Assembly (NCBI GenBank): GCA_016874755.1 | Contig: VGTH01000007.1 | Location: 1-64,000 of the forward strand | Reading direction: 5' to 3' | DNA: 64,000 bases | DNA from: Deltaproteobacteria bacterium | GTDB lineage: Bacteria > Desulfobacterota > Binatia > UBA9968 | Shown here: piece by piece, positions 1 through 64,000 of the stretch | How positions within the stretch are numbered: the stretch's first letter is position 1 | Layout: each line of letters starts with the position of its first letter | The notes under the pieces: generated by a model | Database searches by the model: none | The model's input: the letters and a program-made list of their open reading frames with translations, nothing else | What the model was told of the DNA's origin: nothing | Made by a program: the position numbers and the translations under genes

Positions 1-96
1 AAGAGCTTCCGCAAACTGAACGCACCACAGCTTGTCGGAAAAGTAGCGCGCGGGACGAAGTATGACAATGGCAAAGAGATGAGGGTCGCCGCCTAG
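1..96 (+). CDS. 3' end of an unidentified gene (partial)
   Basis: An open frame runs from the window edge to a TAG at 94-96 and encodes the last 31 residues of a basic protein, including FRKLNAPQLVGK and KYDNGKEMRV. The start and most of the gene lie outside the window. The tail has the look of some transposase C-termini, but I cannot assign it. The following 117 bases to the stop of the next gene are AT-rich and hold no gene I can support. Confidence 0.4.
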   Translation, partial: KSFRKLNAPQLVGKVARGTKYDNGKEMRVAA

Positions 97-213
97 TATC
101 TTTTTACACACCTATTGACAACGGCTCGGATAACAGGGTCGGGTCAACGCGCTGTTGCCGTTTTTAATATGGCAATTAAGAAAAATTTGCAAGAAAATGT
201 TACAAATCTTGGC

Positions 214-2433
214 TTATTTCTGCTTTAAGGCCGCGTGAATTTTTTCTGCGGTGATGGGCAGGTCTTTGATTCTAACGCCCACTGCGTCTTCGACCGCGTT
301 GGCGATGGCCGGTGCCACCGGGCCAATCGGATTTTCGCCAATGCCCTTCACATTGTAGGGTCCAACTCCGCTATCGCCCTGCACTAATACGGTTTTGAGT
401 GGCGGAATGTCTTTGACGTTAGGAATCTTGTACTCCCCGAAGTGAGCCACCTCGACCCGTCCATCTAAAACTGGCAGGTGCTCGATCAAGCCGTAGCCAA
501 CGCCCTGCACGACGCCGCCGTCGATCTGCCCTTGGTGGCCGACGGGGTTCATGATAACGCCGGTATCGTGGGCCGTAATTAATCTGCGTAGAGCTATCGC
601 GCCGGTTTCAGGATCGACGTGCACTTCGGCCACCTGCGCCGCGAATGCCGTGACGGGTGAATGTTCTTCGTCTTTGTTGACGGCTTCGCCGACGATTGAG
701 CGGCCAACGCTTTTGAGCAGCTCGCGCCAACGGCGGCGCTGTTTGGTTTGTCGGTGAAGCAGCGAGCCATTTGCGAGAGAGATCTCTGCCTTAGGCCAAT
801 TCAACAATTTTTCCGCCAATATGAAAAGTTTTTCTCGTGCATCACATGCGGCGGTGTGGGCAGCGCCGCTGGCAACTCGTGTGCCGCGGCTGCCGCCAAT
901 GCCGGAATCGAAGGGCACGCCGCCGTCGGTGTCGAGGGTATCGATGCGGATCTCTTCCGGCGTGCAGCCAAGCTCTTCGGCGGCGATTTGGCGCAGCGTC
1001 GTATAGGTGCCGGAGCCTTGCTCGAAGAGGCCGGTGTGAATGACGATTGAGCCGTCGGGTTCCAAGGAGATTTGCATCGCCGTGTTGCCGCCGCCCGGAC
1101 CGCGATAGCCCATGGCCACGCCGCGCCCGATGTTGGTTGGCTTGGGCGCCGAATAGCGTGCTGCGTCGAGCGCGGCGCGCAGGGTCTCTTTGGCTTTGAT
1201 ATTCTCGTAGTGGCCGCCGGTCATGGTGCGCTCGCCCTCTTCGATCAAATTCTTCAGGCGAAACTCGGCTGGGTCCATGCCGAGCTTGCGCGCCACGCAA
1301 TCGATGTGCGACTCCGCTGCCCACATGCCTTGCGGTTCGCCGGGCGCGCGCATCTGGCCGCCCGGGAGATTGTTGGTGTAGACGCGCTTGACGGCGATGC
1401 GCGCGTGCTCAGCACGGTAGCAGCCGCCGCCGTGGGAGATGCCGCCGACGACGGCGCCGGGACGAAAACCGCCGTAGGCGCCGGCGTCCAAGTAGGCGTC
1501 CATTTCGTGGGCGACGATGGTGCCGTCGCGCTTGACGCCGGTTTTAAGCCGCATGACAGCGGCGTGGCGCGGTGCGCCGGCAAGAAATTCTTCACGGTAC
1601 TCCATCACCATCTTTACCGGCCGGCCGGTTTTCTTCGCCAGCAGGTAGCAGATCGGTTCGTCGAAGGGTGCGCCCTTGCCGCCGAAGTCGCCGCCGATGG
1701 CGACCGGGTTGACGCGTATTTTGTCCTTGGGCAGATCGAAGGCCGCCGCCATGCTCGACTTCAATCCCTGCGGTACTTTGCAGGGTGACCACATTTGGAT
1801 GCGTTCTTGCTCGTCAATCCACACCAGGCAGCAATGTGGTTCAAGAAACGCCTGATGGACGCGCGGCACTGTGTAGGTGTTCTCGACAACGATGTCGGCT
1901 TGCGCGAAGCCAACGGCCACGTCGCCGCGAATCGCGACGTCGTCGACAAACACGTTGGTTGGCCCGGCGAGCGGCTTAGGTAGCCCTTTGTAGGTCGCAA
2001 CCTCGGGGTGGACAATCGGCGCGCCCTCTTGGCTGGCAGAGACGGGATCGAACACCGTTGGTAGCTCCTGGTATTCGACCTCGATAAGATCGAGGGCGGC
2101 TTCGGCTTGCTCCAGCGTATCGGCCGCCACTGCGGCGACGCGCTCGCCGACGAAACGGACCTTGTCCTGGGCGAGCACAGCGATATCGCGATAGCGCCGC
2201 CCGTAAATAATACCGCGCACGTCGCTGCCGGTGAGCACGGCGCGCACGCCCGGCGCCTTCTCGGCCCGTGCCGTGTCGATGCGCGTAATGCGCGCGTGGG
2301 CGTGCGGGCTGCGCAGCGTCTTGGCCCACAGCGTGCCGGGCAAGAGAACATCAGAGGTATAGCGCGACTCGCCGGTGACTTTGCCGATGTTGTCGATGCG
2401 CGGCACCGGCTGGCCGATGATTTGATAGCTCAT
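214..2433 (-). CDS. Molybdopterin-binding subunit, xanthine dehydrogenase family
   Basis: This 739-residue protein is the large catalytic subunit of a molybdenum hydroxylase (aldehyde oxidase/xanthine dehydrogenase/CoxL superfamily). The N-terminal hammerhead domain begins around VPRIDNIGKVTGE. Molybdopterin-contacting stretches include GGDFGGKG and MRAPGEPQG, and the C-terminal KGIGENPIGP carries the glutamate expected to act as catalytic base. The AYxCSFR loop of true CO dehydrogenases is absent, so CO oxidation is unlikely. The ATG at 2433 is preferred over an upstream TTG because a GAGG ribosome site precedes it. The usual FAD and 2Fe-2S partner genes are missing on either side, which is odd. 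The gene follows a TAXI-type binding protein on the same strand. The substrate cannot be deduced. Confidence 0.9.
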   Translation of the reverse strand: MSYQIIGQPVPRIDNIGKVTGESRYTSDVLLPGTLWAKTLRSPHAHARITRIDTARAEKAPGVRAVLTGSDVRGIIYGRRYRDIAVLAQDKVRFVGERVAAVAADTLEQAEAALDLIEVEYQELPTVFDPVSASQEGAPIVHPEVATYKGLPKPLAGPTNVFVDDVAIRGDVAVGFAQADIVVENTYTVPRVHQAFLEPHCCLVWIDEQERIQMWSPCKVPQGLKSSMAAAFDLPKDKIRVNPVAIGGDFGGKGAPFDEPICYLLAKKTGRPVKMVMEYREEFLAGAPRHAAVMRLKTGVKRDGTIVAHEMDAYLDAGAYGGFRPGAVVGGISHGGGCYRAEHARIAVKRVYTNNLPGGQMRAPGEPQGMWAAESHIDCVARKLGMDPAEFRLKNLIEEGERTMTGGHYENIKAKETLRAALDAARYSAPKPTNIGRGVAMGYRGPGGGNTAMQISLEPDGSIVIHTGLFEQGSGTYTTLRQIAAEELGCTPEEIRIDTLDTDGGVPFDSGIGGSRGTRVASGAAHTAACDAREKLFILAEKLLNWPKAEISLANGSLLHRQTKQRRRWRELLKSVGRSIVGEAVNKDEEHSPVTAFAAQVAEVHVDPETGAIALRRLITAHDTGVIMNPVGHQGQIDGGVVQGVGYGLIEHLPVLDGRVEVAHFGEYKIPNVKDIPPLKTVLVQGDSGVGPYNVKGIGENPIGPVAPAIANAVEDAVGVRIKDLPITAEKIHAALKQK

Positions 2434-2456
2434 GGGAAACCTCAATTGGGATCGAT

Positions 2457-2508
2457 GGAGTGTTGGAGTATTGGTTCGGCATCCATCATGCCAAAACTCC
2501 AGTACTCC
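2457..2508. repeat. Imperfect palindrome between TAXI and molybdoenzyme genes
   Basis: Arms GGAGTGTTGGAGTATTGG (2457-2474) and CCAAAACTCCAGTACTCC (2491-2508) pair at 15 of 18 positions around a 16-base loop. It fills the 87-base gap between two same-strand genes. It resembles an intergenic palindromic repeat rather than a terminator, because no T-run follows. Confidence 0.6.
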
Positions 2509-2520
2509 AAACCCGATTTT

Positions 2521-3501
2521 CTACAGATAGCCCTTCTCGCGATAATACTTCGCCGCGCCGGGATGGAGCGGCACCTGCAGCGGGCATTTTTCCGAGCCGC
2601 GACAGAGTTCTTTCATGTTGAGCGGTTTTTCGTCGTCGATCGGCAAGAGCTTGCTTTTTTCGTCGATGGTCTGGATCGCCGCGTACGCGACTCTGTCCGG
2701 TAGCCACTTGTGTGTCACCAGAGCCCAGCCGCTGTAGTCGATGGTGAGCGCGTCTGCCGTCAATTGTTTAAAGCGCTTTTTCGGCAGAACAGCGCGGGTG
2801 TAGCCCATCTGTTCCATTTTTTTTACGATGGCCAGTTCGATCGGGATAATTTCGAAGCCGTTTTCCAACGCGAGATCGAGCCAGCCGCCGACCGTGCTGA
2901 CGCCTTCGTCGAAAACCGCATTGATGGCGCGCTTGCCAATCGCGTTCATGCGCTCTGCGGCAAACGGCCGGCCACATTCTTGAACCCGGCCGCCCCATTT
3001 CTTGATGTGGCCGAAGGAAAAGCCGTAGTGGGAGAGCAGGGCGGAAATCGTATAGTAAGTCCCGTTGTTGACGCCGGAGAAGCGCGTCGAGACGCGCAGC
3101 GGAATCTTGCGCTTGGCGATGTCGTGCAGCGATTTTACGCCGAGATCCTTCGAAACAACGAGCGCAATCCGATCCCACGACGGGAAGCCGCCGAGCACGC
3201 GCAGCGGCAGCTTTTGTTTGTAAGGGCCTTTGCCGCGATACGCCACCGTGACCATTGCTGCCGGGTTGACGTAGGCGATGTCGACACGCCGTGTGCCGAC
3301 TTCCAGAGGCGCCAAGATGCCGCCGTAAACGTCGCCGTTGATGCCGATGCGAAACTCCGTGCGGCCGCGGTCGCGTTTGCCTAGACCGAGCGATACTTGC
3401 AGTTGAGTCGCCAGACTATCCGAACATTTGGCGAAAACCCCGGCAGCCAACTCCAGGCCGGTGATCGCGCGAATCTGCGGCGGTTCGAGATCGGTCATCA
3501 T
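2521..3501 (-). CDS. TAXI-family solute-binding-like protein, no signal peptide
   Basis: The 326-residue product resembles TAXI-type substrate-binding proteins of TRAP transporters, with the block GGILAPLEVGTRRVDIAYVN and the later VVSKDLGVKSLHDIAK. The frame is open to 3669, but that would cover the start of the divergent gene. ATG 3501 has an AAGAGGCG ribosome site about 11 bases upstream. From this start there is no signal peptide, so the protein is probably cytoplasmic, unlike classical TAXI proteins. No TRAP membrane subunits are nearby. It lies 87 bases upstream of the molybdoenzyme subunit on the same strand, so a linked role (ligand sensing or delivery) is possible but unproven. Confidence 0.75.
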   Translation of the reverse strand: MMTDLEPPQIRAITGLELAAGVFAKCSDSLATQLQVSLGLGKRDRGRTEFRIGINGDVYGGILAPLEVGTRRVDIAYVNPAAMVTVAYRGKGPYKQKLPLRVLGGFPSWDRIALVVSKDLGVKSLHDIAKRKIPLRVSTRFSGVNNGTYYTISALLSHYGFSFGHIKKWGGRVQECGRPFAAERMNAIGKRAINAVFDEGVSTVGGWLDLALENGFEIIPIELAIVKKMEQMGYTRAVLPKKRFKQLTADALTIDYSGWALVTHKWLPDRVAYAAIQTIDEKSKLLPIDDEKPLNMKELCRGSEKCPLQVPLHPGAAKYYREKGYL

Positions 3502-3658
3502 GTCGTCAATCGCCTCTTGGAATTTATTCAACTCCGCAGTTAACGTGAGCCCACCGACACTGTCAAACAAGTTATCAACAGCAACGCATAACGGCGCACC
3601 GATCGACGATTGACTTGTTTGTGGCGCGGCGACTATAACGCGTGGCCAGGAGGGGAGC

Positions 3659-4792
3659 ATGATCCACAACTACAAAGTTTTCGATGCCGATGCCCATGTG
3701 ATGATGAGCCCGGCCATGTGGGCGGACCTGCCAAAGGAGTATCATGTGCGGCGGCCGCGCCCCTTGACCGTGTCCGATAACGATGGCGCCGGCACCCGGC
3801 GGACGGGGTGGTTGATCGAAGGGCGTATGGAGCCCCATCCCTATGGCCCCGGCGCCCAGGGCGCCAACACGCCGACGACAGTCCTGCGCGAGTTCGGCGC
3901 GCGCGGTGACGACCTCGGTTCGCAAGACCTTTCCGATCCGGCGGCACGGTTGCACGACCTCGACAAATTCGGCATTGACGCGCAGCTGCTCTTCCCGTCG
4001 AGTCTGTACGCGGCCATGGGCAACGATCCATTTTTTGAGGCGGCGATGTTTCGCGCTTACAATCGCTATGCCGGTCGGCAGTGCAAAGCCGATTCGAAAC
4101 GGCTCAAGTGGGCGGCGCTATTGCCGCTGCGCGATGTTGCTGAAGGCATCGCCGCGGTTGGCGAGATGGCGGAGCTTGGCGCTTCAGTGGCGGTGGTCTT
4201 CGGCACGGCCGGTGAGCGCCTGCTGTCACACCAGAGTTTTACGCCGATTTGGGATGAGCTCGCGCGCACCGGACTGCCGCTTTGTGTGCACATGGGCAGG
4301 AGCTATCCGCCCTTCGACAATCTGGTCGAAACGCGCCTCGAAGCGCATGTCATTGCCATGGGCATGCCTGCTATCCTTGGCTTCGTTGCGGTGGTGGCGC
4401 AGGGCATGCTCGATCGCTACCCGCAGCTCAAAGTAGCTTTTCTTGAGTTCGGTGCCGAGTGGCTCTTTTATGTCACTGGGCGGCTCGGTCACTACATGCC
4501 GAGTTATCGGCGCGATCCGACGGTCAAGGCGCTCGGCCGTTTGCCCGAGCGAGCGATTGAGGAATATCTCAGATCGGGAAGATTTTTCATCGCACCGGAA
4601 GCTGACGACCCGTTGCTCTTGCAAGAGATGGCGTTGGTCGGTGAGGAGCAAATTCTTTTCTCCTCCGACTACCCGCATGGCGAAGGGCGCGACAACGCGG
4701 CGAGTGAATTGTTAGAGCGCAGCGACTTGACCGACGCTCAGAAACAGAAGATTCTCTACCACAACACCGTCAAATTTTGCGGCGAGCCCTGA
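3659..4792 (+). CDS. Amidohydrolase-2 family metal-dependent hydrolase (copy 1)
   Basis: This 377-residue TIM-barrel protein belongs to the PF04909 group, which includes ACMSD-type decarboxylases and hydrolases. The N-terminal metal motif is DADAHVMM, a mid-barrel strand gives VHMGRSYPP, and the C-terminal SDYPHGEG carries the catalytic or metal-binding aspartate and histidine. An AGGAGGGG ribosome site sits directly before ATG 3659. It is one of four members of this family in the window (others at 6369, 43941 and 59412), all solitary. The substrate is unknown; relatives act on aromatic or phenolic carboxylates. It converges with the OmpA-domain gene and overlaps that gene's unusual tail by 81 bases. 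Confidence 0.88.
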   Translation: MIHNYKVFDADAHVMMSPAMWADLPKEYHVRRPRPLTVSDNDGAGTRRTGWLIEGRMEPHPYGPGAQGANTPTTVLREFGARGDDLGSQDLSDPAARLHDLDKFGIDAQLLFPSSLYAAMGNDPFFEAAMFRAYNRYAGRQCKADSKRLKWAALLPLRDVAEGIAAVGEMAELGASVAVVFGTAGERLLSHQSFTPIWDELARTGLPLCVHMGRSYPPFDNLVETRLEAHVIAMGMPAILGFVAVVAQGMLDRYPQLKVAFLEFGAEWLFYVTGRLGHYMPSYRRDPTVKALGRLPERAIEEYLRSGRFFIAPEADDPLLLQEMALVGEEQILFSSDYPHGEGRDNAASELLERSDLTDAQKQKILYHNTVKFCGEP

Positions 4793-5437
4793 TGCGCCGC
4801 CGGGGGCCAGGTGAGCCGTCCGTGGCGCTGGACGGCTCACTTGGAAAATCCCGGAGATAAATACCTTTGGCTTGATCGTGACTTCCACACGGCGCGCTTC
4901 GTTGGGCGTGCCGGTGCCGGTGGTTTGCTGGGGTTTGTCGATGACGATGCGGTCGCGCGCGATACCGGCTGCCTCCAAGCTCGCCCGTACGTTTTGCGAG
5001 CGGTTGAGCGCTAGCTGGCGGTTGTATTCGGAGTCTGCACCCGCAGGATCGTGAAAGCCGACCAGATGGGCTTTCGCGCCGGCGTGACCTTTTAAGTAGG
5101 CGACCACTTTCGCGAAAGTGTTGTTGACGTCGCCTGATACATTGAATTTGTCGAACGCGAAGTAAACGCGCGCATCGGGGATGGGTTCGGCCACCGCGGG
5201 CGCCGGCGTCGGAGCGGGCGCAGGCGCGGCGACGGGTTCCGGCGCCGGTGCCACCGGTGCTACAGGAGCAGCCACCGGCGCCGACGCGCCGACCGAGCAC
5301 TGGCGCCAAGAGCTTGGCCCGATGCTGAATAGCAGCGGCAGCAAAAACAACAGCGCGCCCAGTATCAATCCAACAGTCGTGTCAAGCTTGTTATACGAAC
5401 TATAGGAATCAGCGGTCATACCGTAATTGGTTTCCAT
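4712..5437 (-). CDS. OmpA-domain envelope protein with aberrant tail
   Basis: The 241-residue protein has a cytoplasmic N-terminus, one transmembrane segment (about residues 22-42), a Pro/Ala-rich linker (about 48-88) and an OmpA C-terminal peptidoglycan-binding domain. Domain marks include VYFAFDKFNVSGDV, LVGFHDPAGADSEYN and NEARRVEVTIK. Homologous domains stop right after a VTIK-like strand, but this frame continues for about 50 more residues through a strong hairpin and into the convergent gene. A one-base shift would end the protein at a TGA just before the hairpin, so a frameshift or lost stop is likely. An AAGGAG site precedes ATG 5437. It lies 10 bases after the coiled-coil gene and they probably form an envelope operon. 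Confidence 0.85.
   Translation of the reverse strand: METNYGMTADSYSSYNKLDTTVGLILGALLFLLPLLFSIGPSSWRQCSVGASAPVAAPVAPVAPAPEPVAAPAPAPTPAPAVAEPIPDARVYFAFDKFNVSGDVNNTFAKVVAYLKGHAGAKAHLVGFHDPAGADSEYNRQLALNRSQNVRASLEAAGIARDRIVIDKPQQTTGTGTPNEARRVEVTIKPKVFISGIFQVSRPAPRTAHLAPGGASGLAAKFDGVVVENLLFLSVGQVAAL
4808..4843. terminator. Strong hairpin between convergent genes
   Basis: GTGAGCCGTCC (4811-4821) pairs perfectly with GGACGGCTCAC (4830-4840) across an 8-base loop, and the stem extends to 14 bp with one G-T pair. No T-tract follows on either strand, so it is an untypical terminator or a 3' stabilising stem-loop for both convergent transcripts. Confidence 0.6.
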
Positions 5438-5447
5438 GGGTTACTCC

Positions 5448-6103
5448 TTAACGATTACCGGCTATGAGGCCGTCTTGCAGCGACTTCAAGGCACGCCAAC
5501 GATTGCGCGCAGCCAGGTCGGCTTGTTCGGGCCAGGTTTCCGGGTTGGCGACGACTCTGGGCGGCGCCGATTGCAGCGAAACGATTTGACTACGCAGTCC
5601 GGCGATGGCCGAGACTTCGGACTCGAGGGCGCGAATCCGTACCATGTGCTGCGGGTTATCGACGGTCTTTTCAACGATTTTTTCGACGACACGGTCGACG
5701 ACTTTTTCGACCACCCGGTCGACCGGTTTCTCGATAATCTTCTCGACCTCGACGATCTTCGGCGGCGCCGAGCGCAGCTCGACGATCTCATTGCGCAACG
5801 CGGGAATCCTGGCGATTTCGTCTTCCAGGAATTTAATGCGGATGAGGTGTTCCGGGTTGTCGACCGTGGCCTCCAATTTGGCGAGTTGGCTGCGCAGCCC
5901 TGGCAGCACGGCGAGCTCACCCTCCAGCGTTTTGATCCGTGCCAAGTGCTCCGGGTTGTCCACCATACGGTCGACGATGCGTCCACCGGTCGATTGATGA
6001 CCGTCGGCGGGCGTTTGTAGCGCTTGCTGGGCAGCCAACTGGCGAGCCAGCCTAAGAACGCAGCCAAGACGATCCACCACAAAAAGCAGAGAAATGATGG
6101 CAT
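5448..6103 (-). pseudogene. Membrane-anchored coiled-coil protein, apparent frameshift
   Basis: ATG 6103 follows an ideal GAGAGGAGGAATC ribosome site and opens a frame with a clear transmembrane anchor (LCFLWWIVLAAFLGWLASWL) and a basic stretch ending VINRPVD. The coiled-coil body lies in another frame to the stop at 5448. It holds three repeats of the type VDNPEHLxRIKxLE and a charged stretch rich in VEKVVDRVVEK. Adding one base near 5980 joins the two parts cleanly as RPVD-RIVDRMVDNPEH. This is a real frameshift mutation, programmed shifting or a sequence error. The function is unknown; the downstream OmpA gene suggests an envelope role. Confidence 0.7.
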
Positions 6104-6368
6104 GATTCCTCCTCTCAACGTAAACCATCAGAATAAAGCGACGCAGATGGTCCATGCCGCAGAAAATCCGGCGAATGATTGGATTGGACGTAACAACTGC
6201 CCGATTCCTTTCAATGGTCTAGAGTTTAGGTCCGAGTCAAGAAAATTTTCGTGAACTCTTGGTGAATAAATGCAAAGCGCTCATCGAAGCGCTTGCTTAC
6301 CGATGGGCTGGCGGTGTAAATGAGCAGCTAAATAGAGTCTTAACAACGCAAACTTCCGGAGGCCAGTC

Positions 6369-7439
6369 ATGGTGCGCCCAGTCCCGGTCATCGACGCTGA
6401 CGGTCATGTCGTCGAAGTATCACACGAACTGCGCGAGTTCTTGCCCAGCGGTTTTCACAAAGAAGACGGCAAGCGCGAATACAATTTGTTTCCGCGCGAC
6501 GGCTGGATGCGCGGCGCTTTGACGCCGCGCAAGCGCGAGTCCCCCGACGCCAAACGCTGGATCGAGTTTCTTGATGCCTGCCAGATCGATGCCACCGTGC
6601 TTTACCCGAGCGGCGGGTTGTCGCTCGGTCTGATTCACGATGCCGATGGCGCAGTGGCTTTGGCACGCGCCTACAACGACTGGCTCCATGAGCACTACAT
6701 TAAAGTGAGCCCGCGCTTTCAAGGCGTGGCGCTGCTCCCGGTGCAAGATCCGCCGGAGGCTGCCAAGGAGTTAGAGCGCTGCGTTCGTAAACTTGGCATG
6801 GTGGGCGGCATGCTGGTGGCGGTAATGAATCCGCTAAAGGGCTATGGTCTGCCGCAGTTCGAACCGATCTTTGCGATGGCGGACCAATTGGGCACTGCCC
6901 TCGGCGTGCATGGCGGCTCGGCGGCGGAGCTGGGCTTGGATCATTTCACCAGTTTTGCCGGGGTCTATCCGTTGAGTCATCCGTTCGGTCAAATGCAGCA
7001 ACTGACGAGCATGATGATTCACGGCATTTTCGAGCGTTACCCCAATGTGCGTGTCGCGTTTCTCGAATCGGGCTGCGGCTGGGTGCCCTATCTGATGCAC
7101 CGGTTGCAGGAGAGCTTCGAACAGCGCTACAACCGCTGGCCCTATCCTGCGAAAAAGTCTCCCGCCGAGCTGATGCGCAACGGCAATCTTTATTATTCCT
7201 GTGAAGTCGGTGAGGAGATGATCCCCGCCGTGGCGCAGATGATGGGCAGCACGCAGCTACTCTGGCCGTCGGATTTTCCCCATGAGAAGCCACCGGAGCA
7301 GTTTAGCGGTGAGCTCGACGGCTTCATCGGGCGCAAAGATCTGAACGAAGCGATGACGCGTCAGATCGTGTGGGACAACCCGTGCCGGCTCTACGGCCTG
7401 TCCAAAGAAAAAATTTCGGTCCATAGGAGCGCTGCTTGA
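6369..7439 (+). CDS. Amidohydrolase-2 family hydrolase (copy 2)
   Basis: The 356-residue protein starts with VIDADGHVVE and contains GVHGGSAAE, an FLESGCGWVPYL strand and the C-terminal PSDFPHEKP, all expected of PF04909 TIM-barrel hydrolases. A GGAGG site lies seven bases before ATG 6369. It is closest in layout to the copy at 43941 (shared IDADGHVVE, GCGWVPYLM and SDFPHE), which suggests paralogues from one duplication. It is transcribed alone, divergent from the coiled-coil/OmpA pair, across 265 bases that hold only a weak GCGCT stem-loop at 6272-6296. The substrate is unknown. Confidence 0.88.
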   Translation: MVRPVPVIDADGHVVEVSHELREFLPSGFHKEDGKREYNLFPRDGWMRGALTPRKRESPDAKRWIEFLDACQIDATVLYPSGGLSLGLIHDADGAVALARAYNDWLHEHYIKVSPRFQGVALLPVQDPPEAAKELERCVRKLGMVGGMLVAVMNPLKGYGLPQFEPIFAMADQLGTALGVHGGSAAELGLDHFTSFAGVYPLSHPFGQMQQLTSMMIHGIFERYPNVRVAFLESGCGWVPYLMHRLQESFEQRYNRWPYPAKKSPAELMRNGNLYYSCEVGEEMIPAVAQMMGSTQLLWPSDFPHEKPPEQFSGELDGFIGRKDLNEAMTRQIVWDNPCRLYGLSKEKISVHRSAA

Positions 7440-7454
7440 CTCCTGCCGCACCAG

Positions 7455-7579
7455 ACTGTGTCGCAATGCGGAAAGTCCCCGGTTTGTCATCCTGAGCGCA
7501 AGCGAAGAAACTGCTTTTTCGCGCAGTTGCATGGAGCAGATTCTTCGCCTTTGGCTCAGAATGACAATTGCGACACAGC
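7455..7579. repeat. MITE-like element, copy 1
   Basis: About 125 bases bounded by ACTGTGTCGCAA and its inverted match ending CGACACAG. Inside is a second inverted pair, GTCATCCTGAGC with GCTCAGAATGAC, and GCGAAGAA with TTCTTCGC. A second copy with the same nested layout lies at 60614-60736. It has no coding capacity, so it fits a non-autonomous mobile or REP-like element. I see no convincing target-site duplication. Confidence 0.75.
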
Positions 7580-7721
7580 CTCCACAGCCGGGAAGGCCGC
7601 TGTCGTACGGGCTTGCTGATGTCTGCTGGTAGCGGTCGCGCCGCCTGCCTTTCGATCACGGTGTCGGCTTTACTTTGTCATGCTGACCTGTAATCTTCTT
7701 CTGTAACATAATTACTTTTTC

Positions 7722-8507
7722 ATGAACTTTGTCGAACGTTATGGGCCGTGGGCGCTGGTCACCGGCGCCTCCGCCGGCATCGGTGCGGAATTTGCTCGCC
7801 AGTTGGCCGCGCGTGGCCTGCATCTAGTGTTGCTCGCCCGGCGCAAGGATAAATTGGAAGAGCTGGCGCTGGAGTTGCGGCAAAAACATCGGATCGAGGT
7901 GCGCGTCCTCGCCGCCGACTTGGCGCGCGCGGATTTCGCAGATGAAGTCGGCGCTGCGCTCGCTGCGCAGGAGATTGGCTTGCTGGTGAACAATGCCGGC
8001 TTTGGCATCACCGGAGAGTTTCTGCGCCATGATTTGGAGCGGGAGAGCGATCTATTGGCGGTCAACTGCCGAGCGTTGATGATCTTGACGCATCGCTTGG
8101 GACCGCCGATGGCACAGCGCAAGCGTGGTGGGATTATTTTTGTTTCGTCCGTGCTGGCCTTTCTCGCCACGCCCTATTCGGCGCACTACGCTGCCAGCAA
8201 AGTCTACGAGCTGTCGCTGGCGCAAGGGCTGCGCTACGAGCTTGGCCGTTACGGTGTGGATGTGTTGGCGCTCTGCCCCGGGTCGACCGATACCGAATTT
8301 CACGACGTCGCCGGTTCGCGCGCGGTGGGTGCGATGGCGGTGGAGCCCGTGGTCCGCCAGGGGCTTGCCGGGCTCGGCCGCAGATCGGTGGTCATACCCG
8401 GTTGGCGCAACCGGCTGCTGGTCGGCTTGCTCAAGTTTGCACCGCGGGCGCTGAGCACAACGTTCGCCGGCCAGGCGATGCGCCGGCTCGGTAGAGTGCA
8501 GAAGTAG
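7722..8507 (+). CDS. Short-chain dehydrogenase/reductase
   Basis: This 261-residue classical SDR has the cofactor motif TGASAGIG (residues 14-21), NNAG, a serine in FVSSVLAF and the catalytic YAASK, followed by LCPGSTDTEF. The arginines after the second strand (LLARRKDK) favour NADPH. The sequence resembles the DltE/YqjQ type of short SDRs that act on lipid or fatty-acyl substrates, but the substrate is not certain. It is followed after five bases by a GT39 glycosyltransferase, so the pair is probably co-transcribed. The preceding intergenic stretch holds MITE-like copy 1. Confidence 0.88.
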   Translation: MNFVERYGPWALVTGASAGIGAEFARQLAARGLHLVLLARRKDKLEELALELRQKHRIEVRVLAADLARADFADEVGAALAAQEIGLLVNNAGFGITGEFLRHDLERESDLLAVNCRALMILTHRLGPPMAQRKRGGIIFVSSVLAFLATPYSAHYAASKVYELSLAQGLRYELGRYGVDVLALCPGSTDTEFHDVAGSRAVGAMAVEPVVRQGLAGLGRRSVVIPGWRNRLLVGLLKFAPRALSTTFAGQAMRRLGRVQK

Positions 8508-8512
8508 TTCCT

Positions 8513-10210
8513 ATGGCCGCGATAGCCAGCGCCACGGTGCGCCTGTGGCACATCTTTTTGTTGATAGGATTGTGCGCCGCGCTTTATTTTCCCTATCTCG
8601 CGAGCACGCCGTTTTTTGACAAAGGCGAGCCGCGCGAAGCGATGGCGGTGCAGGACATTATGAACCGCGGCGAATGGCTCGTCCCGCTCAAGCGCGCCAC
8701 CGACGTTCCCTCCAAGCCGCCGCTATTTCACTGGAGCGCCGCCGCGGTGTCCACGCTCGCGGGACAGATGAACGAGGCCACGATTCGCTTCCCGTCGGCG
8801 CTCTACGCCACGCTCGGCGTGCTACTGGTGTATTTTCTCGGCGGCAAGCTTTTCGGCGCGGATACCGCGCTCCTTGGCGCGGCCATTCTGGCTACGACTT
8901 TGGTGTACGGCGACCAAGCCTTGAGCGCGCGCGTCGACATGACGCTGTGCTTTTATGTGACGCTGAGTTTGGGTTTGTTCTATGCCATCTATCGCGGTTT
9001 TTTGCGCTCGGGCGTTTGGCTTTATGTCTTTTATGGGCTCGTCGGCATCAGCACGCTGGCCAAAGGACCTCTGGGGATTCTTTTGCCGGCGCTGGTATGC
9101 GCCAGCCTGGTTTTGCTCGAGCGCCGCTGGGATTGGCTGGGCAAATTTTGCGTGCATCCGGGCGTGCTACTGATGCTGATCCTTGGCGCCGGCTGGTATG
9201 TGATCGCGGTGAGCCGTGGCGGTGAAGGCTTTTTTAGCCGGCAAATCGTTTCGGAAAATCTCGCTCGCTTCGCCGGCGGATCGGGCCACAGCCACCCGGT
9301 GTACTACTATGTTTCTTATCTGTTCTCGCTCGGCATGCCGTGGGCGGTGTTTTTTCCGTTGCTATTTTGGGACTACGGCAAGCGGCGCTGGTTTGCCGAC
9401 GGCGACAAGCTGTTCTTGGGCTTGTGGTTCGTGGTGATATTCTTGTTCTTTTCGATCTCGGCAGGCAAGCGTCCGGTCTATCTGCTGCCGATCTATCCCG
9501 CGCTTGCGCTGCTGCTCGCCGTATGGCTGCGCCAAATGGCTGGCGCTGGAACGATCCGCCGATGGTTGTTGCGCCTGATCGCGCTCAACGCGGTGCTAGT
9601 CGGCGCGGCGCTTTTACTGATCACCCTGGGCGCGTTGTGGAATCATGACGCGGCGTGGTTTTTTGAGCCCATCGGCAAGCTCCTGCGCGCCAAGGACCGC
9701 GCCAACTTTTTCGTCGTGCGAGATTCGCTGGCCGATTTCGGCAATCTGTTTACGCTAGTCGCGCTGGCGTCGGCGGCGCTGTGGCTTGGGCTCGGTCAGG
9801 CGCTTTGGCGATATAGGCTGCGCGCCGCCGCGGTTTTGCTGATCGTCAACTCGATTCTCTTTGGCTTCGTGGCGCATCGGATCGTCGTGCCGGCGATCGC
9901 CGAGACTAAAAGCTACAAGCCGTTCATGGCCCAGGTAAACCAGCGGGTGCAGTCAAAGCCGCTCTATCTTTTCGGAGAATTCAACAGTGATCCCGTGCTG
10001 TTTTACCGCGGCCAAACTATTCCCATGCTGCGCGCGTCAGTGGCGGAAATCGCGCCGACGCTCGGCCAGGGACAACGTTATCTGATCATGACCGAGAGCG
10101 CTTGGAAGGAAATGCAGAAGGCAACCCCGGCATTGCCGGCGCCGCTCTTCACTAGCAGCGGGACCGGGCCCGAGGGGGACGCTCGCTTGGTATTGACTGC
10201 GGCGCGGTGA
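8513..10210 (+). CDS. GT39/ArnT-like membrane glycosyltransferase
   Basis: The 565-residue polytopic protein (about eleven hydrophobic helices) belongs to the PMT/ArnT clan, which transfers sugars from polyprenyl-phosphate donors on the outer face of the inner membrane. The first periplasmic loop after TM1 carries FDKGEPREAMAVQDI, matching the acidic catalytic region, and KPPLFHW is the conserved KPP block of ArnT relatives. The C-terminal periplasmic domain (about residues 420-565) is soluble. Likely acceptors are lipid A or another envelope glycan. The gene follows an SDR by five bases, and no aminoarabinose genes are nearby, so the donor is open. Confidence 0.85.
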   Translation: MAAIASATVRLWHIFLLIGLCAALYFPYLASTPFFDKGEPREAMAVQDIMNRGEWLVPLKRATDVPSKPPLFHWSAAAVSTLAGQMNEATIRFPSALYATLGVLLVYFLGGKLFGADTALLGAAILATTLVYGDQALSARVDMTLCFYVTLSLGLFYAIYRGFLRSGVWLYVFYGLVGISTLAKGPLGILLPALVCASLVLLERRWDWLGKFCVHPGVLLMLILGAGWYVIAVSRGGEGFFSRQIVSENLARFAGGSGHSHPVYYYVSYLFSLGMPWAVFFPLLFWDYGKRRWFADGDKLFLGLWFVVIFLFFSISAGKRPVYLLPIYPALALLLAVWLRQMAGAGTIRRWLLRLIALNAVLVGAALLLITLGALWNHDAAWFFEPIGKLLRAKDRANFFVVRDSLADFGNLFTLVALASAALWLGLGQALWRYRLRAAAVLLIVNSILFGFVAHRIVVPAIAETKSYKPFMAQVNQRVQSKPLYLFGEFNSDPVLFYRGQTIPMLRASVAEIAPTLGQGQRYLIMTESAWKEMQKATPALPAPLFTSSGTGPEGDARLVLTAAR

Positions 10211-10243
10211 TTCCCGCTTGAGACAAAGCACCTGCGGCAACTG

Positions 10244-11350
10244 CTACCAACACTCATTCATCCATTGAGTGATCTGTGCTCGGCTTGCTGAATCGCTCTT
10301 TGCCAATTCCACTAACTGCGTTTTGCAGATGTGATCGCAAAACGCCAACACGGCCTGGCCAATAATCATGGTTTTGCCGTTCATTGTGGCATGGCCGGTG
10401 AGCCGGCCGTGACGCAAAAAGATGGTTTCTTCTGGGTGGTAAATTAGATCGTAGAAGCGCGCTTCAGCGGGAATCTGCTGCGCCAGCTCCAAGGAGGCGC
10501 GCTGGTTGGCTGCAACTTCCGCTGCAAAACGCTGCATGCTTGGGTCAGCAGAGTCCGTCTTGCTATATTCCAGCTCCGGGACCGCGATGACAGCGGCGCA
10601 CGCCAGCGACGAGTAGGGCTCGGTGGTTTGCACTATGCCGTTGCCCAACCGCTGGAACCCGCCCTGGCCTTTGGTCGTGCTATTGATGATCACGTCGGCT
10701 TGGGGCGCCCATTGGCGCAGCCCGGCTTCGTCGATGGCCTGTGCGTCTCTGTCGAGTTTGCGGATCTCTGCAGCCAGCTCCTGGGCATGACTCAGAGTTC
10801 GATTGCAGACGATCAGTCGGCCATGTCCCAGCCGTTCGGCGACGCCGAAGGCGACCGCGCGCGCCGAGCCGCCGGCGCCGAGCAGCAGCACGGTGCGGTT
10901 TTCCAGCGCTGGGACAAAGCTCGCTCGCGACCCTGGCTGCGCTTCGAGAATGCTATTGATGAATCCGCCGCTGTCAGTGTTGTGGCCGCTCAGGCGTCCG
11001 TCCGGACTGCGGACGATTGTGTTGACGGCGCCGATGCGCTTGGCCAGCGCGTCGATGCTGTCGAGGTAGGGCATCACTGCGAGTTTGTGCGGCACCGTGA
11101 CGTTGACGCCCAGCATGCGCTCCGAGCGGCGCAGCGCGGCGAGGAGTTCTTGCACCCGCCGCACTTCGACGTCCATGGGGACGTAAATGGCGTCCATGCC
11201 GAGGTGGCGAAAGGCGCCATTCCACAGCGCCGGGCTTTTCGAGTATTGCGACGGCGCCGTGCCGATGACGCCGGCGGTGCGGCGCTTACCGATCGCTCCT
11301 TGGTCGAGCCGATTGCTAAGACAGGCCTGAATTCTATCGAGATCGTCCAT
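10244..11350 (-). CDS. aroE: Shikimate dehydrogenase-like protein, extended
   Basis: AroE reduces 3-dehydroshikimate with NADPH in aromatic amino-acid synthesis. The substrate site YSKSPALWN, the catalytic lysine in NVTVPHK (K89), NTDS with the second catalytic residue (D126) and the nucleotide loop GAGGSARA are all present. The product is 368 residues, about 80 to 90 longer than typical AroE. The extra sequence lies mostly before DLIYHPEETIFL and after the QAVLAF helix. ATG 11350 is preferred over ATG 11368 because GGAG lies just upstream. It could be a quinate/shikimate dehydrogenase variant. It lies alone behind the SpoVR operon. Confidence 0.85.
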   Translation of the reverse strand: MDDLDRIQACLSNRLDQGAIGKRRTAGVIGTAPSQYSKSPALWNGAFRHLGMDAIYVPMDVEVRRVQELLAALRRSERMLGVNVTVPHKLAVMPYLDSIDALAKRIGAVNTIVRSPDGRLSGHNTDSGGFINSILEAQPGSRASFVPALENRTVLLLGAGGSARAVAFGVAERLGHGRLIVCNRTLSHAQELAAEIRKLDRDAQAIDEAGLRQWAPQADVIINSTTKGQGGFQRLGNGIVQTTEPYSSLACAAVIAVPELEYSKTDSADPSMQRFAAEVAANQRASLELAQQIPAEARFYDLIYHPEETIFLRHGRLTGHATMNGKTMIIGQAVLAFCDHICKTQLVELAKSDSASRAQITQWMNECW

Positions 11351-11375
11351 CGAGCTCCAACGTAGCATAGTTGCA

Positions 11376-11397
11376 GGGACAGGTCGCGGCCTGTCCC
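11376..11397. repeat. GGGACAGG palindrome
   Basis: GGGACAGG and CCTGTCCC pair around a short GC-rich centre, giving a very stable 22-base hairpin between spoVR and aroE. No T-run follows. It could act as an attenuating stem-loop or be one of the intergenic palindromes common in this window. Confidence 0.5.
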
Positions 11398-11430
11398 GAC
11401 GGCGATGAAAACGATCCGGTTTGTTTGCTC

Positions 11431-12864
11431 TCAGTGGACGGGTTTGATGGTCAAACGGTTTTCGCCGAAGTGAAGGTGGTTTTTCTTGCCGTTGATCAGG
11501 GTTTCGAGAACCACCTCGCGCCCCCAGAGCTGGCGCAGGTATTGTAATGTCTTCTCGGCGTATTCGAGCTGGAGATCGCGGCCGTCGTGGGCGTGTTTGA
11601 GAAATAGCGCGCGGTTGCTGTTGTAGTCGGCATCATCGACGGCGATGACCGGAATCGTGCCGGTGCCGACACTTTGAATCAGCGTGTCTTTGATTCTTTG
11701 CCAGTTCTCCTCATCGGCGACGCGGCTAACCACTTTGTCGTTGCCGCGCTGCTGGTACTCGAATAGATTGAGCTCGCGGACCAATTCTTCGGTCAAATAG
11801 CGGCGCAGAAACGAGCTGTCGCGCTCGACTTCGCGAACTTCGAAGAGTTTATCGCGGGCGGATTTCTTTTTCGGGCCGAATTCCGCTTCTTCTTTGGAGT
11901 TGGGGTCCTTCCAGCGCCGTTCGATATCCTCCCAGACCTTCATGCCGACGTGATAGGGGTTCAAGCTTCCCGGATGGGGGCTTAAGACCTGATTGTGGCG
12001 CACGATGAACTCCAGCTGCATGCCCTGGGGCAGCCCGGCGCTATCGAGGATGCGCTTGTGCCAGAAGCTCGCCCAGCCCTCATTCATGATTTTGGTTTCG
12101 ATCTGGGGGATGAAGTACTGCGCCTGCTCGTGGACGATGGTGAGCAAGTCCTTTTGCCATTCGGCGAGCTGCGGATTGTGATCGCGAATGAACAGCAGGA
12201 TATCTTCTTCGGGATAGGGCGGCACCTTCGCCAAGTCGGGTGGAACCCATTCTTTGCGGCGATGGATCGACTGAAAGGCGTCGCGCGACGGCTTGGATTC
12301 TTCGAGCTTGTCTTCGCGCTGCTCGGCCTCGCTGCGTTTGCGAATCGCGAGATTGCGCCGGCACTGCAGCGACAGGGCATGGGCGGCGTCGAGAATGGTT
12401 TCGACTCTTTCCAGGCCGATGCTGGGATCTTCGACATAATGCCGCACCCGGTTGGCGTGGGCCTTGAACGTTTCGATGGTGTAGTTGGCGCGGGTGGTCT
12501 TGAAGGTGAAATTATTCTTAAAAAAATCGTTATGGCCATAGACGTGGGCGATGGTCAGCACCTGCAGCGCCAGGGTGTTGTCGCGCATCAGATAGGCGAT
12601 GCTCGGATTGGAGTTGATGACCATTTCGTAGGGCAGGCCGCTCAAGCCGTAATCGTAGAGCGTTTTGAGTTTCTCAAAGGATTTGCCATAGGACCAATGC
12701 GGATAGTGGGAGGGCATGCCGGAATAGACCATGTACGAGAGCGTCTCTTCATGGTCGCAAATCTCGAACTCCTGCGGGTACGGGTCGAGGCCGAACTTTT
12801 CGACCAGCTCGACGATCTGGCGGTTCCAGCGTTGGAGGTCGTCAATGGAGTAGGGGGCTGCCAT
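11431..12864 (-). CDS. spoVR: SpoVR/YcgB family protein
   Basis: The 477-residue product is a full-length SpoVR family member, with hallmark stretches EICDHEETLSYMVYSGMPSH, VYGHNDFFKNN and IMNEGWASFWH. In Bacillus SpoVR affects cortex formation; in non-sporulating Gram-negatives the homologue YcgB is a stress-induced protein of unknown biochemistry. The histidine- and glutamate-rich conserved motifs suggest metal binding, but that is inference. ATG 12864 is chosen; a GTG at 12876 would overlap the upstream gene by four bases. It is the last gene of the prkA-yhbH-spoVR operon, whose co-occurrence is widely conserved. Confidence 0.93.
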   Translation of the reverse strand: MAAPYSIDDLQRWNRQIVELVEKFGLDPYPQEFEICDHEETLSYMVYSGMPSHYPHWSYGKSFEKLKTLYDYGLSGLPYEMVINSNPSIAYLMRDNTLALQVLTIAHVYGHNDFFKNNFTFKTTRANYTIETFKAHANRVRHYVEDPSIGLERVETILDAAHALSLQCRRNLAIRKRSEAEQREDKLEESKPSRDAFQSIHRRKEWVPPDLAKVPPYPEEDILLFIRDHNPQLAEWQKDLLTIVHEQAQYFIPQIETKIMNEGWASFWHKRILDSAGLPQGMQLEFIVRHNQVLSPHPGSLNPYHVGMKVWEDIERRWKDPNSKEEAEFGPKKKSARDKLFEVREVERDSSFLRRYLTEELVRELNLFEYQQRGNDKVVSRVADEENWQRIKDTLIQSVGTGTIPVIAVDDADYNSNRALFLKHAHDGRDLQLEYAEKTLQYLRQLWGREVVLETLINGKKNHLHFGENRLTIKPVH

Positions 12865-12872
12865 GGCGGATC

Positions 12873-14054
12873 TCACGCCGCGTCGTCGCGCACACGGTCC
12901 TTACTCAAGAAAATCTTGAACGATGGCCAGATGTCTTCTTTGCGTTGAATCTGCACGGTCTGAAAATTGGGCTCGGTGATCTGTGAAAAATATTGAATCA
13001 TCGTGCTGCCGTAGTAGCCGGCGCCCAGCGGTTTGATCTCGCCGTAGCCAAATAGATTGCAAACCTGCGTCAGTTCTTTAGCGGCCTTCAGCGCCGCTTC
13101 GTTGTCCGAGTCGAAATTGTCGCCGTCGGAGCAGTGAAACGCATAAACGTTCCACAGCGACGGATGGTAGCGCTCGTGGACGATGTCCAGGGCTTTGTTG
13201 TAGCCGGAGGAAATTAAAGTCCCGCCCGACTCGCCTTTATGGAAAAATTCGTCTTCGGTCACTTCCTGGGCCTCGGTGTGGTGGGCGATGAAAACGATCT
13301 CGACGTTTTGATAGCGGGTGCAGAGAAATCGGTAGAGGAGAAAGAAAGAACTCCGCGCCAAATACTTTTTCATGGTGTCCATCGAGCCCGAGGTGTCCAT
13401 GATGCAAAGCACCACGGCATTGGACTGGCGGCGCATCTCGGTGACCACGTGGTGATAGCGCAGGTCGTCTTTGTGAAACGGGAAACGGTTGTCGCGGTGC
13501 AGCGTAACGCCGGCACGCAGCGATGCTTTTTTGCGCTTGATGCGCGAGCGGGCGGTGCGTTTCTTGTCCAAGCGGACGCGCACGCCTTTTTTGCGGTAGC
13601 CCTGCTGGCGAAACATCCGCTCGACTTCCATCTCGCGCAGATTCTTGCGATCGAGGTCGGGCAGCTCCAGGTCCTCGAACATGACTTCGACTAGCTCATC
13701 GAGGCTGACTTCGGTTTCATAGTAATCGGTGCCCGGCTGGTCGCCGGCCTGATGCCCTTTGCCGCCGTCTTTGCCCTGGCTGACCACTTGGCCAGGTTTT
13801 ACCTCGCCGTCGCCGCCCTGGCCGACGCCGGGTGCGTTCTCGCCGTACACGAAGCGATACTCTTTAACACCGCGGATCGGCACTTTGACAATGCGATTGT
13901 TGTCTTTGCCGATGATCGATTCTTCGGCGATGATGTCGGCGATATTGCCGCGGATCGCTTCACGGACTTTCTCCCGGTGGCGCAGCCGATCGCCGGCGCT
14001 GCGGTCGCTGCGCTGCCCGGAGGATGGAATGTAGGGGCGAAAGATCGTATCCAT
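12873..14054 (-). CDS. yeaH: YhbH/YeaH family von Willebrand-type protein (DUF444)
   Basis: The 393-residue protein has a basic N-terminal half with a Gly-rich linker (about residues 72-108) and a vWA-like C-terminal half with the metal-adhesion motif DTSGSM (220-225). FHCSDGDNFDSDN later supplies further MIDAS-like acidic residues. This family is the constant partner of PrkA-type kinases (YeaG-YeaH in Escherichia coli, affecting nitrogen and stress responses). ATG 14054 begins the MDTIFRPYIPS sequence typical of the family; longer starts would overlap prkA. It lies 25 bases after prkA and directly before spoVR. Confidence 0.92.
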   Translation of the reverse strand: MDTIFRPYIPSSGQRSDRSAGDRLRHREKVREAIRGNIADIIAEESIIGKDNNRIVKVPIRGVKEYRFVYGENAPGVGQGGDGEVKPGQVVSQGKDGGKGHQAGDQPGTDYYETEVSLDELVEVMFEDLELPDLDRKNLREMEVERMFRQQGYRKKGVRVRLDKKRTARSRIKRKKASLRAGVTLHRDNRFPFHKDDLRYHHVVTEMRRQSNAVVLCIMDTSGSMDTMKKYLARSSFFLLYRFLCTRYQNVEIVFIAHHTEAQEVTEDEFFHKGESGGTLISSGYNKALDIVHERYHPSLWNVYAFHCSDGDNFDSDNEAALKAAKELTQVCNLFGYGEIKPLGAGYYGSTMIQYFSQITEPNFQTVQIQRKEDIWPSFKIFLSKDRVRDDAA

Positions 14055-14079
14055 AGAGATCGGCCCGACTGATCTGCTG

Positions 14080-16014
14080 TTAGTCCTTCCACAGGTTGTT
14101 GGCCGCGTACTTAAGAATGACGTCAACGCAGCTGGCACAATAGCCGTGCTCCAGCAGATTCTTCACCATGGTGTTGTACTTTTCGGTTTGTTCCTCGTCG
14201 CGCATTCTCGCCTTGGTGATGACCCGGCTCAAGTCGCGCACCGAGGTGATCAATTTCTTTTCGATGGCCTCTTTGAGCGGTTCGTAGCTGCGGTACTCGA
14301 TCTTCTCGCCGCGCCGGTTGGCGGCCCACAGGAAGGAGATGACTTCCTGGCGGAAGCCGTCGGCGGCGGAACCGATGATGGCGATCTGTTCTTCAATCGA
14401 TTTCATGAACGGTTCGTCGGGCGTTAGCTCTTCCTTGGTGTTGCGGTCTTTGACTTTGGTTTTGTTGACGTACGCTTCGGCGTGATCGAGATAGTTTTGA
14501 AACAGATTCTCCGCCTGCTCCTGGTAGGAGTAAACAAACGCCCGAGTGATCTCTTTCTCCAAGAGCTCGAGATATTCCTTGTGCAGGGTGTCCTGCAGCA
14601 GCTCGAGGTATTGCTTGCGAGCGTCGTCGGAGAGCTCGGCTTCCTTGACCATGTTGATGAGCGCTTCGCGCACGTTGATCGGGTTGATGCAGTTGCCGGC
14701 AGTGTTGTCCGAGAGCGCGTTGTCGAGTGCTTTCATGATGAAGCGCGTCGAAATTCCGTTCATGCCCTCGCGTTTGGTCGCCTCACGCAGCTCGTGCACA
14801 TCGACTTTCTTGGTGCGCCCCTTCTCCACGACTTCTTCACCGTTGTAGAGCTTCAGTTTGGTCACCAGGTCGCACTTGTTGGTGGGCTCGAGCCGCGACA
14901 GGATCGCGAACATGGAAGCTATTTCCAGCGTGTGCGGCGCGACATGGGCGCGGAAATCCGAGTTGCGGATGATCTTCTGGTAAATTTTCACTTCCTCGGA
15001 GAGACGCAGATTGTAGGGCACGCGGACGACGACGATGCGGTCGAGGATCGCTTCGTTGGTGTGATCGCCTTTGAATTTTTGCCACTCAGCTTCGTTGGAA
15101 TGGGCGACGATGACAGTGTCGACGTAGACCAAACCGTGGCGGCCGGGCGCGGGGACAACCTTTTCCTGGGTCGCCGTGATCATACAGTGGAGGTACTCGA
15201 TCTCGTTCTTGAACACTTCGATGAACTCGACTAAGCCGCGGTTGCCGACGTTGAGCGCGCCGTTCAACTCTAACACCCGCGGATCGCCCTCGGAGTAGAG
15301 ATCGAGCTTGGAGATGTCTTCGCTGCCGATCAACACGGAGGTGTCCTGGTTGTTGGGATCGACGGGCGGCACCACGCCGATGCCGATGCGGGCGCGCTTG
15401 GAAAATTCCACCGTGTGCACGGGGAATTCTTCGTATTTGCCGGCGAACTCGTCGCGCAGGCGGAAGCGGCAGACCGGGCAAAGGTCGCCCTCGATGTGCA
15501 CGCCGAGCATTTTTTCGAACTCCTTGCGCAGGTGGCGCGGAACCAAGTGTAGCGGCTCTTCGTGCATCGGGCAGCCTTCGATGGCACAGAACGGCTCGGC
15601 TTCTTCAAGGCCGCGGTGGAGTTTTTCCACGAGCGAGCTTTTGCCCGAGCCCACGGGGCCCATCAAATAGAGCACCTGGCGGCTCTCTTCGCCTTTGAGC
15701 GATGCGGCGTGAAAATAGCGGACGATCTGAGCTACGGTCTTTTCGATGCCGAAAAATTCATCGGAGAAAAAGTCGTAGACCTTGATCGACTCGTCCTTAT
15801 AGAGCCGCTTCACATGGGGATCGTCGTCGTCGTGGATGTCGCGCACGCCGGCTTTGACCAGCAGATCGTACATGCGCGCGTGGGCCAAGCGGGCGATGGG
15901 CGGATCGTTGCGCAGCTTTTCCAGGTAGCCGAGCAGGTTGCCGCGCCAAGCGCGCGCTTGATGGCGGTCGCGATCTTTTTGAATCAGGTTTTCAAATTCA
16001 TTGGTCATATCCAT
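14080..16014 (-). CDS. prkA: PrkA/YeaG serine protein kinase
   Basis: The 644-residue protein has an AAA-type N-terminal domain with Walker A GPVGSGKSS (about 119-127) and a C-terminal PrkA kinase-like domain. A cysteine set, including CPMH and CPVC, sits in the AAA insert as in other PrkA proteins. PrkA/YeaG is a stationary-phase and starvation kinase; recent Bacillus work also assigns ATP-dependent protease activity. ATG 16014 (MDMTNEF) is preferred over the ATG at 16062 because AGGGGG precedes it. It opens the three-gene stress operon. The 470 bases upstream are non-coding and probably hold its promoter. Confidence 0.94.
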   Translation of the reverse strand: MDMTNEFENLIQKDRDRHQARAWRGNLLGYLEKLRNDPPIARLAHARMYDLLVKAGVRDIHDDDDPHVKRLYKDESIKVYDFFSDEFFGIEKTVAQIVRYFHAASLKGEESRQVLYLMGPVGSGKSSLVEKLHRGLEEAEPFCAIEGCPMHEEPLHLVPRHLRKEFEKMLGVHIEGDLCPVCRFRLRDEFAGKYEEFPVHTVEFSKRARIGIGVVPPVDPNNQDTSVLIGSEDISKLDLYSEGDPRVLELNGALNVGNRGLVEFIEVFKNEIEYLHCMITATQEKVVPAPGRHGLVYVDTVIVAHSNEAEWQKFKGDHTNEAILDRIVVVRVPYNLRLSEEVKIYQKIIRNSDFRAHVAPHTLEIASMFAILSRLEPTNKCDLVTKLKLYNGEEVVEKGRTKKVDVHELREATKREGMNGISTRFIMKALDNALSDNTAGNCINPINVREALINMVKEAELSDDARKQYLELLQDTLHKEYLELLEKEITRAFVYSYQEQAENLFQNYLDHAEAYVNKTKVKDRNTKEELTPDEPFMKSIEEQIAIIGSAADGFRQEVISFLWAANRRGEKIEYRSYEPLKEAIEKKLITSVRDLSRVITKARMRDEEQTEKYNTMVKNLLEHGYCASCVDVILKYAANNLWKD

Positions 16015-16488
16015 TCCGACTACCCCCTTTTCGTCACTGCGCCGAATTGCGTGGCGGCGCATTCCGGCGCGGTTCTATATCACGACAGTGGCAATGAAAA
16101 TTTGAAATCGTGAAATGGGTGATGCTGAACACACAAATATGAGTGTTTCGTTTCACCTTGAGTTCGAGACAAGCTGTCGGGGAAGTCGTGCGGAGGAAAA
16201 CCGGGAGTGAATCAGGGCTTGCATGCGACCTCCTCGTACTGCTTAGTCGGCCAGCTAATGCGCTTCCTCTACTTTGACGACGAAGGGCTTACTTCCTTCG
16301 TTGCGCCGGTTTCTACTACAAGCATTGAAACGTTATTTGGCTGCGTTGTCAAGAAAATTGTGTCTAGCTCGGTTTGCCACGGCGGCTCGGCGGCGCCCCT
16401 TGGGTTATCAAAACGACTATTGTTTGCTACCATGCCAGAGAGTTGACGTTGGTGGTTGCGACAATTATTTACCGTAGACTGGAGAGCC
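16015..16488. other. Divergent intergenic region, prkA to nusG paralogue
   Basis: This stretch carries the leaders of two divergent genes. Short open frames inside it lack ribosome sites and resemble nothing I know. Only one plausible promoter (16443-16471, rightward) was found. I saw no convincing sigma-54 or sigma-70 site for prkA. Confidence 0.5.
16443..16471 (+). promoter_or_regulatory. Possible promoter of the NusG-paralogue gene
   Basis: TTGACG at 16443-16448 is followed after 17 bases by TATTTA at 16466-16471, just ahead of the start at 16489. The -10 match is only partial. Confidence 0.4.
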
Positions 16489-17013
16489 ATGACACAGGAG
16501 ACGCTGCGCATCGAAGCGGGCCGACGTTGGTACGCGATGCAAACCAAACCCATGAAGGAGCGGGAAGTTGCCAAGCGTTTAACCGACTTGGGATTGGAAG
16601 TGTTTCTCCCCTGGCTGCGCACGCGGCGGCGCATTGGCAGCCGCCACCAATGGGTGTTGGTGCCGCTTTTTCCCGGCTATCTTTTTTCATTTCTCGATAT
16701 GGTCGAGTCCGGCAAGGCGGCCCGCTATTCACCCGGGGTCAAAGACTTCTTAAAGTTTGGCAGCCACTTGGCTGAGGTAGGTCAGGAAATTATCGACGCG
16801 CTGCGCGATCGTTGCCCCGAAGGAGTGGCGCAGATCGATTTAGTGGCGGCTAAGCCGGGCGATGCGGTGCGCATTAACGAAGGGCCATTTTCCGGCTTGG
16901 AGGCCATCTTTGAGAAATCGCTCAAGGGTAGCGAGCGGGTTGCGGTACTGCTGGACATCCTCGGTCGGCAGACTAGGATCGAGCTGCCGGCGGAAGCCAT
17001 AGGGCGGGTTTAG
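16489..17013 (+). CDS. NusG-paralogue antitermination protein (RfaH/UpxY-like)
   Basis: The 174-residue protein has an NGN domain (about residues 11-110) with RRWYAMQTKPMKEREVAKRL, FLPWLRTRR and FPGYLFSFL. A KOW motif follows at PGDAVRINEGPFSGLEAIF. Such specialised NusG paralogues (RfaH, LoaP, UpxY) bind RNA polymerase and promote read-through of particular long operons, often for polysaccharides. Housekeeping nusG normally sits by secE and rplK, which are absent here, so a specialised role is likely. GGAG precedes ATG 16489. The next gene, 159 bases on, is a sensor kinase rather than a polysaccharide operon, so its target is not obvious. Confidence 0.85.
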   Translation: MTQETLRIEAGRRWYAMQTKPMKEREVAKRLTDLGLEVFLPWLRTRRRIGSRHQWVLVPLFPGYLFSFLDMVESGKAARYSPGVKDFLKFGSHLAEVGQEIIDALRDRCPEGVAQIDLVAAKPGDAVRINEGPFSGLEAIFEKSLKGSERVAVLLDILGRQTRIELPAEAIGRV

Positions 17014-17099
17014 ACCGACACTAAGCCTAGAGCTTTGAGGTTCGAAGTCTGCGCCACTTCTCTCGTCAAGCCTCCTCCTCCAGTCCTCATTTTGCTTCC

Positions 17100-17127
17100 T
17101 TGACACCCCTGGGCTGGTTTGAATAAA
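17100..17127 (+). promoter_or_regulatory. Sigma-70-like promoter of the histidine kinase
   Basis: A perfect TTGACA (17100-17105) is followed after 16 bases by AATAAA (17122-17127, four of six matches). Predicted transcription would start inside the hairpin that precedes the kinase gene. Confidence 0.5.
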
Positions 17128-17128
17128 T

Positions 17129-17169
17129 GCCCCCGGGAAAAAAGCCTCCCGGCTGCTTCCCAAGGGGGC
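17129..17169 (+). promoter_or_regulatory. Hairpin sequestering the kinase ribosome-binding site
   Basis: GCCCCC (17129-17134) pairs with GGGGGC (17164-17169), GGGAA (17135-17139) with TTCCC (17157-17161), and AGCC (17143-17146) with GGCT (17151-17154), giving about 15 bp in three nested stems. The 3' arm is the AAGGGGGC ribosome site of ATG 17173, so translation should be blocked while the stem is closed. It could be an RNA thermometer or protein-controlled switch. Confidence 0.6.
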
Positions 17170-17172
17170 GTT

Positions 17173-19680
17173 ATGCAACAGCAGGCTCGGCAACAATGGA
17201 GCGTACTTGCGATCATTGGGTTCAGTGCGCTGGTCTTACTCGGCAGTTCATTGGCGGCTTCCATCCGGGCGATCAATAATCCTTTCCCGGGATTTTTTGT
17301 CCACGAAAACCTGACCGTCGGGCCGTATTTTCTGCCGAGCTGGAGCGGCCAGAAGGCCGGCATCCAATCGCTCGATCGCGTCGTGGCGGTCAACGGTGCG
17401 CCGCTTGAGCGGCGCGCCGACTTGTATGAGCAAGTGCAAAAAGCGCCGGCGGGGACGCTGTTTCGCTACACGGTGGAGCGCCACCACAAGACCGTCGACC
17501 TGACGGTGGCAACCATGCGGCTAGCCTTCAGCGACTGGTTTTTGATCTTTGGCGTTTACCTGGTCATGGGCCTGGCTTTTCTAGTCATCGGTGTGGCTCC
17601 TTACTATTACCGCGCCTCATCGCCGGCGGCGCTGCCGCTTTGCTTCATGGTGATCGCGGTCTTTGTTTGGTTCGTGGCCACCTTCGATTTCATGACGTTG
17701 GGAGCGTTGCCGAAAGAGTTGCGTATCTTCGGTTTGACCTTGACGCCCAGCGCGGCGATCCACCTTGCTTGGTTGCTGACCAGTGGCCAATCGATGTGGC
17801 GCAATCATCCGGTGGCGCTGGTGGTGCTCTATGCGCTGGGGCTGGCGCTAGGCGGCCTCATCAGTACGACTTTCTTCGGCCCCCTCGATCTTTGGTTTGC
17901 GGCGTTTCGCGCCGGTTACCTTTTTACCTGTTTTGGTGCACTGAGTTTCTTATTTATCGTCGGCACGGCGCTGCGCGGTAGCTTGAGCGATCTCGATCGT
18001 TCGCGCTTGCGCGTGATGTTCGTGGGCGCGCTGTTTGGCTTTCTTATTCCCACCGTGGCGACAGTTTTGACCAGCTCTTTTCAGTGGCGCATCCCCTATA
18101 ATTTGGCGTTGGTGCCAACGGTGTGTTTCCCGCTGTCGGTGGCCTATGCGCTGCTCAAATATAGCCTTTTCGATTTGGGCAACGCTTTGAAGATCGCCGT
18201 CAGTCGGATCGCCCTGACCGTCGCTTTGCTAGCGATCTACGTCCTGGTGGTTCACCTGTTGGGGCCCTGGGCGGGCATGCTCACCAACGATCCGTTGGTG
18301 CCGCTGTTTTTTTCCATTCTCGTCGTGCTGCTCTTCAACCCGTTGCTGCGCCGCATCGAGACGGTCGTCGATCGCTACGTTTATCGGCTCGACTACGACC
18401 CTGTCTGGGTGCGTAACCAAACCAGTCTGTTCCTGCGCTCCCTCGCGCCGGCGCCGGAGTTGGCCGAAGGCTACTGCGAAAAACTCAGGGCGTGGATGGG
18501 GTTGGAAAGCGTGACGCTCGCCTATCAACCACACAGCGGCGAAGCGTGCCTCATCGCACCGGCGGCCGAGCAGGACGCCGCGGCGGCTGGCGCCACACGT
18601 TTATGTCATCTGTTGCAGCAACGCAACGATATCGACGGCAGCGCGATCTCGCGCAGCGAGATCGCCACCGATCCACGTTTTCAAAATCGGCGCGAGGATT
18701 GGTTGGCAAGCTTCGCTGGCTTGGCCAACGAGCTCTTGGTCCCGGTGATTTTTGAGAACCAGGTGCGCGGCTTGGTCGCCTTTGGCGCCAAGCGCTCGAG
18801 GCGCGAGTACAACGCCGAAGACGTCCGGCTGCTCACCGTCTTGACGGATCAGCTGGCGCTCTCGTTGGAAAACGGCCGCCTCTATGACGAGTCGGTGCAG
18901 GCCTACCGCAAGGCCGAAGCGGCCAACCAGAAACTGATCGAGATGGACCGCATCAAAAAAGACTTCGTCGCCAACATCTGTCACGAGATCCGCACGCCGG
19001 TGAGCACGATCATCGGTTACGGTGAAATCCTGGCCGACAAAAATTTCAGCGGCGACGCCAATGTAATTCTGGCGCGGCTGATCAACAAAGGCCAGGAGTT
19101 AGCCAGCTTGATGGATAACCTGATGAACTTTACGCGCATGGAAAACGATGGCGCGACCGCGCACCTTGAGCTGGTCAAGCTGCACGAAATCTTGGCTGGA
19201 CTAAAAATGATGACGCAACGGCTGATCCGGGAGCGTCCCATCGAAGTCGGCATCGAGATCGAGCCCGCCATTGAAGCCATCGAGAGCGACGGTCAGAAGC
19301 TGCAGCAAATCTTGGTCGAGCTGGTGACCAATGCGCTCAAGTTTACCAAGCAAGGCAAGGTCGAACTGGCAGTGCGCAAGACCCATGAAGCTGGGCGCGA
19401 TTTCGTCGAGATCGCCGTGGCCGATACCGGGCCGGGCATCAAGGCGGAAGACCAGGAGCTGATTTTCGAAGACTTTCGCCAGCTCGATGGCTCATCGAGC
19501 CGGACCTATGGCGGCACCGGGCTTGGTTTGGGCTTGTGCAAGAAACTCGCCGCGGCACTCGGCGGCACGATTCGCCTGTCGAGTGAGCTCGGTGTCGGCA
19601 GCGTTTTTAGTCTACTGCTGCCGGTAAAAGGAAATATGCCGCGCGCCGATGGCAAACGCTTGCTGCCGGCGCTTGGATAA
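17173..19680 (+). CDS. PDZ-domain, multi-TM, GAF-like sensor histidine kinase
   Basis: The 835-residue kinase has TM1 (about 9-29) and an extracytoplasmic PDZ-like domain (about 45-114, with QKAGIQSLDRVVAVNGAPL). Several membrane helices follow (about 120-390), then a GAF-like region (about 400-590), a dimerisation domain with H604 in NICHEIRTP and a catalytic domain with VTNALKFT, DTGPGIK and GGTGLGLGLC. It should autophosphorylate H604 in response to an envelope or membrane signal. ATG 17173 has AAGGGGGC upstream; the ATG-less extension upstream is mostly the leader hairpin. No response regulator is adjacent, so it is an orphan kinase. The preceding NusG-like gene may share its regulon. Confidence 0.9.
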   Translation: MQQQARQQWSVLAIIGFSALVLLGSSLAASIRAINNPFPGFFVHENLTVGPYFLPSWSGQKAGIQSLDRVVAVNGAPLERRADLYEQVQKAPAGTLFRYTVERHHKTVDLTVATMRLAFSDWFLIFGVYLVMGLAFLVIGVAPYYYRASSPAALPLCFMVIAVFVWFVATFDFMTLGALPKELRIFGLTLTPSAAIHLAWLLTSGQSMWRNHPVALVVLYALGLALGGLISTTFFGPLDLWFAAFRAGYLFTCFGALSFLFIVGTALRGSLSDLDRSRLRVMFVGALFGFLIPTVATVLTSSFQWRIPYNLALVPTVCFPLSVAYALLKYSLFDLGNALKIAVSRIALTVALLAIYVLVVHLLGPWAGMLTNDPLVPLFFSILVVLLFNPLLRRIETVVDRYVYRLDYDPVWVRNQTSLFLRSLAPAPELAEGYCEKLRAWMGLESVTLAYQPHSGEACLIAPAAEQDAAAAGATRLCHLLQQRNDIDGSAISRSEIATDPRFQNRREDWLASFAGLANELLVPVIFENQVRGLVAFGAKRSRREYNAEDVRLLTVLTDQLALSLENGRLYDESVQAYRKAEAANQKLIEMDRIKKDFVANICHEIRTPVSTIIGYGEILADKNFSGDANVILARLINKGQELASLMDNLMNFTRMENDGATAHLELVKLHEILAGLKMMTQRLIRERPIEVGIEIEPAIEAIESDGQKLQQILVELVTNALKFTKQGKVELAVRKTHEAGRDFVEIAVADTGPGIKAEDQELIFEDFRQLDGSSSRTYGGTGLGLGLCKKLAAALGGTIRLSSELGVGSVFSLLLPVKGNMPRADGKRLLPALG

Positions 19681-19742
19681 TTTTCTTCATTGCCGGCTTG
19701 TGTTAAGCATGGGGCACGGTTTTTTCGGAAGGGGAGAGTGCC

Positions 19743-20353
19743 ATGCCTCAGCTTCGCCAAGTCGCCATCGCCGCAAACGATCCCTCCAAGCTAGCGGCAT
19801 TTTACCACGACGTTTTTGAGCTCGAAGTCATTGGCGAAGCATCGACCATGAGCTGCGCGATCCCGACGGCAACCGAATCGGTTTGTTGTCGCGCGCCTTT
19901 GACACGGCTTACAAGCAAACTCCGGTGCCGATCCGCCATGTGGCGTTGTTCACGCCCAATCCGCAACGCTTGGCGAATTTTTATTGCCAGCTGTTCGATA
20001 TGACCGTGGTCGATAAGACCGACCGCTCGTCGATGTTTGTCTCTGACGGTGAGATCAATTTGGCGCTTTTATACCAACGCAAAGAAGAGCCCATCGGGTT
20101 TAACCATTTCGGCTTTCACGTGAAGAGCAACGAAGAGATGCAGGCGCGCGCCGAACGGGCTGGTGTTTCTAAAGGAGCCGCGCGCCCCTCGCGCATTCCG
20201 TTCGCCGAGTATCGCGTGCACGATCCCGAGGGAAACGGCATCGATATTTCGCAAAAAGGGCTGGAAGCTGCGAGTATGAACCGGTTCCAATCGTTCCAGG
20301 GTTCCAGCCATCGGAAGCGGCTCTGCAGCGCCAGAGTATTTGGTGATGAATAG
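19743..20353 (+). pseudogene. Tandem VOC (glyoxalase/dioxygenase-fold) gene, internally deleted
   Basis: GGGGAGAG precedes ATG 19743, which opens a typical VOC start (QVAIAANDPSKLAAFYHDVF). After about 35 residues the homology jumps, in another frame, to the end of the same domain (ELRDPDGNRIGLLSRAFD). It then continues through a complete second VOC unit (IRHVALFTPNPQRLANFY to HDPEGNGIDIS). About 60-75 residues of the first unit are missing, with a frameshift near 19850. The second unit may still be made from an internal start at 19883. The tail after QKGLE is encoded by a repeat-like GTTCCAG stretch. It heads a catabolic-looking gene run. Confidence 0.65.
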
Positions 20354-20993
20354 CAGCGAATTTCTCCAAGCGATTTTAGTGCCGGTGCACGAGTTCTGCC
20401 GGTCGCTCGACGGCAATCCGCCGGCCTATAGCTACATCCCGCTCAAGAGCGATGAAGAGCGCATTCGGGTGATGCAAAGCCGCTTGTTTAACGAGCTGCG
20501 CGCGGCGGACTTGTTCGGCACTTGGCTCCGGACAACGCCGGAGTTCGATGTGAAGGCGAAGCTGGCCGAATCGGCCCATGAAGAGATGGTTCACGCCGAG
20601 CTTTTGGCCAATCGGATTCGCGACCTCGGCGCCGAGCCTTTTGATTATAAACCGCTGCCGGCGCAGATGGCGATGTTCAATGCCTTGGAAGCGTTGACTG
20701 ACACGTGTGAGCGCATCGCTGGGTTTTCGCTGGCCGGTGAAACCGTGGCGAATTATCTGATCGAGATGTGTCTAAAATCGCCGGACGTTCCCGAGTGGAT
20801 CAAGCAGCCCTATCGCCGCATCACCGAAGACGAAGCCGGCCACGGCAGCGTGCCCCAAGGTTTTCTCAAGCGCTACGCGATCACGGAAGAACGCCAAGAG
20901 CGCTGCCGGCGCGCGGTGGCGATGCGCATGGGGTTGTTCCGTGAATATCTCGCAAGCTTAGACCGTTGGGCGATGGGCCGGGATCGCTGGTGA
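20346..20993 (+). CDS. Ferritin-like diiron-type protein
   Basis: The 215-residue, largely helical protein carries two ExxH motifs typical of ferritin-like diiron carriers: EEMVH in helix 2 and DEAGH near the C-terminus. Further glutamates lie in FNELRAADLF and FSLAGETVANYL. I do not recognise a named family; distant relatives include tRNA-modifying and fatty-acid-oxidising diiron proteins. It lies between a broken VOC gene and a fumarylacetoacetate-hydrolase-family gene, so an oxygenase or accessory role in the same catabolic run is plausible but inferred. ATG 20346 is used; TTG and GTG codons precede it in frame. Confidence 0.7.
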   Translation: MNSSEFLQAILVPVHEFCRSLDGNPPAYSYIPLKSDEERIRVMQSRLFNELRAADLFGTWLRTTPEFDVKAKLAESAHEEMVHAELLANRIRDLGAEPFDYKPLPAQMAMFNALEALTDTCERIAGFSLAGETVANYLIEMCLKSPDVPEWIKQPYRRITEDEAGHGSVPQGFLKRYAITEERQERCRRAVAMRMGLFREYLASLDRWAMGRDRW

Positions 20994-21022
20994 ACAGGTT
21001 CCCGCGCAATAAAGGAGCGAAA

Positions 21023-21949
21023 ATGAAGCTATGTTTCTTCGACGATTTCAAACTCGGCGTGGTCGAAGGTGACTCGGTTGTCGATGTGACTGACGCGGTG
21101 CGCGCGATTCCCCATCTCGGGCCCCATGATTTGATCAACGGTTTGATCGAGCGCTTTGCTGAGTATCGCGCGGCGCTCGAAAAGGCAGCGCAGGGACAGG
21201 GAAAACCCGTGAGCAGTGTGCGGCTGCGGCCTCCGCTGCCGCGGCCGGTCAATATCGACTGCATGGCGGTGAACTATATGGAGGATGGCACACGCAAGGA
21301 GCCGGCGCCGATCAACGCCTTTCATAAATCGCCGAGTGCGATCATCGGCGCCGGCGACACAATGATTCTGCCCGACGTGCCGGCGACGATTTTCGAAGGC
21401 GAAGCGGAGCTGGCCTTGGTCATCGGCAAGCGTGCGCAAAACGTTGCGGCGGCGCAGGCGCTGGATTACATTTTTGGCTACATTAATTTTATCGACGGCT
21501 CGGCGCGCGGCCTGCCGCCGAGCGGCAACACTTTTTACCAGATGAAATCGCGCGCGACGTTTTGCCCGATCGGGCCCTATTTGGTGACCAAGGATGAGAT
21601 CGCCGATCCGCACCAGCTCCAGGTGCAGCTGTGGAACAACGGCACGCTGATGCAGAACTACAACACCAGCGACATGGCGCATAAGATTCCGCGCTGCATC
21701 GAGTGGGTAAGCTCGATCCATCCGCTGGAGCCCGGCGACATTCTGGCGCTTGGCACCAATCACCGCGGACTGAACGCTTTTCAGGATGGCGATTTGATCG
21801 AGCTTGAAACCGGGCCGCTGGGCAGGTTGCATGTGAAGATCCGCGATGACTTGAAACGCACCTGGGCGCGCGAGACGCGGCTGCAGCGCCACGAGAAGGG
21901 CCTCGACGGCAACACGCCGCAGCGCACCGGCAAGTACGCCAAGCCGTAA
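21023..21949 (+). CDS. Fumarylacetoacetate hydrolase family protein
   Basis: This 308-residue FAH-fold enzyme contains the metal-binding block FEGEAELALVIGKRA, preceded by INAFHKSPSAIIGAGD and followed by GYINFIDGSARGL. FAH-family enzymes cleave C-C bonds or hydrate/decarboxylate 2-oxo acids at the end of aromatic degradation. AAAGGAGCG lies directly before ATG 21023. Its downstream neighbour is a Rieske oxygenase, which fits a small aromatic catabolic operon. The exact substrate cannot be read from sequence. Confidence 0.9.
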   Translation: MKLCFFDDFKLGVVEGDSVVDVTDAVRAIPHLGPHDLINGLIERFAEYRAALEKAAQGQGKPVSSVRLRPPLPRPVNIDCMAVNYMEDGTRKEPAPINAFHKSPSAIIGAGDTMILPDVPATIFEGEAELALVIGKRAQNVAAAQALDYIFGYINFIDGSARGLPPSGNTFYQMKSRATFCPIGPYLVTKDEIADPHQLQVQLWNNGTLMQNYNTSDMAHKIPRCIEWVSSIHPLEPGDILALGTNHRGLNAFQDGDLIELETGPLGRLHVKIRDDLKRTWARETRLQRHEKGLDGNTPQRTGKYAKP

Positions 21950-22019
21950 TTGAAAATCGCTAATGGAAAATTGAAAATGTTTCGGAGTCTTGGTTCCGAT
22001 CTCGGCGGAGGTTGTCAGA

Positions 22020-23342
22020 ATGGCCGATAGCAAAGCTGCAACCGGGAGTAGCACTCTCAGTTCCTACCAACAACTACTCGATGATTTGCCGCGCACCGGC
22101 CCGGGCACCAAGGGCGGCGAGATGCTGCGGCGCTACTGGCATCCGGTCTGTGTCGCGGAAGACCTCAAGGACATTCCCATCGCTGTGCGCATGCTGAGCG
22201 AAGACTTGGTGGTGTTTCGCGATGGTCAGGGGCGGCCCGGGCTGTTGGGGATTCGCTGCCCGCATCGTTTGGCGTCGTTGGAATATGGCCAGGTTCGTGA
22301 GGACGGTCTCATGTGTTCCTATCACGGCTGGCGGTTTGACGTGCGCGGTCACTGCATCGATACGCCGATTGAGCCGGCCGGTAGCGATCTCAAGACTCGC
22401 ATCAGGCATCTCTGGTATCCCGCGCAGGAGTGGGGTGGGGTGATCTGGACTTATATGGGGCCGGAGAAAGAAAACCCGCCGCCGCTGCCGAAGATCGACG
22501 TGTTGGCCCGCACCGACGGCGAGCCGCGGGTGGTGGCGGGGGATTTCCGCAATTACAACTATCTCAACTGGATGGAAAACTTCGCCGACATGGGCCATGC
22601 GGTGATCTTGCATGGCTTGTTGGTCAGAGATTTGCCGGATGAGCTCAAACCTTACAGCGATCTCACGATCAAAAATTGGGCGCCGCTGCCGATGGAGTTT
22701 GTCGAAACCGACTACGGCATGAAGACCGTTTCGGTGCTCGATACCGGCGATCCGGCAATCAAGTTCGTCAACACCTGGGCTTTGGCCATGCCGATTCACT
22801 GGCGTTTTTCTGGTGTGCGCTCAGGGTTTCCGCCCGATTTCACCGACGAGCGACAGGAGGGCGGCGGCATGATCCGCATCATCGACGATACCCACTTCGA
22901 GTTGTTCCGCTATAATCTGTTTCGTAGGGGCAATTTCCCCGGTACGTTCTTGTTCGGCCTGCCGCCAGGACTGCGCGGCCCCGGTGAATGCAAACCCTAC
23001 GACAATCGCAGGTATGCTGGTTGGGAGGGGATCCCGGCCCTGGAAGATCTCGTCATCCAAGAGTCCCAGGGAGAGATTCCCGAGCGCCGCTTGGAGCACT
23101 TGGGCACCTCCGATCGTGGCGTCATCATGATGCGCCGGCTCTGGCACAGGGCGATGGCGGATGTAGCTGAAGGGAAGGATCCCAGGGGGGTATGGCGAGA
23201 AAATAAAAAGATGCTTGAGGTTGATACATTTCACGGCCACGTCAAAGCCAGTGAGTTGAAGATCGCCCCTGAGAACATGCCATCGTCGTGCGACGGGCGG
23301 GGCCTTTTGCGCGATCAAAAGGGCAATCTGATCTTTCCATAG
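22020..23342 (+). CDS. Rieske [2Fe-2S] non-haem iron oxygenase, alpha subunit
   Basis: The 440-residue protein has the Rieske cluster motif CPHR-x17-CSYH (in RCPHRLASLEYG and MCSYHGWRFD). The mononuclear iron site reads NFADMGHAVILH, that is D-x2-H-x4-H. Layout and length resemble the phthalate 4,5-dioxygenase/vanillate O-demethylase type (ring hydroxylation or O-demethylation). A reductase is needed but none is adjacent. GGAGG precedes ATG 22020. It lies 70 bases after the FAH-family gene and is probably co-transcribed. Confidence 0.92.
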   Translation: MADSKAATGSSTLSSYQQLLDDLPRTGPGTKGGEMLRRYWHPVCVAEDLKDIPIAVRMLSEDLVVFRDGQGRPGLLGIRCPHRLASLEYGQVREDGLMCSYHGWRFDVRGHCIDTPIEPAGSDLKTRIRHLWYPAQEWGGVIWTYMGPEKENPPPLPKIDVLARTDGEPRVVAGDFRNYNYLNWMENFADMGHAVILHGLLVRDLPDELKPYSDLTIKNWAPLPMEFVETDYGMKTVSVLDTGDPAIKFVNTWALAMPIHWRFSGVRSGFPPDFTDERQEGGGMIRIIDDTHFELFRYNLFRRGNFPGTFLFGLPPGLRGPGECKPYDNRRYAGWEGIPALEDLVIQESQGEIPERRLEHLGTSDRGVIMMRRLWHRAMADVAEGKDPRGVWRENKKMLEVDTFHGHVKASELKIAPENMPSSCDGRGLLRDQKGNLIFP

Positions 23343-23377
23343 GCATGGCGTTTTAGCTCGTAAGCTGGTGGGAAGCT

Positions 23378-23386
23378 TGTTATAAT
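23378..23386 (+). promoter_or_regulatory. Extended -10 promoter
   Basis: TGTTATAAT fits the extended -10 consensus TGnTATAAT exactly, 27 bases before the start of the small gene at 23413. No good -35 is visible, as is common for extended -10 promoters. Confidence 0.6.
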
Positions 23387-23412
23387 AGTGAGCTTAAACA
23401 AGGAGAACGAAC

Positions 23413-23700
23413 ATGGAAGAGAGCGGCAACCGGCTCTTTGTCGGCATTAAGATCACCAAGGCGTTGCAAGAAGATATCGACAGCCCGGCGCCTGGGGTGA
23501 AGCATTATTTTGAAAGCAATAACAAAGAATATCTACAAATAGTTCAAATGCGGGATGAGAAATTTATCGGCCGCTACATCAACGACGGTTTTCCGGTTGC
23601 TAACCTTGCCGATGTCGGTCGCAACGTCTGCAGCATCGTAAAGTTGATCACCAAAGGAAAACGCATCGAAGAGAAAGAGGTGCAAATCTATTCCTGCTAA
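23413..23700 (+). CDS. Small protein of unknown function
   Basis: The 95-residue protein begins NRLFVGIKITKALQEDI, faintly like the opening strand of LigT-type 2'-5' RNA ligases, but the two HxT/S motifs of that family are absent, so I do not assign it. It is soluble and of mixed charge, with a single cysteine near the middle (NVCSIVK) and one as the last residue. AAGGAGAACG lies well placed before ATG 23413 and an extended -10 promoter lies at 23378, so expression as its own transcript is credible. Codon use is like that of its neighbours. Confidence 0.65.
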   Translation: MEESGNRLFVGIKITKALQEDIDSPAPGVKHYFESNNKEYLQIVQMRDEKFIGRYINDGFPVANLADVGRNVCSIVKLITKGKRIEEKEVQIYSC

Positions 23701-23738
23701 GGTTTGCTTCGACAGCGTAGCGGGCGGCGATCCGTAGC

Positions 23739-23756
23739 CTAAACTTCAAAGTTTAG
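23739..23756. repeat. Short CTAAACTT palindrome
   Basis: CTAAACTT and AAGTTTAG are separated by two bases in the 100-base gap before the membrane-protein gene. It may fold as a small stem-loop, and no T-run follows. Confidence 0.4.
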
Positions 23757-23800
23757 CGATCCTGCAGTTTTCGTAAGTCCTCATCGATTTAAGCGGTTGT

Positions 23801-24523
23801 ATGCAAATCCTCCAGATCACGCTCTGGCTCTACGGAACTGCGCTCAAGAAATCCCTGGAGTGCGTGCGTAAGAACTGGGTGGTGAGTTTCGCGCCGGTTG
23901 CCTACGGCATCGTGATGTCGGCGGTGGGCATGATCGCGTGGCGCCTCGGGTTTCTCGGTGGTTTTCTGATCGGCTTGGCAGCCCAGGCCTGTATCAGCTC
24001 CGGGCTCCACCTGATTGGCAACATGATTCAGCAGGGCAAGGCCGATTTCGATGACTTTATCAAAGGCTTCACTGTCTACCTATGGGAGTTGCTCGGCATC
24101 GCTTTCATTCTGTGGATTCCTATGCGGCTGGCGGCGATGGCGCTCGCCGGTGTGCCCAACGGCGGTTTGATTTATCTGATGCTGCAAATTGCCGTTTATG
24201 TTTTTCTTAACCCGGTGCCCGAGCTGGTTTATCAATCGCGCACCTCGGGGTTGGGGCTGCTCAGCGCCAGCTACAAGTTCATCGGGGAAAATTGGATCGA
24301 GTGGTTTATTCCCAATGTCATTCTTTTAATCGGCGGCTACTTCCTGTGGAACCTTGTCAGCGCGCTCCTCTTGGGCATGCCGGGAATCCTGGCGACCTTC
24401 ATCGAGCTTTTCGTGCTCGGATTGGCATTGACCTACATCATGCTGTTTCGCGGTTTCCTCTTTGCCGAACTCTACGGTTCGACCCGCCGTAGCCGCGAAT
24501 ATCGCTTCCGCGCCCGCGGCTAA
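23801..24523 (+). CDS. Integral membrane protein of unknown function
   Basis: The 240-residue protein has about five or six hydrophobic segments, with an amphipathic N-terminus (LYGTALKKSLECVRKNW) and a basic C-terminus (STRRSREYRFRARG). It looks like a member of the loosely conserved multi-TM proteins annotated as DUF-type membrane proteins near tRNA synthetase genes, but I cannot name a family. It is 66 bases upstream of hisS on the same strand. No clear ribosome site precedes ATG 23801. Confidence 0.7.
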   Translation: MQILQITLWLYGTALKKSLECVRKNWVVSFAPVAYGIVMSAVGMIAWRLGFLGGFLIGLAAQACISSGLHLIGNMIQQGKADFDDFIKGFTVYLWELLGIAFILWIPMRLAAMALAGVPNGGLIYLMLQIAVYVFLNPVPELVYQSRTSGLGLLSASYKFIGENWIEWFIPNVILLIGGYFLWNLVSALLLGMPGILATFIELFVLGLALTYIMLFRGFLFAELYGSTRRSREYRFRARG

Positions 24524-24589
24524 CGCCTCGGCCGTTTGAACTTGCCGGGTTCTTATGGTGTCCTAGTTAAGTTCAATTCTAGTTATCCC

Positions 24590-25873
24590 ATGAAAGTAAC
24601 CAGTATCAGAGGCTTCGCCGATGTGTTCCCCGGCGAAGTGGAGACGTGGCAAGCCCTGGAGGCGGCGGCGCGGCGGGTTTTTGCGGCGTATAACTTTGGT
24701 GAAATTCGCATTCCGATTCTAGAAAAGACCGAGCTCTTCAGCCGCTCCATCGGCGAGACCACCGATATCGTCGAAAAGGAGATGTACACTTTCGAAATCC
24801 GCGACAGCCGCAACCCCGACGCCGTGCCCGCGGAGAGGGTCACCATGCGACCGGAGGGCACGGCGGGTGTCGTGCGCGCCTACGTGGAATCGGAAATGTA
24901 CAAGGTCGAACCGGCGCGCAAGCTCTATTATCTCGGTCCGATGTTCCGCCGCGAACGGCCGCAGAAGGGACGCATGCGTCAGTTTCATCAGATCGGCGCT
25001 GAAGCGTTCGGCCGTGAGGATCCGTTCATCGATGCGGAAATCCTGTTGATGGTCAACGACCTGTTCGCCGCGGTGGGTTTGACCGAGCCGATCCTGCAGC
25101 TCAATTCGCTCGGCTGCTCCCAATGCCGGCCCGAATACCGGACTAAGTTGTTGGGTTTTCTCAAGGAGCGTGAAGCTGCGCTCTGCGGCAACTGTCAGCG
25201 GCGCATCGAGCGCAATCCCCTGCGCGCTTTGGATTGCAAGGAGCCCGGCTGCATCGATGCGACGCAGGATGCGCCGGCGATTGTCGATTCGCTGTGCGCG
25301 GCTTGCCGCGAGCATTTTGAAACTGTGCAGCGTTTACTGTGGGTGACCCACGTCGAGTTTAGGCTCAATCCGCGCATGGTGCGCGGCCTGGATTACTATT
25401 GCCGGACGACGTTCGAGTGGACGACCAGTTTATTGGGCTCGCAAAGCGCCGTGGGCGGCGGCGGCCGCTACGATGGCTTGGTCCAAGAGCTCGGCGGGCC
25501 GCCGATTCCCGGCGTCGGTTTTGCGCTGGGCGTCGAGCGGTTGACCATGCTTTTGCGGCAAAATCAGACCGATGCGGCGGCCGAGCCGTCCGTTTATTTT
25601 GCTTGGCTCGGCGACAAAGCGCGCGATTGGGCGTTTCCGGTCGTGCACCGTTTGCGGCGAAACGGCTTGGCGGTGGAGCTCGAAGCCGAGGCGCGCAGCC
25701 TGAAGAGCCAGATGCGCCGCGCCGACAAACTCAAGGCGTCCACGGTGGTGATCGTCGGCGACAATGAGCTGGAGAAAAGTATCGCAGTGCTGCGCGACAT
25801 GGCGAGCAAGGTTCAAGAAGAAATCGGTTTAGATGTTTTAGAGGCCAAGCTGGTGGCGAGGAAGGCGAGTTAA
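24590..25873 (+). CDS. hisS: Histidyl-tRNA synthetase
   Basis: The 427-residue class II synthetase charges tRNA-His. ATG 24590 gives the usual start [15 protein letters not shown]. Motif 2 ([20 protein letters not shown]), the HisRS signature [13 protein letters not shown] and the motif 3 region GGGGRYDGL are intact, followed by the anticodon-binding domain. A CxxC zinc-like set (CSQC, CGNC) lies in the insertion domain. Its TAA stop overlaps the ATG of aspS by one base (TAATG), so translation of the pair is probably coupled. Confidence 0.97.
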
Positions 25874-27687
25874 TGGCGGAGCGAGTTTTTAGCGATCAGT
25901 TGGGAGAGTGGAAGCGCAGCCGCTACTGCGGCGAGCCGCGCAAGGACGCGGTTGGGCAAGAGCTGACGCTGTTTGGCTGGGTGCATTCGCGGCGCGACCA
26001 TGGCGGCGTGATCTTTGTCGATTTGCGCGATCGCAGCGGTATTTGCCAGGTGGTTTTCAATCCGGAAGTCGACGGCGCTTCCCACGAAAAGGCCAAACAG
26101 CTCCGCTCCGAGGACGTGATCGCCGTGCGCGGCAAGCTGGCGCCGCGCAGCGCCGAGACGATCAACCCTAATCTCGCCACCGGTGAAGTCGAGTTGATGT
26201 GCCAGGAGCTGCGCTTGCTCAACGCCTCGGCGGTGCCGCCGTTTATCATCGACGATGAGACCGACGCCAACGAGAACACCCGGCTCAAATATCGCTACCT
26301 CGATCTGCGCCGGCCGCAAAGCCTAAACCCTTTGCTGCTGCGCTACCGTATGACCAAATTGATTCGCGACTACCTCGACGGCCAGGGTTTCATCGACGTC
26401 GAAACCCCGGTGCTGACCAAGAGCACGCCGGAGGGGGCGCGCGACTATTTGGTCCCGAGCCGCATTTACCACGGCAAGTTCTATGCGCTGCCGCAGTCGC
26501 CGCAGCTGTTTAAGCAAATTCTCATGGTCGGCGGGCTCGACCGCTATTTTCAAATCGTTAAATGTTTTCGCGACGAAGATTTGCGCGCCGACCGCCAGCC
26601 AGAGTTTACCCAGCTCGATATGGAGCTGTCCTTTGTCCAACCCGAAGATGTCATGCAGGTCGTCGAGGGAATGATTTCCCTGTTATTTAAAAAACTGAAA
26701 GACATCGACGTCAAGCGTCCGTTTGCGCGGGTTACTTGGCATGAGGCGATGGCGCGTTTCGGCTCGGACAAGCCGGATATGCGCTTTGGCTTGGAGCTGT
26801 GCGACTTTACCGACGCGCTGCGCCACTGTAAGGCCAAGGTTTTCGCCAGCGCCATCGAGAAGGGCGGTGTCGTCAAAGGCTTGCGCATCCCCAAACAACA
26901 CGAGCTGTCGCGCAAAGACCTCGACGACATGACGCCGTTCGCCGCGACTTTTGGCGCTAAAGGCATCGCCTACACGCGCATCACCGAGCAGGGCTGGCAG
27001 TCGCCGATCGCCAAGTTTCTCTCCGAGACCGAGCAAAAAGACATTGAGAAAATCGCCGGCGCCGAAGTCGGCGACGTGGTGCTGTTTTCCGCCGATACTT
27101 TCAAAATCGTCAACGACGCGCTGGGTGCCCTGCGTTTGCACATGGGCGAGAAGCTCGGCTTGATTCCTGCCGATCAGTTCGCGCTGGTCTGGGTGGTCGA
27201 TTTTCCGCTGATGGAATTCGATCCCGAGGAGAAGCGCTACGTGGCGTTGCATCATCCGTTCACCGCGCCGTTGGATGAAGACTTGCCGCTGCTCGATTCG
27301 GAGCTGGCCAAGAGCCGATCGAAAGCCTACGACTTGGCGTTGAACGGCATGGAGATCGGTGGCGGCAGCGTTCGTATCCATCAACTCGAACTGCAGAAAA
27401 AGATTTTTGGCTTGATGGGCATCGGCGCCGAAGAGGCGCAGGCGAAGTTTGGCTTTTTTCTCGAGGCGTTGAGCTTTGGTGCGCCGCCCCACGGCGGCAT
27501 CGCCTTTGGCGTCGATCGCTTGGCGATGTTGTTGAGCGGCGCCAAGTCGCTGCGTGACGTGATCGCGTTTCCCAAGAGCCAGCGCGCCGTCTGTATGCTC
27601 ACCGAGGCACCTTCGGAGGTCGACGCGCGCCAGCTGCGCGAGTTGAGCATAAGCGTCAATGCCGCGGAGAAGAGCGCCGCAAAATAG
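25873..27687 (+). CDS. aspS: Aspartyl-tRNA synthetase (bacterial type)
   Basis: The 604-residue bacterial-type AspRS has the N-terminal OB anticodon-binding domain ([20 protein letters not shown]), class II motif 2 ([20 protein letters not shown]), a GAD insertion domain (about 290-420) and motif 3 ([10 protein letters not shown]). Whether it is discriminating or also charges tRNA-Asn cannot be settled here. The amidase with a GatC-like partner at 48 kb is not clearly a GatCAB. The gene is one base overlapped with hisS. Confidence 0.97.
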
Positions 27688-27693
27688 ATTGAA

Positions 27694-28344
27694 ATGATCT
27701 ATCGATTCTTGCTTCTGATGTTGCTCTGTGGCTGCGGCGCCGCCAGCGGCAATCTGCAGAGCCGCCATTCCAGCGATGTGGCGGCCCGCGGGATCCGCCG
27801 CATCGCGGTGCTGCCACCGACCGCAGTGGCGGGGCAGAAGGCCGCTATCCCTTTTACCGCCCCGGTTGGCGTGCCGCGCGCAACGGAGCGCGAGGCGCCC
27901 GAGATTTTGGCGCGGCAACTCTATTTGTCGCTGGCTAGCCTGGGTCAATGGCAGATCGTCTCTGAAAGTGAAGTGCGCGAAGTCGACACGGCTAGTTTGG
28001 GCGGCGAGGCGGCGCGCATGCAGCGGGTCGGCGAGATGGCCTATGCCGATGCCGTCTTGACCGGAACGGTGCTGCGTTTTCGCGAGCGCGTCGGCGAAGA
28101 GTGGGGCGCCAAGAGCCCAGCGTCTGTGGCCTTCACCCTCGAATTGGTGGACGTGTGCCGCGGCGACGTGGTTTGGTCGGCGCGCTTTGACGAAACCCAG
28201 AAATCCCTCAGTGAAAATCTCATGGGTGTGTTTCAAATCGGTGAGCGCGGGCTGCGCTGGCTAAGCGCCGAAGAGCTAAGTTCCGAAGGTGTCAAGCAGG
28301 CGATCGGCCAGCTGCATCGCTTGCTGGTGAAGAATCCCAACTAG
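27694..28344 (+). CDS. Lipoprotein, LpoB/CsgG-like fold suspected
   Basis: The 216-residue protein has a short lipoprotein signal (MIYRFLLLMLLCGCG) with a lipobox ending at the second cysteine. The mature part starts with RRIAVLPPTAVAG and later ADAVLTGTVLRFRERVGEEW and VAFTLELVD. That alternation is seen in TolB-N/CsgG/LpoB-like lipoproteins, which act in envelope assembly. Membership is inferred from pattern, not certain. It follows aspS by six bases, so it shares that transcript. It should be anchored in the outer membrane because no aspartate follows the lipidated cysteine. Confidence 0.65.
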   Translation: MIYRFLLLMLLCGCGAASGNLQSRHSSDVAARGIRRIAVLPPTAVAGQKAAIPFTAPVGVPRATEREAPEILARQLYLSLASLGQWQIVSESEVREVDTASLGGEAARMQRVGEMAYADAVLTGTVLRFRERVGEEWGAKSPASVAFTLELVDVCRGDVVWSARFDETQKSLSENLMGVFQIGERGLRWLSAEELSSEGVKQAIGQLHRLLVKNPN

Positions 28345-28375
28345 ACTCAGTTTCTAATCAATCGTGCTCGTGGGG

Positions 28376-28392
28376 GCGAGGTGCAACCTCGC
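28376..28392. repeat. GCGAGGT hairpin
   Basis: GCGAGGT and ACCTCGC flank a three-base loop in the 68-base gap before the HTTM gene; no T-run follows. Confidence 0.4.
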
Positions 28393-28412
28393 GCCGAAAT
28401 TCGCTTTCTTGG

Positions 28413-29855
28413 ATGATTTCTCGCATCAAGGCTCTGTTTGAGCTCGACCTGCGCTCGCTCGGCTGTTTTCGTATCGCGGTCGCGGCGGTCGTGCTTGCCG
28501 ATGTCCTTTTGCGCGCCCTAGATATGGACGCTCTGTATGGTGCTCGCGGCGTGTTGCCGCCCACCGTGGCGTCGACCTTGTGGGATTGGCGCACAGTTTA
28601 TTCCCCGTTTACACTATTATCCGACGCGCCCCTACTACTTTGGACCGGCTTTACACTGATTGGGTTCGCCGCGGTCTTGCTTGGGCTTGGGATCGCACCG
28701 CGCCTTGCGGCGGCCATTGCTTGGTTTCTTCTCGCCGGGCTACAAAATCGCAACCCGCCTTTGTACATGGTTGGCGATCGCTATTTGCTGCTGCTCCTCA
28801 TGTGGTGTGTATTGCTGCCGACGGGCGCGCGCTTTTCGCTTCGTCCAGCGGCGCCGGGGGTGACGACGCTACGCTCCTGGGCGGCCGCCGGTTTGTTATT
28901 GCAACTCTTCGTGGCGTACACGCTGACCGGATTTAAAAAAACCGGTGCCGAATGGTTCGATGGCACAGCCATTTGGTACGCGCTCAACTTGCCCGACAAT
29001 GTTCGTTGGCTGGGAAGTTGGCTCGCGCTCCAGCCGGATCTTACCGTCCCCCTATCCCATATCGTCAAATGGGGCGAAGCCCTGATGCCCGTCGTTTTGT
29101 TCTCGCCGTGGTGCAGCGGTGTCTGCCGGCTCATGGTGGTAGGTTTTTTTTGGCTATTCCACCTCGGGATCGAGGCAACGATGCAGATCGGCATTTTTCA
29201 GTTTGTTGGCATTGCGGCTTGGACAGCGGCGCTGCCGCCGCTCGTTTGGCAATGGTTCGAAACGCGCGCGAAGCGCCGTGAAACTTCTACGACTCGATAC
29301 GCGCTTGTCGGATTTTCCTGGACGGTGGATCGCCTCGCTATCGGATTGCTGTTTTACATGCTGACGCAGTTGGTCTTTAACGTGGGTGGTATCATGCTCG
29401 CCGGTGTCCCAGACCCCGGTCCGAGGTGGGTCAATTTCATTGCTCATACGCTGCATTTTCAGGAAGGTTGGGCGATGTATATGCGCGTGTCGCGAGTGCA
29501 GCGCTGGGTGGTTGTGCCAGGAAGATTGATCGACGGCACGGAGATCGATGCTTTGCGAGAGACGCCGCTGGTATGGAACAAGCCGGAAAACTTTCAATCC
29601 GCTCAAGGTGGCTTTCGCTGGACCCATTACCTGACCAACGCGACTCTCAAGGCGAGTTTCGAGGCAAAGCTGGCAAGCACCCACGAGCCCCTGCTCGGTT
29701 ATCTATGCCGGCGCTGGAACCAACGCCACGGCGGCCGGCGCCGCTTGGAACATGTCGAGTTGAGCATCGTCAATATTGCCACCCCGGAGCTTGGAGTTGC
29801 CACGCCGTCAGCTCAGGTGGAGCGCAACGTTGCCAACCGAGATTGTTCGCCGTAG
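28413..29855 (+). CDS. HTTM-domain membrane protein
   Basis: The 480-residue polytopic protein begins DLRSLGCFRIAVAAVVLADV, the usual start of the HTTM (horizontally transferred transmembrane) domain of vitamin K-dependent gamma-carboxylase relatives. It has about eight helices and a soluble C-terminal portion (about 340-480) with WTHYLTNATLKASFEAKLA. True carboxylation is unlikely: the lysine-containing catalytic region and C-terminal domain of eukaryotic enzymes are not recognisable. Bacterial HTTM proteins are often linked with thiol-disulfide or quinone partners, none of which are nearby. It appears to be a single-gene unit. Confidence 0.8.
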   Translation: MISRIKALFELDLRSLGCFRIAVAAVVLADVLLRALDMDALYGARGVLPPTVASTLWDWRTVYSPFTLLSDAPLLLWTGFTLIGFAAVLLGLGIAPRLAAAIAWFLLAGLQNRNPPLYMVGDRYLLLLLMWCVLLPTGARFSLRPAAPGVTTLRSWAAAGLLLQLFVAYTLTGFKKTGAEWFDGTAIWYALNLPDNVRWLGSWLALQPDLTVPLSHIVKWGEALMPVVLFSPWCSGVCRLMVVGFFWLFHLGIEATMQIGIFQFVGIAAWTAALPPLVWQWFETRAKRRETSTTRYALVGFSWTVDRLAIGLLFYMLTQLVFNVGGIMLAGVPDPGPRWVNFIAHTLHFQEGWAMYMRVSRVQRWVVVPGRLIDGTEIDALRETPLVWNKPENFQSAQGGFRWTHYLTNATLKASFEAKLASTHEPLLGYLCRRWNQRHGGRRRLEHVELSIVNIATPELGVATPSAQVERNVANRDCSP

Positions 29856-29886
29856 CGAAAAATCCGCTCTCAGACAAATTTCTCGC

Positions 29887-29916
29887 TTGACTCTTGTTTC
29901 GCGCTTCCACTAAGGT
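29887..29916 (+). promoter_or_regulatory. Possible promoter of binding-protein gene
   Basis: TTGACT (29887-29892) and TAAGGT (29911-29916) are 18 bases apart, 49 bases upstream of the start at 29965. The -10 match is weak. Confidence 0.3.
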
Positions 29917-29964
29917 GAGGCGGTCTTGGGCTCGTCATCTCTCCGTCACGAAAGGAGCATATTC

Positions 29965-30978
29965 ATGGTTTACCTTCGAGCGGTGTTTGTCGTTCTCGCG
30001 CTAGCTTGTTTCCATCGAGAGTTTGCCCAAGGCGCGGCCGCGCCGACCAAGATGGTGATTGCCTATGCGTCGATCAGCCCGCGCGTCTCGCCGCTCTGGG
30101 CTGCCGACGAACAAGGCTTCTTTCGTAAGAATGGCATTGAGCCGACGCTGATTTTTGTCCGCGGCGCGCCGACGCTGGTGGCAGCGCTGGCGTCCGGCGA
30201 CATGGACGTTGGCTATACCGGTGGCACGGCCGTCTTGGGTGCAGCGGCGGGTGGACTAGATCTGAAGATCATAGCCGTTCTCACCAACCGTGTGACCTAC
30301 GATTTGGTGGCCCGCCCGGAGATCAAAAGGGTTGAAGATCTGCGCGGCAAGCGCTTCGGCGTCACCAGCATCGGCGGTACCCTTTGGATGGGCGCGGTGC
30401 TGGGCCTGGAGAAGCTTGGCATCGACAGTAACAAAGATGATATTCGTTTTCTCGTGATCGGCGACCAAGGCGAGTTGAGCCACGCGCTGGTGACAAACCG
30501 CATCGATGCCACGGTGACCGATATCGTGTTTAGTAAACGACTGCGCGAGAAGGGCTTCCCGGTGCTGGCGGAGTTTCACAAGACCACGTTGCCGATCACC
30601 AGCACGAGTCTAGTGGCGCGCCAAGCCCTGATACAAAAGAGCCCGCAGCTTATGGAGGGTTTCGTCAAAGCGGTGCTTGAAGGCATCGCCTTTGTTTCGA
30701 GCCCAGCTCATAAGGCGGCAACGCTGAAACTTTTGCAGCGCCGTTTGCGCGTCAGCGAGAAGGACGCCGAAGAAGGTTTCACCGATATGTTGATCGGGAT
30801 GGACAAAAAGCCGTTTCCCTCGCTGGAAGGGCTGCGTAACATTCAACGGTTGATGAGACAGCGCAACCCCAAACTGGGAGAGATCAAAGCGGAAAATCTA
30901 ATTGACGACCAGATCCTGCGCCGGCTGGAGAGCACGGGCTATATCGATCAGCTCTTTGCGGCCTACGGCGTAAAGTAA
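29965..30978 (+). CDS. NitT/TauT-type ABC substrate-binding protein (SsuA/THI5-like)
   Basis: The 337-residue protein has a signal peptide (VYLRAVFVVLALACF) and the typical start of the mature form, KMVIAYASISPRVSPLWAADE. It also shows GIEPTLIFVRGAPTLVAALASGDMDVG-like blocks and DLRGKRFGVTSIGG. Such proteins deliver sulfonates, nitrate, pyrimidine precursors or aromatic compounds to an ABC permease. AAAGGAGC precedes ATG 29965. No permease or ATPase genes adjoin, a pattern repeated by the second member at 49886 and by two remnants. It is 14 bases upstream of a class IV aminotransferase and probably co-transcribed, so a linked catabolic role is possible. Confidence 0.9.
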   Translation: MVYLRAVFVVLALACFHREFAQGAAAPTKMVIAYASISPRVSPLWAADEQGFFRKNGIEPTLIFVRGAPTLVAALASGDMDVGYTGGTAVLGAAAGGLDLKIIAVLTNRVTYDLVARPEIKRVEDLRGKRFGVTSIGGTLWMGAVLGLEKLGIDSNKDDIRFLVIGDQGELSHALVTNRIDATVTDIVFSKRLREKGFPVLAEFHKTTLPITSTSLVARQALIQKSPQLMEGFVKAVLEGIAFVSSPAHKAATLKLLQRRLRVSEKDAEEGFTDMLIGMDKKPFPSLEGLRNIQRLMRQRNPKLGEIKAENLIDDQILRRLESTGYIDQLFAAYGVK

Positions 30979-30992
30979 ACGGAGACAAAGTT

Positions 30993-31952
30993 ATGGAAGA
31001 ACGCATTATCTATCTGAACGGCTCATTTGTGCCCGAGAGTCAAGCAAAGGTGTCGGTGTTCGACAGCGGCTTCAACTCCGGCGACGGCGTTTACGACGTC
31101 ACGCGCACCTTCGCGCACAAACCGTTTCGCCTGCGCGACCACGTCGAGCGGCTGTTTCGTTCTTTGCAATACACGCGCATCGATTGCGGCTTGTCGCCGG
31201 GTGAGATGGAAAAGATTTCGCTCGAAGTCATCGAGCGCAACCGGCCGCTCTTGGCGGCCAACGAGGATTTGGCCCTCTGGCAAGTCGTCAGCCGCGGCCT
31301 GCGTTCGCCGCGCGGCAATCGCGTCGCCGGCGGCGCGACGGTGGCGGTCTACTCGGTCATCGTCAATTTTCCCGAGTTTGCCAGTTTCTATGTCGAAGGC
31401 GCGCCCATCGTGATTCCCTCAACCCGGCGTGTGCCGCCGGAGTGTGTCGAATCCAAGGCCAAGATAACCAACAAGATGAACCACATCATGGCGAGTTTCG
31501 AAGCCAAGCAAGTCGATCCCAGAGCGATCCCGCTGATGCTCGATATCCATGGCAACTTAAGCGAGACCAGCGCGCATAATTTCTTTTTGGTGGTGAATGG
31601 CAAGTTATGCACGCCCACCGATCGCAACGTGCTGGGCGGCATTACTAAAGTTGCAGTTTTTGAGCTTGCGGCCCAGCTTGGCATCGAGATCGTTGAGGAT
31701 GAGTTCACGCCGTTTGACCTCTACACGGCGGAAGAAGCCTTTCTCGCCAGCACCAGCCCCACCATTGTGCCGGTGCGCAGCGTTAACGGCGCTAAAATTG
31801 GCAAAGGCGCTCCGGGTCCGATGACGCTGCGCCTAATCGCCGCCTGGAACAAGATGGTTGGCATGGATATGGTCGATCAATCGCTTAGCCATCTCGACCA
31901 GGACGAGCGCGATCGGCTCGCGGCGTTGTGGCGCAACAAGAGGGCGGCGTAA
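30993..31952 (+). CDS. Class IV PLP-dependent aminotransferase (BCAT/ADCL-like)
   Basis: The 319-residue fold-type IV enzyme starts IIYLNGSFVPESQAKVSVFD, contains the PLP lysine region SKAKITNKMNHIMASFEA, and later has GNLSETSAHNFFLVVNGKL and FLASTSPTIVPVRS. Relatives are branched-chain or D-amino-acid aminotransferases and aminodeoxychorismate lyase. The unusual spacing around the lysine and the neighbouring binding protein argue against a housekeeping IlvE, but the substrate cannot be read. Two lysines (SKAK and TNK) are candidates for the Schiff base. Confidence 0.85.
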   Translation: MEERIIYLNGSFVPESQAKVSVFDSGFNSGDGVYDVTRTFAHKPFRLRDHVERLFRSLQYTRIDCGLSPGEMEKISLEVIERNRPLLAANEDLALWQVVSRGLRSPRGNRVAGGATVAVYSVIVNFPEFASFYVEGAPIVIPSTRRVPPECVESKAKITNKMNHIMASFEAKQVDPRAIPLMLDIHGNLSETSAHNFFLVVNGKLCTPTDRNVLGGITKVAVFELAAQLGIEIVEDEFTPFDLYTAEEAFLASTSPTIVPVRSVNGAKIGKGAPGPMTLRLIAAWNKMVGMDMVDQSLSHLDQDERDRLAALWRNKRAA

Positions 31953-32006
31953 CTATCGCACGGGTTGCAATTTTCTCTTCGCCGCATTCGCGCCGGCCGC
32001 CATTAG

Positions 32007-32135
32007 TTAGCTGACTTTTTGTGCGGCCAACTGGCGCGCAAAGGAGAGGCACTCGCTACAAATCTGCTGTTCTGATGCGCCTACCATGCGCTGCCCGGGA
32101 CCACTCCTGCGGCGGCAAAACGAGCAGCGCAGCTT
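32007..32135 (-). pseudogene. ClpX-type zinc-finger fragment without start codon
   Basis: On the minus strand a frame reads KLRCSFC, 18 residues, then CSECLSFARQLAAQKVS and TAA. The CxxC-x18-CxxC spacing equals that of the ClpX N-terminal zinc-binding domain. The frame opens upstream with a TGA and has no ATG, GTG or TTG before the motif, so it is probably a 5'-truncated remnant. It lies antisense to the antitoxin remnant. Confidence 0.55.
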
Positions 32136-32254
32136 GGCATTGCCATCAACCGGCGCAGTTGTTCGACGGCAAGACGGCGCTTTCCTAAATCTTGCAAGGC
32201 CGCATCAGCGAAGTTGCCGATCGCTACGAAGTGCTGCTGCGATACCAGGCATGA
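32123..32254 (+). pseudogene. Remnant of a DUF2384-type (Xre/MbcA) antitoxin
   Basis: The frame that ends at TGA 32252-32254, overlapping the next ATG as ATGA, reads AAWHCHQPAQLFDGKTALS, a TAA at 32186, then ILQGRISEVADRYEVLLRY. The W-x5-P...FDGKTAL pattern resembles the end of the DUF2384 domain of RES-partner antitoxins. The in-frame stop and missing upstream part mean it is broken. This assignment is tentative. Confidence 0.4.
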
Positions 32255-32789
32255 GCGCAGCCGAGACGATTGATCACGCGCACGAACCGGTATTTCGCGT
32301 CCTGCGAGCCGATCGGCAAAACGCGCTCGATGCGTCTTTCAGCCAGAAGGCCATCGACAACCGTTGGAACCATAGCGAGTTTGCCGCGCTTTACTTGTGT
32401 TGCAGCGTCGAAGTGGCGCGCGCCGTGGCCCGCGACATTCTCGGCTACGGTGGCATCGATGTCCACGACCTTCACGCCGAATATCTGCCGGAGTTGATCC
32501 ATGTCAGCTGGCACGGGCCAGTCGTTGACGTTACCTCAGCGCACGGCATAGCCGCGGTCGATCTTCCGTCAGACTACCCGAAGAACTGCGATAAGAGATC
32601 GACGCGAAGACTGGCGCAACAATGGTTCCAGCAAAAGTACGAAGGCGTCGTTTGCCGCAGCGCCTCGATGATGCGGCGCGGCGGGGATGCTGGCAGGCCG
32701 GTCACGAGGTCTGGAGTGAGCTGGCACTATTCGTTGACAACCTAAAGCGAAAACCAACAAAGGCAAAAAGAAGCCCGCTCGTGCTATAG
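32251..32789 (+). pseudogene. RES-domain toxin, C-terminally frameshifted
   Basis: From ATG 32251 the product reads EPVFRVLRADRQNALDASF, NRWNHSEFAALYLCCSVEVA and YEGVVCRSASMMRR, matching RES-domain (NAD-degrading) toxins. The usual end continues in the next frame (CWQAGHEVWSELALFVDN) to TAG 32789, so a shift near 32685 replaces the tail with GDAGRPVTRSG and a stop at 32745. With the disrupted upstream antitoxin remnant, overlapping as ATGA, this is a decayed RES-Xre toxin-antitoxin locus. Whether the shortened toxin keeps activity is unknown. Confidence 0.6.
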
Positions 32790-32790
32790 T
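32782..32790 (+). promoter_or_regulatory. Possible extended -10 promoter of the AmpG-like gene
   Basis: TGCTATAGT matches TGnTATAAT at all but one position and lies eight bases before ATG 32799. A transcript from here would be nearly leaderless. Confidence 0.3.
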
Positions 32791-32798
32791 CGACAGAC

Positions 32799-34052
32799 AT
32801 GGCTGCTTGGTTCTGGAAATTTCTCGGTGCCGGCGCGGCGCCGCCGCAGTCGCGCAAGAAGCTCGGCGTGGTGGCGTTGCTTTATTTTATCCAAGGCGCG
32901 CCGGCGGCGATTCTTTGGGAAGTGTTGCCGGTCTACTTTCGCATCAACGGTGTCTCGCTCCGCGCCATCGGCGGGCTGCGTTTGCTTGAGTTGCCCTATT
33001 CTTTGAAAGTGTTTTGGTCGCCGCTGGTGCATCGCTATGGCGACCGGCGTTTGTGGATTCTTGCCTGCATGCTCGGCATCGCGGCCGTGCTGTTCGCACT
33101 GCCGTTTGTGGAGGTCGCTGCGGTGGGGTTGATCGTGCTGGTTTTGATTCTCGCGCTGACCACCTTGTCGGCGACCCAAGACGTCGCCATCGATTCCTAT
33201 TCCGTCGGTTTGGTCAACCGTGATGAAGAGGGCGCTGCCAATGGGGTGCGCGCCTCGGCGTACCGCGTGGCTCTTGTGGCGGTGGGTGGTGGATTGGTGT
33301 TTCTCGCAGGTGTGCTGGCATGGAATTCTTTGTTTTTCTTGGCAGCCGCGGTGTTTGTGCTGCTTGCACTCGCGTCGCTCGCCATCCCACAGCTCAGTTT
33401 GCCGCCGCAAGCCCGCGAACATTGGTTCCAAGGCTTCGCTTCTTGGGCCGGCACTTGGCGCGTCGTGCCGCTGATTCTATTCGTCTTGACCTACAAGTTG
33501 GGCGAGTTCGCCATCGGCCCGATGGTGAAGCCGTTTTGGGTCGACTATGGCAAGGCGATCTGGCCGGTGAAAGAAGACTTGATGTTTCAGATCGGGCTGT
33601 TCCCGACCACGTTTGGCATTGTCCTCAGCGTCGTCGGCGCTTTGTTAGGCGGTGCGTTTATTTCACGCTTTGGCATTTTTCACGGCGTCTGGGCGTTGGG
33701 GCTGCTCCAGGCGGTGTCGAACATGGGCTACTCGTTTGTCGAGTGGCTCGATCTCGGCCGCTATGGCCTCTACGGTGCATCGATGTTCGAGTCGATTTCC
33801 GGTGGCCTTGGCACAGCGGCGTTCTTGGCGTTTTTGATGAACGTCTGTGACAAACAGCATGCCACCGTGCAGTACGCGTTTTTGTCTTCGGTGTTTTCTC
33901 TGACCGGACGCCTGATTGGCGCAATCAGTGGTTTGGGTGCGGAGAAGTACGGCTACGGGAATTACTTCGCGATCACGTTTCTGTTGTCAATGCCCGCCTA
34001 TCTGCTTTTGCCGTGGATCAAAGGCTGGATTCACGAAGCGCCGCGCTCATGA
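32799..34052 (+). CDS. AmpG-like MFS permease
   Basis: The 417-residue protein has about twelve helices and the signature ATQDVAIDSYSVGLVNRDEEG, followed by ANGVRASAYRVALV. Those stretches are typical of AmpG/acetyl-CoA-transporter (PAT) family permeases. AmpG imports GlcNAc-anhydroMurNAc peptides for cell-wall recycling, while related members move acetyl-CoA or siderophores, so the substrate is tentative. It converges with senB, overlapping it by 22 bases. A GH84 N-acetylglucosaminidase-like gene lies 2.7 kb on, but no recycling genes are nearby. Confidence 0.8.
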   Translation: MAAWFWKFLGAGAAPPQSRKKLGVVALLYFIQGAPAAILWEVLPVYFRINGVSLRAIGGLRLLELPYSLKVFWSPLVHRYGDRRLWILACMLGIAAVLFALPFVEVAAVGLIVLVLILALTTLSATQDVAIDSYSVGLVNRDEEGAANGVRASAYRVALVAVGGGLVFLAGVLAWNSLFFLAAAVFVLLALASLAIPQLSLPPQAREHWFQGFASWAGTWRVVPLILFVLTYKLGEFAIGPMVKPFWVDYGKAIWPVKEDLMFQIGLFPTTFGIVLSVVGALLGGAFISRFGIFHGVWALGLLQAVSNMGYSFVEWLDLGRYGLYGASMFESISGGLGTAAFLAFLMNVCDKQHATVQYAFLSSVFSLTGRLIGAISGLGAEKYGYGNYFAITFLLSMPAYLLLPWIKGWIHEAPRS

Positions 34053-35023
34053 GCGGCATGAGTCGTGGACCATTTCTCTAGCTCCCGCAGCAACAGCTTC
34101 CAACTATTGATTTCGCGTCGCGGTTGCACCAGCGGTGCGACCCGGGCGCAGCGGCGTTTCAAAGTGTGATAAAAAATCTTGTCGGTTTCGGCGCGGTGCA
34201 GAAGGCGCGCTAGGTCGGCGGTATCGCCGACGCGAAAGTAGCCTGGGTAATCCTTGCCCAAGGTGCCGATCAGGCCGGGAATCTTGCTGGCGATCACCGG
34301 CACGGAAGACGCCAGCGCCTCCGACAAGACGTTGGAGCTGCCTTCCATATGCGAGCTGATGACAAGGAGATGGCTATGCGCCAGTACGCGGCGCGTCATC
34401 CAATAGGGCAGCTCGCCGGCCAGCCGATAGCGCGGGTTCCTGGCTGCCACCTGGCGCGCTTCGACGCCGAGTTTTTTGTCGAGCACTTTGCCAATATGCA
34501 AAACTTCGATCTTCGACGTCGGGGGCAGGAAGCGCAGCGCCCATGGCGTGCACAGCGGGTCCTTTTCTTTGCGCAAGTGGCCAATGACGCAGACCCGGAA
34601 GGTGCGCTCGGGGTTAGGCGGCTGTGGCGCATAGGGCTCGGCCGATTGATAGATGATGCGGGTCTTTGAATGCAGCCGCTTCGGCAGCTCTTCCAGGGCT
34701 TGCTGCTGCAAAACCACCAACCGGGTGGCGAGCTCCAGAGATGGTTGCGCCCGCGCGTCGATTTTAATGTCGTGGTAAATATCCGTGCCGGTCAAAATCA
34801 AGACCAATGGGTTGTTAGGGTAGCGCTCATGATAGGCGCGCACCGAGCGCGCGCTGCGGCGCGCGTGCAGCGCGATTAACATGTCGCAGGGTGCTCCGGT
34901 GTAACGCGGCTCGAAGGTGACCTTGTGACCGAGGGCCCGAACGATCCGGCCGAGACGCACGGCGGTGATCTTATTGCCGTTGTTAAACGCCGGTGGTGTG
35001 GGTATGACGATTCGTATCTTCAC
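34031..35023 (-). CDS. senB: Selenosugar synthase SenB (GT4-type glycosyltransferase)
   Basis: SenB joins selenophosphate to a UDP-sugar to give a 1-seleno sugar for selenoneine synthesis. The 330-residue protein shows the subfamily marks NGNKITAVRLGRIVRALGH, MLIALHARRSA and LTGTDIYHDI (residues 77-86), plus the GT-B donor motif EGSSNVLSEALASSVPV. It starts with GTG, overlapping the TGA of senA as GTGA, so the two are translationally coupled. SenC (a SelD-type selenophosphate synthetase), usually the third gene, is not present in the window. A related thiosugar role would need biochemical testing. Confidence 0.85.
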   Translation of the reverse strand: MKIRIVIPTPPAFNNGNKITAVRLGRIVRALGHKVTFEPRYTGAPCDMLIALHARRSARSVRAYHERYPNNPLVLILTGTDIYHDIKIDARAQPSLELATRLVVLQQQALEELPKRLHSKTRIIYQSAEPYAPQPPNPERTFRVCVIGHLRKEKDPLCTPWALRFLPPTSKIEVLHIGKVLDKKLGVEARQVAARNPRYRLAGELPYWMTRRVLAHSHLLVISSHMEGSSNVLSEALASSVPVIASKIPGLIGTLGKDYPGYFRVGDTADLARLLHRAETDKIFYHTLKRRCARVAPLVQPRREINSWKLLLRELEKWSTTHAAHERGAS

Positions 35024-36444
35024 GGTTTTTCAAGTGCACAGGTGCGAAAACCAGCCCAGACATCGCGCCGATCTGGCGTGTAAAAATTTCTCCAGCTATT
35101 GCGAATGAGCAGAGATGAAGTTGCCCAGCAGCCGCCGCGCAAGACTTTGTGGCTGCCGAACCAGGGCTGCGAATATTCTTTGTAAGGATCAACGGAAAAC
35201 CCCGGGTACGGTTGAAAATCGCTCGCGGTCCATTCCCAAACGTTGCCGATCATCTGGCGGCAGCCAAAGGCGCTGTCGCCTTGGCCGTGGGCGCCGACAT
35301 CGACCGGGCCGCCGCTATGCCAATCGAGATTTGCTTCGGCCAGCGTCGGCGCCTGATTTCCCCAGGGGAAATAGCGCCGCTTTGCAGCTTGCGTAAGTTT
35401 GCCATCGGCTGCTTCAGCTGAGGCAGCAACTTCCCATTCCACTTCAGTGGGTAAACGGCGCTGCGCCCAGCGGCAGTAGGCGTCGGCTTCGTACCAGCTG
35501 ACGTGGAGCACCGGCAATTGTTCGTTCAGCTCGACATAGCGATCGTAGATGCCTTGTTGCCAGTTTGCGCCGGCGCGGCGCCAATAGACCGGGTGATCTA
35601 GGCGGCGCGTGTACTCCAGCCCATCTGACTCCTCGTCCATGTTGCGCTTGAAAAAGCCGGCGAACGATTGTTCCAACTGCGGGGCGCCGCCGGACTCCAA
35701 CCAATGCCAACCGGCGTCACTCCAAAATTGGCGCTCGCGATAACCGCCGGCTTCGACGAAAGCCCGAAATTCTCCGTTGGTCACTGCCCGGCGCGCAATG
35801 CGAAAGGGTTTTACCCGCACTGGGTGCGCCCACTTTTCGTTGTCGAAGACAAAGGGAAAATCGCTTGTCGCGCCGAGCAAAAAATCGCCGCCCGGAATAG
35901 CGACGTCGCCGCCGCAGGGCTCCGCGTGGCGCGACGTCGCCGGTGCGGTGGCGGTCGTTTGTGGTGCCGTATAGCCGAGGGTCTGGCGCGTGTAAGCGAG
36001 CGCCTCGGCATGCATGCCTTCGTGAAACAGCGCGAGCAGATAAAAATAAAACTCAGCGTCGGAGAGCTGCGCTTTGTCGCTAAAGTTGCTTATGCTGCGT
36101 TCAAGCACTTCGGCCATGTAATCGTAGGTTTTTTGGCGCGGCGGCAGCAGCAGCTCCCAGCGGGTATCGTGGGCCACGTCCGTGGAATTGTAAAGCCGAT
36201 CGCCGTCGCTCAGCAAAGGCTCATCGCCGCGCAGATGGCGCAGCACCCAAAACTCGCTAAACCAGGCCACATGGCCGATCTCCCAGAGCGGCGGATTGAC
36301 GATGGCAAGACGCGGCCCGATCATTTGCTCATCGCTAAGGTCGGCGACGAGCGCCAGCGTGTGCGCGCGAAATTGGCGCATGAGCCGCACCAGCTCGCCT
36401 GGGTCGAGCTGGGCGAGCGGATAGTCAACCCGGTTCGTTGTCAT
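35020..36444 (-). CDS. senA: Selenoneine synthase SenA (EgtB-like sulfatase-modifying-factor protein)
   Basis: The 474-residue protein has an N-terminal DinB-like helical domain with the iron-binding histidines in EIGHVAWF (H58) and HEGMHAE (H141, H145). A C-terminal FGE/SUMF domain follows (VAIPGGDFLLGA to NVWEWTASDF, WAGFRTC). EgtB uses this fold to attach a sulfur donor to hercynine; SenA uses the selenosugar made by SenB. Direct coupling to senB by a 4-bp overlap is the main reason for calling it SenA rather than EgtB. ATG 36444 is used; GTG 36450 precedes it. EgtD, which makes hercynine, is 4 kb away. Confidence 0.85.
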   Translation of the reverse strand: MTTNRVDYPLAQLDPGELVRLMRQFRAHTLALVADLSDEQMIGPRLAIVNPPLWEIGHVAWFSEFWVLRHLRGDEPLLSDGDRLYNSTDVAHDTRWELLLPPRQKTYDYMAEVLERSISNFSDKAQLSDAEFYFYLLALFHEGMHAEALAYTRQTLGYTAPQTTATAPATSRHAEPCGGDVAIPGGDFLLGATSDFPFVFDNEKWAHPVRVKPFRIARRAVTNGEFRAFVEAGGYRERQFWSDAGWHWLESGGAPQLEQSFAGFFKRNMDEESDGLEYTRRLDHPVYWRRAGANWQQGIYDRYVELNEQLPVLHVSWYEADAYCRWAQRRLPTEVEWEVAASAEAADGKLTQAAKRRYFPWGNQAPTLAEANLDWHSGGPVDVGAHGQGDSAFGCRQMIGNVWEWTASDFQPYPGFSVDPYKEYSQPWFGSHKVLRGGCWATSSLLIRNSWRNFYTPDRRDVWAGFRTCALEKP

Positions 36445-36450
36445 CGTCAC

Positions 36451-36788
36451 GGTCAGTCGCTAAGTCTTTTTAAGCTTGTGCAACAGGCGTAAGTGAAAAC
36501 GAAGTTGTCAGCGATTTCGACGGGAGCACGCCATTGTCTCCCAGATCGTTGCCGTCCCGATAATCTGCAAATTCAGTGAGCATTGTCTTAGCGAAGTTGT
36601 AGGGTTTGGCGGGGCTACCGATAAACTTTCTCGCGAGCACGGACGAAATGCACCGCTGGTTCGGCGTGGAATCCGTGAGATTGAAATCGTCAATGTGTAC
36701 AAATTTGATCTTTCTTCTGTTTCTATCGTCCTGGCACAAAACCGGCGTAATAACAAGAGCAACACTTAGAAACTCAAATCATGACAAA
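36451..36788. other. Gap between GH84 and senA
   Basis: This region is lower in GC than its surroundings. A minus-strand frame of 89 codons (36470-36739) reads to a stop 26 bases before senA ATG 36444, but it has no ribosome site and no recognisable family. A direct repeat, AAATCATGAC twice, lies at the right end and overlaps the GH84 stop. I see no clear promoter. Confidence 0.4.
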
Positions 36789-37928
36789 TCATGACAAAAC
36801 GTCCTTTCCCATCTGATTGAGCCAATTCTTGAGCTCCAGCGCCCAAGCGCGTCGTCGATGGCCCGTAAAATATTTAAGCGTTGAAAGCAGTTGCCGCTGC
36901 AGCGGCCGCGTCAGCTGGAGCGATTGTGGGTTTTTCTTGGCGGCCTGACGACGCTCGCAATAGAGTCGCAGGTTGCGCCAGTGACGCCGATCGGCGGCGC
37001 CAAATTTTTCTTCCACGATGGTGCGCCAGCTCACCTCGGGGCGATAGGCTCGCGGTGCTCGAGCGTAGTCAAAACAAGTTGCCAACGGCATAAAGCTCAA
37101 CTCTTGCTGCAACAATGGATTGTTCAGATAGCCGTAGACGTGTTGCGGTAAGCGCGGGTCGCGTCCGAGTAGCGGGCCGATGTGCAATTCGTCCGCCATC
37201 GATAGATCGTTAACCGGATAGTTGTCCCACAGGATCAATCGGCGAGCGATTCTCCTTTGGACTTTGCGAACATGCGCAAGAGAGATTTCCTTGGGAACTA
37301 CCGCGGGCCCGGTCCACATGCACGCCACGTCCTGGGGCAGTGTTTCGGCGAGCTTCTCTAAAAAGTTGTCTTCGAAAGCGCCAAAGACGCGCGCCAGTAA
37401 CGGATCGGGCGTGTAGTAGGAAGGGCAGATCCACCATTCGACGTCGTGCCATGAGCTCGGCTGATGCTCGACAATTTTGCCGAGCCAATTTCCCTCGGCG
37501 CGTGCCAGGCTATTGCAATATTGTCGCCGGTCGCGCGCCTGCGTGAGGCGCGAGGGAATGTCGTCGAATAACACGGCGAACGTGCGCACCCCGGCATCGT
37601 AAAAGCGCTGCGCCTTGCGCAGCAAGATGCGCACGGGCTCGTCGTCGGAGAAGCACAAACCGGCGCCCGGGTGAAAGCCATAGACAAATGCGATCTCGCT
37701 TCGCCGTGCCGTGCTAATGAGTCTGGTAAGCTCGCGCCATTGTTTCGGCGGGTAGGGAAAGCGCCAGCGCAGCCGATGGTAGGGATCGTCTTTGGGCGCG
37801 TATAGATAAGTATTCATGCCCCGGGCTTGGCCGAAGGCGAACAGGCGCTTGCGGTGCGCCATGCTCCAGAGCGGGCCGAAGAAGCCTTCGACGATACCGC
37901 GCCGCTGGAATGTTAAGGACCGTGTCAT
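36789..37928 (-). CDS. GH84-type beta-N-acetylglucosaminidase (NAGidase/OGA family)
   Basis: The 379-residue protein starts RRGIVEGFFGPLWS and continues GMNTYLYAPKDDPYHRLRW, hallmarks of the GH84 catalytic domain. The paired acidic residues in FAVLFDDIP (D122, D123) are the expected catalytic pair, which uses the substrate's acetamido group. It has no signal peptide, so it is cytoplasmic, unlike secreted GH84 hyaluronidases. The domain is shorter than in most GH84 proteins and has no accessory modules. It is on the same strand as, and 345 bases upstream of, senA. The position suggests, but does not prove, a link to GlcNAc-bearing intermediates. Confidence 0.85.
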   Translation of the reverse strand: MTRSLTFQRRGIVEGFFGPLWSMAHRKRLFAFGQARGMNTYLYAPKDDPYHRLRWRFPYPPKQWRELTRLISTARRSEIAFVYGFHPGAGLCFSDDEPVRILLRKAQRFYDAGVRTFAVLFDDIPSRLTQARDRRQYCNSLARAEGNWLGKIVEHQPSSWHDVEWWICPSYYTPDPLLARVFGAFEDNFLEKLAETLPQDVACMWTGPAVVPKEISLAHVRKVQRRIARRLILWDNYPVNDLSMADELHIGPLLGRDPRLPQHVYGYLNNPLLQQELSFMPLATCFDYARAPRAYRPEVSWRTIVEEKFGAADRRHWRNLRLYCERRQAAKKNPQSLQLTRPLQRQLLSTLKYFTGHRRRAWALELKNWLNQMGKDVLS

Positions 37929-38038
37929 TTTCAGCGGGTAACTTTGGCACAGCTCGGCACGGCCCACAACCGGGCAAATTTTTGTTAGCGACGCGCTTGC
38001 GCTTGCGGACGATCGACGTAAATATCTAAGCGTTCATT

Positions 38039-38818
38039 ATGTTTCTCGCCATCGTACTGTTGCTCGCACTGGCGCCGCCGCTGTGCGGCGCGCAATCGCC
38101 GACGGCGATGGTGCGCGTTCCTGCCGGCGCGTTTCTGATGGGCAGCAACGACGGCCCGGAGGATGAGCGGCCGCAGCACAGCGTTACTCTGGCGGAGTTT
38201 TTCATCGACCGCACGCCGGTGACCAATAGACAGTTCGCCGAATTCTTAGATGCACTCGGGCCGCGGGGAACGCAAGGAGAGAAGTACTACGATATCGACG
38301 ATAACGATGCGCGGGTGCACCGGGTCGGCGGCAAATGGCGCGCGGATGCCGGGCATGAGAATCATCCCGTGGTGGAAACATCGTGGTTCGGCGCGTTAGC
38401 TTTTTGCCGGTGGGCTGGCAAACGTCTGCCGACGGAAGCCGAATGGGAAAAAGCCGCGCGCGGCAGCGACGGTCGTAAGTATCCCTGGGGCAACGAAGCG
38501 CCTGATCGCACGCGCGCTCACTTCGGCGCCGGTTGGAACGATCTGCGGCCGGTGGACGGCGCGCCGAAGGGCGCCAGCCCCTACGGAGTATTCGATATGG
38601 CGGGCAATGGGTGGGAGTGGGTGAGCAGCGCCTACCTGCCTTATCCCTACGATGCTAAGGATGGTCGCGAGGAGTTGAGCAAGGATCAGGTCCGCGGCAC
38701 AAGAGGCGGTGGCCATGATTCGCGCCCCGATGAGCTAACGACGTCTCACCGCGGGCGCCAGGTGTCGCGCAATTTTCGCTCGGGCCATCACAACATCACC
38801 TTTCGCTGCGCGCGTTAA
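38039..38818 (+). CDS. Secreted SUMF1/FGE-like domain protein
   Basis: The 259-residue protein has a signal peptide (FLAIVLLLALAPPLCGAQ) and a single sulfatase-modifying-factor domain with VPAGAFLMGSNDGPEDE, TPVTNRQFAEFL, KRLPTEAEWEKAARG and the end FRCAR. The two cysteines of genuine formylglycine-generating enzymes are absent: the matching stretch reads RGGGHDSRPDELTTSHRGR. A non-catalytic or different function is therefore likely, in the periplasm. It is divergent from the GH84 gene. Being a homologue of the SUMF domain in SenA, it may simply share the fold. Confidence 0.8.
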   Translation: MFLAIVLLLALAPPLCGAQSPTAMVRVPAGAFLMGSNDGPEDERPQHSVTLAEFFIDRTPVTNRQFAEFLDALGPRGTQGEKYYDIDDNDARVHRVGGKWRADAGHENHPVVETSWFGALAFCRWAGKRLPTEAEWEKAARGSDGRKYPWGNEAPDRTRAHFGAGWNDLRPVDGAPKGASPYGVFDMAGNGWEWVSSAYLPYPYDAKDGREELSKDQVRGTRGGGHDSRPDELTTSHRGRQVSRNFRSGHHNITFRCAR

Positions 38819-38834
38819 ATTTTCGCAACCACCC

Positions 38835-39476
38835 ATGCGCCTGGATCTGTTCATCGAAGGTATCCTCATCGGCTTCGTAGTTGCTGTCCCAGTGGGGCCG
38901 CTGGGGCTGCTGTGCATCAATCGTGCGCTCATGTTGGGACCGCTCTGCGGTCTGTTTTCCGGATTCGGTGTCGCCACGGCCGATGCGCTGGCCGCTGGCA
39001 TAGCCGCGCTGGGCATAACGCTGATCTCCGGTTTTCTCATCGATCACCAGTTCTTGCTGCGGCTCATCGGCGGATTCTTTCTCCTCTATCTCGGCATCAA
39101 GATCTATCGCACGCCGCCGAAAATCGAGCCGCCGCCCAGCGGTGTCAATGGTTTACTAAGCGCCTACGTCACGACGTTCTTTTTGACTGTCACCAACCCG
39201 GTGACGATCTTGTCCTTTATCGCCATCTACGCGGGCTGGCAGGTGCAAAGTTTGCACGGCAACTACCCGGGCGCTGCGGTGTTGACGTTCGGTGTGTTTA
39301 TCGGCTCCTCGCTGTGGTGGGTGGCGCTATATCTCGGGCTGACGGCGTTTCGCGAACGGTTTAGCTTGGAAATGTTGGGTTGGGTGCATAAAGTTTCCGG
39401 CGTCGTGATCGCTGCCTTTGGCTTGGTCGTGCTGTTGAGCGTGCCGGTGAAACAGCTCATGGGAGCCGGCTTCTAA
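38835..39476 (+). CDS. LysE/RhtB-family exporter
   Basis: The 213-residue protein has six predicted helices and the LysE-family start IGFVVAVPVGPLGLLCINRAL. A conserved central stretch, TFFLTVTNPVTILSFIAI, follows. These exporters move amino acids and related small molecules out of the cytoplasm. It follows the SUMF1-like gene by 16 bases and precedes a desaturase by one base, so the three are one operon. Given the surrounding hercynine-type pathway, export of an amino-acid-like product is possible but unproven. Confidence 0.88.
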   Translation: MRLDLFIEGILIGFVVAVPVGPLGLLCINRALMLGPLCGLFSGFGVATADALAAGIAALGITLISGFLIDHQFLLRLIGGFFLLYLGIKIYRTPPKIEPPPSGVNGLLSAYVTTFFLTVTNPVTILSFIAIYAGWQVQSLHGNYPGAAVLTFGVFIGSSLWWVALYLGLTAFRERFSLEMLGWVHKVSGVVIAAFGLVVLLSVPVKQLMGAGF

Positions 39477-39477
39477 G

Positions 39478-40407
39478 ATGGATGTGCAGGAAAGCCGGGA
39501 TGACCTCTCCGGCAGGTTCAATATTGCGCTCGCCAGTTTCTACGCGGCGCTTTGGCTGTTGCAATATTTCCTGATGCCGCTTTTTTTACTGCCCAAGGAT
39601 CGTGGTTGGGCCTGGCTGCTCTTGCCACTGGCGCTGCTGAACAATCCCTATTGGAGCCTTTTGCACGAAGCGATCCACGATCTGTTTCATCCACAGCGTC
39701 AGCTTAATGCCTTCTTTGGCCGCATGCTGTCGGTGCTTTTCGGTTCGCCGTTTCGCATCCTGCGCTTGAGCCACCTTTTGCACCACAAGCTCAACCGCAC
39801 CTTGGCTGAAGCCACCGAACCTTACGATGCCAGCAAGACCTCCTGGACACGGGCGTCGCTGGGCTACTATTTCCAAATCTTCGGCGGCTTATATCTTGGC
39901 GAATTGATGAGCTCGGCGTTGTTTTTTCTGCCCAAAGCGCTGCTGCGCCGCGTTAAGGATCGCTTCATCGATCCCAAGTCGGTCAGCGGCATCCTGATGC
40001 AAAGCTGGACCCAAGATGCCGCGCTGCGCGAGATTCGCCAAGACGGCGCGCTAATCCTGTTGTGCTTGGGCCTGGCTTTTTACTGCTATGGCGAGAATTG
40101 GCCGATGCTGTTGGGAGTCTCGGCCGCGCGCGGTTTTTTGATTTCGTTCTTAGACAACGTCTATCACTACCGCACGCCCATCGACGATGTTTTTTACGCA
40201 CATAATTTGCGGCTTCCCGCGCTTGCGGCGAAGTGCTTGTTGAACTTTAATCTGCACGGCATCCATCATCAAAACCCGGCAATCCCATGGCACCGGCTGC
40301 CGGCGAGCTTCGCCCAACAAAGGGAAATATTTCATGGCAATTATTTTGCGGCGGCAGCCAGCCAGCTCGGCGGTCCGATTGCGGCAGAAAAGTTGGTGCG
40401 GCACTAA
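39478..40407 (+). CDS. Fatty acid desaturase/hydroxylase superfamily membrane protein
   Basis: The 309-residue membrane protein carries three histidine clusters: HEAIHD, HLLHHK and NLHGIHHQNPAIPW. These match the diiron-binding boxes of the fatty acid desaturase superfamily (HxxxH, HxxHH, HxxHH). Hydrophobic stretches around residues 20-60 and 130-220 fit the usual membrane topology. It starts one base after the LysE stop. The stop overlaps the convergent egtD stop by four bases. The substrate is not evident, and members also include carotenoid and amino-group oxidases. Confidence 0.85.
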   Translation: MDVQESRDDLSGRFNIALASFYAALWLLQYFLMPLFLLPKDRGWAWLLLPLALLNNPYWSLLHEAIHDLFHPQRQLNAFFGRMLSVLFGSPFRILRLSHLLHHKLNRTLAEATEPYDASKTSWTRASLGYYFQIFGGLYLGELMSSALFFLPKALLRRVKDRFIDPKSVSGILMQSWTQDAALREIRQDGALILLCLGLAFYCYGENWPMLLGVSAARGFLISFLDNVYHYRTPIDDVFYAHNLRLPALAAKCLLNFNLHGIHHQNPAIPWHRLPASFAQQREIFHGNYFAAAASQLGGPIAAEKLVRH

Positions 40408-41435
40408 ATGGACTTCTTGAACAGCAGCAGGGAGAACCATTCTTTAGCGTCGGTGAAGTGGCCGACGCTGTGTAGGCCGAAATAGCGAAACTGCTCTTGC
40501 AAACGGAGCGGGTCGAACTTGCGGCTGATCTCGACCAAGATTCTTTCATTTTTGTGCCAGTGAAAAGCTGAGCCGTAGCTGGGGAAGTGAATTTCCTGAG
40601 CCGCATTGGCGACGGCATACATTTCGATTTGGCTCCACTCCGGGTTGAACCACGAATGGTAGCGCATCTTGCTTGCGTCGAAGTTGCTGCCGGTCAGCCG
40701 GTTGATGTTGAGAAAGACATTTAGAATGAATTCGGCGGTGAGTCCCTTTGCGTCGGCGTAAGCCGGTTCCAGAGTGTTCACATCTTTTACGCGGTCGGCG
40801 CCGAGTAGCAGAAAATCATTGGGGCCCATGGCGTCAGCCAGCTCGCTAAAGAAGTGCACGAAGGCCGGCGGATTGAAATTGCCGATGGTGCTGCCGAGAA
40901 AAACGAACAGCGTCGGCAGCGCTCTGTCGATGCTGCCAAAGCCGGTCTCGTAACGGGAGTGCAGGCCGTGAAATTCGACGGCGGGAAATTCTCTGGCAAC
41001 GGCGTCACGCGACGCCTGCAGCCCCGAAATGCTTACGTCGATGGGGGCGAAGATCGTGCGGCTGCGCTGGAGTGTTTGTGCGGTCAGCAAATGGACCGTT
41101 TTCTTGCTGAAGCCGGCGCCCAGCTCAACGATGCACTCCACCGGCGCCGCGGCGATGATTTTTTCGGCATCGCGCTCGAGGATGCTGTTTTCGGTGCGCG
41201 TCAGATAGTATTCCGGCAGCTCGCAGATTTGCTCGAACAGCTCGGAGCCGCGCTCGTCATACAGATGAAAGGCTTCCAACCAGCGCGGTTGGTCCCACAG
41301 GGTTTTCATGACTGAGCGCGCCGGATCTTCGATGTGATTCCCGCCCACCGGTGCCCAGATGGCCGGTTCTTCCGAATGCCATAATTGTTTTTGGCCCGCG
41401 GCAAAAAACTCGGGTTTGCATGTGATCGCGCTCAT
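40404..41435 (-). CDS. egtD: Histidine N-alpha-methyltransferase EgtD
   Basis: EgtD trimethylates histidine with SAM to give hercynine, the shared precursor of ergothioneine and selenoneine. The 343-residue protein has the signature LPEYYLTRTENSIL (76-82 core), the SAM loop VELGAGFSKKT (about 104-113), PIDVSISGL and FLGSTIGNFNP. The methyltransferase is divergent from the ABC transporter at 41501, with only 65 bases between starts. Its partner enzymes SenA and SenB lie 4-6 kb away on the same strand. Confidence 0.92.
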   Translation of the reverse strand: MSAITCKPEFFAAGQKQLWHSEEPAIWAPVGGNHIEDPARSVMKTLWDQPRWLEAFHLYDERGSELFEQICELPEYYLTRTENSILERDAEKIIAAAPVECIVELGAGFSKKTVHLLTAQTLQRSRTIFAPIDVSISGLQASRDAVAREFPAVEFHGLHSRYETGFGSIDRALPTLFVFLGSTIGNFNPPAFVHFFSELADAMGPNDFLLLGADRVKDVNTLEPAYADAKGLTAEFILNVFLNINRLTGSNFDASKMRYHSWFNPEWSQIEMYAVANAAQEIHFPSYGSAFHWHKNERILVEISRKFDPLRLQEQFRYFGLHSVGHFTDAKEWFSLLLFKKSI

Positions 41436-41463
41436 GCCTTGTTGACTATAGAGGATTTATCGC

Positions 41464-41479
41464 TGGATTGTCTAATCCA
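41464..41479. promoter_or_regulatory. Inverted repeat in the egtD-egtV divergent region
   Basis: TGGATT-GTCT-AATCCA lies in the 65-base gap between the egtD start (41435) and the ATPase start (41501). It is placed where an operator would affect both genes. Six-base arms also arise by chance. Confidence 0.3.
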
Positions 41480-41500
41480 CGTCGTGTTAAACCCTTGCAC

Positions 41501-42265
41501 ATGAGCGCCGAGCGCAGCATCGAGTTCGATCGTGTGAGTTTCCGCTTGCCCAACGGCAAGACTTTGCTCAGCGATCTGACGCTTGCGGTCAACCGCGGCG
41601 AGACGCTCGTGCTGCTGGGCCGCAGCGGCTCAGGAAAAACCACGACGATGAAGCTAATCAATCGGCTCATCGATCCGACGAGCGGTGAGCTGCGCATCGA
41701 AGGCAAGCGCACCGTCGAATGGGACGCCATTGCGCTGCGCCGCCGCATTGGCTATGTGATTCAAGAGATCGGGCTGTTTCCGCATCTTACGATCGAGGAA
41801 AACATCGGTGTCGTGCCGCGCCTGGAAGGTTGGCAGCCGGATAGGATTGCCAGCCGGGCGCGTGAGTTACTCGCGATGGTTGGCTTGGAGCCGGCACGTT
41901 TTGCTTCGCGTTATCCGAAGGAGTTGTCCGGCGGGCAGCGCCAACGCGTCGGCGTGGCGCGGGCGCTGGCCGCCGACCCGCCGATCATTTTGCTCGATGA
42001 GCCCTTCGGCGCCCTCGATCCAATTACTCGCCGCGAAATTCAGCAAGAGTTTCGCATGCTGCAGGAAAAGCTCCACAAGACCATGGTCTTTGTCACGCAC
42101 GACATCGGCGAAGCTTTTATTCTTGGCACGCGCATCGCGCTCTTGAAGGATGGCGAGATGATTCTGCTCGGCCCGCCGGCGGAACTATTAGAATCGCCCC
42201 ATTCCGAAGCGCGCGCGTTTGCCGACTGTTTTCGCGACGGTCAAACCGTGGGGAGACCGGCGTGA
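41501..42265 (+). CDS. egtV: ABC transporter ATPase, EgtV/OpuCA-like
   Basis: The 254-residue ATPase has Walker A GRSGSGKT (40-47), the signature LSGGQRQR, Walker B IILLDEPFGALD and the H-loop FVTHDIGEA. It belongs to the quaternary-amine/osmoprotectant group but lacks the C-terminal CBS domains of ProV/OpuAA. ATG 41501 (MSAERSIEF) is used; an earlier in-frame start at 41468 lacks a ribosome site. Its stop overlaps the GTG start of the permease-binding-protein fusion (GTGA). Position next to egtD suggests ergothioneine or hercynine uptake, but choline, betaine or carnitine remain possible. Confidence 0.75.
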   Translation: MSAERSIEFDRVSFRLPNGKTLLSDLTLAVNRGETLVLLGRSGSGKTTTMKLINRLIDPTSGELRIEGKRTVEWDAIALRRRIGYVIQEIGLFPHLTIEENIGVVPRLEGWQPDRIASRARELLAMVGLEPARFASRYPKELSGGQRQRVGVARALAADPPIILLDEPFGALDPITRREIQQEFRMLQEKLHKTMVFVTHDIGEAFILGTRIALLKDGEMILLGPPAELLESPHSEARAFADCFRDGQTVGRPA

Positions 42266-43851
42266 GCCTGCTAGAGTTTTTCAGCCACAACAGCGGTGAA
42301 GTCGTAACGCTGATCATCGAGCATCTGTTTCTCGTCGTGGTGTCAGTTGGCATTGCCGTCGCCATCGGCGTGCCGCTGGGGATTCTGCTAACGCGCAAGC
42401 CGGCGCTCAGCAAACCGATTCTCGGTTTTGCCAACATCATGCAGACGGTGCCGAGCTTGGCGCTGTTCGGCTTTTTGATTCCACTCAATCTGTACCTGTT
42501 TCACTTCAAGATCCTCGGTGGCATCGGCGCGCGCACGGCGATAGTTGCGTTGGTGCTTTATTCATTGCTGCCAATCATTCGCAACACGTTTACCGGTATC
42601 AGCAACGTCGATCCCGCCATCCGCGAGGCCGGACGCGGCATGGGCATGACCGACCGGCAATTGCTCTTTCAAGTGGAGTTGCCGCTCGCCCTCGGCGTAA
42701 TCATTGCCGGCATCCGCGTCGCCACCGTGATTTGCGTGGGCACGGCGACCATCGCGGCGGCGATCGATGCCGGCGGGCTGGGCCGCTATATTTTTCGCGG
42801 CCTGCGCGCCAACGATAATACCTTGATACTCGCCGGCGCGGTGCCGGCGGCGTTGATTGCGCTCTGCGCCGATTTACTGCTCGGCTACGCGGAGCGGGCG
42901 ATCTTACTGAGCAACGCGGTTAAACAAAACGCCAAAAAGGTTCTTTGGGCCGGCGGCGCCGTGGCCACCGCTGTGCTGCTGTTTGGCATTGTCACGGCGC
43001 TGCGCGCCGGGCCGGCGCAAAAAATCGTCGTCGGCTCGAAGGACTTCACCGAGCAAGTCATTCTCGGTGAACTGTTGGCTCAGGCGATCGAGGCCAAAAC
43101 CGATCGCCAAGTGGTGCGCCGCTTCGATCTGGGCGGCAATCTCGCGCACGAAGCGCTGGTTGCCGGCGAAATCGATCTCTATGTCGAGTACACCGGCACC
43201 GGTCTGTTGGCGATTCTCAAGGAAAAGCCGTTGGCCGATCCACAGCAGGTCTACCGCCGGGTTCAAGCGGAATACTCTAAGCGCTTCAACGCCCACTGGA
43301 CCGAACCGCTCGGCTTTAACAACACTTTTGCCATCCTCGTGCGCGGCGACGACGCGCGCAAGTTTAATCTTAAGACCGTCACCGACGCGGCGAAGATTTC
43401 CGCCCAGTGGCGCGCCGGCTTTGGGCAAGATTTCATGTCGCGCGCCGATGGTTACCCCGGCTTCGGCAAAGCCTATGGTTTTCACTTCCAAGAGATACGC
43501 GAGATGGATTTGTCGTTGACCTATCGCGCGTTGGCCGAGAAGCAGGTCGATCTGATTGCCGGTAACTCGACCGACGGACTGATAAGCCGCTACGGCCTAT
43601 TTCAGTTGGATGACGACCGGCATTATTTTCCACCCTACGACGCGGTTCCGGTGGTGCGTCAAGCGGCGCTCGACAAGCATCCTGCTTTGCGTGGTTTGCT
43701 CAAGCAATTGGAAGGTGTTCTCAGCGTCGATGAGATGCGCAAGCTGAACTATGCGGTGGATGGCGAGAAGCGCCAACCGAAGGATGTCGTTCGCGAGTTT
43801 CTTGCGCGCAAGGGACTGCTACTCGATAGTAAAATTGCGCTTTTAAAATAG
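42262..43851 (+). CDS. egtU: Fused ABC permease and substrate-binding protein, EgtU-like
   Basis: The 529-residue fusion has an N-terminal permease (about 1-215; IVALVLYSLLPIIRNTF and the EAA-type AIREAGRGMGMTDRQLLF). A linking helix (about 230-247) leads to an OpuAC/OsmF-type binding domain (about 254-529; KIVVGSKDFTEQVILGELLA, VEYTGTGLLAIL, GNSTDGLISRYGLFQLDDD). This two-gene layout is that of EgtUV, the ergothioneine importer of Helicobacter and Streptococcus, and of OpuCB/CC choline-type systems. Divergence from egtD makes a hercynine or ergothioneine-like ligand plausible; the ligand-binding residues have not been checked. GTG 42262 starts it. Confidence 0.75.
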   Translation: MSLLEFFSHNSGEVVTLIIEHLFLVVVSVGIAVAIGVPLGILLTRKPALSKPILGFANIMQTVPSLALFGFLIPLNLYLFHFKILGGIGARTAIVALVLYSLLPIIRNTFTGISNVDPAIREAGRGMGMTDRQLLFQVELPLALGVIIAGIRVATVICVGTATIAAAIDAGGLGRYIFRGLRANDNTLILAGAVPAALIALCADLLLGYAERAILLSNAVKQNAKKVLWAGGAVATAVLLFGIVTALRAGPAQKIVVGSKDFTEQVILGELLAQAIEAKTDRQVVRRFDLGGNLAHEALVAGEIDLYVEYTGTGLLAILKEKPLADPQQVYRRVQAEYSKRFNAHWTEPLGFNNTFAILVRGDDARKFNLKTVTDAAKISAQWRAGFGQDFMSRADGYPGFGKAYGFHFQEIREMDLSLTYRALAEKQVDLIAGNSTDGLISRYGLFQLDDDRHYFPPYDAVPVVRQAALDKHPALRGLLKQLEGVLSVDEMRKLNYAVDGEKRQPKDVVREFLARKGLLLDSKIALLK

Positions 43852-43940
43852 CCGCACATTATTGGCTCCGCCCGCGATATTTGTTATGTCAAACTAGGGC
43901 CAAAGTCGTAGCTTCTTTGCCCGGAAAGTGAGGAGAGGCA

Positions 43941-44987
43941 ATGGCAAAGGTCAAAGGATTCATCGATGCCGATGGGCATGTGGTAGAGGCTGATCGCGAG
44001 CTGCTGGATTTCTTGCCGGGAAACTTCAAGGGTAGGGAGGATCTGCTGTCGTTTCCGTTTTTTCCCACGCTCGACGGTTTTCATCGCCAGGCGCGCCGTG
44101 TGATGGACGGCAAAGGCCGCTTCATCGCCAAGGCGAGCTTGAAAGAGTGGCAGGAATTTCTCGACGAAGACGAAATTGCCTGGTCAGTGCTCTATCCCAC
44201 CACCGGGTTAACCTTCGGCCTGGTGCGTGACCCGGACTGGGCCTGCGCACTGGCCACCGGCTACAACAACTATCTCTACGAGACTTTCACCAGGCACGAG
44301 AAGCGCCTCAAGGGCATGGCGCTGATTCCGCTGCAAAATATTCCCGCGGCGGTGAACGAGCTGCGCCGCGCTATCAAAGAACTGGGCTTTGTCGGTGCTG
44401 TCTTGCCGGCCGTCGGATTACGCCATCCCTTCGGCGACGACAGATATTTTCCCGTATACGAATCCGCCCAGGAATTGGGCGCGCTGCTCGCGGTGCATGC
44501 GGCGCCGACGCAAGGCATTGGCGTCGACGGCTTCGACAAATTGATCGAAGTGCGCACGCTGAGCCACGGCTTTGGCCAGATGATCCAAGTGACCAGCATG
44601 GTCTACAACGGCGTGTTCGATCGCTTTCCGCGCCTAAAAGTCGCGTACGCCGAAGCCGGCTGCGGCTGGGTGCCCTACCTGATGGAACGGTTAGATTTGG
44701 AATACGAGCATCGCAGCGCCCAAGCGCCGGCCTGCAAGGTTCTCCCGTCGGAGCATTTCAAGAGCGGGCGCATCTTCATCCACTGCGAGCTGGAAGACCG
44801 CTGCATCCACCAGATCGCCGACGGGCTGCGCGACGATATTTTGTTTTGCGCCAGCGATTTCCCGCACGAGCCGCGCCGCGAGTTTCGCGAGAACATCGAG
44901 CGCTTCATGGCGCGCGAAGATGTCAGCGCCGAGACCAAACATAAGATCTGCTTCGAAAATCCCAAGCGCATGTATCCGCTGGCGTGA
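43941..44987 (+). CDS. Amidohydrolase-2 family hydrolase (copy 3)
   Basis: The 348-residue TIM-barrel protein starts GFIDADGHVVEADREL and has LAVHAAPTQG, AYAEAGCGWVPYLMERL and CASDFPHEPRRE. These features match copy 2 (6369) closely. GGAGAGG precedes ATG 43941. Immediately after its stop lies the C-terminal remnant of a substrate-binding protein (45009-45155), suggesting a lost partner. The substrate is unknown, and no operon partner remains. Confidence 0.88.
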   Translation: MAKVKGFIDADGHVVEADRELLDFLPGNFKGREDLLSFPFFPTLDGFHRQARRVMDGKGRFIAKASLKEWQEFLDEDEIAWSVLYPTTGLTFGLVRDPDWACALATGYNNYLYETFTRHEKRLKGMALIPLQNIPAAVNELRRAIKELGFVGAVLPAVGLRHPFGDDRYFPVYESAQELGALLAVHAAPTQGIGVDGFDKLIEVRTLSHGFGQMIQVTSMVYNGVFDRFPRLKVAYAEAGCGWVPYLMERLDLEYEHRSAQAPACKVLPSEHFKSGRIFIHCELEDRCIHQIADGLRDDILFCASDFPHEPRREFRENIERFMAREDVSAETKHKICFENPKRMYPLA

Positions 44988-45008
44988 GCCAACGCGCGGG
45001 CGCCGTAC

Positions 45009-45155
45009 GTGAGCGAGAAGGGTCTGCAGGCGGTGATCGATTTCATCCGCCAGCGCAAGCCGCACACGCCGAATGTAAAAGCCGCCGAGTTCATGGAAAA
45101 CCGGTTCAGCAAAGAACTCGATGACAGCGGTTTTATTAAAGGGCTATATCGCTAG
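45009..45155 (+). pseudogene. C-terminal remnant of a NitT/TauT-type binding protein
   Basis: A frame of 48 residues to TAG 45155 reads SEKGLQAVIDFIRQRKP and ends ELDDSGFIKGLYR. It parallels the intact binding protein at 49886, which ends AVQAVIDHLAES and EIDKSGFIDKLYAG. The N-terminal 85% is missing, and no ribosome site precedes it. It lies 21 bases after amidohydrolase copy 3. Confidence 0.6.
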
Positions 45156-45248
45156 ATAAATGTGTTGTTTCAGTTAAAGACGTCTTTAGCGGAAAACTTG
45201 TGACGATCGAACCATTGTGGCTTCTTGCGGTGAATTGCCTTGCAGGAC

Positions 45249-46724
45249 TTAACCCTGCCTTGTTGAATCAATACCTACCTGGCTGTTCTTGATCAGCTGG
45301 GCGTAAAATTTGATGCAGCGTTCGTAGTCTTCCAGTGCGATGCGCTCGTCGACGCCGTGGTAGCGCTGCGCGTCGTCTGGTTTCAACCGGATTGGCACAA
45401 AACGATAGATGTTTCGGCTCAAGCTGGCGTAGTGCCGTGAGTCCGTGGTGGCGACGAGTAAAGCGGGCGCAAATAATACGTCAGGCGCCACTTGCTTGAG
45501 GCTGCGTTGGATCAAGGTAAGGCCGGGCGCAGCGGGGTTCGATATGGCCGATGGCTCGGCTTGAGTCTTGAACGGGGCGATTTTTACATTCGGGTCCGCC
45601 ACCACGTGGCGCACGTGATCGATGACACTTCCAATGCTATCGCCGGGAAGAATGCGATAGTTCATAACGGCGCGGGCATGATCGGCTAGAACGTTCTCAC
45701 TGAGACCGCCGCGAAACACCGTGGCTGCCTGGGTTGTTCGAACGATGGTATTCGTCAGCGGCGACTGGGCTAACTGCCTCTGCACTAACGGGCTGAACAA
45801 CCAAAGATTTGCCAGAATCATTGTTTGCGGCCATGCCATTTCCGGTGCCAGAAACTCGAACATCTGCTCGGTGGGCAGGGTGATGCGCGTGGGCATCGGT
45901 TGGCGCTCCAGCCGATCGATGGCGCTGCTTAAGATGCCGATCGGCGTGCGCGCCGGCGGCGCCGATGAATGACCGCCGCTGCCGCTCACTGTCAGTTCCA
46001 GGCTGAGGTAGCCTTTTTCGGCGATGCCGATCAACGCCACCGGGCGATCGGTGTTTGGAATGATGCCGTCGGTGATGTTGAGGCCTTCATCGAGGATGAA
46101 TTCGAACTCCAGGCCGCGCGCCTTCAGTCGTGCAGCAATCGCCGCGGCGCCGTTGTGTCCGCCGATTTCTTCGTAGTGGCCGAAGGCGAAGTAGATCGAA
46201 CGCGCGGGCTGGAACCCGCTCTTCAGCAGCGCTTCGACCGCTTCAAGCATTGCTAGGAGGCTGGATTTATCGTCCATGGTGCCGCGGCCCCAAACGTAAC
46301 CGTTGGCGACAACGCCCGAGAACGGTGGGTGGGTCCAACGCGATGCGCTCGTCTCATCCGCCGGCACGACATCTTGGTGCGCCAGCAACAGAATCGGATT
46401 GAGAGCCGGATTGCTGCCTTGCCAAATGTAGAGCAAGCTATGCTCGGCAATTTTTTCTCTCGCAAGCGTCGCGTGCAGAAGCGGAAATGATTTTTGCAGT
46501 AACTCATGCAGTACTGAGAAGGCTTCGGCTTGGCCTTGTGGCGGCGCGACCGTGCGAAATTGGATCGCCGCGCTGAGTCGCTTGCTGGCTGATGCTGAGT
46601 CAACGGCGATCGACTCGGTTGCCGCCGTGCTGATTTGTCGCGAGCGCAACGACAGCGTGCGTATCGTCAGGATAGGGCTGAGGCTTGCCGCCAAAACCAA
46701 GATGATAAGCCAGAGTCGTTTCAT
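45249..46724 (-). CDS. M20-family metallopeptidase, carboxypeptidase S-like
   Basis: The 491-residue product has an N-terminal hydrophobic signal anchor (KRLWLIILVLAASLSP). M20 dizinc residues are visible: LLLAHQDVVP, GRGTMDDKSS and HYEEIGGHNG, followed by the dimerisation domain with GSGGHSSAPPA. Layout and length match Gly-Xaa carboxypeptidase/CPS1-type enzymes that release C-terminal amino acids from short peptides or N-acyl amino acids. It is anchored or secreted. ATG 46724 is used because the frame upstream only overlaps the preceding gene. Confidence 0.88.
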   Translation of the reverse strand: MKRLWLIILVLAASLSPILTIRTLSLRSRQISTAATESIAVDSASASKRLSAAIQFRTVAPPQGQAEAFSVLHELLQKSFPLLHATLAREKIAEHSLLYIWQGSNPALNPILLLAHQDVVPADETSASRWTHPPFSGVVANGYVWGRGTMDDKSSLLAMLEAVEALLKSGFQPARSIYFAFGHYEEIGGHNGAAAIAARLKARGLEFEFILDEGLNITDGIIPNTDRPVALIGIAEKGYLSLELTVSGSGGHSSAPPARTPIGILSSAIDRLERQPMPTRITLPTEQMFEFLAPEMAWPQTMILANLWLFSPLVQRQLAQSPLTNTIVRTTQAATVFRGGLSENVLADHARAVMNYRILPGDSIGSVIDHVRHVVADPNVKIAPFKTQAEPSAISNPAAPGLTLIQRSLKQVAPDVLFAPALLVATTDSRHYASLSRNIYRFVPIRLKPDDAQRYHGVDERIALEDYERCIKFYAQLIKNSQVGIDSTRQG

Positions 46725-46753
46725 TGCGGTGCGACGAGTAGCCCGGCGCGTTG

Positions 46754-47371
46754 TCAGCCTAGTGCCGATAGCTCCAAGACTTCCATGATGTGGCTGTTCC
46801 ACTTGATCCAGCCGAACAGTTGAACTCTGGTACCCGCCGGCGGTAAGCCATTGCTGCGTGATTCGCTGAAGCGACACCACACGTCCCGTTGGTCTTCCAG
46901 GCGCACGCAAAAGAACCCCGCTCCAGGATGATTTTCTTTTACCTTGCCCTCGTATGATACGGCCAAGCCAAAGCGGCGGTAAAGCAATCTCAAGTAGAGG
47001 TCCGGTGCATTGTCGGCCGCCACGAGATCGCCGCCGGCCGGATCGGCATCGGCGGCTAACCAATAGCCTCGATTACGATCAATGATGACCAAGGTCTCCT
47101 GCGGCAAGCCAGCACCGTCGTATACCGCCGCGCCGGTAAGCCGTAATTTCTTGAGGTAGTCGATGTCGTCAATTTTTTCGGCGACTAGATCGAGGCTGCC
47201 GTGGCCGCGCCGTGCCGCCAGAAGCCGCAAGCCTTCGAGCATGGGCTCTGGCAATGGCTTTTTGAAATAGGCGATCGCGTGGTCGGCCGATTCCACTTTG
47301 GCAACGAGGTCGCGTAGCGATATTCGCAGGCTCATCTTCGGTTGGGTCAGTATTTCAAGTGTCGTGGCCAT
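46754..47371 (-). CDS. Hypothetical protein
   Basis: The 205-residue protein is soluble and contains LRDLVAKVESADHAIAYF, GHGSLDLVAEKIDD and a late VWCRFSESRSNGLPPAG followed by VQLFGWIKW, a pattern that could be an OB-like strand set. I recognise no family. It ends 30 bases before the M20 peptidase start on the same strand and could be its operon leader. GTG 47410 and ATG 47338 are alternative starts, and none has a good ribosome site. Confidence 0.5.
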   Translation of the reverse strand: MATTLEILTQPKMSLRISLRDLVAKVESADHAIAYFKKPLPEPMLEGLRLLAARRGHGSLDLVAEKIDDIDYLKKLRLTGAAVYDGAGLPQETLVIIDRNRGYWLAADADPAGGDLVAADNAPDLYLRLLYRRFGLAVSYEGKVKENHPGAGFFCVRLEDQRDVWCRFSESRSNGLPPAGTRVQLFGWIKWNSHIMEVLELSALG

Positions 47372-47518
47372 TTGAAACGACCGACAAAATAATTCAAGCG
47401 GGTCTGACACTACTCAGACGCATAACTCTCTGCTAAGAACGGTGCCCGTACGAAACGAGGGAGAAGCCATGGGCGCCTTAGATCAGCCGATATTGATAGC
47501 CAACAGCAACTACCACGA

Positions 47519-47790
47519 GCTTTGGCGCGGCCATCGATCAGATGATCTGCGAGCTCTTGCCCAAACACGGCATCGATCCGCAGTAGGATGTCGTCCTGCG
47601 CGCCCTTGAACCCACGCCGGCGCGCATCAGCGCGTCGATGGCCGGCTCCATCGACGCCGCAGTGCTGAACCAACTGGACAGTTTGATCGCCAAAAATAAC
47701 GGCTACAATGAGCTGTTGTTTTATGGCGATCATCTCGAGTTTGTCACCGCCGGCGTGGCGGTGGCGGAAAAGCGGTTCGTGCTCGTTGAC
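47519..47790 (+). pseudogene. Binding-protein remnant
   Basis: A frame reads AIDQMICELLPKHGIDPQ, an in-frame TAG near 47584, then LEPTPARISASMAGSIDAAV and GYNELLFYGD. The order matches the middle of SsuA/THI5-like binding proteins (GldPxkDV, aRisAlxaGxIDAa). A GGGAG ribosome site with ATG 47468 just upstream now leads only into a 46-codon frame. This is a second decayed binding-protein gene. Confidence 0.5.
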
Positions 47791-47802
47791 TTCAAGGCGC
47801 CG

Positions 47803-48138
47803 ATGATTCCATCCGGCCTGCAAAATTTTGTTGAATCGCTGCGCAAAGTTTTTTATACATTTCCTGTTATGGCCGAGTTCGCCAATTCCAAGGACGGCGC
47901 CAACAAGATGATGCTGGGCTTCATCGTGCGCCGCTGTGCTGCCGACTTGGGCCATAAGCCCACCCCCGAGGAGTTTGTCCGTTGGGCCAACTACCAGAAA
48001 CAGAACGGCAAGACCTATTGTTTGTTCGGCAAAGAGATTTCGGCTTCGGTCGCCAAAGTCATGTTCGCGCAACCGGGGCGCATGGTGACCGTGAGTGCCG
48101 AGGGACTCGAACGGCTGTGGAAATTCTCCGGGCGCTAG
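47803..48138 (+). CDS. Small hypothetical protein
   Basis: From ATG 47803 (AAGG five bases upstream) the frame encodes 111 residues with FVESLRKVFYTFPVM, ANKMMLGFIVRRCAADLGH and TPEEFVRWANYQKQNGKTY. It is in the same frame as the preceding binding-protein remnant, so the original boundary is uncertain. It is soluble with two cysteines, and I recognise no family. It might be an independent gene whose start has been joined to debris. Confidence 0.45.
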   Translation: MIPSGLQNFVESLRKVFYTFPVMAEFANSKDGANKMMLGFIVRRCAADLGHKPTPEEFVRWANYQKQNGKTYCLFGKEISASVAKVMFAQPGRMVTVSAEGLERLWKFSGR

Positions 48139-48174
48139 CCTGAACGATCTTCAGCGGGAATTAGGAGAGCTGCG

Positions 48175-48375
48175 ATGGACCAACAGGTCAGACGAATCGA
48201 TGCGCGCTTCGGCTTGAAATTGACTGAGGAGGAAATTCAGCGGATTGCGCGCGAAGCCGAGGCGCAGGAAAAAATCGTGCAGGCGCTCTACGAGGTCGAT
48301 CTCGGTGAAACGCGGCCGGTTATCGGCCTCAGCAAACGGCCAAGGGTGGTGCGGACTAAGCGGGGGCGCAAATGA
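48175..48375 (+). CDS. GatC/AtzG-like small subunit
   Basis: The 66-residue protein reads RFGLKLTEEEIQRIAREAEAQ and YEVDLGETRPVIGL, resembling the helix and belt region of GatC/AtzG-type partners of amidases. AGGAGAGC precedes ATG 48175. Its stop overlaps the amidase start by four bases (ATGA), the arrangement seen for AtzG-AtzE pairs. Sequence similarity alone is weak; the coupling to the amidase is the stronger evidence. Confidence 0.55.
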   Translation: MDQQVRRIDARFGLKLTEEEIQRIAREAEAQEKIVQALYEVDLGETRPVIGLSKRPRVVRTKRGRK

Positions 48376-49811
48376 GCACGCTGCAAGTCGATGGTGCGAC
48401 TATTACTGCCCTGGCGCCGCAGATCAAAGCCAAGAAGCTCTCGGCGGTGGCGTTGACCGAGAGTTTTCTCGCTCGTATTCATGCCGTTAATCCAGCCCTC
48501 AATGCCTATCAAACCCTGACCGAGAACGAGGCGTTAAATCAGGCGCGCAAGCTCGACAAAGAGTTGCGCGCCGGAAACTGGCGCGGGCCGCTGCACGGCA
48601 TACCGTTTTCGATCAAAGATAATCTGGCGACCCGCGGCGTGAAAACGACCGCCGGTTCGAAGCACTTGGCGAATTGGCTGCCCGACTTCGATGCTACGGT
48701 GGTCGAGCGGCTCAAAGCTGCCGGCGCCGTGTTGCTCGGCAAGACCAACATGCATGAGTGGGCGTCGGGCAGCACGACGATCAACCCCTATTACGGCACG
48801 ACGGCCAATCCCTGGGACAAGACCCGCATTGTCGGCGGATCGAGCGGCGGCTCGGCGGCCGCGGTGGCGGCGAGTCTGTGCCTCGGTTCCATCGGCACGG
48901 ACAACGCCGGCTCGGTGCGCAACCCGGCGGCGCTGTGCGGCGTAGTCGGCTTGAAGGCGACTTTCGGACGGGTCAGCCGCTATGGCGGCGTGCTTGGCAC
49001 CGGCGGTTTTTCCACCGACCAGTTTGGGCCGTTGGCCAAGACGGTGCGCGATTGCGCGCTCATCCTGCGGCCGATCGCCGGCCATGACCCGCAGGATCCG
49101 TTGAGCTCCGGCGAAACTGTGCCCAACTATGTCAGCTCGCTTGGTAAGCCAGTGAAAGGTTTGCGCGTCGGTGTGATCGGCGGTTACTTCGATGACTTGA
49201 TGAGCCGAGAAGTGAAAAGTGTCTTCGACGCGGCGCTGCGGCAGCTCAAGACGTTGGGCATGAAGATTGTCGAGATCAAAATTCCGCACATGGATTTGAT
49301 TCCGGCGGTGCAGTTGGCCACCAGCCGGGTGGAAAATGTCGCGACGGCGCACGAACATCTGCGCAACGCGCCGCGCGATTTTAGCCCGGCGCTGCTCTAT
49401 CGCCACGTCAAAGCGTTGATGATGCCCGCCGACGTGTACATGACGGCGCAGCGGGTGCGGCGCTTGATCTGCGACGAGTTCGACGCCGTGCTGGCGAAGG
49501 TCGACGTGATTGCCGCGCCGACGGTGGGCTTGCCGGCCGAAACGGTGGAGGAGAGCCGCCAAGGCTTCGTCATGGTGGACGGCGAGAAGGTCGCGCTTGC
49601 GGAAGAACGCGGCAATCGCGGCACGTTGTGCACGATACCTTTCAATGTGACCGGCTTGCCGGCGCTGAGTCTTTGTTGCGGCTTTTCCAGCAACGGGTTG
49701 CCGATCGGCATGCAGATCGTTGCTGGAGCGTTCGAGGAGGGGTTAATTTTTCAAGTTGGGCATGCGTACGAGCTGGCAGCGGGGTGGTATCTGAGAAAGC
49801 CGGCGCTGTGA
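48372..49811 (+). CDS. Amidase signature family enzyme
   Basis: The 479-residue enzyme has the Ser-cisSer-Lys triad: K82 in GIPFSIKDN, the cis-serine in VGGSSGGSAAAVA and the nucleophile S181 in GTDNAGSVRNPA. The NAGS sequence replaces the usual GGS/AGS spacing only slightly. Similarity is to GatA and AtzE-like amidases. Without gatB nearby, a catabolic amide or biuret/carboxybiuret hydrolase is at least as likely as a transamidosome. The four-base overlap with the GatC-like gene implies a complex. Confidence 0.9.
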   Translation: MSTLQVDGATITALAPQIKAKKLSAVALTESFLARIHAVNPALNAYQTLTENEALNQARKLDKELRAGNWRGPLHGIPFSIKDNLATRGVKTTAGSKHLANWLPDFDATVVERLKAAGAVLLGKTNMHEWASGSTTINPYYGTTANPWDKTRIVGGSSGGSAAAVAASLCLGSIGTDNAGSVRNPAALCGVVGLKATFGRVSRYGGVLGTGGFSTDQFGPLAKTVRDCALILRPIAGHDPQDPLSSGETVPNYVSSLGKPVKGLRVGVIGGYFDDLMSREVKSVFDAALRQLKTLGMKIVEIKIPHMDLIPAVQLATSRVENVATAHEHLRNAPRDFSPALLYRHVKALMMPADVYMTAQRVRRLICDEFDAVLAKVDVIAAPTVGLPAETVEESRQGFVMVDGEKVALAEERGNRGTLCTIPFNVTGLPALSLCCGFSSNGLPIGMQIVAGAFEEGLIFQVGHAYELAAGWYLRKPAL

Positions 49812-49885
49812 ATAATGCAAAGTGCAAGGGGTAAGGGCTGGGGCGGGAAATAGCCGGGAGCAGGGGGCTTGGAGCAGGGAGTTCG

Positions 49886-50908
49886 ATGCGAGGTGGGATG
49901 TTGATGCATTTTCTATCGAAGTTTGTTTTTGTCGGGTTGCTGTTGCAGGTGAGCTGGAGCGTTGATGGTTTCGCGCAGGGCCGCGACAAGCTGCGGTTCG
50001 GCTACGCGGCGCGCGCGGTGGCGCACTCGGTTCCCTACGTCGCCAAGGAAGCCGGGTTCTTCGCCGAAGACGGAATCGATGCCGAGATCATCCATACCGC
50101 CGGTTCGATTGCGCCGATGGCGCTGGCGGCCAATGAAGTCGACATGACGTTGATGTCGGCGTACTTGATGATTCCAGTCGCCTCGCAGAACAAAGATATC
50201 GTTATGCTGGGTGGCTTTTCGCGCTACGCCACGATGGTGTTCGTCGCGCGGCCGGAGATCAAAAGCGCGCAGGACCTAAAAGGCAAGATCGTCGGCATCC
50301 AGCGCCCCGGTGACGCCTATGAAAAAAGCGCGCGTTTTGCTTTGAAACATCTTGGCTTGGACGCCGACAAAGATATCAAGATGCTCGCGCTCGGCAGCAA
50401 CGACGTCATGTTCGGTGCCCTGCAAACGGGCAGAGTGGCAGCGACGGTGCTGTCGCCGCCGGGAACTCTTTTCGCGCGCAAAGCAGGCATGAATTTCATG
50501 GTCGATCTGACTGATCTGAAGGTGGAGTATCAAGGTTCGACGATCACCAGCCGGCGCTCGTTGGTGCAAAAAAATCCGGCGATGCTGACGCGCGTGCTGC
50601 GCGCCATGGTGCGCGGCGTGCACTTGTTCAAGACGCGCAAGGAGGACACCATGCGCATTCTCGGCAAGTTCCTCGGCACGCAAAACCGCGAGGGGCTTGA
50701 GGAGTCTTGGGAATGGGCCGCGAAGATGCCGGCAAAACCGTACGCGGTGGAGAGCGCCGTCCAGGCCGTCATCGACCATTTAGCCGAGAGCCAACCGAAA
50801 TTCGCTCACTATAAGCCCACGGAATTCATCGACGCGCGGCTGCTGACGGAGATCGACAAGAGCGGGTTCATCGATAAGCTCTACGCGGGCTCGGCAAAAG
50901 GAAAATAA
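49886..50908 (+). CDS. NitT/TauT-type ABC substrate-binding protein
   Basis: The 340-residue protein has a signal peptide (LSKFVFVGLLLQVSWS) and the SsuA/THI5-like order KLRFGYAARAVAHSVPYVAK, GIDAEIIHTAGSIAPMALAA, LKGKIVGIQRPGD and the C-terminal DKSGFIDKLYAGSAK. No permease or ATPase genes follow. GGGAG lies upstream of ATG 49886; the internal ATGs at 49898 and 49904 are alternatives. It is 75 bases after the amidase and may be co-transcribed, suggesting amide uptake or sensing. Confidence 0.9.
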   Translation: MRGGMLMHFLSKFVFVGLLLQVSWSVDGFAQGRDKLRFGYAARAVAHSVPYVAKEAGFFAEDGIDAEIIHTAGSIAPMALAANEVDMTLMSAYLMIPVASQNKDIVMLGGFSRYATMVFVARPEIKSAQDLKGKIVGIQRPGDAYEKSARFALKHLGLDADKDIKMLALGSNDVMFGALQTGRVAATVLSPPGTLFARKAGMNFMVDLTDLKVEYQGSTITSRRSLVQKNPAMLTRVLRAMVRGVHLFKTRKEDTMRILGKFLGTQNREGLEESWEWAAKMPAKPYAVESAVQAVIDHLAESQPKFAHYKPTEFIDARLLTEIDKSGFIDKLYAGSAKGK

Positions 50909-50922
50909 TTCGAGTCGGAAAC

Positions 50923-51001
50923 AACCACGAAACAGACGAAGGACACGAAAAATAAAACCCTTAGCTCGGCTATTTTCGTGTGTTTCGTGATTTTCGCGGT
51001 T
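50923..51001. repeat. CACGAAA-type inverted repeat
   Basis: ACCACGAAACAGACGAAGG and ACACGAAAA on the left face TTTTCGTGTGTTTCGTG on the right, forming imperfect 29-30-base arms. It fills the gap before uvrB and resembles degenerate dispersed repeats rather than a terminator. Confidence 0.5.
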
Positions 51002-51024
51002 AAAAGTGGTTTGATAGTTTCCCG

Positions 51025-53061
51025 ATGTTACGCGATCGAGATCAAGGGCAGTTTAAGCTCGTCGCCGATTTCAAACCGCAGGGCGATCAGCCGCAAGCCA
51101 TCGACAAGCTGGTTGCCGGCGTCCAGGCCAACAAGAAGCATCAAGTGCTGCTCGGTGTCACCGGCTCGGGCAAGACGTTTACCATGGGCAATGTTGTGGC
51201 GCGCACCAACAAGACGACGCTGGTGATCGCGCCCAATAAGACCCTCGCCGCGCAGCTCTACAATGAATTTCGCACGTTGTTTCCGGACAACGCGGTGCGC
51301 TATTTCGTCAGCTATTACGATTACTACCAGCCGGAAGCCTACGTCCCGTCGACCGACACCTATATCGAAAAGGATTCGTCGATCAACGATGAAATCGACA
51401 AGCTGCGCCACTCGGCGACCAAGGCGCTGCTCGAACGGCGCGATACGTTGATCGTCGCCAGCGTGTCGTGCATCTACGGTCTCGGTTCTCCGGAAGCTTA
51501 TTTTGACTTGATGGTCTATCTGGAAGAGGGGACGACCATCAACCGCGATCAGATGCTGCGCAAGCTGGTCGACATACAATACCAGCGCAGCGACTACGAT
51601 TTTCACCGCGGCACCTTTCGCGTGCGCGGCGATATCGTCGAGATTTTTCCGGCCTACGAAGACAGCTCGGCGCTGCGGGTCGAATTTTTCGATGAGACCA
51701 TCGAGACGATTCAGGAGATCGACCCGATCCGCGGCAAAGTTCTGCGCCGGGTCGACAAAGCCTGCGTCTATCCGGCGAGCCACTACGTCACCGGCGAAGA
51801 TCGCATGAAGAAGGCGATCTTGGGCATACGCCTGGAGCTCAAAGAACGGCTGAAGGAATTACAGGAGCAAAAGAAGCTGCTCGAAGCGCAGCGGCTGCAG
51901 CAGCGCACGCTTTACGATCTGGAGCTGCTCGAAGAGATGGGTTTTTGCCCCGGCATCGAAAACTATTCGCGCCATTTGACCGGCCGCAATCCCGGCGAGC
52001 CCCCGCCGACGCTGCTGAGCTACTTCCCCAGTGACTTTTTGCTGATCATCGACGAGAGCCACGTCACCGTGCCGCAGATCGGCGGCATGTATCGCGGCGA
52101 CCGCTCGCGCAAGGAAACCCTGGTCGAATACGGCTTTCGCCTGCCGTCAGCGCTCGACAATCGGCCGCTCAACTTCGATGAGTTTTCTGCTTGCGTGAGC
52201 CAGACGATCTACGTCTCGGCCACGCCGGCCAACTACGAAATGGAGCAGAGCCGGCGCATGGTCGTCGAACAGGTGATTCGGCCCACCGGTTTGATGGACC
52301 CAGAAATCATCGTGCGCCCGGCGCGCACCCAGGTCGACGACCTGCTGGGCGAAATCCGCAAACGGGTCGAGCGCAACGAGCGCGTGCTCGTGACCACTCT
52401 GACCAAGCGCATGGCCGAGGATCTCACCGATTATTATCAAGATCTCAACGTCAAAGTGCGTTATCTTCACTCCGACATCGAAACTCTGGAACGCGTCGAA
52501 ATCATACGCCAGCTGCGCACCGGCGAGTTCGATGTGCTGGTGGGCATTAACCTGTTGCGCGAGGGACTCGATTTACCGGAAGTGTCGTTGGTGGCGATTC
52601 TCGATGCCGACAAGGAAGGCTTTCTCCGTTCCGACCGCTCGCTCATCCAAACCATCGGCCGCGCCGCGCGCAACGTCAACGGCAAAGTGATTCTCTACGC
52701 CGACGGCATGACCGATTCGATGCAGCGGGCGATGGGTGAGACCGACCGTAGACGGGCTTTGCAAGCGGCCTACAACAAGAAATACAAAATCACACCTCAG
52801 ACGGTCATCCGCGCCCTCGGCTCGCCGCTGGTAAAGATTTACGACGCAGACTACGTCGATGTGCCGTTGGCAGCGGAATCCGGTGCAAAGTACGGTGCTA
52901 AAGAAATTACGCGTAAGCTGCGCCAGCTCAAAAAGGAGATGCAGGAAGCGGCGGCTAATTTAGAGTTCGAGCGCGCCGCAGAGCTGCGCGACCAACTGCG
53001 CGCGTTGGAGGCAAAGGATCTGGCGGCGCGTGACGCAACGCCGGTGGCGAGCGAGGATTAA
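51025..53061 (+). CDS. uvrB: Excinuclease ABC subunit B
   Basis: UvrB is the damage-verifying helicase of nucleotide excision repair. The 678-residue protein has Walker A GVTGSGKT (44-51), the beta-hairpin region [16 protein letters not shown], the helicase motifs through QTIGRAARN and a C-terminal UVR coiled coil (about 630-660, [15 protein letters not shown]). The start is ATG 51025. No LexA-type box was found upstream. It is followed by a small convergent gene and then uvrC. Confidence 0.97.
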
Positions 53062-53381
53062 CCCTGGTTTGGTTCAGACTGTCTAACCGCGGCGGTACCG
53101 CCGCGAGGCTCCCTTTCGGTGCCCTCATGAAAGATCGTGGCGACAAAGAAAACCGCGATCAGAACGCCGCTAAAAGCGTATATGACGAACGGTTGCATGG
53201 AACCGTTCGAGTCGATGTAATCACCCCATTGAGCCATGAAACCGAGATAGTAGGTAAACAGGTAAGTGATCAGCAGGCAGATCTTTACGCGGTTCCACAG
53301 TAGAAACGGCAGCATGGCAGCGATGAAGAAAAGTACCTGCCAGATCGGAATGGCCTGGGTGAAGATGGCGTAGTCGAACAT
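53058..53381 (-). CDS. Small membrane protein
   Basis: The 107-residue protein has three hydrophobic segments ([34 protein letters not shown] and [15 protein letters not shown]) and a charged C-terminus. GGAG lies before ATG 53381 (MFDYAIFTQ). It overlaps the uvrB stop by four bases on the opposite strand and is divergent from uvrC. I know no function. Confidence 0.65.
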
Positions 53382-53581
53382 GAAGTTCTCCAGTGAGGGC
53401 TGTTGGAATGGGGAGTGAAAATCCAAAAGCCATGCCAGAAGTACGGTCCTTTAATTCGCTGCCCTTGGACGTAGCGGTGGTAAAATTGGGAACAGTAGCG
53501 GGAGACTCGGAAACTTGATTGACAAAAAGCTGTTGCGTTAACAGTTTTCGTCATCGAAAATTTGTCCAATTAGAACCAAAA

Positions 53582-55489
53582 ATGAGCGCAGGGGCAGAAA
53601 AACTGGCTAGTTTGCCGACACGTCCGGGCGTCTACTTGATGCGCGACAAAGGCGGCAAAGTGATCTATGTCGGCAAGGCCAAAGACCTGCGCGCCCGTGT
53701 GCGGGCCTATTTCAACAACGCCGATGAGCGCTCGCAGATTCAGTTTTTGGTGCGGCGCATCGAAGACATCGAAACCCTGGTGACCAGCAGCGACAAGGAA
53801 GCGCTGATCCTGGAAAACAACCTGATCAAGCAGTACAAGCCGCGCTACAACATCCGCCTCAAAGACGACAAAAGTTACCTGAGCATCAAAGTGACCACCC
53901 AGCACGCCTGGCCGCGCATCTACGCGACGCGTAAGATAGTTAAGGACGGCAACCGCTACTTTGGGCCGTTTTCGTCGGCGCTGGCGGCGCGTGAAACCAT
54001 CGATATCATCGAAAAGCACTTCCTGCTGCGCAACTGCACCGACCATAACTTCAAAAATCGCAGCCGGCCTTGTCTGCAATATCAGATCAAGCGCTGCTGG
54101 GCGCCCTGCGTGCTGCCCGTGGGTAACGATGACTATCGCGAGCAGGTGCGCCAAGCGATGCTGTTCATCGAAGGCCGCCAGCATGAGCTGATCGCCGAGT
54201 TGAAGCAGCGCATGCAAGAAAAATCCGACGCGCTGGAATACGAAGCCGCGGCCAAGCTGCGTGACCAAATCCAAGCAGTGGAGAAGACCCTCGAAAAGCA
54301 GCGCATGGTGTCCCACTGGGGCAACGATCAGGACATTTTTGGTCTTTATCGCGAAGGCGGTTTCATCGAAGTCCAGGTGCTGCTGGTGCGCCAAGGCAAG
54401 CTGACCGGTAATCAAGCCTACTCGCTGCAAGACTTGGAATTCCCTGACAGCGAGATTCTCGGTTCACTGCTGACCCAATTCTATCAAGGGCAGCGCTTTG
54501 TTCCCGATGAGATTCTTTTGCCGGCGGAACTCGATGACGCCGAGGTGCGCGAAGAATATTTGGCCGAGCGCAAAGGCAAGAAGGTCGAGATTCTGTTTCC
54601 GCAGCGCGGCGACAAGCGCCAACTGGTCGAGATGGCCGCTGAGAACGCCCGGCAAAGCTTTGCCGACCGCCACGATCAAGAAAAGGCGCGCGAGAAGATG
54701 CTGCTCGATCTGCAGAGCCAACTGCGCTTGAAACACTTTCCGCGGCGCATCGAGTGTTATGATATCTCGACGATTCACGGCGCCCATGCGGTGGGCTCGC
54801 GGGTGACGTTTATCAACGGCGAGGCGGATAAGAATCACTATCGCCACTATCGCATTCGAACCATTGGCGCCGAGTCGGGCGGCGATGACTTCGGCATGAT
54901 GCTGGAAGTGTTGAAGCGCCGCTTCGATAAGCAAGACAAAACCAACGACAGCGACGCAGAGGAGAGCGACTTTCCCGATCTGGTCGTCGTCGACGGCGGT
55001 AAAGGACAGTTGGCGATGGCGATCACCGCGCTTGCCGAGGTGGGCGTCGAAGGCATCGATACCATCGGTCTAGCCAAGGACCGGGTCGAGGCGGCGCCGC
55101 GCAGCGCGGAGATTCAGCGCTCCGAAGAACGCGTTTTTCTGCCGGGACAGAGCAATCCCATCGTCCTCAAGCGCAACTCCAACGCCTTGTTTCTGCTGCA
55201 ACAGGTGCGTGATGAGGCGCACCGATTTGCCATCACCTACCATCGCAAGCTGCGCTCGAAGCAGACGATCTATTCGGCCCTCGACCGCATCCCCGGTGTG
55301 GGCGGCGCGCGCAAGCGCGCGCTCTTGCGCGCCTTCGGCAGCGTCAAAGCGATCGAAGCGGCGAGCCTCGAAGACTTGTTGAAAATCCCCTCGGTCAATG
55401 AAAAGCTGGCTCGCGAGATTTTGCAGTCATTGCGTACGACACCCATGAGCGAGCAGCAAGATGACCGAGGACGACCACCGTCCTCCTGA
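53582..55489 (+). CDS. uvrC: Excinuclease ABC subunit C
   Basis: UvrC makes both incisions in nucleotide excision repair. From ATG 53582 the 635-residue protein has an N-terminal GIY-YIG domain (RPGVYLMRDKGGKVIYVGKA), a UVR motif (YEAAAKLRDQIQAVE), the RNase H-like endonuclease core (CYDISTIHGAHAVGS, VVDGGKGQL) and a C-terminal HhH pair (RIPGVGGARKRALLR). No clear ribosome site precedes this start. A TTGACA at 53520 may belong to its promoter. Its end overlaps comEC by 29 bases. Confidence 0.97.
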   Translation: MSAGAEKLASLPTRPGVYLMRDKGGKVIYVGKAKDLRARVRAYFNNADERSQIQFLVRRIEDIETLVTSSDKEALILENNLIKQYKPRYNIRLKDDKSYLSIKVTTQHAWPRIYATRKIVKDGNRYFGPFSSALAARETIDIIEKHFLLRNCTDHNFKNRSRPCLQYQIKRCWAPCVLPVGNDDYREQVRQAMLFIEGRQHELIAELKQRMQEKSDALEYEAAAKLRDQIQAVEKTLEKQRMVSHWGNDQDIFGLYREGGFIEVQVLLVRQGKLTGNQAYSLQDLEFPDSEILGSLLTQFYQGQRFVPDEILLPAELDDAEVREEYLAERKGKKVEILFPQRGDKRQLVEMAAENARQSFADRHDQEKAREKMLLDLQSQLRLKHFPRRIECYDISTIHGAHAVGSRVTFINGEADKNHYRHYRIRTIGAESGGDDFGMMLEVLKRRFDKQDKTNDSDAEESDFPDLVVVDGGKGQLAMAITALAEVGVEGIDTIGLAKDRVEAAPRSAEIQRSEERVFLPGQSNPIVLKRNSNALFLLQQVRDEAHRFAITYHRKLRSKQTIYSALDRIPGVGGARKRALLRAFGSVKAIEAASLEDLLKIPSVNEKLAREILQSLRTTPMSEQQDDRGRPPSS

Positions 55490-57941
55490 CGGTCGAAACC
55501 TAATCCACCATCCTTCGGTTTGGCTGGTGTCGGCGACGCTGGCCTTGCTGGTTGGCCAAGCGGCGGCCGTCCCGTCATGGTCCGCGCCCACAAGCGCGGC
55601 CTACGGGCTCCTGGCCCCTGTGCCGCTGTTGTTGGCGCGCCGCTGGCGGCGCTGGGGCGCGTTAGTGATTCTCGTTGGTGTGGCGTTTGCCCTTGGCTAT
55701 GTGCGCCATCGCGAATTGCTCCATCCCGAATTTTCGTCCGCCCATCTCCGCTCCGTTATGACGCGCCACGAGTCGCTGTATCTCGAAGGGGTACTGCGCC
55801 AGGAACCGGAGAAACTGCCCAATCGCACGCGCTGGCTCGTGCGCGCCGAGGCGCTCTGGCATCCCACCGGCTCGGAGGAGGTCGAGGGCAACTTATTAAT
55901 CTCGGTTCGCACGGTTCGGCGCGATTGGCGCTACGGCGATCGGGTGCGACTGACCATCAAACCGAGTTTGCCGCGCGACAGCGGCAACCCCGGCGGCTTT
56001 AACTACGCCGCCTATCTTGCCGATCGCGAGATCTACGTCACCGGCTATCTCGACAACGATGGCGAAGTGCAGCTGGTGAAGCGGCAAGTGGGCGGGCTGC
56101 GCGTCACGATCGAATCGTTACGGCGCGATATTCGCCGGTTCATCCAGCGCCAGTTGTCGCCGGAGAACGGGCCGCTGCTCAAAGCTCTGGTGGTCGGCGA
56201 CATGGGCGAGATTCCCAAAGACGTGCGCAATAATTTCACGGCCGCCGGCGTGAACCACGTGCTGTCGATTTCCGGGTTGCACGTCAGCATGCTCGGACTG
56301 TTGGTTTTCGCATTGATCCGCTTTGGCCTGGGCTTCAATACGTATCTTTTGCTGCGTTGGAACCTGCTGAAGCTCGCGACGTTCTTTTCCTTTTTTGCGG
56401 TGGTTTTCTACACCGCCTTGGCCGGCGCCCAAGTGCCGACGCTGCGCTCGGCGATCATGATCGGTGTCTACGAGCTAGCGATCCTGCTCGACCGCGAAGA
56501 GGAAGTGATGACTAGCCTAACGTTGGCGGCGTTGTTGATCGCGCTGATTTGGCCCGGTGTAATTTCCGATATTTCGTTTCAGCTATCGTTCTTGGCGGTC
56601 TTGTTCATCGCCTGGGGCATGCGCAAAGCGATGGAATGGGTGCCCAAGCCTGAGAAAGATTTGCTGCCCCAGGAGAAGAGTTGGGTCAAAGATTACCTGC
56701 GCAAGATCGGTTTGCAGTTTCTCGTGCCGCTGATGGCCACGCTCGGCACCGGGCCGTTGATCGCGCATTACTTCGGCCACCTGTCGCTGGCCGGTCTTAT
56801 TTCGAATCCGCTGATTGTGCCTTTGACGGGCTTCGTCGTCGTGCCGCTGGGTCTGCTCATCGGCATTTGTGCCGTGGTGGCGCCGGCCGCCGCGACTCCG
56901 TTAGTTTGGCTGGCCGAACGGCTAACAGCTTTGACCACCTGGTTGGTGCAAGTCTTGGCCAACTTGCCCCTCGCCAATCTCAGCGTGCCGGCACCTAATC
57001 TTTATGAAGTGGCGTTACTCTACGCCTTGTTTATTGCGGTATTGTTGCTGAAGACCTACCGCACGGCGATCGTGGCTGTGCTGCTTGTGCTGGGCGTTCT
57101 CGGTGCCGACGTTCTCTATTGGCGCGGTGAACGGTGGCAGCGGCGCGAGTTGCGCGTGACGCACTTGAATGTCGGCCAGGGCGACGCCGCGGTGATTGAA
57201 TTTCCCGGCTCGAAAGTGCTTGTGCTCGACGCTGGCGGCACGGCCGTGGGCGATTTCGACACCGGCGAAAGCATTGTCGCGCCGTTTCTGCGCTCGCGCA
57301 AAATTCTCAAGGCCGACTATCTCATGGTCAGCCACGCGCGCATCGATCATTACGGCGGCATGCGTGCGCTGGTCAAAGAATTTTCACCGGAGGAATTTTG
57401 GTCCGGCCCGGCGACCAGCAAACTTGGCCGCTTTGAAGAACTCGATGACGCGGTGGAACGGGCCGGCATTAAACGAATCAAGCTGAGTAGTGAAGCCCCT
57501 TGCCGGATCATCGAAGCGGTGAAGCTTTGCACGGTCTATCCAGGTAGCGATGGCGGCGATGATCGCTCGGTGGTCCTGCGCCTGGAATTCGGCAAAGCGA
57601 GCTTTCTATTCGCCGGCGACATCGACAAGCGCGACGAGCGCGCGCTGCAGGGGAACCCAAAGGCCTTGCGCGCTGCCATTCTCAAGATCCCGCGCCATGG
57701 CAGCGCCACGGCGAGCAGCGATGAATTCATCGGCGCGGTAAAACCACAGCTCGCCGTCCTGTCGAGCAGCGGCCGCGGTCCAGGCGCGGCCAAGCGCGAT
57801 GAGTTGCTGGAGCGCTACCGCCAAACCGGCGCGCAGCTATTGCGCACCGACGAAGATGGCGCCATCATTCTCAAAACTAACGGGGAGTCGCTGCAGTTCG
57901 AAACCTACAAGAGCGGCAGAAGGGGCACCATCGATTTCTAA
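55461..57941 (+). CDS. comEC: ComEC/Rec2 DNA-uptake channel protein
   Basis: ComEC forms the inner-membrane channel for transforming DNA. The 826-residue protein has an N-terminal OB-like region (about 95-200), the competence membrane domain (about 215-520, with VNHVLSISGLHVSMLG) and a C-terminal metallo-beta-lactamase-like domain (about 570-800, LNVGQGDAAVIEFPG and DAGGTA). The canonical SHxHxDH motif reads SHARIDHYGG, with arginine at the second histidine, so nuclease activity may be altered. It overlaps uvrC by 29 bases. No other competence genes are in the window. Confidence 0.93.
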   Translation: MTEDDHRPPDGRNLIHHPSVWLVSATLALLVGQAAAVPSWSAPTSAAYGLLAPVPLLLARRWRRWGALVILVGVAFALGYVRHRELLHPEFSSAHLRSVMTRHESLYLEGVLRQEPEKLPNRTRWLVRAEALWHPTGSEEVEGNLLISVRTVRRDWRYGDRVRLTIKPSLPRDSGNPGGFNYAAYLADREIYVTGYLDNDGEVQLVKRQVGGLRVTIESLRRDIRRFIQRQLSPENGPLLKALVVGDMGEIPKDVRNNFTAAGVNHVLSISGLHVSMLGLLVFALIRFGLGFNTYLLLRWNLLKLATFFSFFAVVFYTALAGAQVPTLRSAIMIGVYELAILLDREEEVMTSLTLAALLIALIWPGVISDISFQLSFLAVLFIAWGMRKAMEWVPKPEKDLLPQEKSWVKDYLRKIGLQFLVPLMATLGTGPLIAHYFGHLSLAGLISNPLIVPLTGFVVVPLGLLIGICAVVAPAAATPLVWLAERLTALTTWLVQVLANLPLANLSVPAPNLYEVALLYALFIAVLLLKTYRTAIVAVLLVLGVLGADVLYWRGERWQRRELRVTHLNVGQGDAAVIEFPGSKVLVLDAGGTAVGDFDTGESIVAPFLRSRKILKADYLMVSHARIDHYGGMRALVKEFSPEEFWSGPATSKLGRFEELDDAVERAGIKRIKLSSEAPCRIIEAVKLCTVYPGSDGGDDRSVVLRLEFGKASFLFAGDIDKRDERALQGNPKALRAAILKIPRHGSATASSDEFIGAVKPQLAVLSSSGRGPGAAKRDELLERYRQTGAQLLRTDEDGAIILKTNGESLQFETYKSGRRGTIDF

Positions 57942-57944
57942 ATT

Positions 57945-58188
57945 ATGCCTTACACTCTCTCGCATCCGGCAGCCATTCTGCCGATCTGGCACCTGAGCCA
58001 AAATCAAACGCGTCTTGCTATTTGGCGGTTTCTTCGCCGCGGGCGGCATCCTCAATGGGCTGCGTTTTGCTCACGGAGGGTGCAGTTACTTCGTGGTTGG
58101 CGGTGGGGTCGGGGTGATTCTCACTTTGACAATGGTGGTGTTAGCACTCGGCTGGAGCCAAGCCCGTGTGTCGGTAAGTTCGCGCTGA
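57945..58188 (+). pseudogene. Remnant of a DUF4184-like membrane protein
   Basis: ATG 57945 begins PYTLSHPAAILPI, the typical opening of DUF4184 proteins. After about 20 codons the sequence passes, in another frame, into LLFGGFFAAGGILNGLRF and VVGGGVGVILTLTMVVLALG, a late pair of membrane helices ending at TGA 58188. Most of the gene is missing, so this is an internally deleted remnant. It directly follows comEC. Confidence 0.5.
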
Positions 58189-58189
58189 A

Positions 58190-58225
58190 CTGTAGAGGCG
58201 ATGTAGCCGCGCATCGCCCCTACAG
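58190..58225. terminator. Hairpin between comEC and epimerase genes
   Basis: CTGTAGAGGCGATG (58190-58203) pairs with CATCGCCCCTACAG (58212-58225) with one mismatch across eight bases. It lies between convergent genes, without a T-run. It is also like a dispersed palindrome. Confidence 0.5.
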
Positions 58226-58241
58226 CTGTGTCGGATGAACG

Positions 58242-59180
58242 TTACAGCGCCTTTAATTCCTCGATGTAGTCTTTGAAGCCCGCGACGATGTCATAGTCCG
58301 GCGTCCAGCCCAGGACTTCTTTCGCCTTTGCAATCACCATCGGCTGCTTGGCCGAGCGCGGTTTCGGGCCTGGCGTAATTTCGACCTGCAGCTTGGGCAG
58401 CAGCTTTTCTGCCGTGGCGACGAGATCGTCAAACTTGATGACGACGCCGGTGCCGATGTTCAACGTCACCGGATCTTTCAACGGTGTGGTCGCGGCTTTG
58501 TCGAGGGCGCGGCCTAGGTCTTTGTAATAGACGTATTCGAAATCGCGGGCGACCTCCTGGGAGATTTTCACCACGCCGCCTTTGATGCCGGTCTGCAGCA
58601 TGTTCTGCACCATCTCGCCGCCGCCCGAGCCGCCGGCGAAGTGGCCGACGCCGTAGACGTTGGCCAGGCGCAGCACGATCAGCTCGAAGCCGAACATTCT
58701 CTGATAGGCTTCGACCATCAATTCTTTGGCGACTTTGGAATTGCCGTAGGCTTCGCCCGGGCCGCGGCGGAAGTCCTCGCCAAGCGGCGTCGGTTCGCCT
58801 TGCCGGCGGTCGTAGACACCAAAGGTGCTGATCTGGATCAACCGCTTCACGCCGCACAGGCGGACGGCCTCGGCAACGTTGATCGTTCCCATGACGTTGA
58901 TCTGCAGGCCGGCGTAGATCGGGTTGCCAACCTTGCCGCCGATCAGGCCGGCGGTGTGCAGCACGGTGTCGCATTTGTGTTTCTGAATGGTTTCGATCAG
59001 CGACGGCAAATCGCGAATGTCGCGCTGCACCACCGTGACGTTTGCTGTGCCGAGTTTGTTCGCCAGGAAGTCTTTGCGCGGCGCCATGTCATAGAAGACG
59101 ACGCTCTCGCCGCGTTTGAGCGCGTTTTGCGCGTAGGACGTGCCGACCAGGCCAAGACCGGTCACTAGAGTTGTGCCCAT
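58242..59180 (-). CDS. NAD-dependent epimerase/dehydratase
   Basis: The 312-residue extended SDR has the cofactor loop TGLGLVGTS (about residues 6-14), HTAGLIGGKVGN, the serine/threonine region ISTFGVYDRRQ and the active-site AYGNSKVAKEL (YxxxK), then LRLANVYGVGHF. It resembles UDP-glucose 4-epimerase and sugar or steroid-type dehydrogenases; the exact substrate is not readable. GGAGG precedes ATG 59180. The frame upstream to 59441 is repeat sequence, so the longer start is rejected. It faces the fourth amidohydrolase. Confidence 0.88.
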   Translation of the reverse strand: MGTTLVTGLGLVGTSYAQNALKRGESVVFYDMAPRKDFLANKLGTANVTVVQRDIRDLPSLIETIQKHKCDTVLHTAGLIGGKVGNPIYAGLQINVMGTINVAEAVRLCGVKRLIQISTFGVYDRRQGEPTPLGEDFRRGPGEAYGNSKVAKELMVEAYQRMFGFELIVLRLANVYGVGHFAGGSGGGEMVQNMLQTGIKGGVVKISQEVARDFEYVYYKDLGRALDKAATTPLKDPVTLNIGTGVVIKFDDLVATAEKLLPKLQVEITPGPKPRSAKQPMVIAKAKEVLGWTPDYDIVAGFKDYIEELKAL

Positions 59181-59242
59181 GGGTTGCCTCCAAATGCTTA
59201 GGTTAACTGACCCATACTGCAAACGGGGAATGCCTGCAAGGT

Positions 59243-59310
59243 TTCGGGTTTCGAGTTCCGAGTTTCGGGTTTGCGCTCGGTTCGGATCCGGGTTGAACTC
59301 GAAACCCGAA
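59243..59310. repeat. Perfect 16-bp inverted repeat (TTCGGGTTTCGAGTTC)
   Basis: TTCGGGTTTCGAGTTC (59243-59258) and GAACTCGAAACCCGAA (59295-59310) are exact inverses across 36 bases. The loop holds a further partial direct copy. It lies in the 230-base divergent gap, for which I see no other features. Confidence 0.7.
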
Positions 59311-59411
59311 GCTCGAAACGGCATTCTCCCGTTGCATCGAAGCCAGGTCACGTTGTATAGGCAAAGAACGACCAGGTAGAGACTATTCGTCAGACAAAGA
59401 AGGAGAACGCC

Positions 59412-60506
59412 ATGCAAGGTGTAGTTGACGCCGATACTCATATTGCCGAGCCCGAAGCGATGTGGAAATTGATCGATGAAAAGATGGCGCCGCGCCGGCC
59501 GGTGTTGGTCGGCTTGCCAGAAGACACCTGGTTCGGCGAGCGCAACGCGCTGTGGCTGATCGACGGCAATATTTTTCCCAAGCCGGCGGGGAAAGGCAGT
59601 TATCGGCTGGTGACGCCCTCGGCGCAGAAAGCCGAGGCCGTGCGCGGCGATATTACGATCGGTAGCCGGGAGGTTGCCAACGTCGAAGCGCGCATCAAAG
59701 ACATGGACCGCTTGGGCGTCGATGTGCAGGTGATCTATCCGACGCTGTTCTTGGTTTACATTACCGACGATCCTGAACTGGATACGGCGTTGTCGAAGGC
59801 TTACAACAGCTGGCTGGGCCAGGCCTGCGCTAAATCCAACGGCCGTCTGAAATTCGTCGCGGTGCTGCCGCTGCGCTCGATTCCCGAATCGTTAAAGGAA
59901 ATGAAGCGGGCTAAAGACCTTGGCGCTGTCGGTGTTTTCTTCCGCGGCATCGAGGGCGACAAGACCATCGATCATCCCTATTTCCATCCCGTCTACGAGC
60001 TCGCCGAAAAGTTAGATTTGGCGATCTCGATTCATACCGGCTCCGGCGCGCCCTGGATGCTGCCGTACTTTGAGCATGCGCGTAACCATACCTTCGCGCA
60101 CGGCCGCGCACTGCCGATCATGGCCTTCAGGGATATCGTCGCCAACCGCATTCCGGAAAAGTTTCCTAAGCTGCGCTGGGGCTTTATCGAAGCTTCAGCC
60201 GGCTGGGCGCCGTTCATGGTGCATATCTTGCGGCGGCTCTTCAAAAATCGGCCGAAGTACCAGAACAGCCAGGAGCTGTTTCGCGACTACAATCTTTTCA
60301 TCGCCGCCGAAGCCGACGAGGACATTCCGTATCTTGCCAAGTGCATCGGCGAAGATCACATCGTCATCGGCTCAGACTACGGCCACAACGATCCATCGGC
60401 GGAAGAGAAATTGGTCGAGAGCTTGCAGAAACGCGAAGATATTCCGGAGCCGTTTGCACGCAAGATTTTGTGCGAGAATCCGCGGCGGCTGTACGGCTTG
60501 AACTAG
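59412..60506 (+). CDS. Amidohydrolase-2 family hydrolase (copy 4)
   Basis: The 364-residue TIM-barrel protein begins VVDADTHIAEPEAMW and includes SIHTGSGAPWML, GFIEASAGWAPFM and VIGSDYGHNDPS. Those match PF04909 with a histidine-rich C-terminal site. It is more divergent from copies 2 and 3 and nearer to the decarboxylase-like group that has GSDYGH. GAAGGAGAACG precedes ATG 59412. It stands alone, divergent from the epimerase. Confidence 0.88.
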   Translation: MQGVVDADTHIAEPEAMWKLIDEKMAPRRPVLVGLPEDTWFGERNALWLIDGNIFPKPAGKGSYRLVTPSAQKAEAVRGDITIGSREVANVEARIKDMDRLGVDVQVIYPTLFLVYITDDPELDTALSKAYNSWLGQACAKSNGRLKFVAVLPLRSIPESLKEMKRAKDLGAVGVFFRGIEGDKTIDHPYFHPVYELAEKLDLAISIHTGSGAPWMLPYFEHARNHTFAHGRALPIMAFRDIVANRIPEKFPKLRWGFIEASAGWAPFMVHILRRLFKNRPKYQNSQELFRDYNLFIAAEADEDIPYLAKCIGEDHIVIGSDYGHNDPSAEEKLVESLQKREDIPEPFARKILCENPRRLYGLN

Positions 60507-60613
60507 CCGGAAAGTTTCTCGCGCAGAGCACGCAGAGGCCGCAAAGAAAGAATTTTTAGGGGCGGCGACCGGTGGGTTGCCCGTGCCCTCACCCTGGTCC
60601 CCTCCCATGGAAA

Positions 60614-60736
60614 ACTGTGTCGCAATGTCATTCTGAGCCGAAGGCGAAGAAGCTGCTTCACGCGCCTGTGCGCAAAGCAGATCCTTCGCTACCGCTCAAG
60701 ATGACAAGAGCGAGAAATTTCGTGTTGCAACACAGT
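60614..60736. repeat. MITE-like element, copy 2
   Basis: Bounded by ACTGTGTCGCAA and TTGCAACACAGT (11 of 12 inverted). Inside are GTCATTCTGAGCCG and GCTCAAGATGAC, as in copy 1 at 7455-7579, with length 123 against 125 bases. Just upstream lies a CGCAGAGCACGCAGAGG-type degenerate repeat. It sits immediately before a nucleotidyltransferase gene. Confidence 0.75.
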
Positions 60737-60757
60737 CTCGGGGGCGAGGGAACTCGG

Positions 60758-61465
60758 ATGGGCCAGATCGACCATTTCACTACACAGGTTGCCGAATTCT
60801 TTGCCGCGCGGCTTGGTGCCTCTCTAGTCGAGGCCTACAAACTTGGCAGCCTCGCCCACGGCGGCTTCAGTAAGATCTACAGCGATATCGATGTCGGCCT
60901 GTGGCTTAACTGTAATCAGCCACCGGAGGCGATGGCTGAGCTGCTCACGCAGGCAAAAGCGCTCGATAGCGACTATGGCAAGAAGCTTTCGGTCTTTTGG
61001 GGCAACCCTGAGTGCAGTTGGGGGCGGTTGCCGATGATCGATCGGCTCGACATGCTCGACCACGGGGTGCCGTTGCTGCACGGCGTTCGCGCCAGTTTTC
61101 GCCGGCCAACTAAAGAAGAAATTCATGAAGAACAACGCCGAAGTATCGAGCGCAGCTGGAGATCGAAACTCCCGGAACTGCGCCAACTAGAAACCCTGGA
61201 AGCGCAGATGCGCAAGCCCTACATTCGTGCGATTCTCTATCCGGCGCGCCTGATCTATACTTGGGACACTTTGCAAGTCGGCTCCAACGATGTTGCGGTG
61301 GACTATCTGCACAAAGTGCAACCGCGAGGCTTGGACTTGACGCCCATCGACGTGGCGCTCGATTGTCGCCGCGAGAAATGCAGCGCCGAAGAGGTTTTTG
61401 CTCTGCGCGCTAATCTCATGTCCCAGTGCGAGGCGGCATTGGGCTACCTCGCCGCGCGACCGTAG
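60758..61465 (+). CDS. Nucleotidyltransferase-fold protein
   Basis: The 235-residue protein has the Pol-beta-type signature GSLAHGGFSKIYSDID (G30-S31 and D43-D45) and a helical C-terminal region with ILYPARLIYTW and TPIDVALDCRR. That architecture is like aminoglycoside adenylyltransferases and minimal nucleotidyltransferases, so a resistance-like or antitoxin role is possible; the substrate is not evident. ATG 60758 avoids the repeat upstream. A small gene follows after 12 bases and may be its partner. Confidence 0.7.
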   Translation: MGQIDHFTTQVAEFFAARLGASLVEAYKLGSLAHGGFSKIYSDIDVGLWLNCNQPPEAMAELLTQAKALDSDYGKKLSVFWGNPECSWGRLPMIDRLDMLDHGVPLLHGVRASFRRPTKEEIHEEQRRSIERSWRSKLPELRQLETLEAQMRKPYIRAILYPARLIYTWDTLQVGSNDVAVDYLHKVQPRGLDLTPIDVALDCRREKCSAEEVFALRANLMSQCEAALGYLAARP

Positions 61466-61477
61466 CTGAGAGTCATC

Positions 61478-61699
61478 ATGGCCAATCTCTATTATAAAGA
61501 CCGTTTGATCATCACGTTTGCATCGTTCAACCAGAGCAGCAAAGACTTTAGCGCCGGCGCTGAAATCACTTGGAAGGGCGCAGACGGGCAACGTCTTTCG
61601 CACTCGATTGGCGGTCTGACAGACCGCTTCAAGAGCGCCGACGACGCCGAGAGATTCATTGTCAACTTGGCGCAGAGTTGGGTTGACGCCAACCCGTAA
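61478..61699 (+). CDS. Small protein following the nucleotidyltransferase
   Basis: The 73-residue protein begins MANLYYKDRLIITFAS and has ITWKGADGQRLSHSIGGL and a helical end RFIVNLAQSWVDANP. I recognise no family. It starts 12 bases after the nucleotidyltransferase stop, so co-transcription is likely. A two-gene nucleotidyltransferase/partner system (MNT-HEPN-like) was considered, but no HEPN Rx4-6H motif is visible. Confidence 0.55.
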   Translation: MANLYYKDRLIITFASFNQSSKDFSAGAEITWKGADGQRLSHSIGGLTDRFKSADDAERFIVNLAQSWVDANP

Positions 61700-61814
61700 A
61701 CGGGCAGTCCTGAGACCTGCTCCTACAATCTATTCCGACCGAACTGGAAAATTTCGCCAAAGTAGGCAAAATGGCATCTGCGTCTCAGATTCTGCTAAAA
61801 TCAAAGAATGCTTC

Positions 61815-61880
61815 GACAGGCTTAGCATGAACGGATTCTTGCGCGCAGGATGTTAGCTCTGATTCCGTTCGTCCTGAACC
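61815..61880. repeat. CTTCGACAGG-type inverted repeat
   Basis: TTCGACAGGCTTAGCATG with GAACGGA (61829-61835) faces TCCGTTC (61864-61870) and GTCCTGAACC. It lies in the 255-base gap before thrC. It looks like a common intergenic repeat rather than a regulatory leader. Confidence 0.5.
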
Positions 61881-61954
61881 CGCAGAATCCATGTTCGCAG
61901 CAGTTGTTTCTAAGCGGGCTTTGAGAGTCGGCCTTGGCAAAAGGTATTTAGATT

Positions 61955-63301
61955 ATGAGTTATAACGCTTGGTTCCAGTGTATTAATGGCTGTCCCGGTC
62001 AGTACAATCTGCTTGAGATCATCTACCGCTGTCCGACTTGCGGCGATCTCCTCGAAGTTCGGCATGACACCGAAGCGCTACAGACCCGCGCGGCGGCGGC
62101 GTGGATGAAATTGTTCGACGATCGGGTGGGGGACAATACCTATCCCTATGCGTCGGGCGTCTGGGCAAAGAAAGAATGGGTGGTGCCGTTTATCGACGAC
62201 GAAAATATCGTGTCGACCTGCGAGGGCAATACCAACCTGTTTTGGGCCAATCGCTACGGTAAGCAGCTCCATGTCGAAGATCTCTGGGTGAAACAGTGCG
62301 GCAATTCCCACACCGGCTCATTCAAAGACTTGGGCATGACGGTGCTTGTGTCGGTGGTCAAGCAAATGATTGCCAATGGCGAGCCGATCGACGCGGTGGC
62401 GTGTGCGTCGACGGGCGACACTTCGGCCGCGTTGGCGGCCTATGGCGCGGCCGCCGGCATTCCGACGATTGTCTTTTTGCCACGTGACAAAGTCTCGCCG
62501 GCGCAGCTCGTCCAGCCGCTGGCCAACGGCGCGCTGGTGCTCTCATTGGATACCGATTTCGACGGCTGCATGGCGGCGGTGCAAGAAGTAACGCAGCAAA
62601 AGCGGCTCTATCTGGCCAACTCGATGAACAGCCTGCGCATGGAAGGGCAAAAGACGATTTCGGTTGAAATCGTCCAGCAGTTCGACTGGGAGGTGCCGGA
62701 CTGGATCATTCTGCCGGGCGGCAATCTGGGCAATGTCAGTGCCTTCGGCAAGGGTTTCATGATGATGTATGAGCTGGGGTTGATCTCGAAACTGCCGCGC
62801 ATCTGCGTGGCCCAGGCGCAAAACGCCAATCCGCTCTATCTTTCGTATTTGAAGCACTTCGAACATTTCGAGCCGGTGGCGGCGAAAACGACACTGGCGA
62901 GCGCGATACAGATCGGCAATCCCGTCAGCGTGCGCAAGGCGATCGCCACGCTACAGCGTTTCAACGGCGTAGTGGAGCAGGCTTCGGAATTGGAATTGGC
63001 CGAAGAGGTCGCGCGCGCCGATCGCACCGGCATGTTCAACTGCCCGCACACCGGCGTCGCGCTGGCGGCGCTGCGCAAGCTGGTGGAGAAAAAAATTATT
63101 CACGGCCACGAACGGGTGGTGGTGATCTCGACGGCGCACGGGCTCAAGTTCGCCGAACAAAAGATCGATTACCATCTCGGCAAGCTCGAGGGCATCAAGA
63201 GCACTCTCACCAACCGGCCCGTCGAAGTCAGCGCCGATCCGAAGAAAATCAGCGAGGCGATCTCGCGCTACGTCGAAAGGGTCCGCCTGTTGGACAGCTA
63301 A
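61955..63301 (+). CDS. thrC: Threonine synthase
   Basis: The 448-residue PLP enzyme converts O-phosphohomoserine to threonine. K124 in TGSFKDLGM is the PLP lysine, GNSHTGS binds phosphate, and [13 protein letters not shown] is the cofactor loop. An N-terminal zinc-ribbon-like set (C9, C13, C26, C29) is unusual but occurs in some threonine synthases. The following gene is a methionine-pathway PLP enzyme that competes for the homoserine branch, so the pair is a small aspartate-family operon. No ribosome site close to ATG 61955 is obvious. Confidence 0.92.
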
Positions 63302-63306
63302 GCATC

Positions 63307-64000
63307 ATGGGACACGACAACACGCGTAAACCAGCTTTTTCCAGCAGCGATGCCAACAAACTTGGCTTTAGCACATTGGCGGTGCACGGCGGCGAGCCGC
63401 GGCCGAAACTCGGCAGCTCGCTGGCGACGCCGATCGTGCAGACCGCGACCTATACGTTCTCCGGCACGGCGGAGCTGCACGATCACTTTCAGCACAAGAT
63501 CGACCGTGAAGAGTATGGCCGCTACGGTAACCCGACGCAAAAAATCGCCGAGCAAAAGCTTGCTGCCTTGGAAGGGGCGGAAGATTGCCTGCTGTTCTCC
63601 AGCGGCATGGCGGCGGTGACGACGGCGCTCTATGCCGTGCTCTCACACAATTCTCACGTGGTGGTGACCGACGATTCCTATCGCCGCACGCGGCAGTTTC
63701 TGACCCAGACATTGCACCGCTATGGCATCGAGGTCTCGGTCGTGCCCGCCGGCGACTACGAAGCCATCGAAGAGGCGATCCGCCCGACGACACGCATGCT
63801 GGTGAGCGAGTCGCCGACCAATCCTTACAATCGCATTGTCGACATGGAGCGCTTCGCCGCCATCGGCAAGAAACACCGGGTAAAGACTTTGATCGATGCC
63901 ACCTTTGCCACGCCGTTCAATCAGCGGCCGCTCGAATTTGGCATCGACTTGGTGCTGCATTCGGCCACGAAATATTTGGCTGGTCACAACGATCTGTTGG
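63307..64000 (+). CDS. metB: Cystathionine gamma-synthase/lyase-type PLP enzyme (partial)
   Basis: A frame from ATG 63307, five bases after the thrC stop, stays open to the window edge. It shows the Cys/Met-metabolism enzyme order: GFSTLAVHGGEPRP, YGRYGNPTQKIAEQKLAALEG, CLLFSSGMAAV, SESPTNPYNRIVD and the PLP lysine in SATKYLAGHND. The C-terminal part is outside the window. It could be cystathionine gamma-synthase, O-acetyl/succinylhomoserine sulfhydrylase or gamma-lyase. Pairing with thrC suggests homoserine-derived methionine synthesis. Confidence 0.85.
   Translation, partial: MGHDNTRKPAFSSSDANKLGFSTLAVHGGEPRPKLGSSLATPIVQTATYTFSGTAELHDHFQHKIDREEYGRYGNPTQKIAEQKLAALEGAEDCLLFSSGMAAVTTALYAVLSHNSHVVVTDDSYRRTRQFLTQTLHRYGIEVSVVPAGDYEAIEEAIRPTTRMLVSESPTNPYNRIVDMERFAAIGKKHRVKTLIDATFATPFNQRPLEFGIDLVLHSATKYLAGHNDLL

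Follow-up and report, generated by a model that had tools for sequence, protein, structure and literature searches.

Within the window, i.e. the whole 64,000-nucleotide stretch of DNA that was analysed, a gene coding for a 379-aa enzyme with the fold of the GH84 beta-N-acetylglucosaminidases is found at 36789-37928 on the minus strand. Its open reading frame extends from 36789 to 37967 (-), the upstream GTG start giving a product of 392 aa and the ATG at 37928, which agrees with the starts of the aligned homologues, one of 379 aa. The protein matches the NAGidase family PF07555 with 277 bits (E = 2e-82; cut-off of 25) and is the sole PF07555 match of the whole 5.56-Mb genome; its score against the GlcNAcase equivalog NF041654, a GH84 model of 732 positions, is 190 bits, below the cut-off of 1000. 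The PF07555 score and the position of the ATG bear out the GH84 identity and the gene end at 37928 given in an initial annotation of this DNA. As had also been proposed, the enzyme has no signal peptide, since its homologues start alike and the first strand of the barrel already begins at residue 9 of the AF2 model, which leaves no room before it; the protein is predicted to be cytoplasmic.

Downstream of the GH84 gene, a gap of 338 bp (36451-36788) is followed by genes for a SenA-family selenoxide synthase (35020-36450) and a SenB selenosugar synthase, a Se-glycosyltransferase (34031-35023), which overlap by 4 bp. All three genes are on the minus strand, in agreement with the initial annotation, GH84 being upstream. 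No terminator-like site was found inside the GH84-senA gap, and a promoter scan of the junction gave 0 sigma-70-like matches in 36300-38150, vs. 0.9 expected. The names senA and senB given earlier to these neighbours hold by family scores, SenB reaching 377.6 bits against TIGR04348 (cut-off of 300) and SenA 494 bits against NF041186 (cut-off of 420). According to the alignment, SenB keeps the equivalents of VpSenB N20, T23, K158, E231 and E239. As for senA, the name is nevertheless loose: the protein is a long form (DinB_2 and FGE-sulfatase domains) whose sequence is nearer to OvsA (8ux5), the selenoxide synthase of ovoselenol synthesis, than to 8ryz, the SenA of known structure. With phmmer, OvsA scores 331 bits and the SenA chains 256 bits, the identities being 39.9% to OvsA (466 columns) and 34.1% to SenA 8ryz (434 columns). 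In a whole-length tree, OvsA groups among the long SenAs of the class (support 92/96), on a long branch; the scores of the 8ryz row may be lowered by its having been pieced together from three aligned segments. Over a 71-residue C-terminal segment, the window SenA has 42 identities to SenA 8ryz and 43 to OvsA.

SenA leads to selenoneine, with selenium on C2 of hercynine, and OvsA to a C5 product. An EgtD-like histidine N-methyltransferase is encoded at 40404-41435 (-), with 299 bits to PF10017 and 283.2 bits to TIGR03438, just below the cut-off of 290.9. It presumably supplies hercynine and thereby argues for hercynine as substrate and selenoneine as product; the end product may nevertheless be a 5-seleno compound in place of selenoneine. 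Three plus-strand genes lie between GH84 and the EgtD-like gene, coding for SUMF1-like, LysE-like and fatty-acid-desaturase-like proteins. The first of them, a small FGE-sulfatase protein at 38039-38818 (+), divergent from GH84, has 110 bits to the SenA model, is related to the C-terminal domain of SenA/EgtB and, by eye, has an apparent N-terminal signal sequence. Concerning senC/selD, no selD match was found on the contig of the window (C7); a SelD over the cut-off is located elsewhere in the genome (G000:C16:6375-7301), with one in-frame TGA, and would thus probably be a selenoprotein. An in-frame TGA is common to most of the full-length SelD matches of the relatives. The same genome also holds a second EgtB-like gene (G000:C15:87292-88334, L185), which is frameshifted or misassembled, since its match to the SenA model is split into two successive parts that are not in the same frame.

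The AF2 model of the GH84 enzyme (pLDDT 89.8, pTM 0.89) displays the (beta/alpha)8 barrel and the helical C-terminal domain, and superposes on the Thermobaculum terrenum OGA 5diy with a Z-score of 40.1 (rmsd 2.4, 359 residues, 33% identity) and on human OGA (hOGA) with a Z-score of 39.3 over about 360 residues, C-terminal helices included. The catalytic pair D122-D123 aligns with D174-D175 of hOGA, and the sugar-pocket residues G15, K46, N236, D241 and N270 with G67, K98, N280, D285 and N313, the roles of these hOGA residues being those given in the available part of PMC10636738. All seven residues are invariant across the 20 rows of an alignment from which one copy without the catalytic pair (L074) had been left out. 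With its catalytic and pocket residues kept in an OGA-like model, the window GH84 is therefore expected to be a competent beta-GlcNAc hydrolase, a prediction drawn from sequence and model.

The copy lacking the pair belongs to G002, a relative in the window's own genus, whose GH84 (L155:769-1779; same contig as L074) is 339 aa long and has lost, in frame, the stretch with the two aspartates. Of the 21 class genomes whose locus was read, 20 have the pair, as do 18 of 19 named loci. The exception may be an inactive gene, although faulty assembly is possible, and as one draft genome among the 21 it leaves the odds of pathway membership and of a release role unmoved.

For the co-occurrence of GH84 and SenA, the class was sampled with 148 genomes; SenA was counted when over the NF041186 cut-off, and at most 12 and 13 first-look candidates per genome were scored for SenA and GH84, respectively. 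SenA was found in 28 genomes and the subfamily to which the window GH84 belongs in 23 (best piece of 385-712 bits, vs. at most 234 bits for GH84s outside the subfamily), all of them among the 28. At E ≤ 1e-20, none of the 120 class genomes without SenA over the cut-off has the subfamily; three of these, from family f1 (G003, G011 and G022), hold SenA pieces below the cut-off, and G011 a GH84 remnant of 31 positions close to a contig end. The class-wide Fisher value is 1.9e-22, a figure that takes no account of common ancestry and should not be read as a true probability. The adjacency of GH84 to senAB is conserved as well: in 22 of the 23 subfamily genomes, GH84 shares contig and strand with a senA match and lies 5' of it, 40-2,726 bp apart. 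The distance between match ends is 40-404 bp in 16 genomes and 986-2,726 bp in six. In the 23rd genome (G006), the two genes are on separate contigs; in G017, what is linked to GH84 is a fragment of senA (334 bits) at the end of the contig, with a full copy on another contig.

This co-directional arrangement, which spans two families (f1 and f3) of one order, strongly supports the link between GH84 and selenium metabolism suggested by the initial annotation, although within a single order it may partly reflect shared descent. An adjacency peculiar to the window genome can be rejected on the same 22 of 23 genomes. Five SenA-positive genomes have no subfamily member. In two of them (G013 and G021), the contig extends no more than about 2.1 and 0.6 kb, respectively, beyond senA on its upstream side, and the other three (G104, G105 and G106) belong to another family; GH84 is absent from the 18-20 kb around senA and senB of G104 and G106 (locus L173 in the latter). 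GH84s outside the subfamily, at most 40% identical and with at most 234 bits, were found in 10 class genomes and have no senA linkage: they are on contigs other than those of the SenA-like matches or, in G113, 160 kb away.

An alpha/beta-hydrolase gene is present in or near the GH84-senA unit of eight genomes, either within the gap (L159:7956-8771, L160, L165, L166, L168 and L181) or 5' of GH84 (L154:1282-2148 and L156). The six wider gaps all contain this gene, and the three widest a glyoxalase-fold gene too. A record named Syntrophobacter sp. SbD2 (L061) has the same SenA coordinates as G004:C17, from the window's genus, and its name looks misassigned.

As for the other neighbours, of the six window genes tested, GH84 alone stays with senA-senB in both families. 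Among the 16 f1 loci fetched (two of them, L157 and L158, from one genome), an AmpG-like MFS gene was found in 14, LysE in eight, EgtD in seven, the desaturase in six and SUMF1 in five. At the five f3 loci, two of them short, of high GC and with neighbours counted by tblastn, none of these five genes was found, vs. GH84 and SenA at all five. The fetched loci had been picked for holding GH84 or SenA; a less biased measure is the presence of GH84 among SenA-positive genomes, which is 16 of 18 in f1 and seven of seven in f3. In the window, the AmpG-like MFS transporter gene (32799-34052, +) is convergent with senB and has 247 bits to TIGR00901, below the cut-off of 350; its product is a candidate transporter for the pathway product or for a GlcNAc compound.

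When 84,980 species genomes were scanned by pattern, 584 GH84 loci were confirmed, 80 of which were listed. Among these 80, 19 are 57-68% identical to the window GH84, the next best being 40% identical. A SenA-family gene is in view at 15 of the 19, the other four all being named Betaproteobacteria; at the 61 non-subfamily loci listed, no SenA or SenB match was found in the DNA examined. Among plasmid records, 88 match GH84 and none reaches 60% identity. Of 47 GH84s placed in a tree, the 25 subfamily rows are monophyletic, with a support of 100/100 and a stem length of 2.1 changes per site. Thirty-seven positions are fixed within the subfamily and rare in 63 other GH84s, mostly from Bacillota. 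Two of the changed positions face the aglycone in hOGA: L242 aligns with Tyr286, which presumably has an aglycone role, and F17 (ATG numbering) with Tyr69, which contacts and anchors the substrate peptide in the hOGA complex, as described in the accessible portion of PMC5610315. All 22 subfamily rows have Phe at the Tyr69 equivalent and Leu at the Tyr286 equivalent; in the 63 other GH84s, the former is Tyr in 61 and Phe in two, and the latter Tyr in 30, Phe in 16 and Leu in two. With the sugar pocket constant and the aglycone-side positions changed throughout, the subfamily would therefore appear to act on GlcNAc bound to a new, fixed partner.

Beyond this order, 399 genomes of one betaproteobacterial order were searched, with at most four first-look candidates scored per genome: 89 have SenA over the cut-off, one has the GH84 subfamily and four have more distant GH84s. 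GH84 is therefore an addition in some lineages and not a requirement of the pathway. The four subfamily-bearing betaproteobacterial genomes all have SenA over the cut-off, against this background of 89 in 399 (p = 0.0025, or 0.05 if two origins are assumed, neither value being fair in view of shared descent), and three of their four GH84s group together in the tree. No GH84 was found near their SenA genes in the 6.7-18 kb fetched, and no sen gene was seen beside their GH84s, whose contigs show 0-4 kb on the 3' side.

GH84 enzymes cleave the beta anomer of GlcNAc with retention. In the parts of PMC10891094 and PMC10702425 that are available, VpSenB is described as favouring UDP-GlcNAc over UDP-GalNAc and UDP-Glc. 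Likewise, the portion available of PMC10903977 describes the SenA product, the selenoxide of hercynyl-SeGlcNAc in beta configuration, as either fragmenting spontaneously or being reduced by thiols or ascorbate to the selenoether. The release step, in the available text of PMC10702425, is a spontaneous syn elimination that involves no glycosidase, an elimination also found in that of PMC11639659. The suggestion of the initial annotation that GlcNAc is a possible SenB sugar thus agrees with the chemistry published in these excerpts, a preference for UDP-GlcNAc and a beta-seleno product that fits the substrate of a GH84; the selenoether, a beta-GlcNAc conjugate, has the same stereochemical fit. 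Alkyl (Cys-linked) S-GlcNAc is described as stable and non-hydrolysable in the part available of PMC8386111, so cleavage would need a better leaving group, in the form of an imidazole selenol. The selenoimidazole should indeed be a far better one than an alkyl thiol. Among the matches listed from the non-subscription literature, judged by titles and abstract openings, no glycosidase connected with selenoneine or selenosugars was found.

Taken together, the enzyme quite probably belongs to the selenium pathway in some form. We slightly favour, from the sequences, a role as an added step of the SenB/SenA pathway that would free selenoneine or a related selenol from the GlcNAc of the SenA product. 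In such a scheme, SenB would make beta-seleno-GlcNAc from UDP-GlcNAc, and the SenA-family enzyme would couple this selenosugar to hercynine (or histidine), giving the selenoxide. Part of the selenoxide would lose its sugar spontaneously, while thiols would reduce another part to hercynyl-Se-GlcNAc, a stable selenoether. GH84 would then hydrolyse the beta-Se-GlcNAc bond of the selenoether by substrate-assisted (oxazoline) catalysis, with selenoneine (or its 5-seleno analogue) and GlcNAc as products, the latter returning to the UDP-GlcNAc pool. We infer that the substrate is a Se-glycoside, that it is the selenoether and neither the selenoxide nor the free selenosugar, and that GlcNAc is the carrier sugar in this organism. 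The product of OvsA also carries the SenB sugar, and the proposal holds for a SenA- or an OvsA-type product if both do. That the subfamily as a whole would be a dedicated selenoglycosidase, with an enzymatic release and the sugar as a temporary selenium carrier that is cut off and recycled, is put forward more tentatively, at a little under even chances. Counting against a release role are the spontaneous elimination of the published pathway, the SenAs mostly without GH84 in the Betaproteobacteria sampled, the four betaproteobacterial GH84s with no sen gene in view, the absence of GH84 in G104-G106, the pair loss in G002, the senA fragment of G017, the described stability of alkyl S-GlcNAc and the gaps of up to 2.7 kb.

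The GH84-senA linkage would also fit an enzyme of the same pathway that does not touch the SenA product and acts on free 1-seleno-GlcNAc, or on mis-made 1-thio-GlcNAc, as a safety valve giving back selenide and GlcNAc whenever hercynine runs low. A thio-sugar by-product is plausible, SenB discriminating against thiophosphate just 10-20-fold in the available text of PMC10702425. Hydrolysing the pathway's own intermediate would, however, be futile, and the invariant aglycone-side changes suggest a specific and larger aglycone; this explanation is considered unlikely. Rather less probable again is a hydrolase of cell-wall or GlcNAc salvage working with the AmpG-like transporter (32799-34052), its adjacency to the sen genes being historical. 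The convergent MFS gene does match the AmpG family TIGR00901, although below the cut-off, and is present in 14 of 16 f1 loci, but it is missing from all five f3 loci (two short), where GH84-senA persists, and no subfamily member was found in the 120 class genomes without SenA over the cut-off. GH3 enzymes speak both ways: with GH3 in none of the nine f3 genomes (G024-G032), GH84 could replace NagZ there, and one GH84-bearing f1 genome (G016, 87% complete) is also without GH3, while the window genome has a NagZ-type GH3 of its own (243 bits to NF003740, cut-off of 207). A replacement of NagZ by GH84 was consequently rejected for the window genome, the f3 genus being excepted. NagZ-type GH3s are found in 19 of 23 f1 genomes vs. 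none of nine f3 genomes.

A bacterial O-GlcNAcase acting on proteins, to which the OGA-like fold and active site would point, is highly improbable. The equivalents of hOGA Tyr69 and Tyr286 are changed, and the O-GlcNAc transferase family PF13844 is unmatched in 38 of the 39 genomes searched, including that of the window, the same search having matched the family in two of 14 control genomes. Protein O-GlcNAc cycling was rejected for the window genome on this lack of a PF13844 match.

The bacteria in which the GH84 subfamily is seen next to sen genes form a single order, from soil and groundwater. Should release of the selenol by GH84 from the selenoether be correct, such sen loci would encode a complete pathway of SelD, SenB, SenA and Se-glycosidase, vs. 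the spontaneous release in Variovorax, and some bacteria would use an enzyme for the release where the selenoether has otherwise been reported as a side product. We know of no other glycosidase with a physiological selenoglycoside substrate, and this one would be the first. In genomes, the gene would moreover mark the use of GlcNAc as carrier sugar in vivo, and its product would be a tool enzyme for the production of selenoneine.

When compared with known systems, the best match of the window GH84 in both sequence and structure is the Thermobaculum terrenum O-GlcNAc hydrolase 5diy (228.8 bits), which is about one third identical and shares the WDN and YPVND motifs, but in which F17 and L242 of the subfamily are replaced by Tyr and Gly, respectively. 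The human and Clostridium perfringens O-GlcNAcases have the barrel, the catalytic pair and the GlcNAc pocket in common with the window enzyme, which differs in being short, predicted to be cytoplasmic and without extra modules, and in having Phe and Leu at the Tyr69 and Tyr286 positions. In ergothioneine synthesis, EgtC and EgtE strip the carrier from the EgtB product, EgtC as an amidohydrolase and EgtE as a C-S lyase; they resemble the proposed GH84 in carrier removal and differ in not being glycosidases. As in the senA, senB and senC cluster of Variovorax paradoxus, senB and the SenA-family gene adjoin and overlap in the window, and the GlcNAc-selenosugar chemistry, as published in the excerpts available, would be in common, whereas the window locus has an added GH84 in front, selD elsewhere in the genome and a long, OvsA-like SenA. 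Finally, OvsA belongs to the same clade as this SenA, from which setting the window locus differs by its EgtD-like gene, pointing to hercynine.
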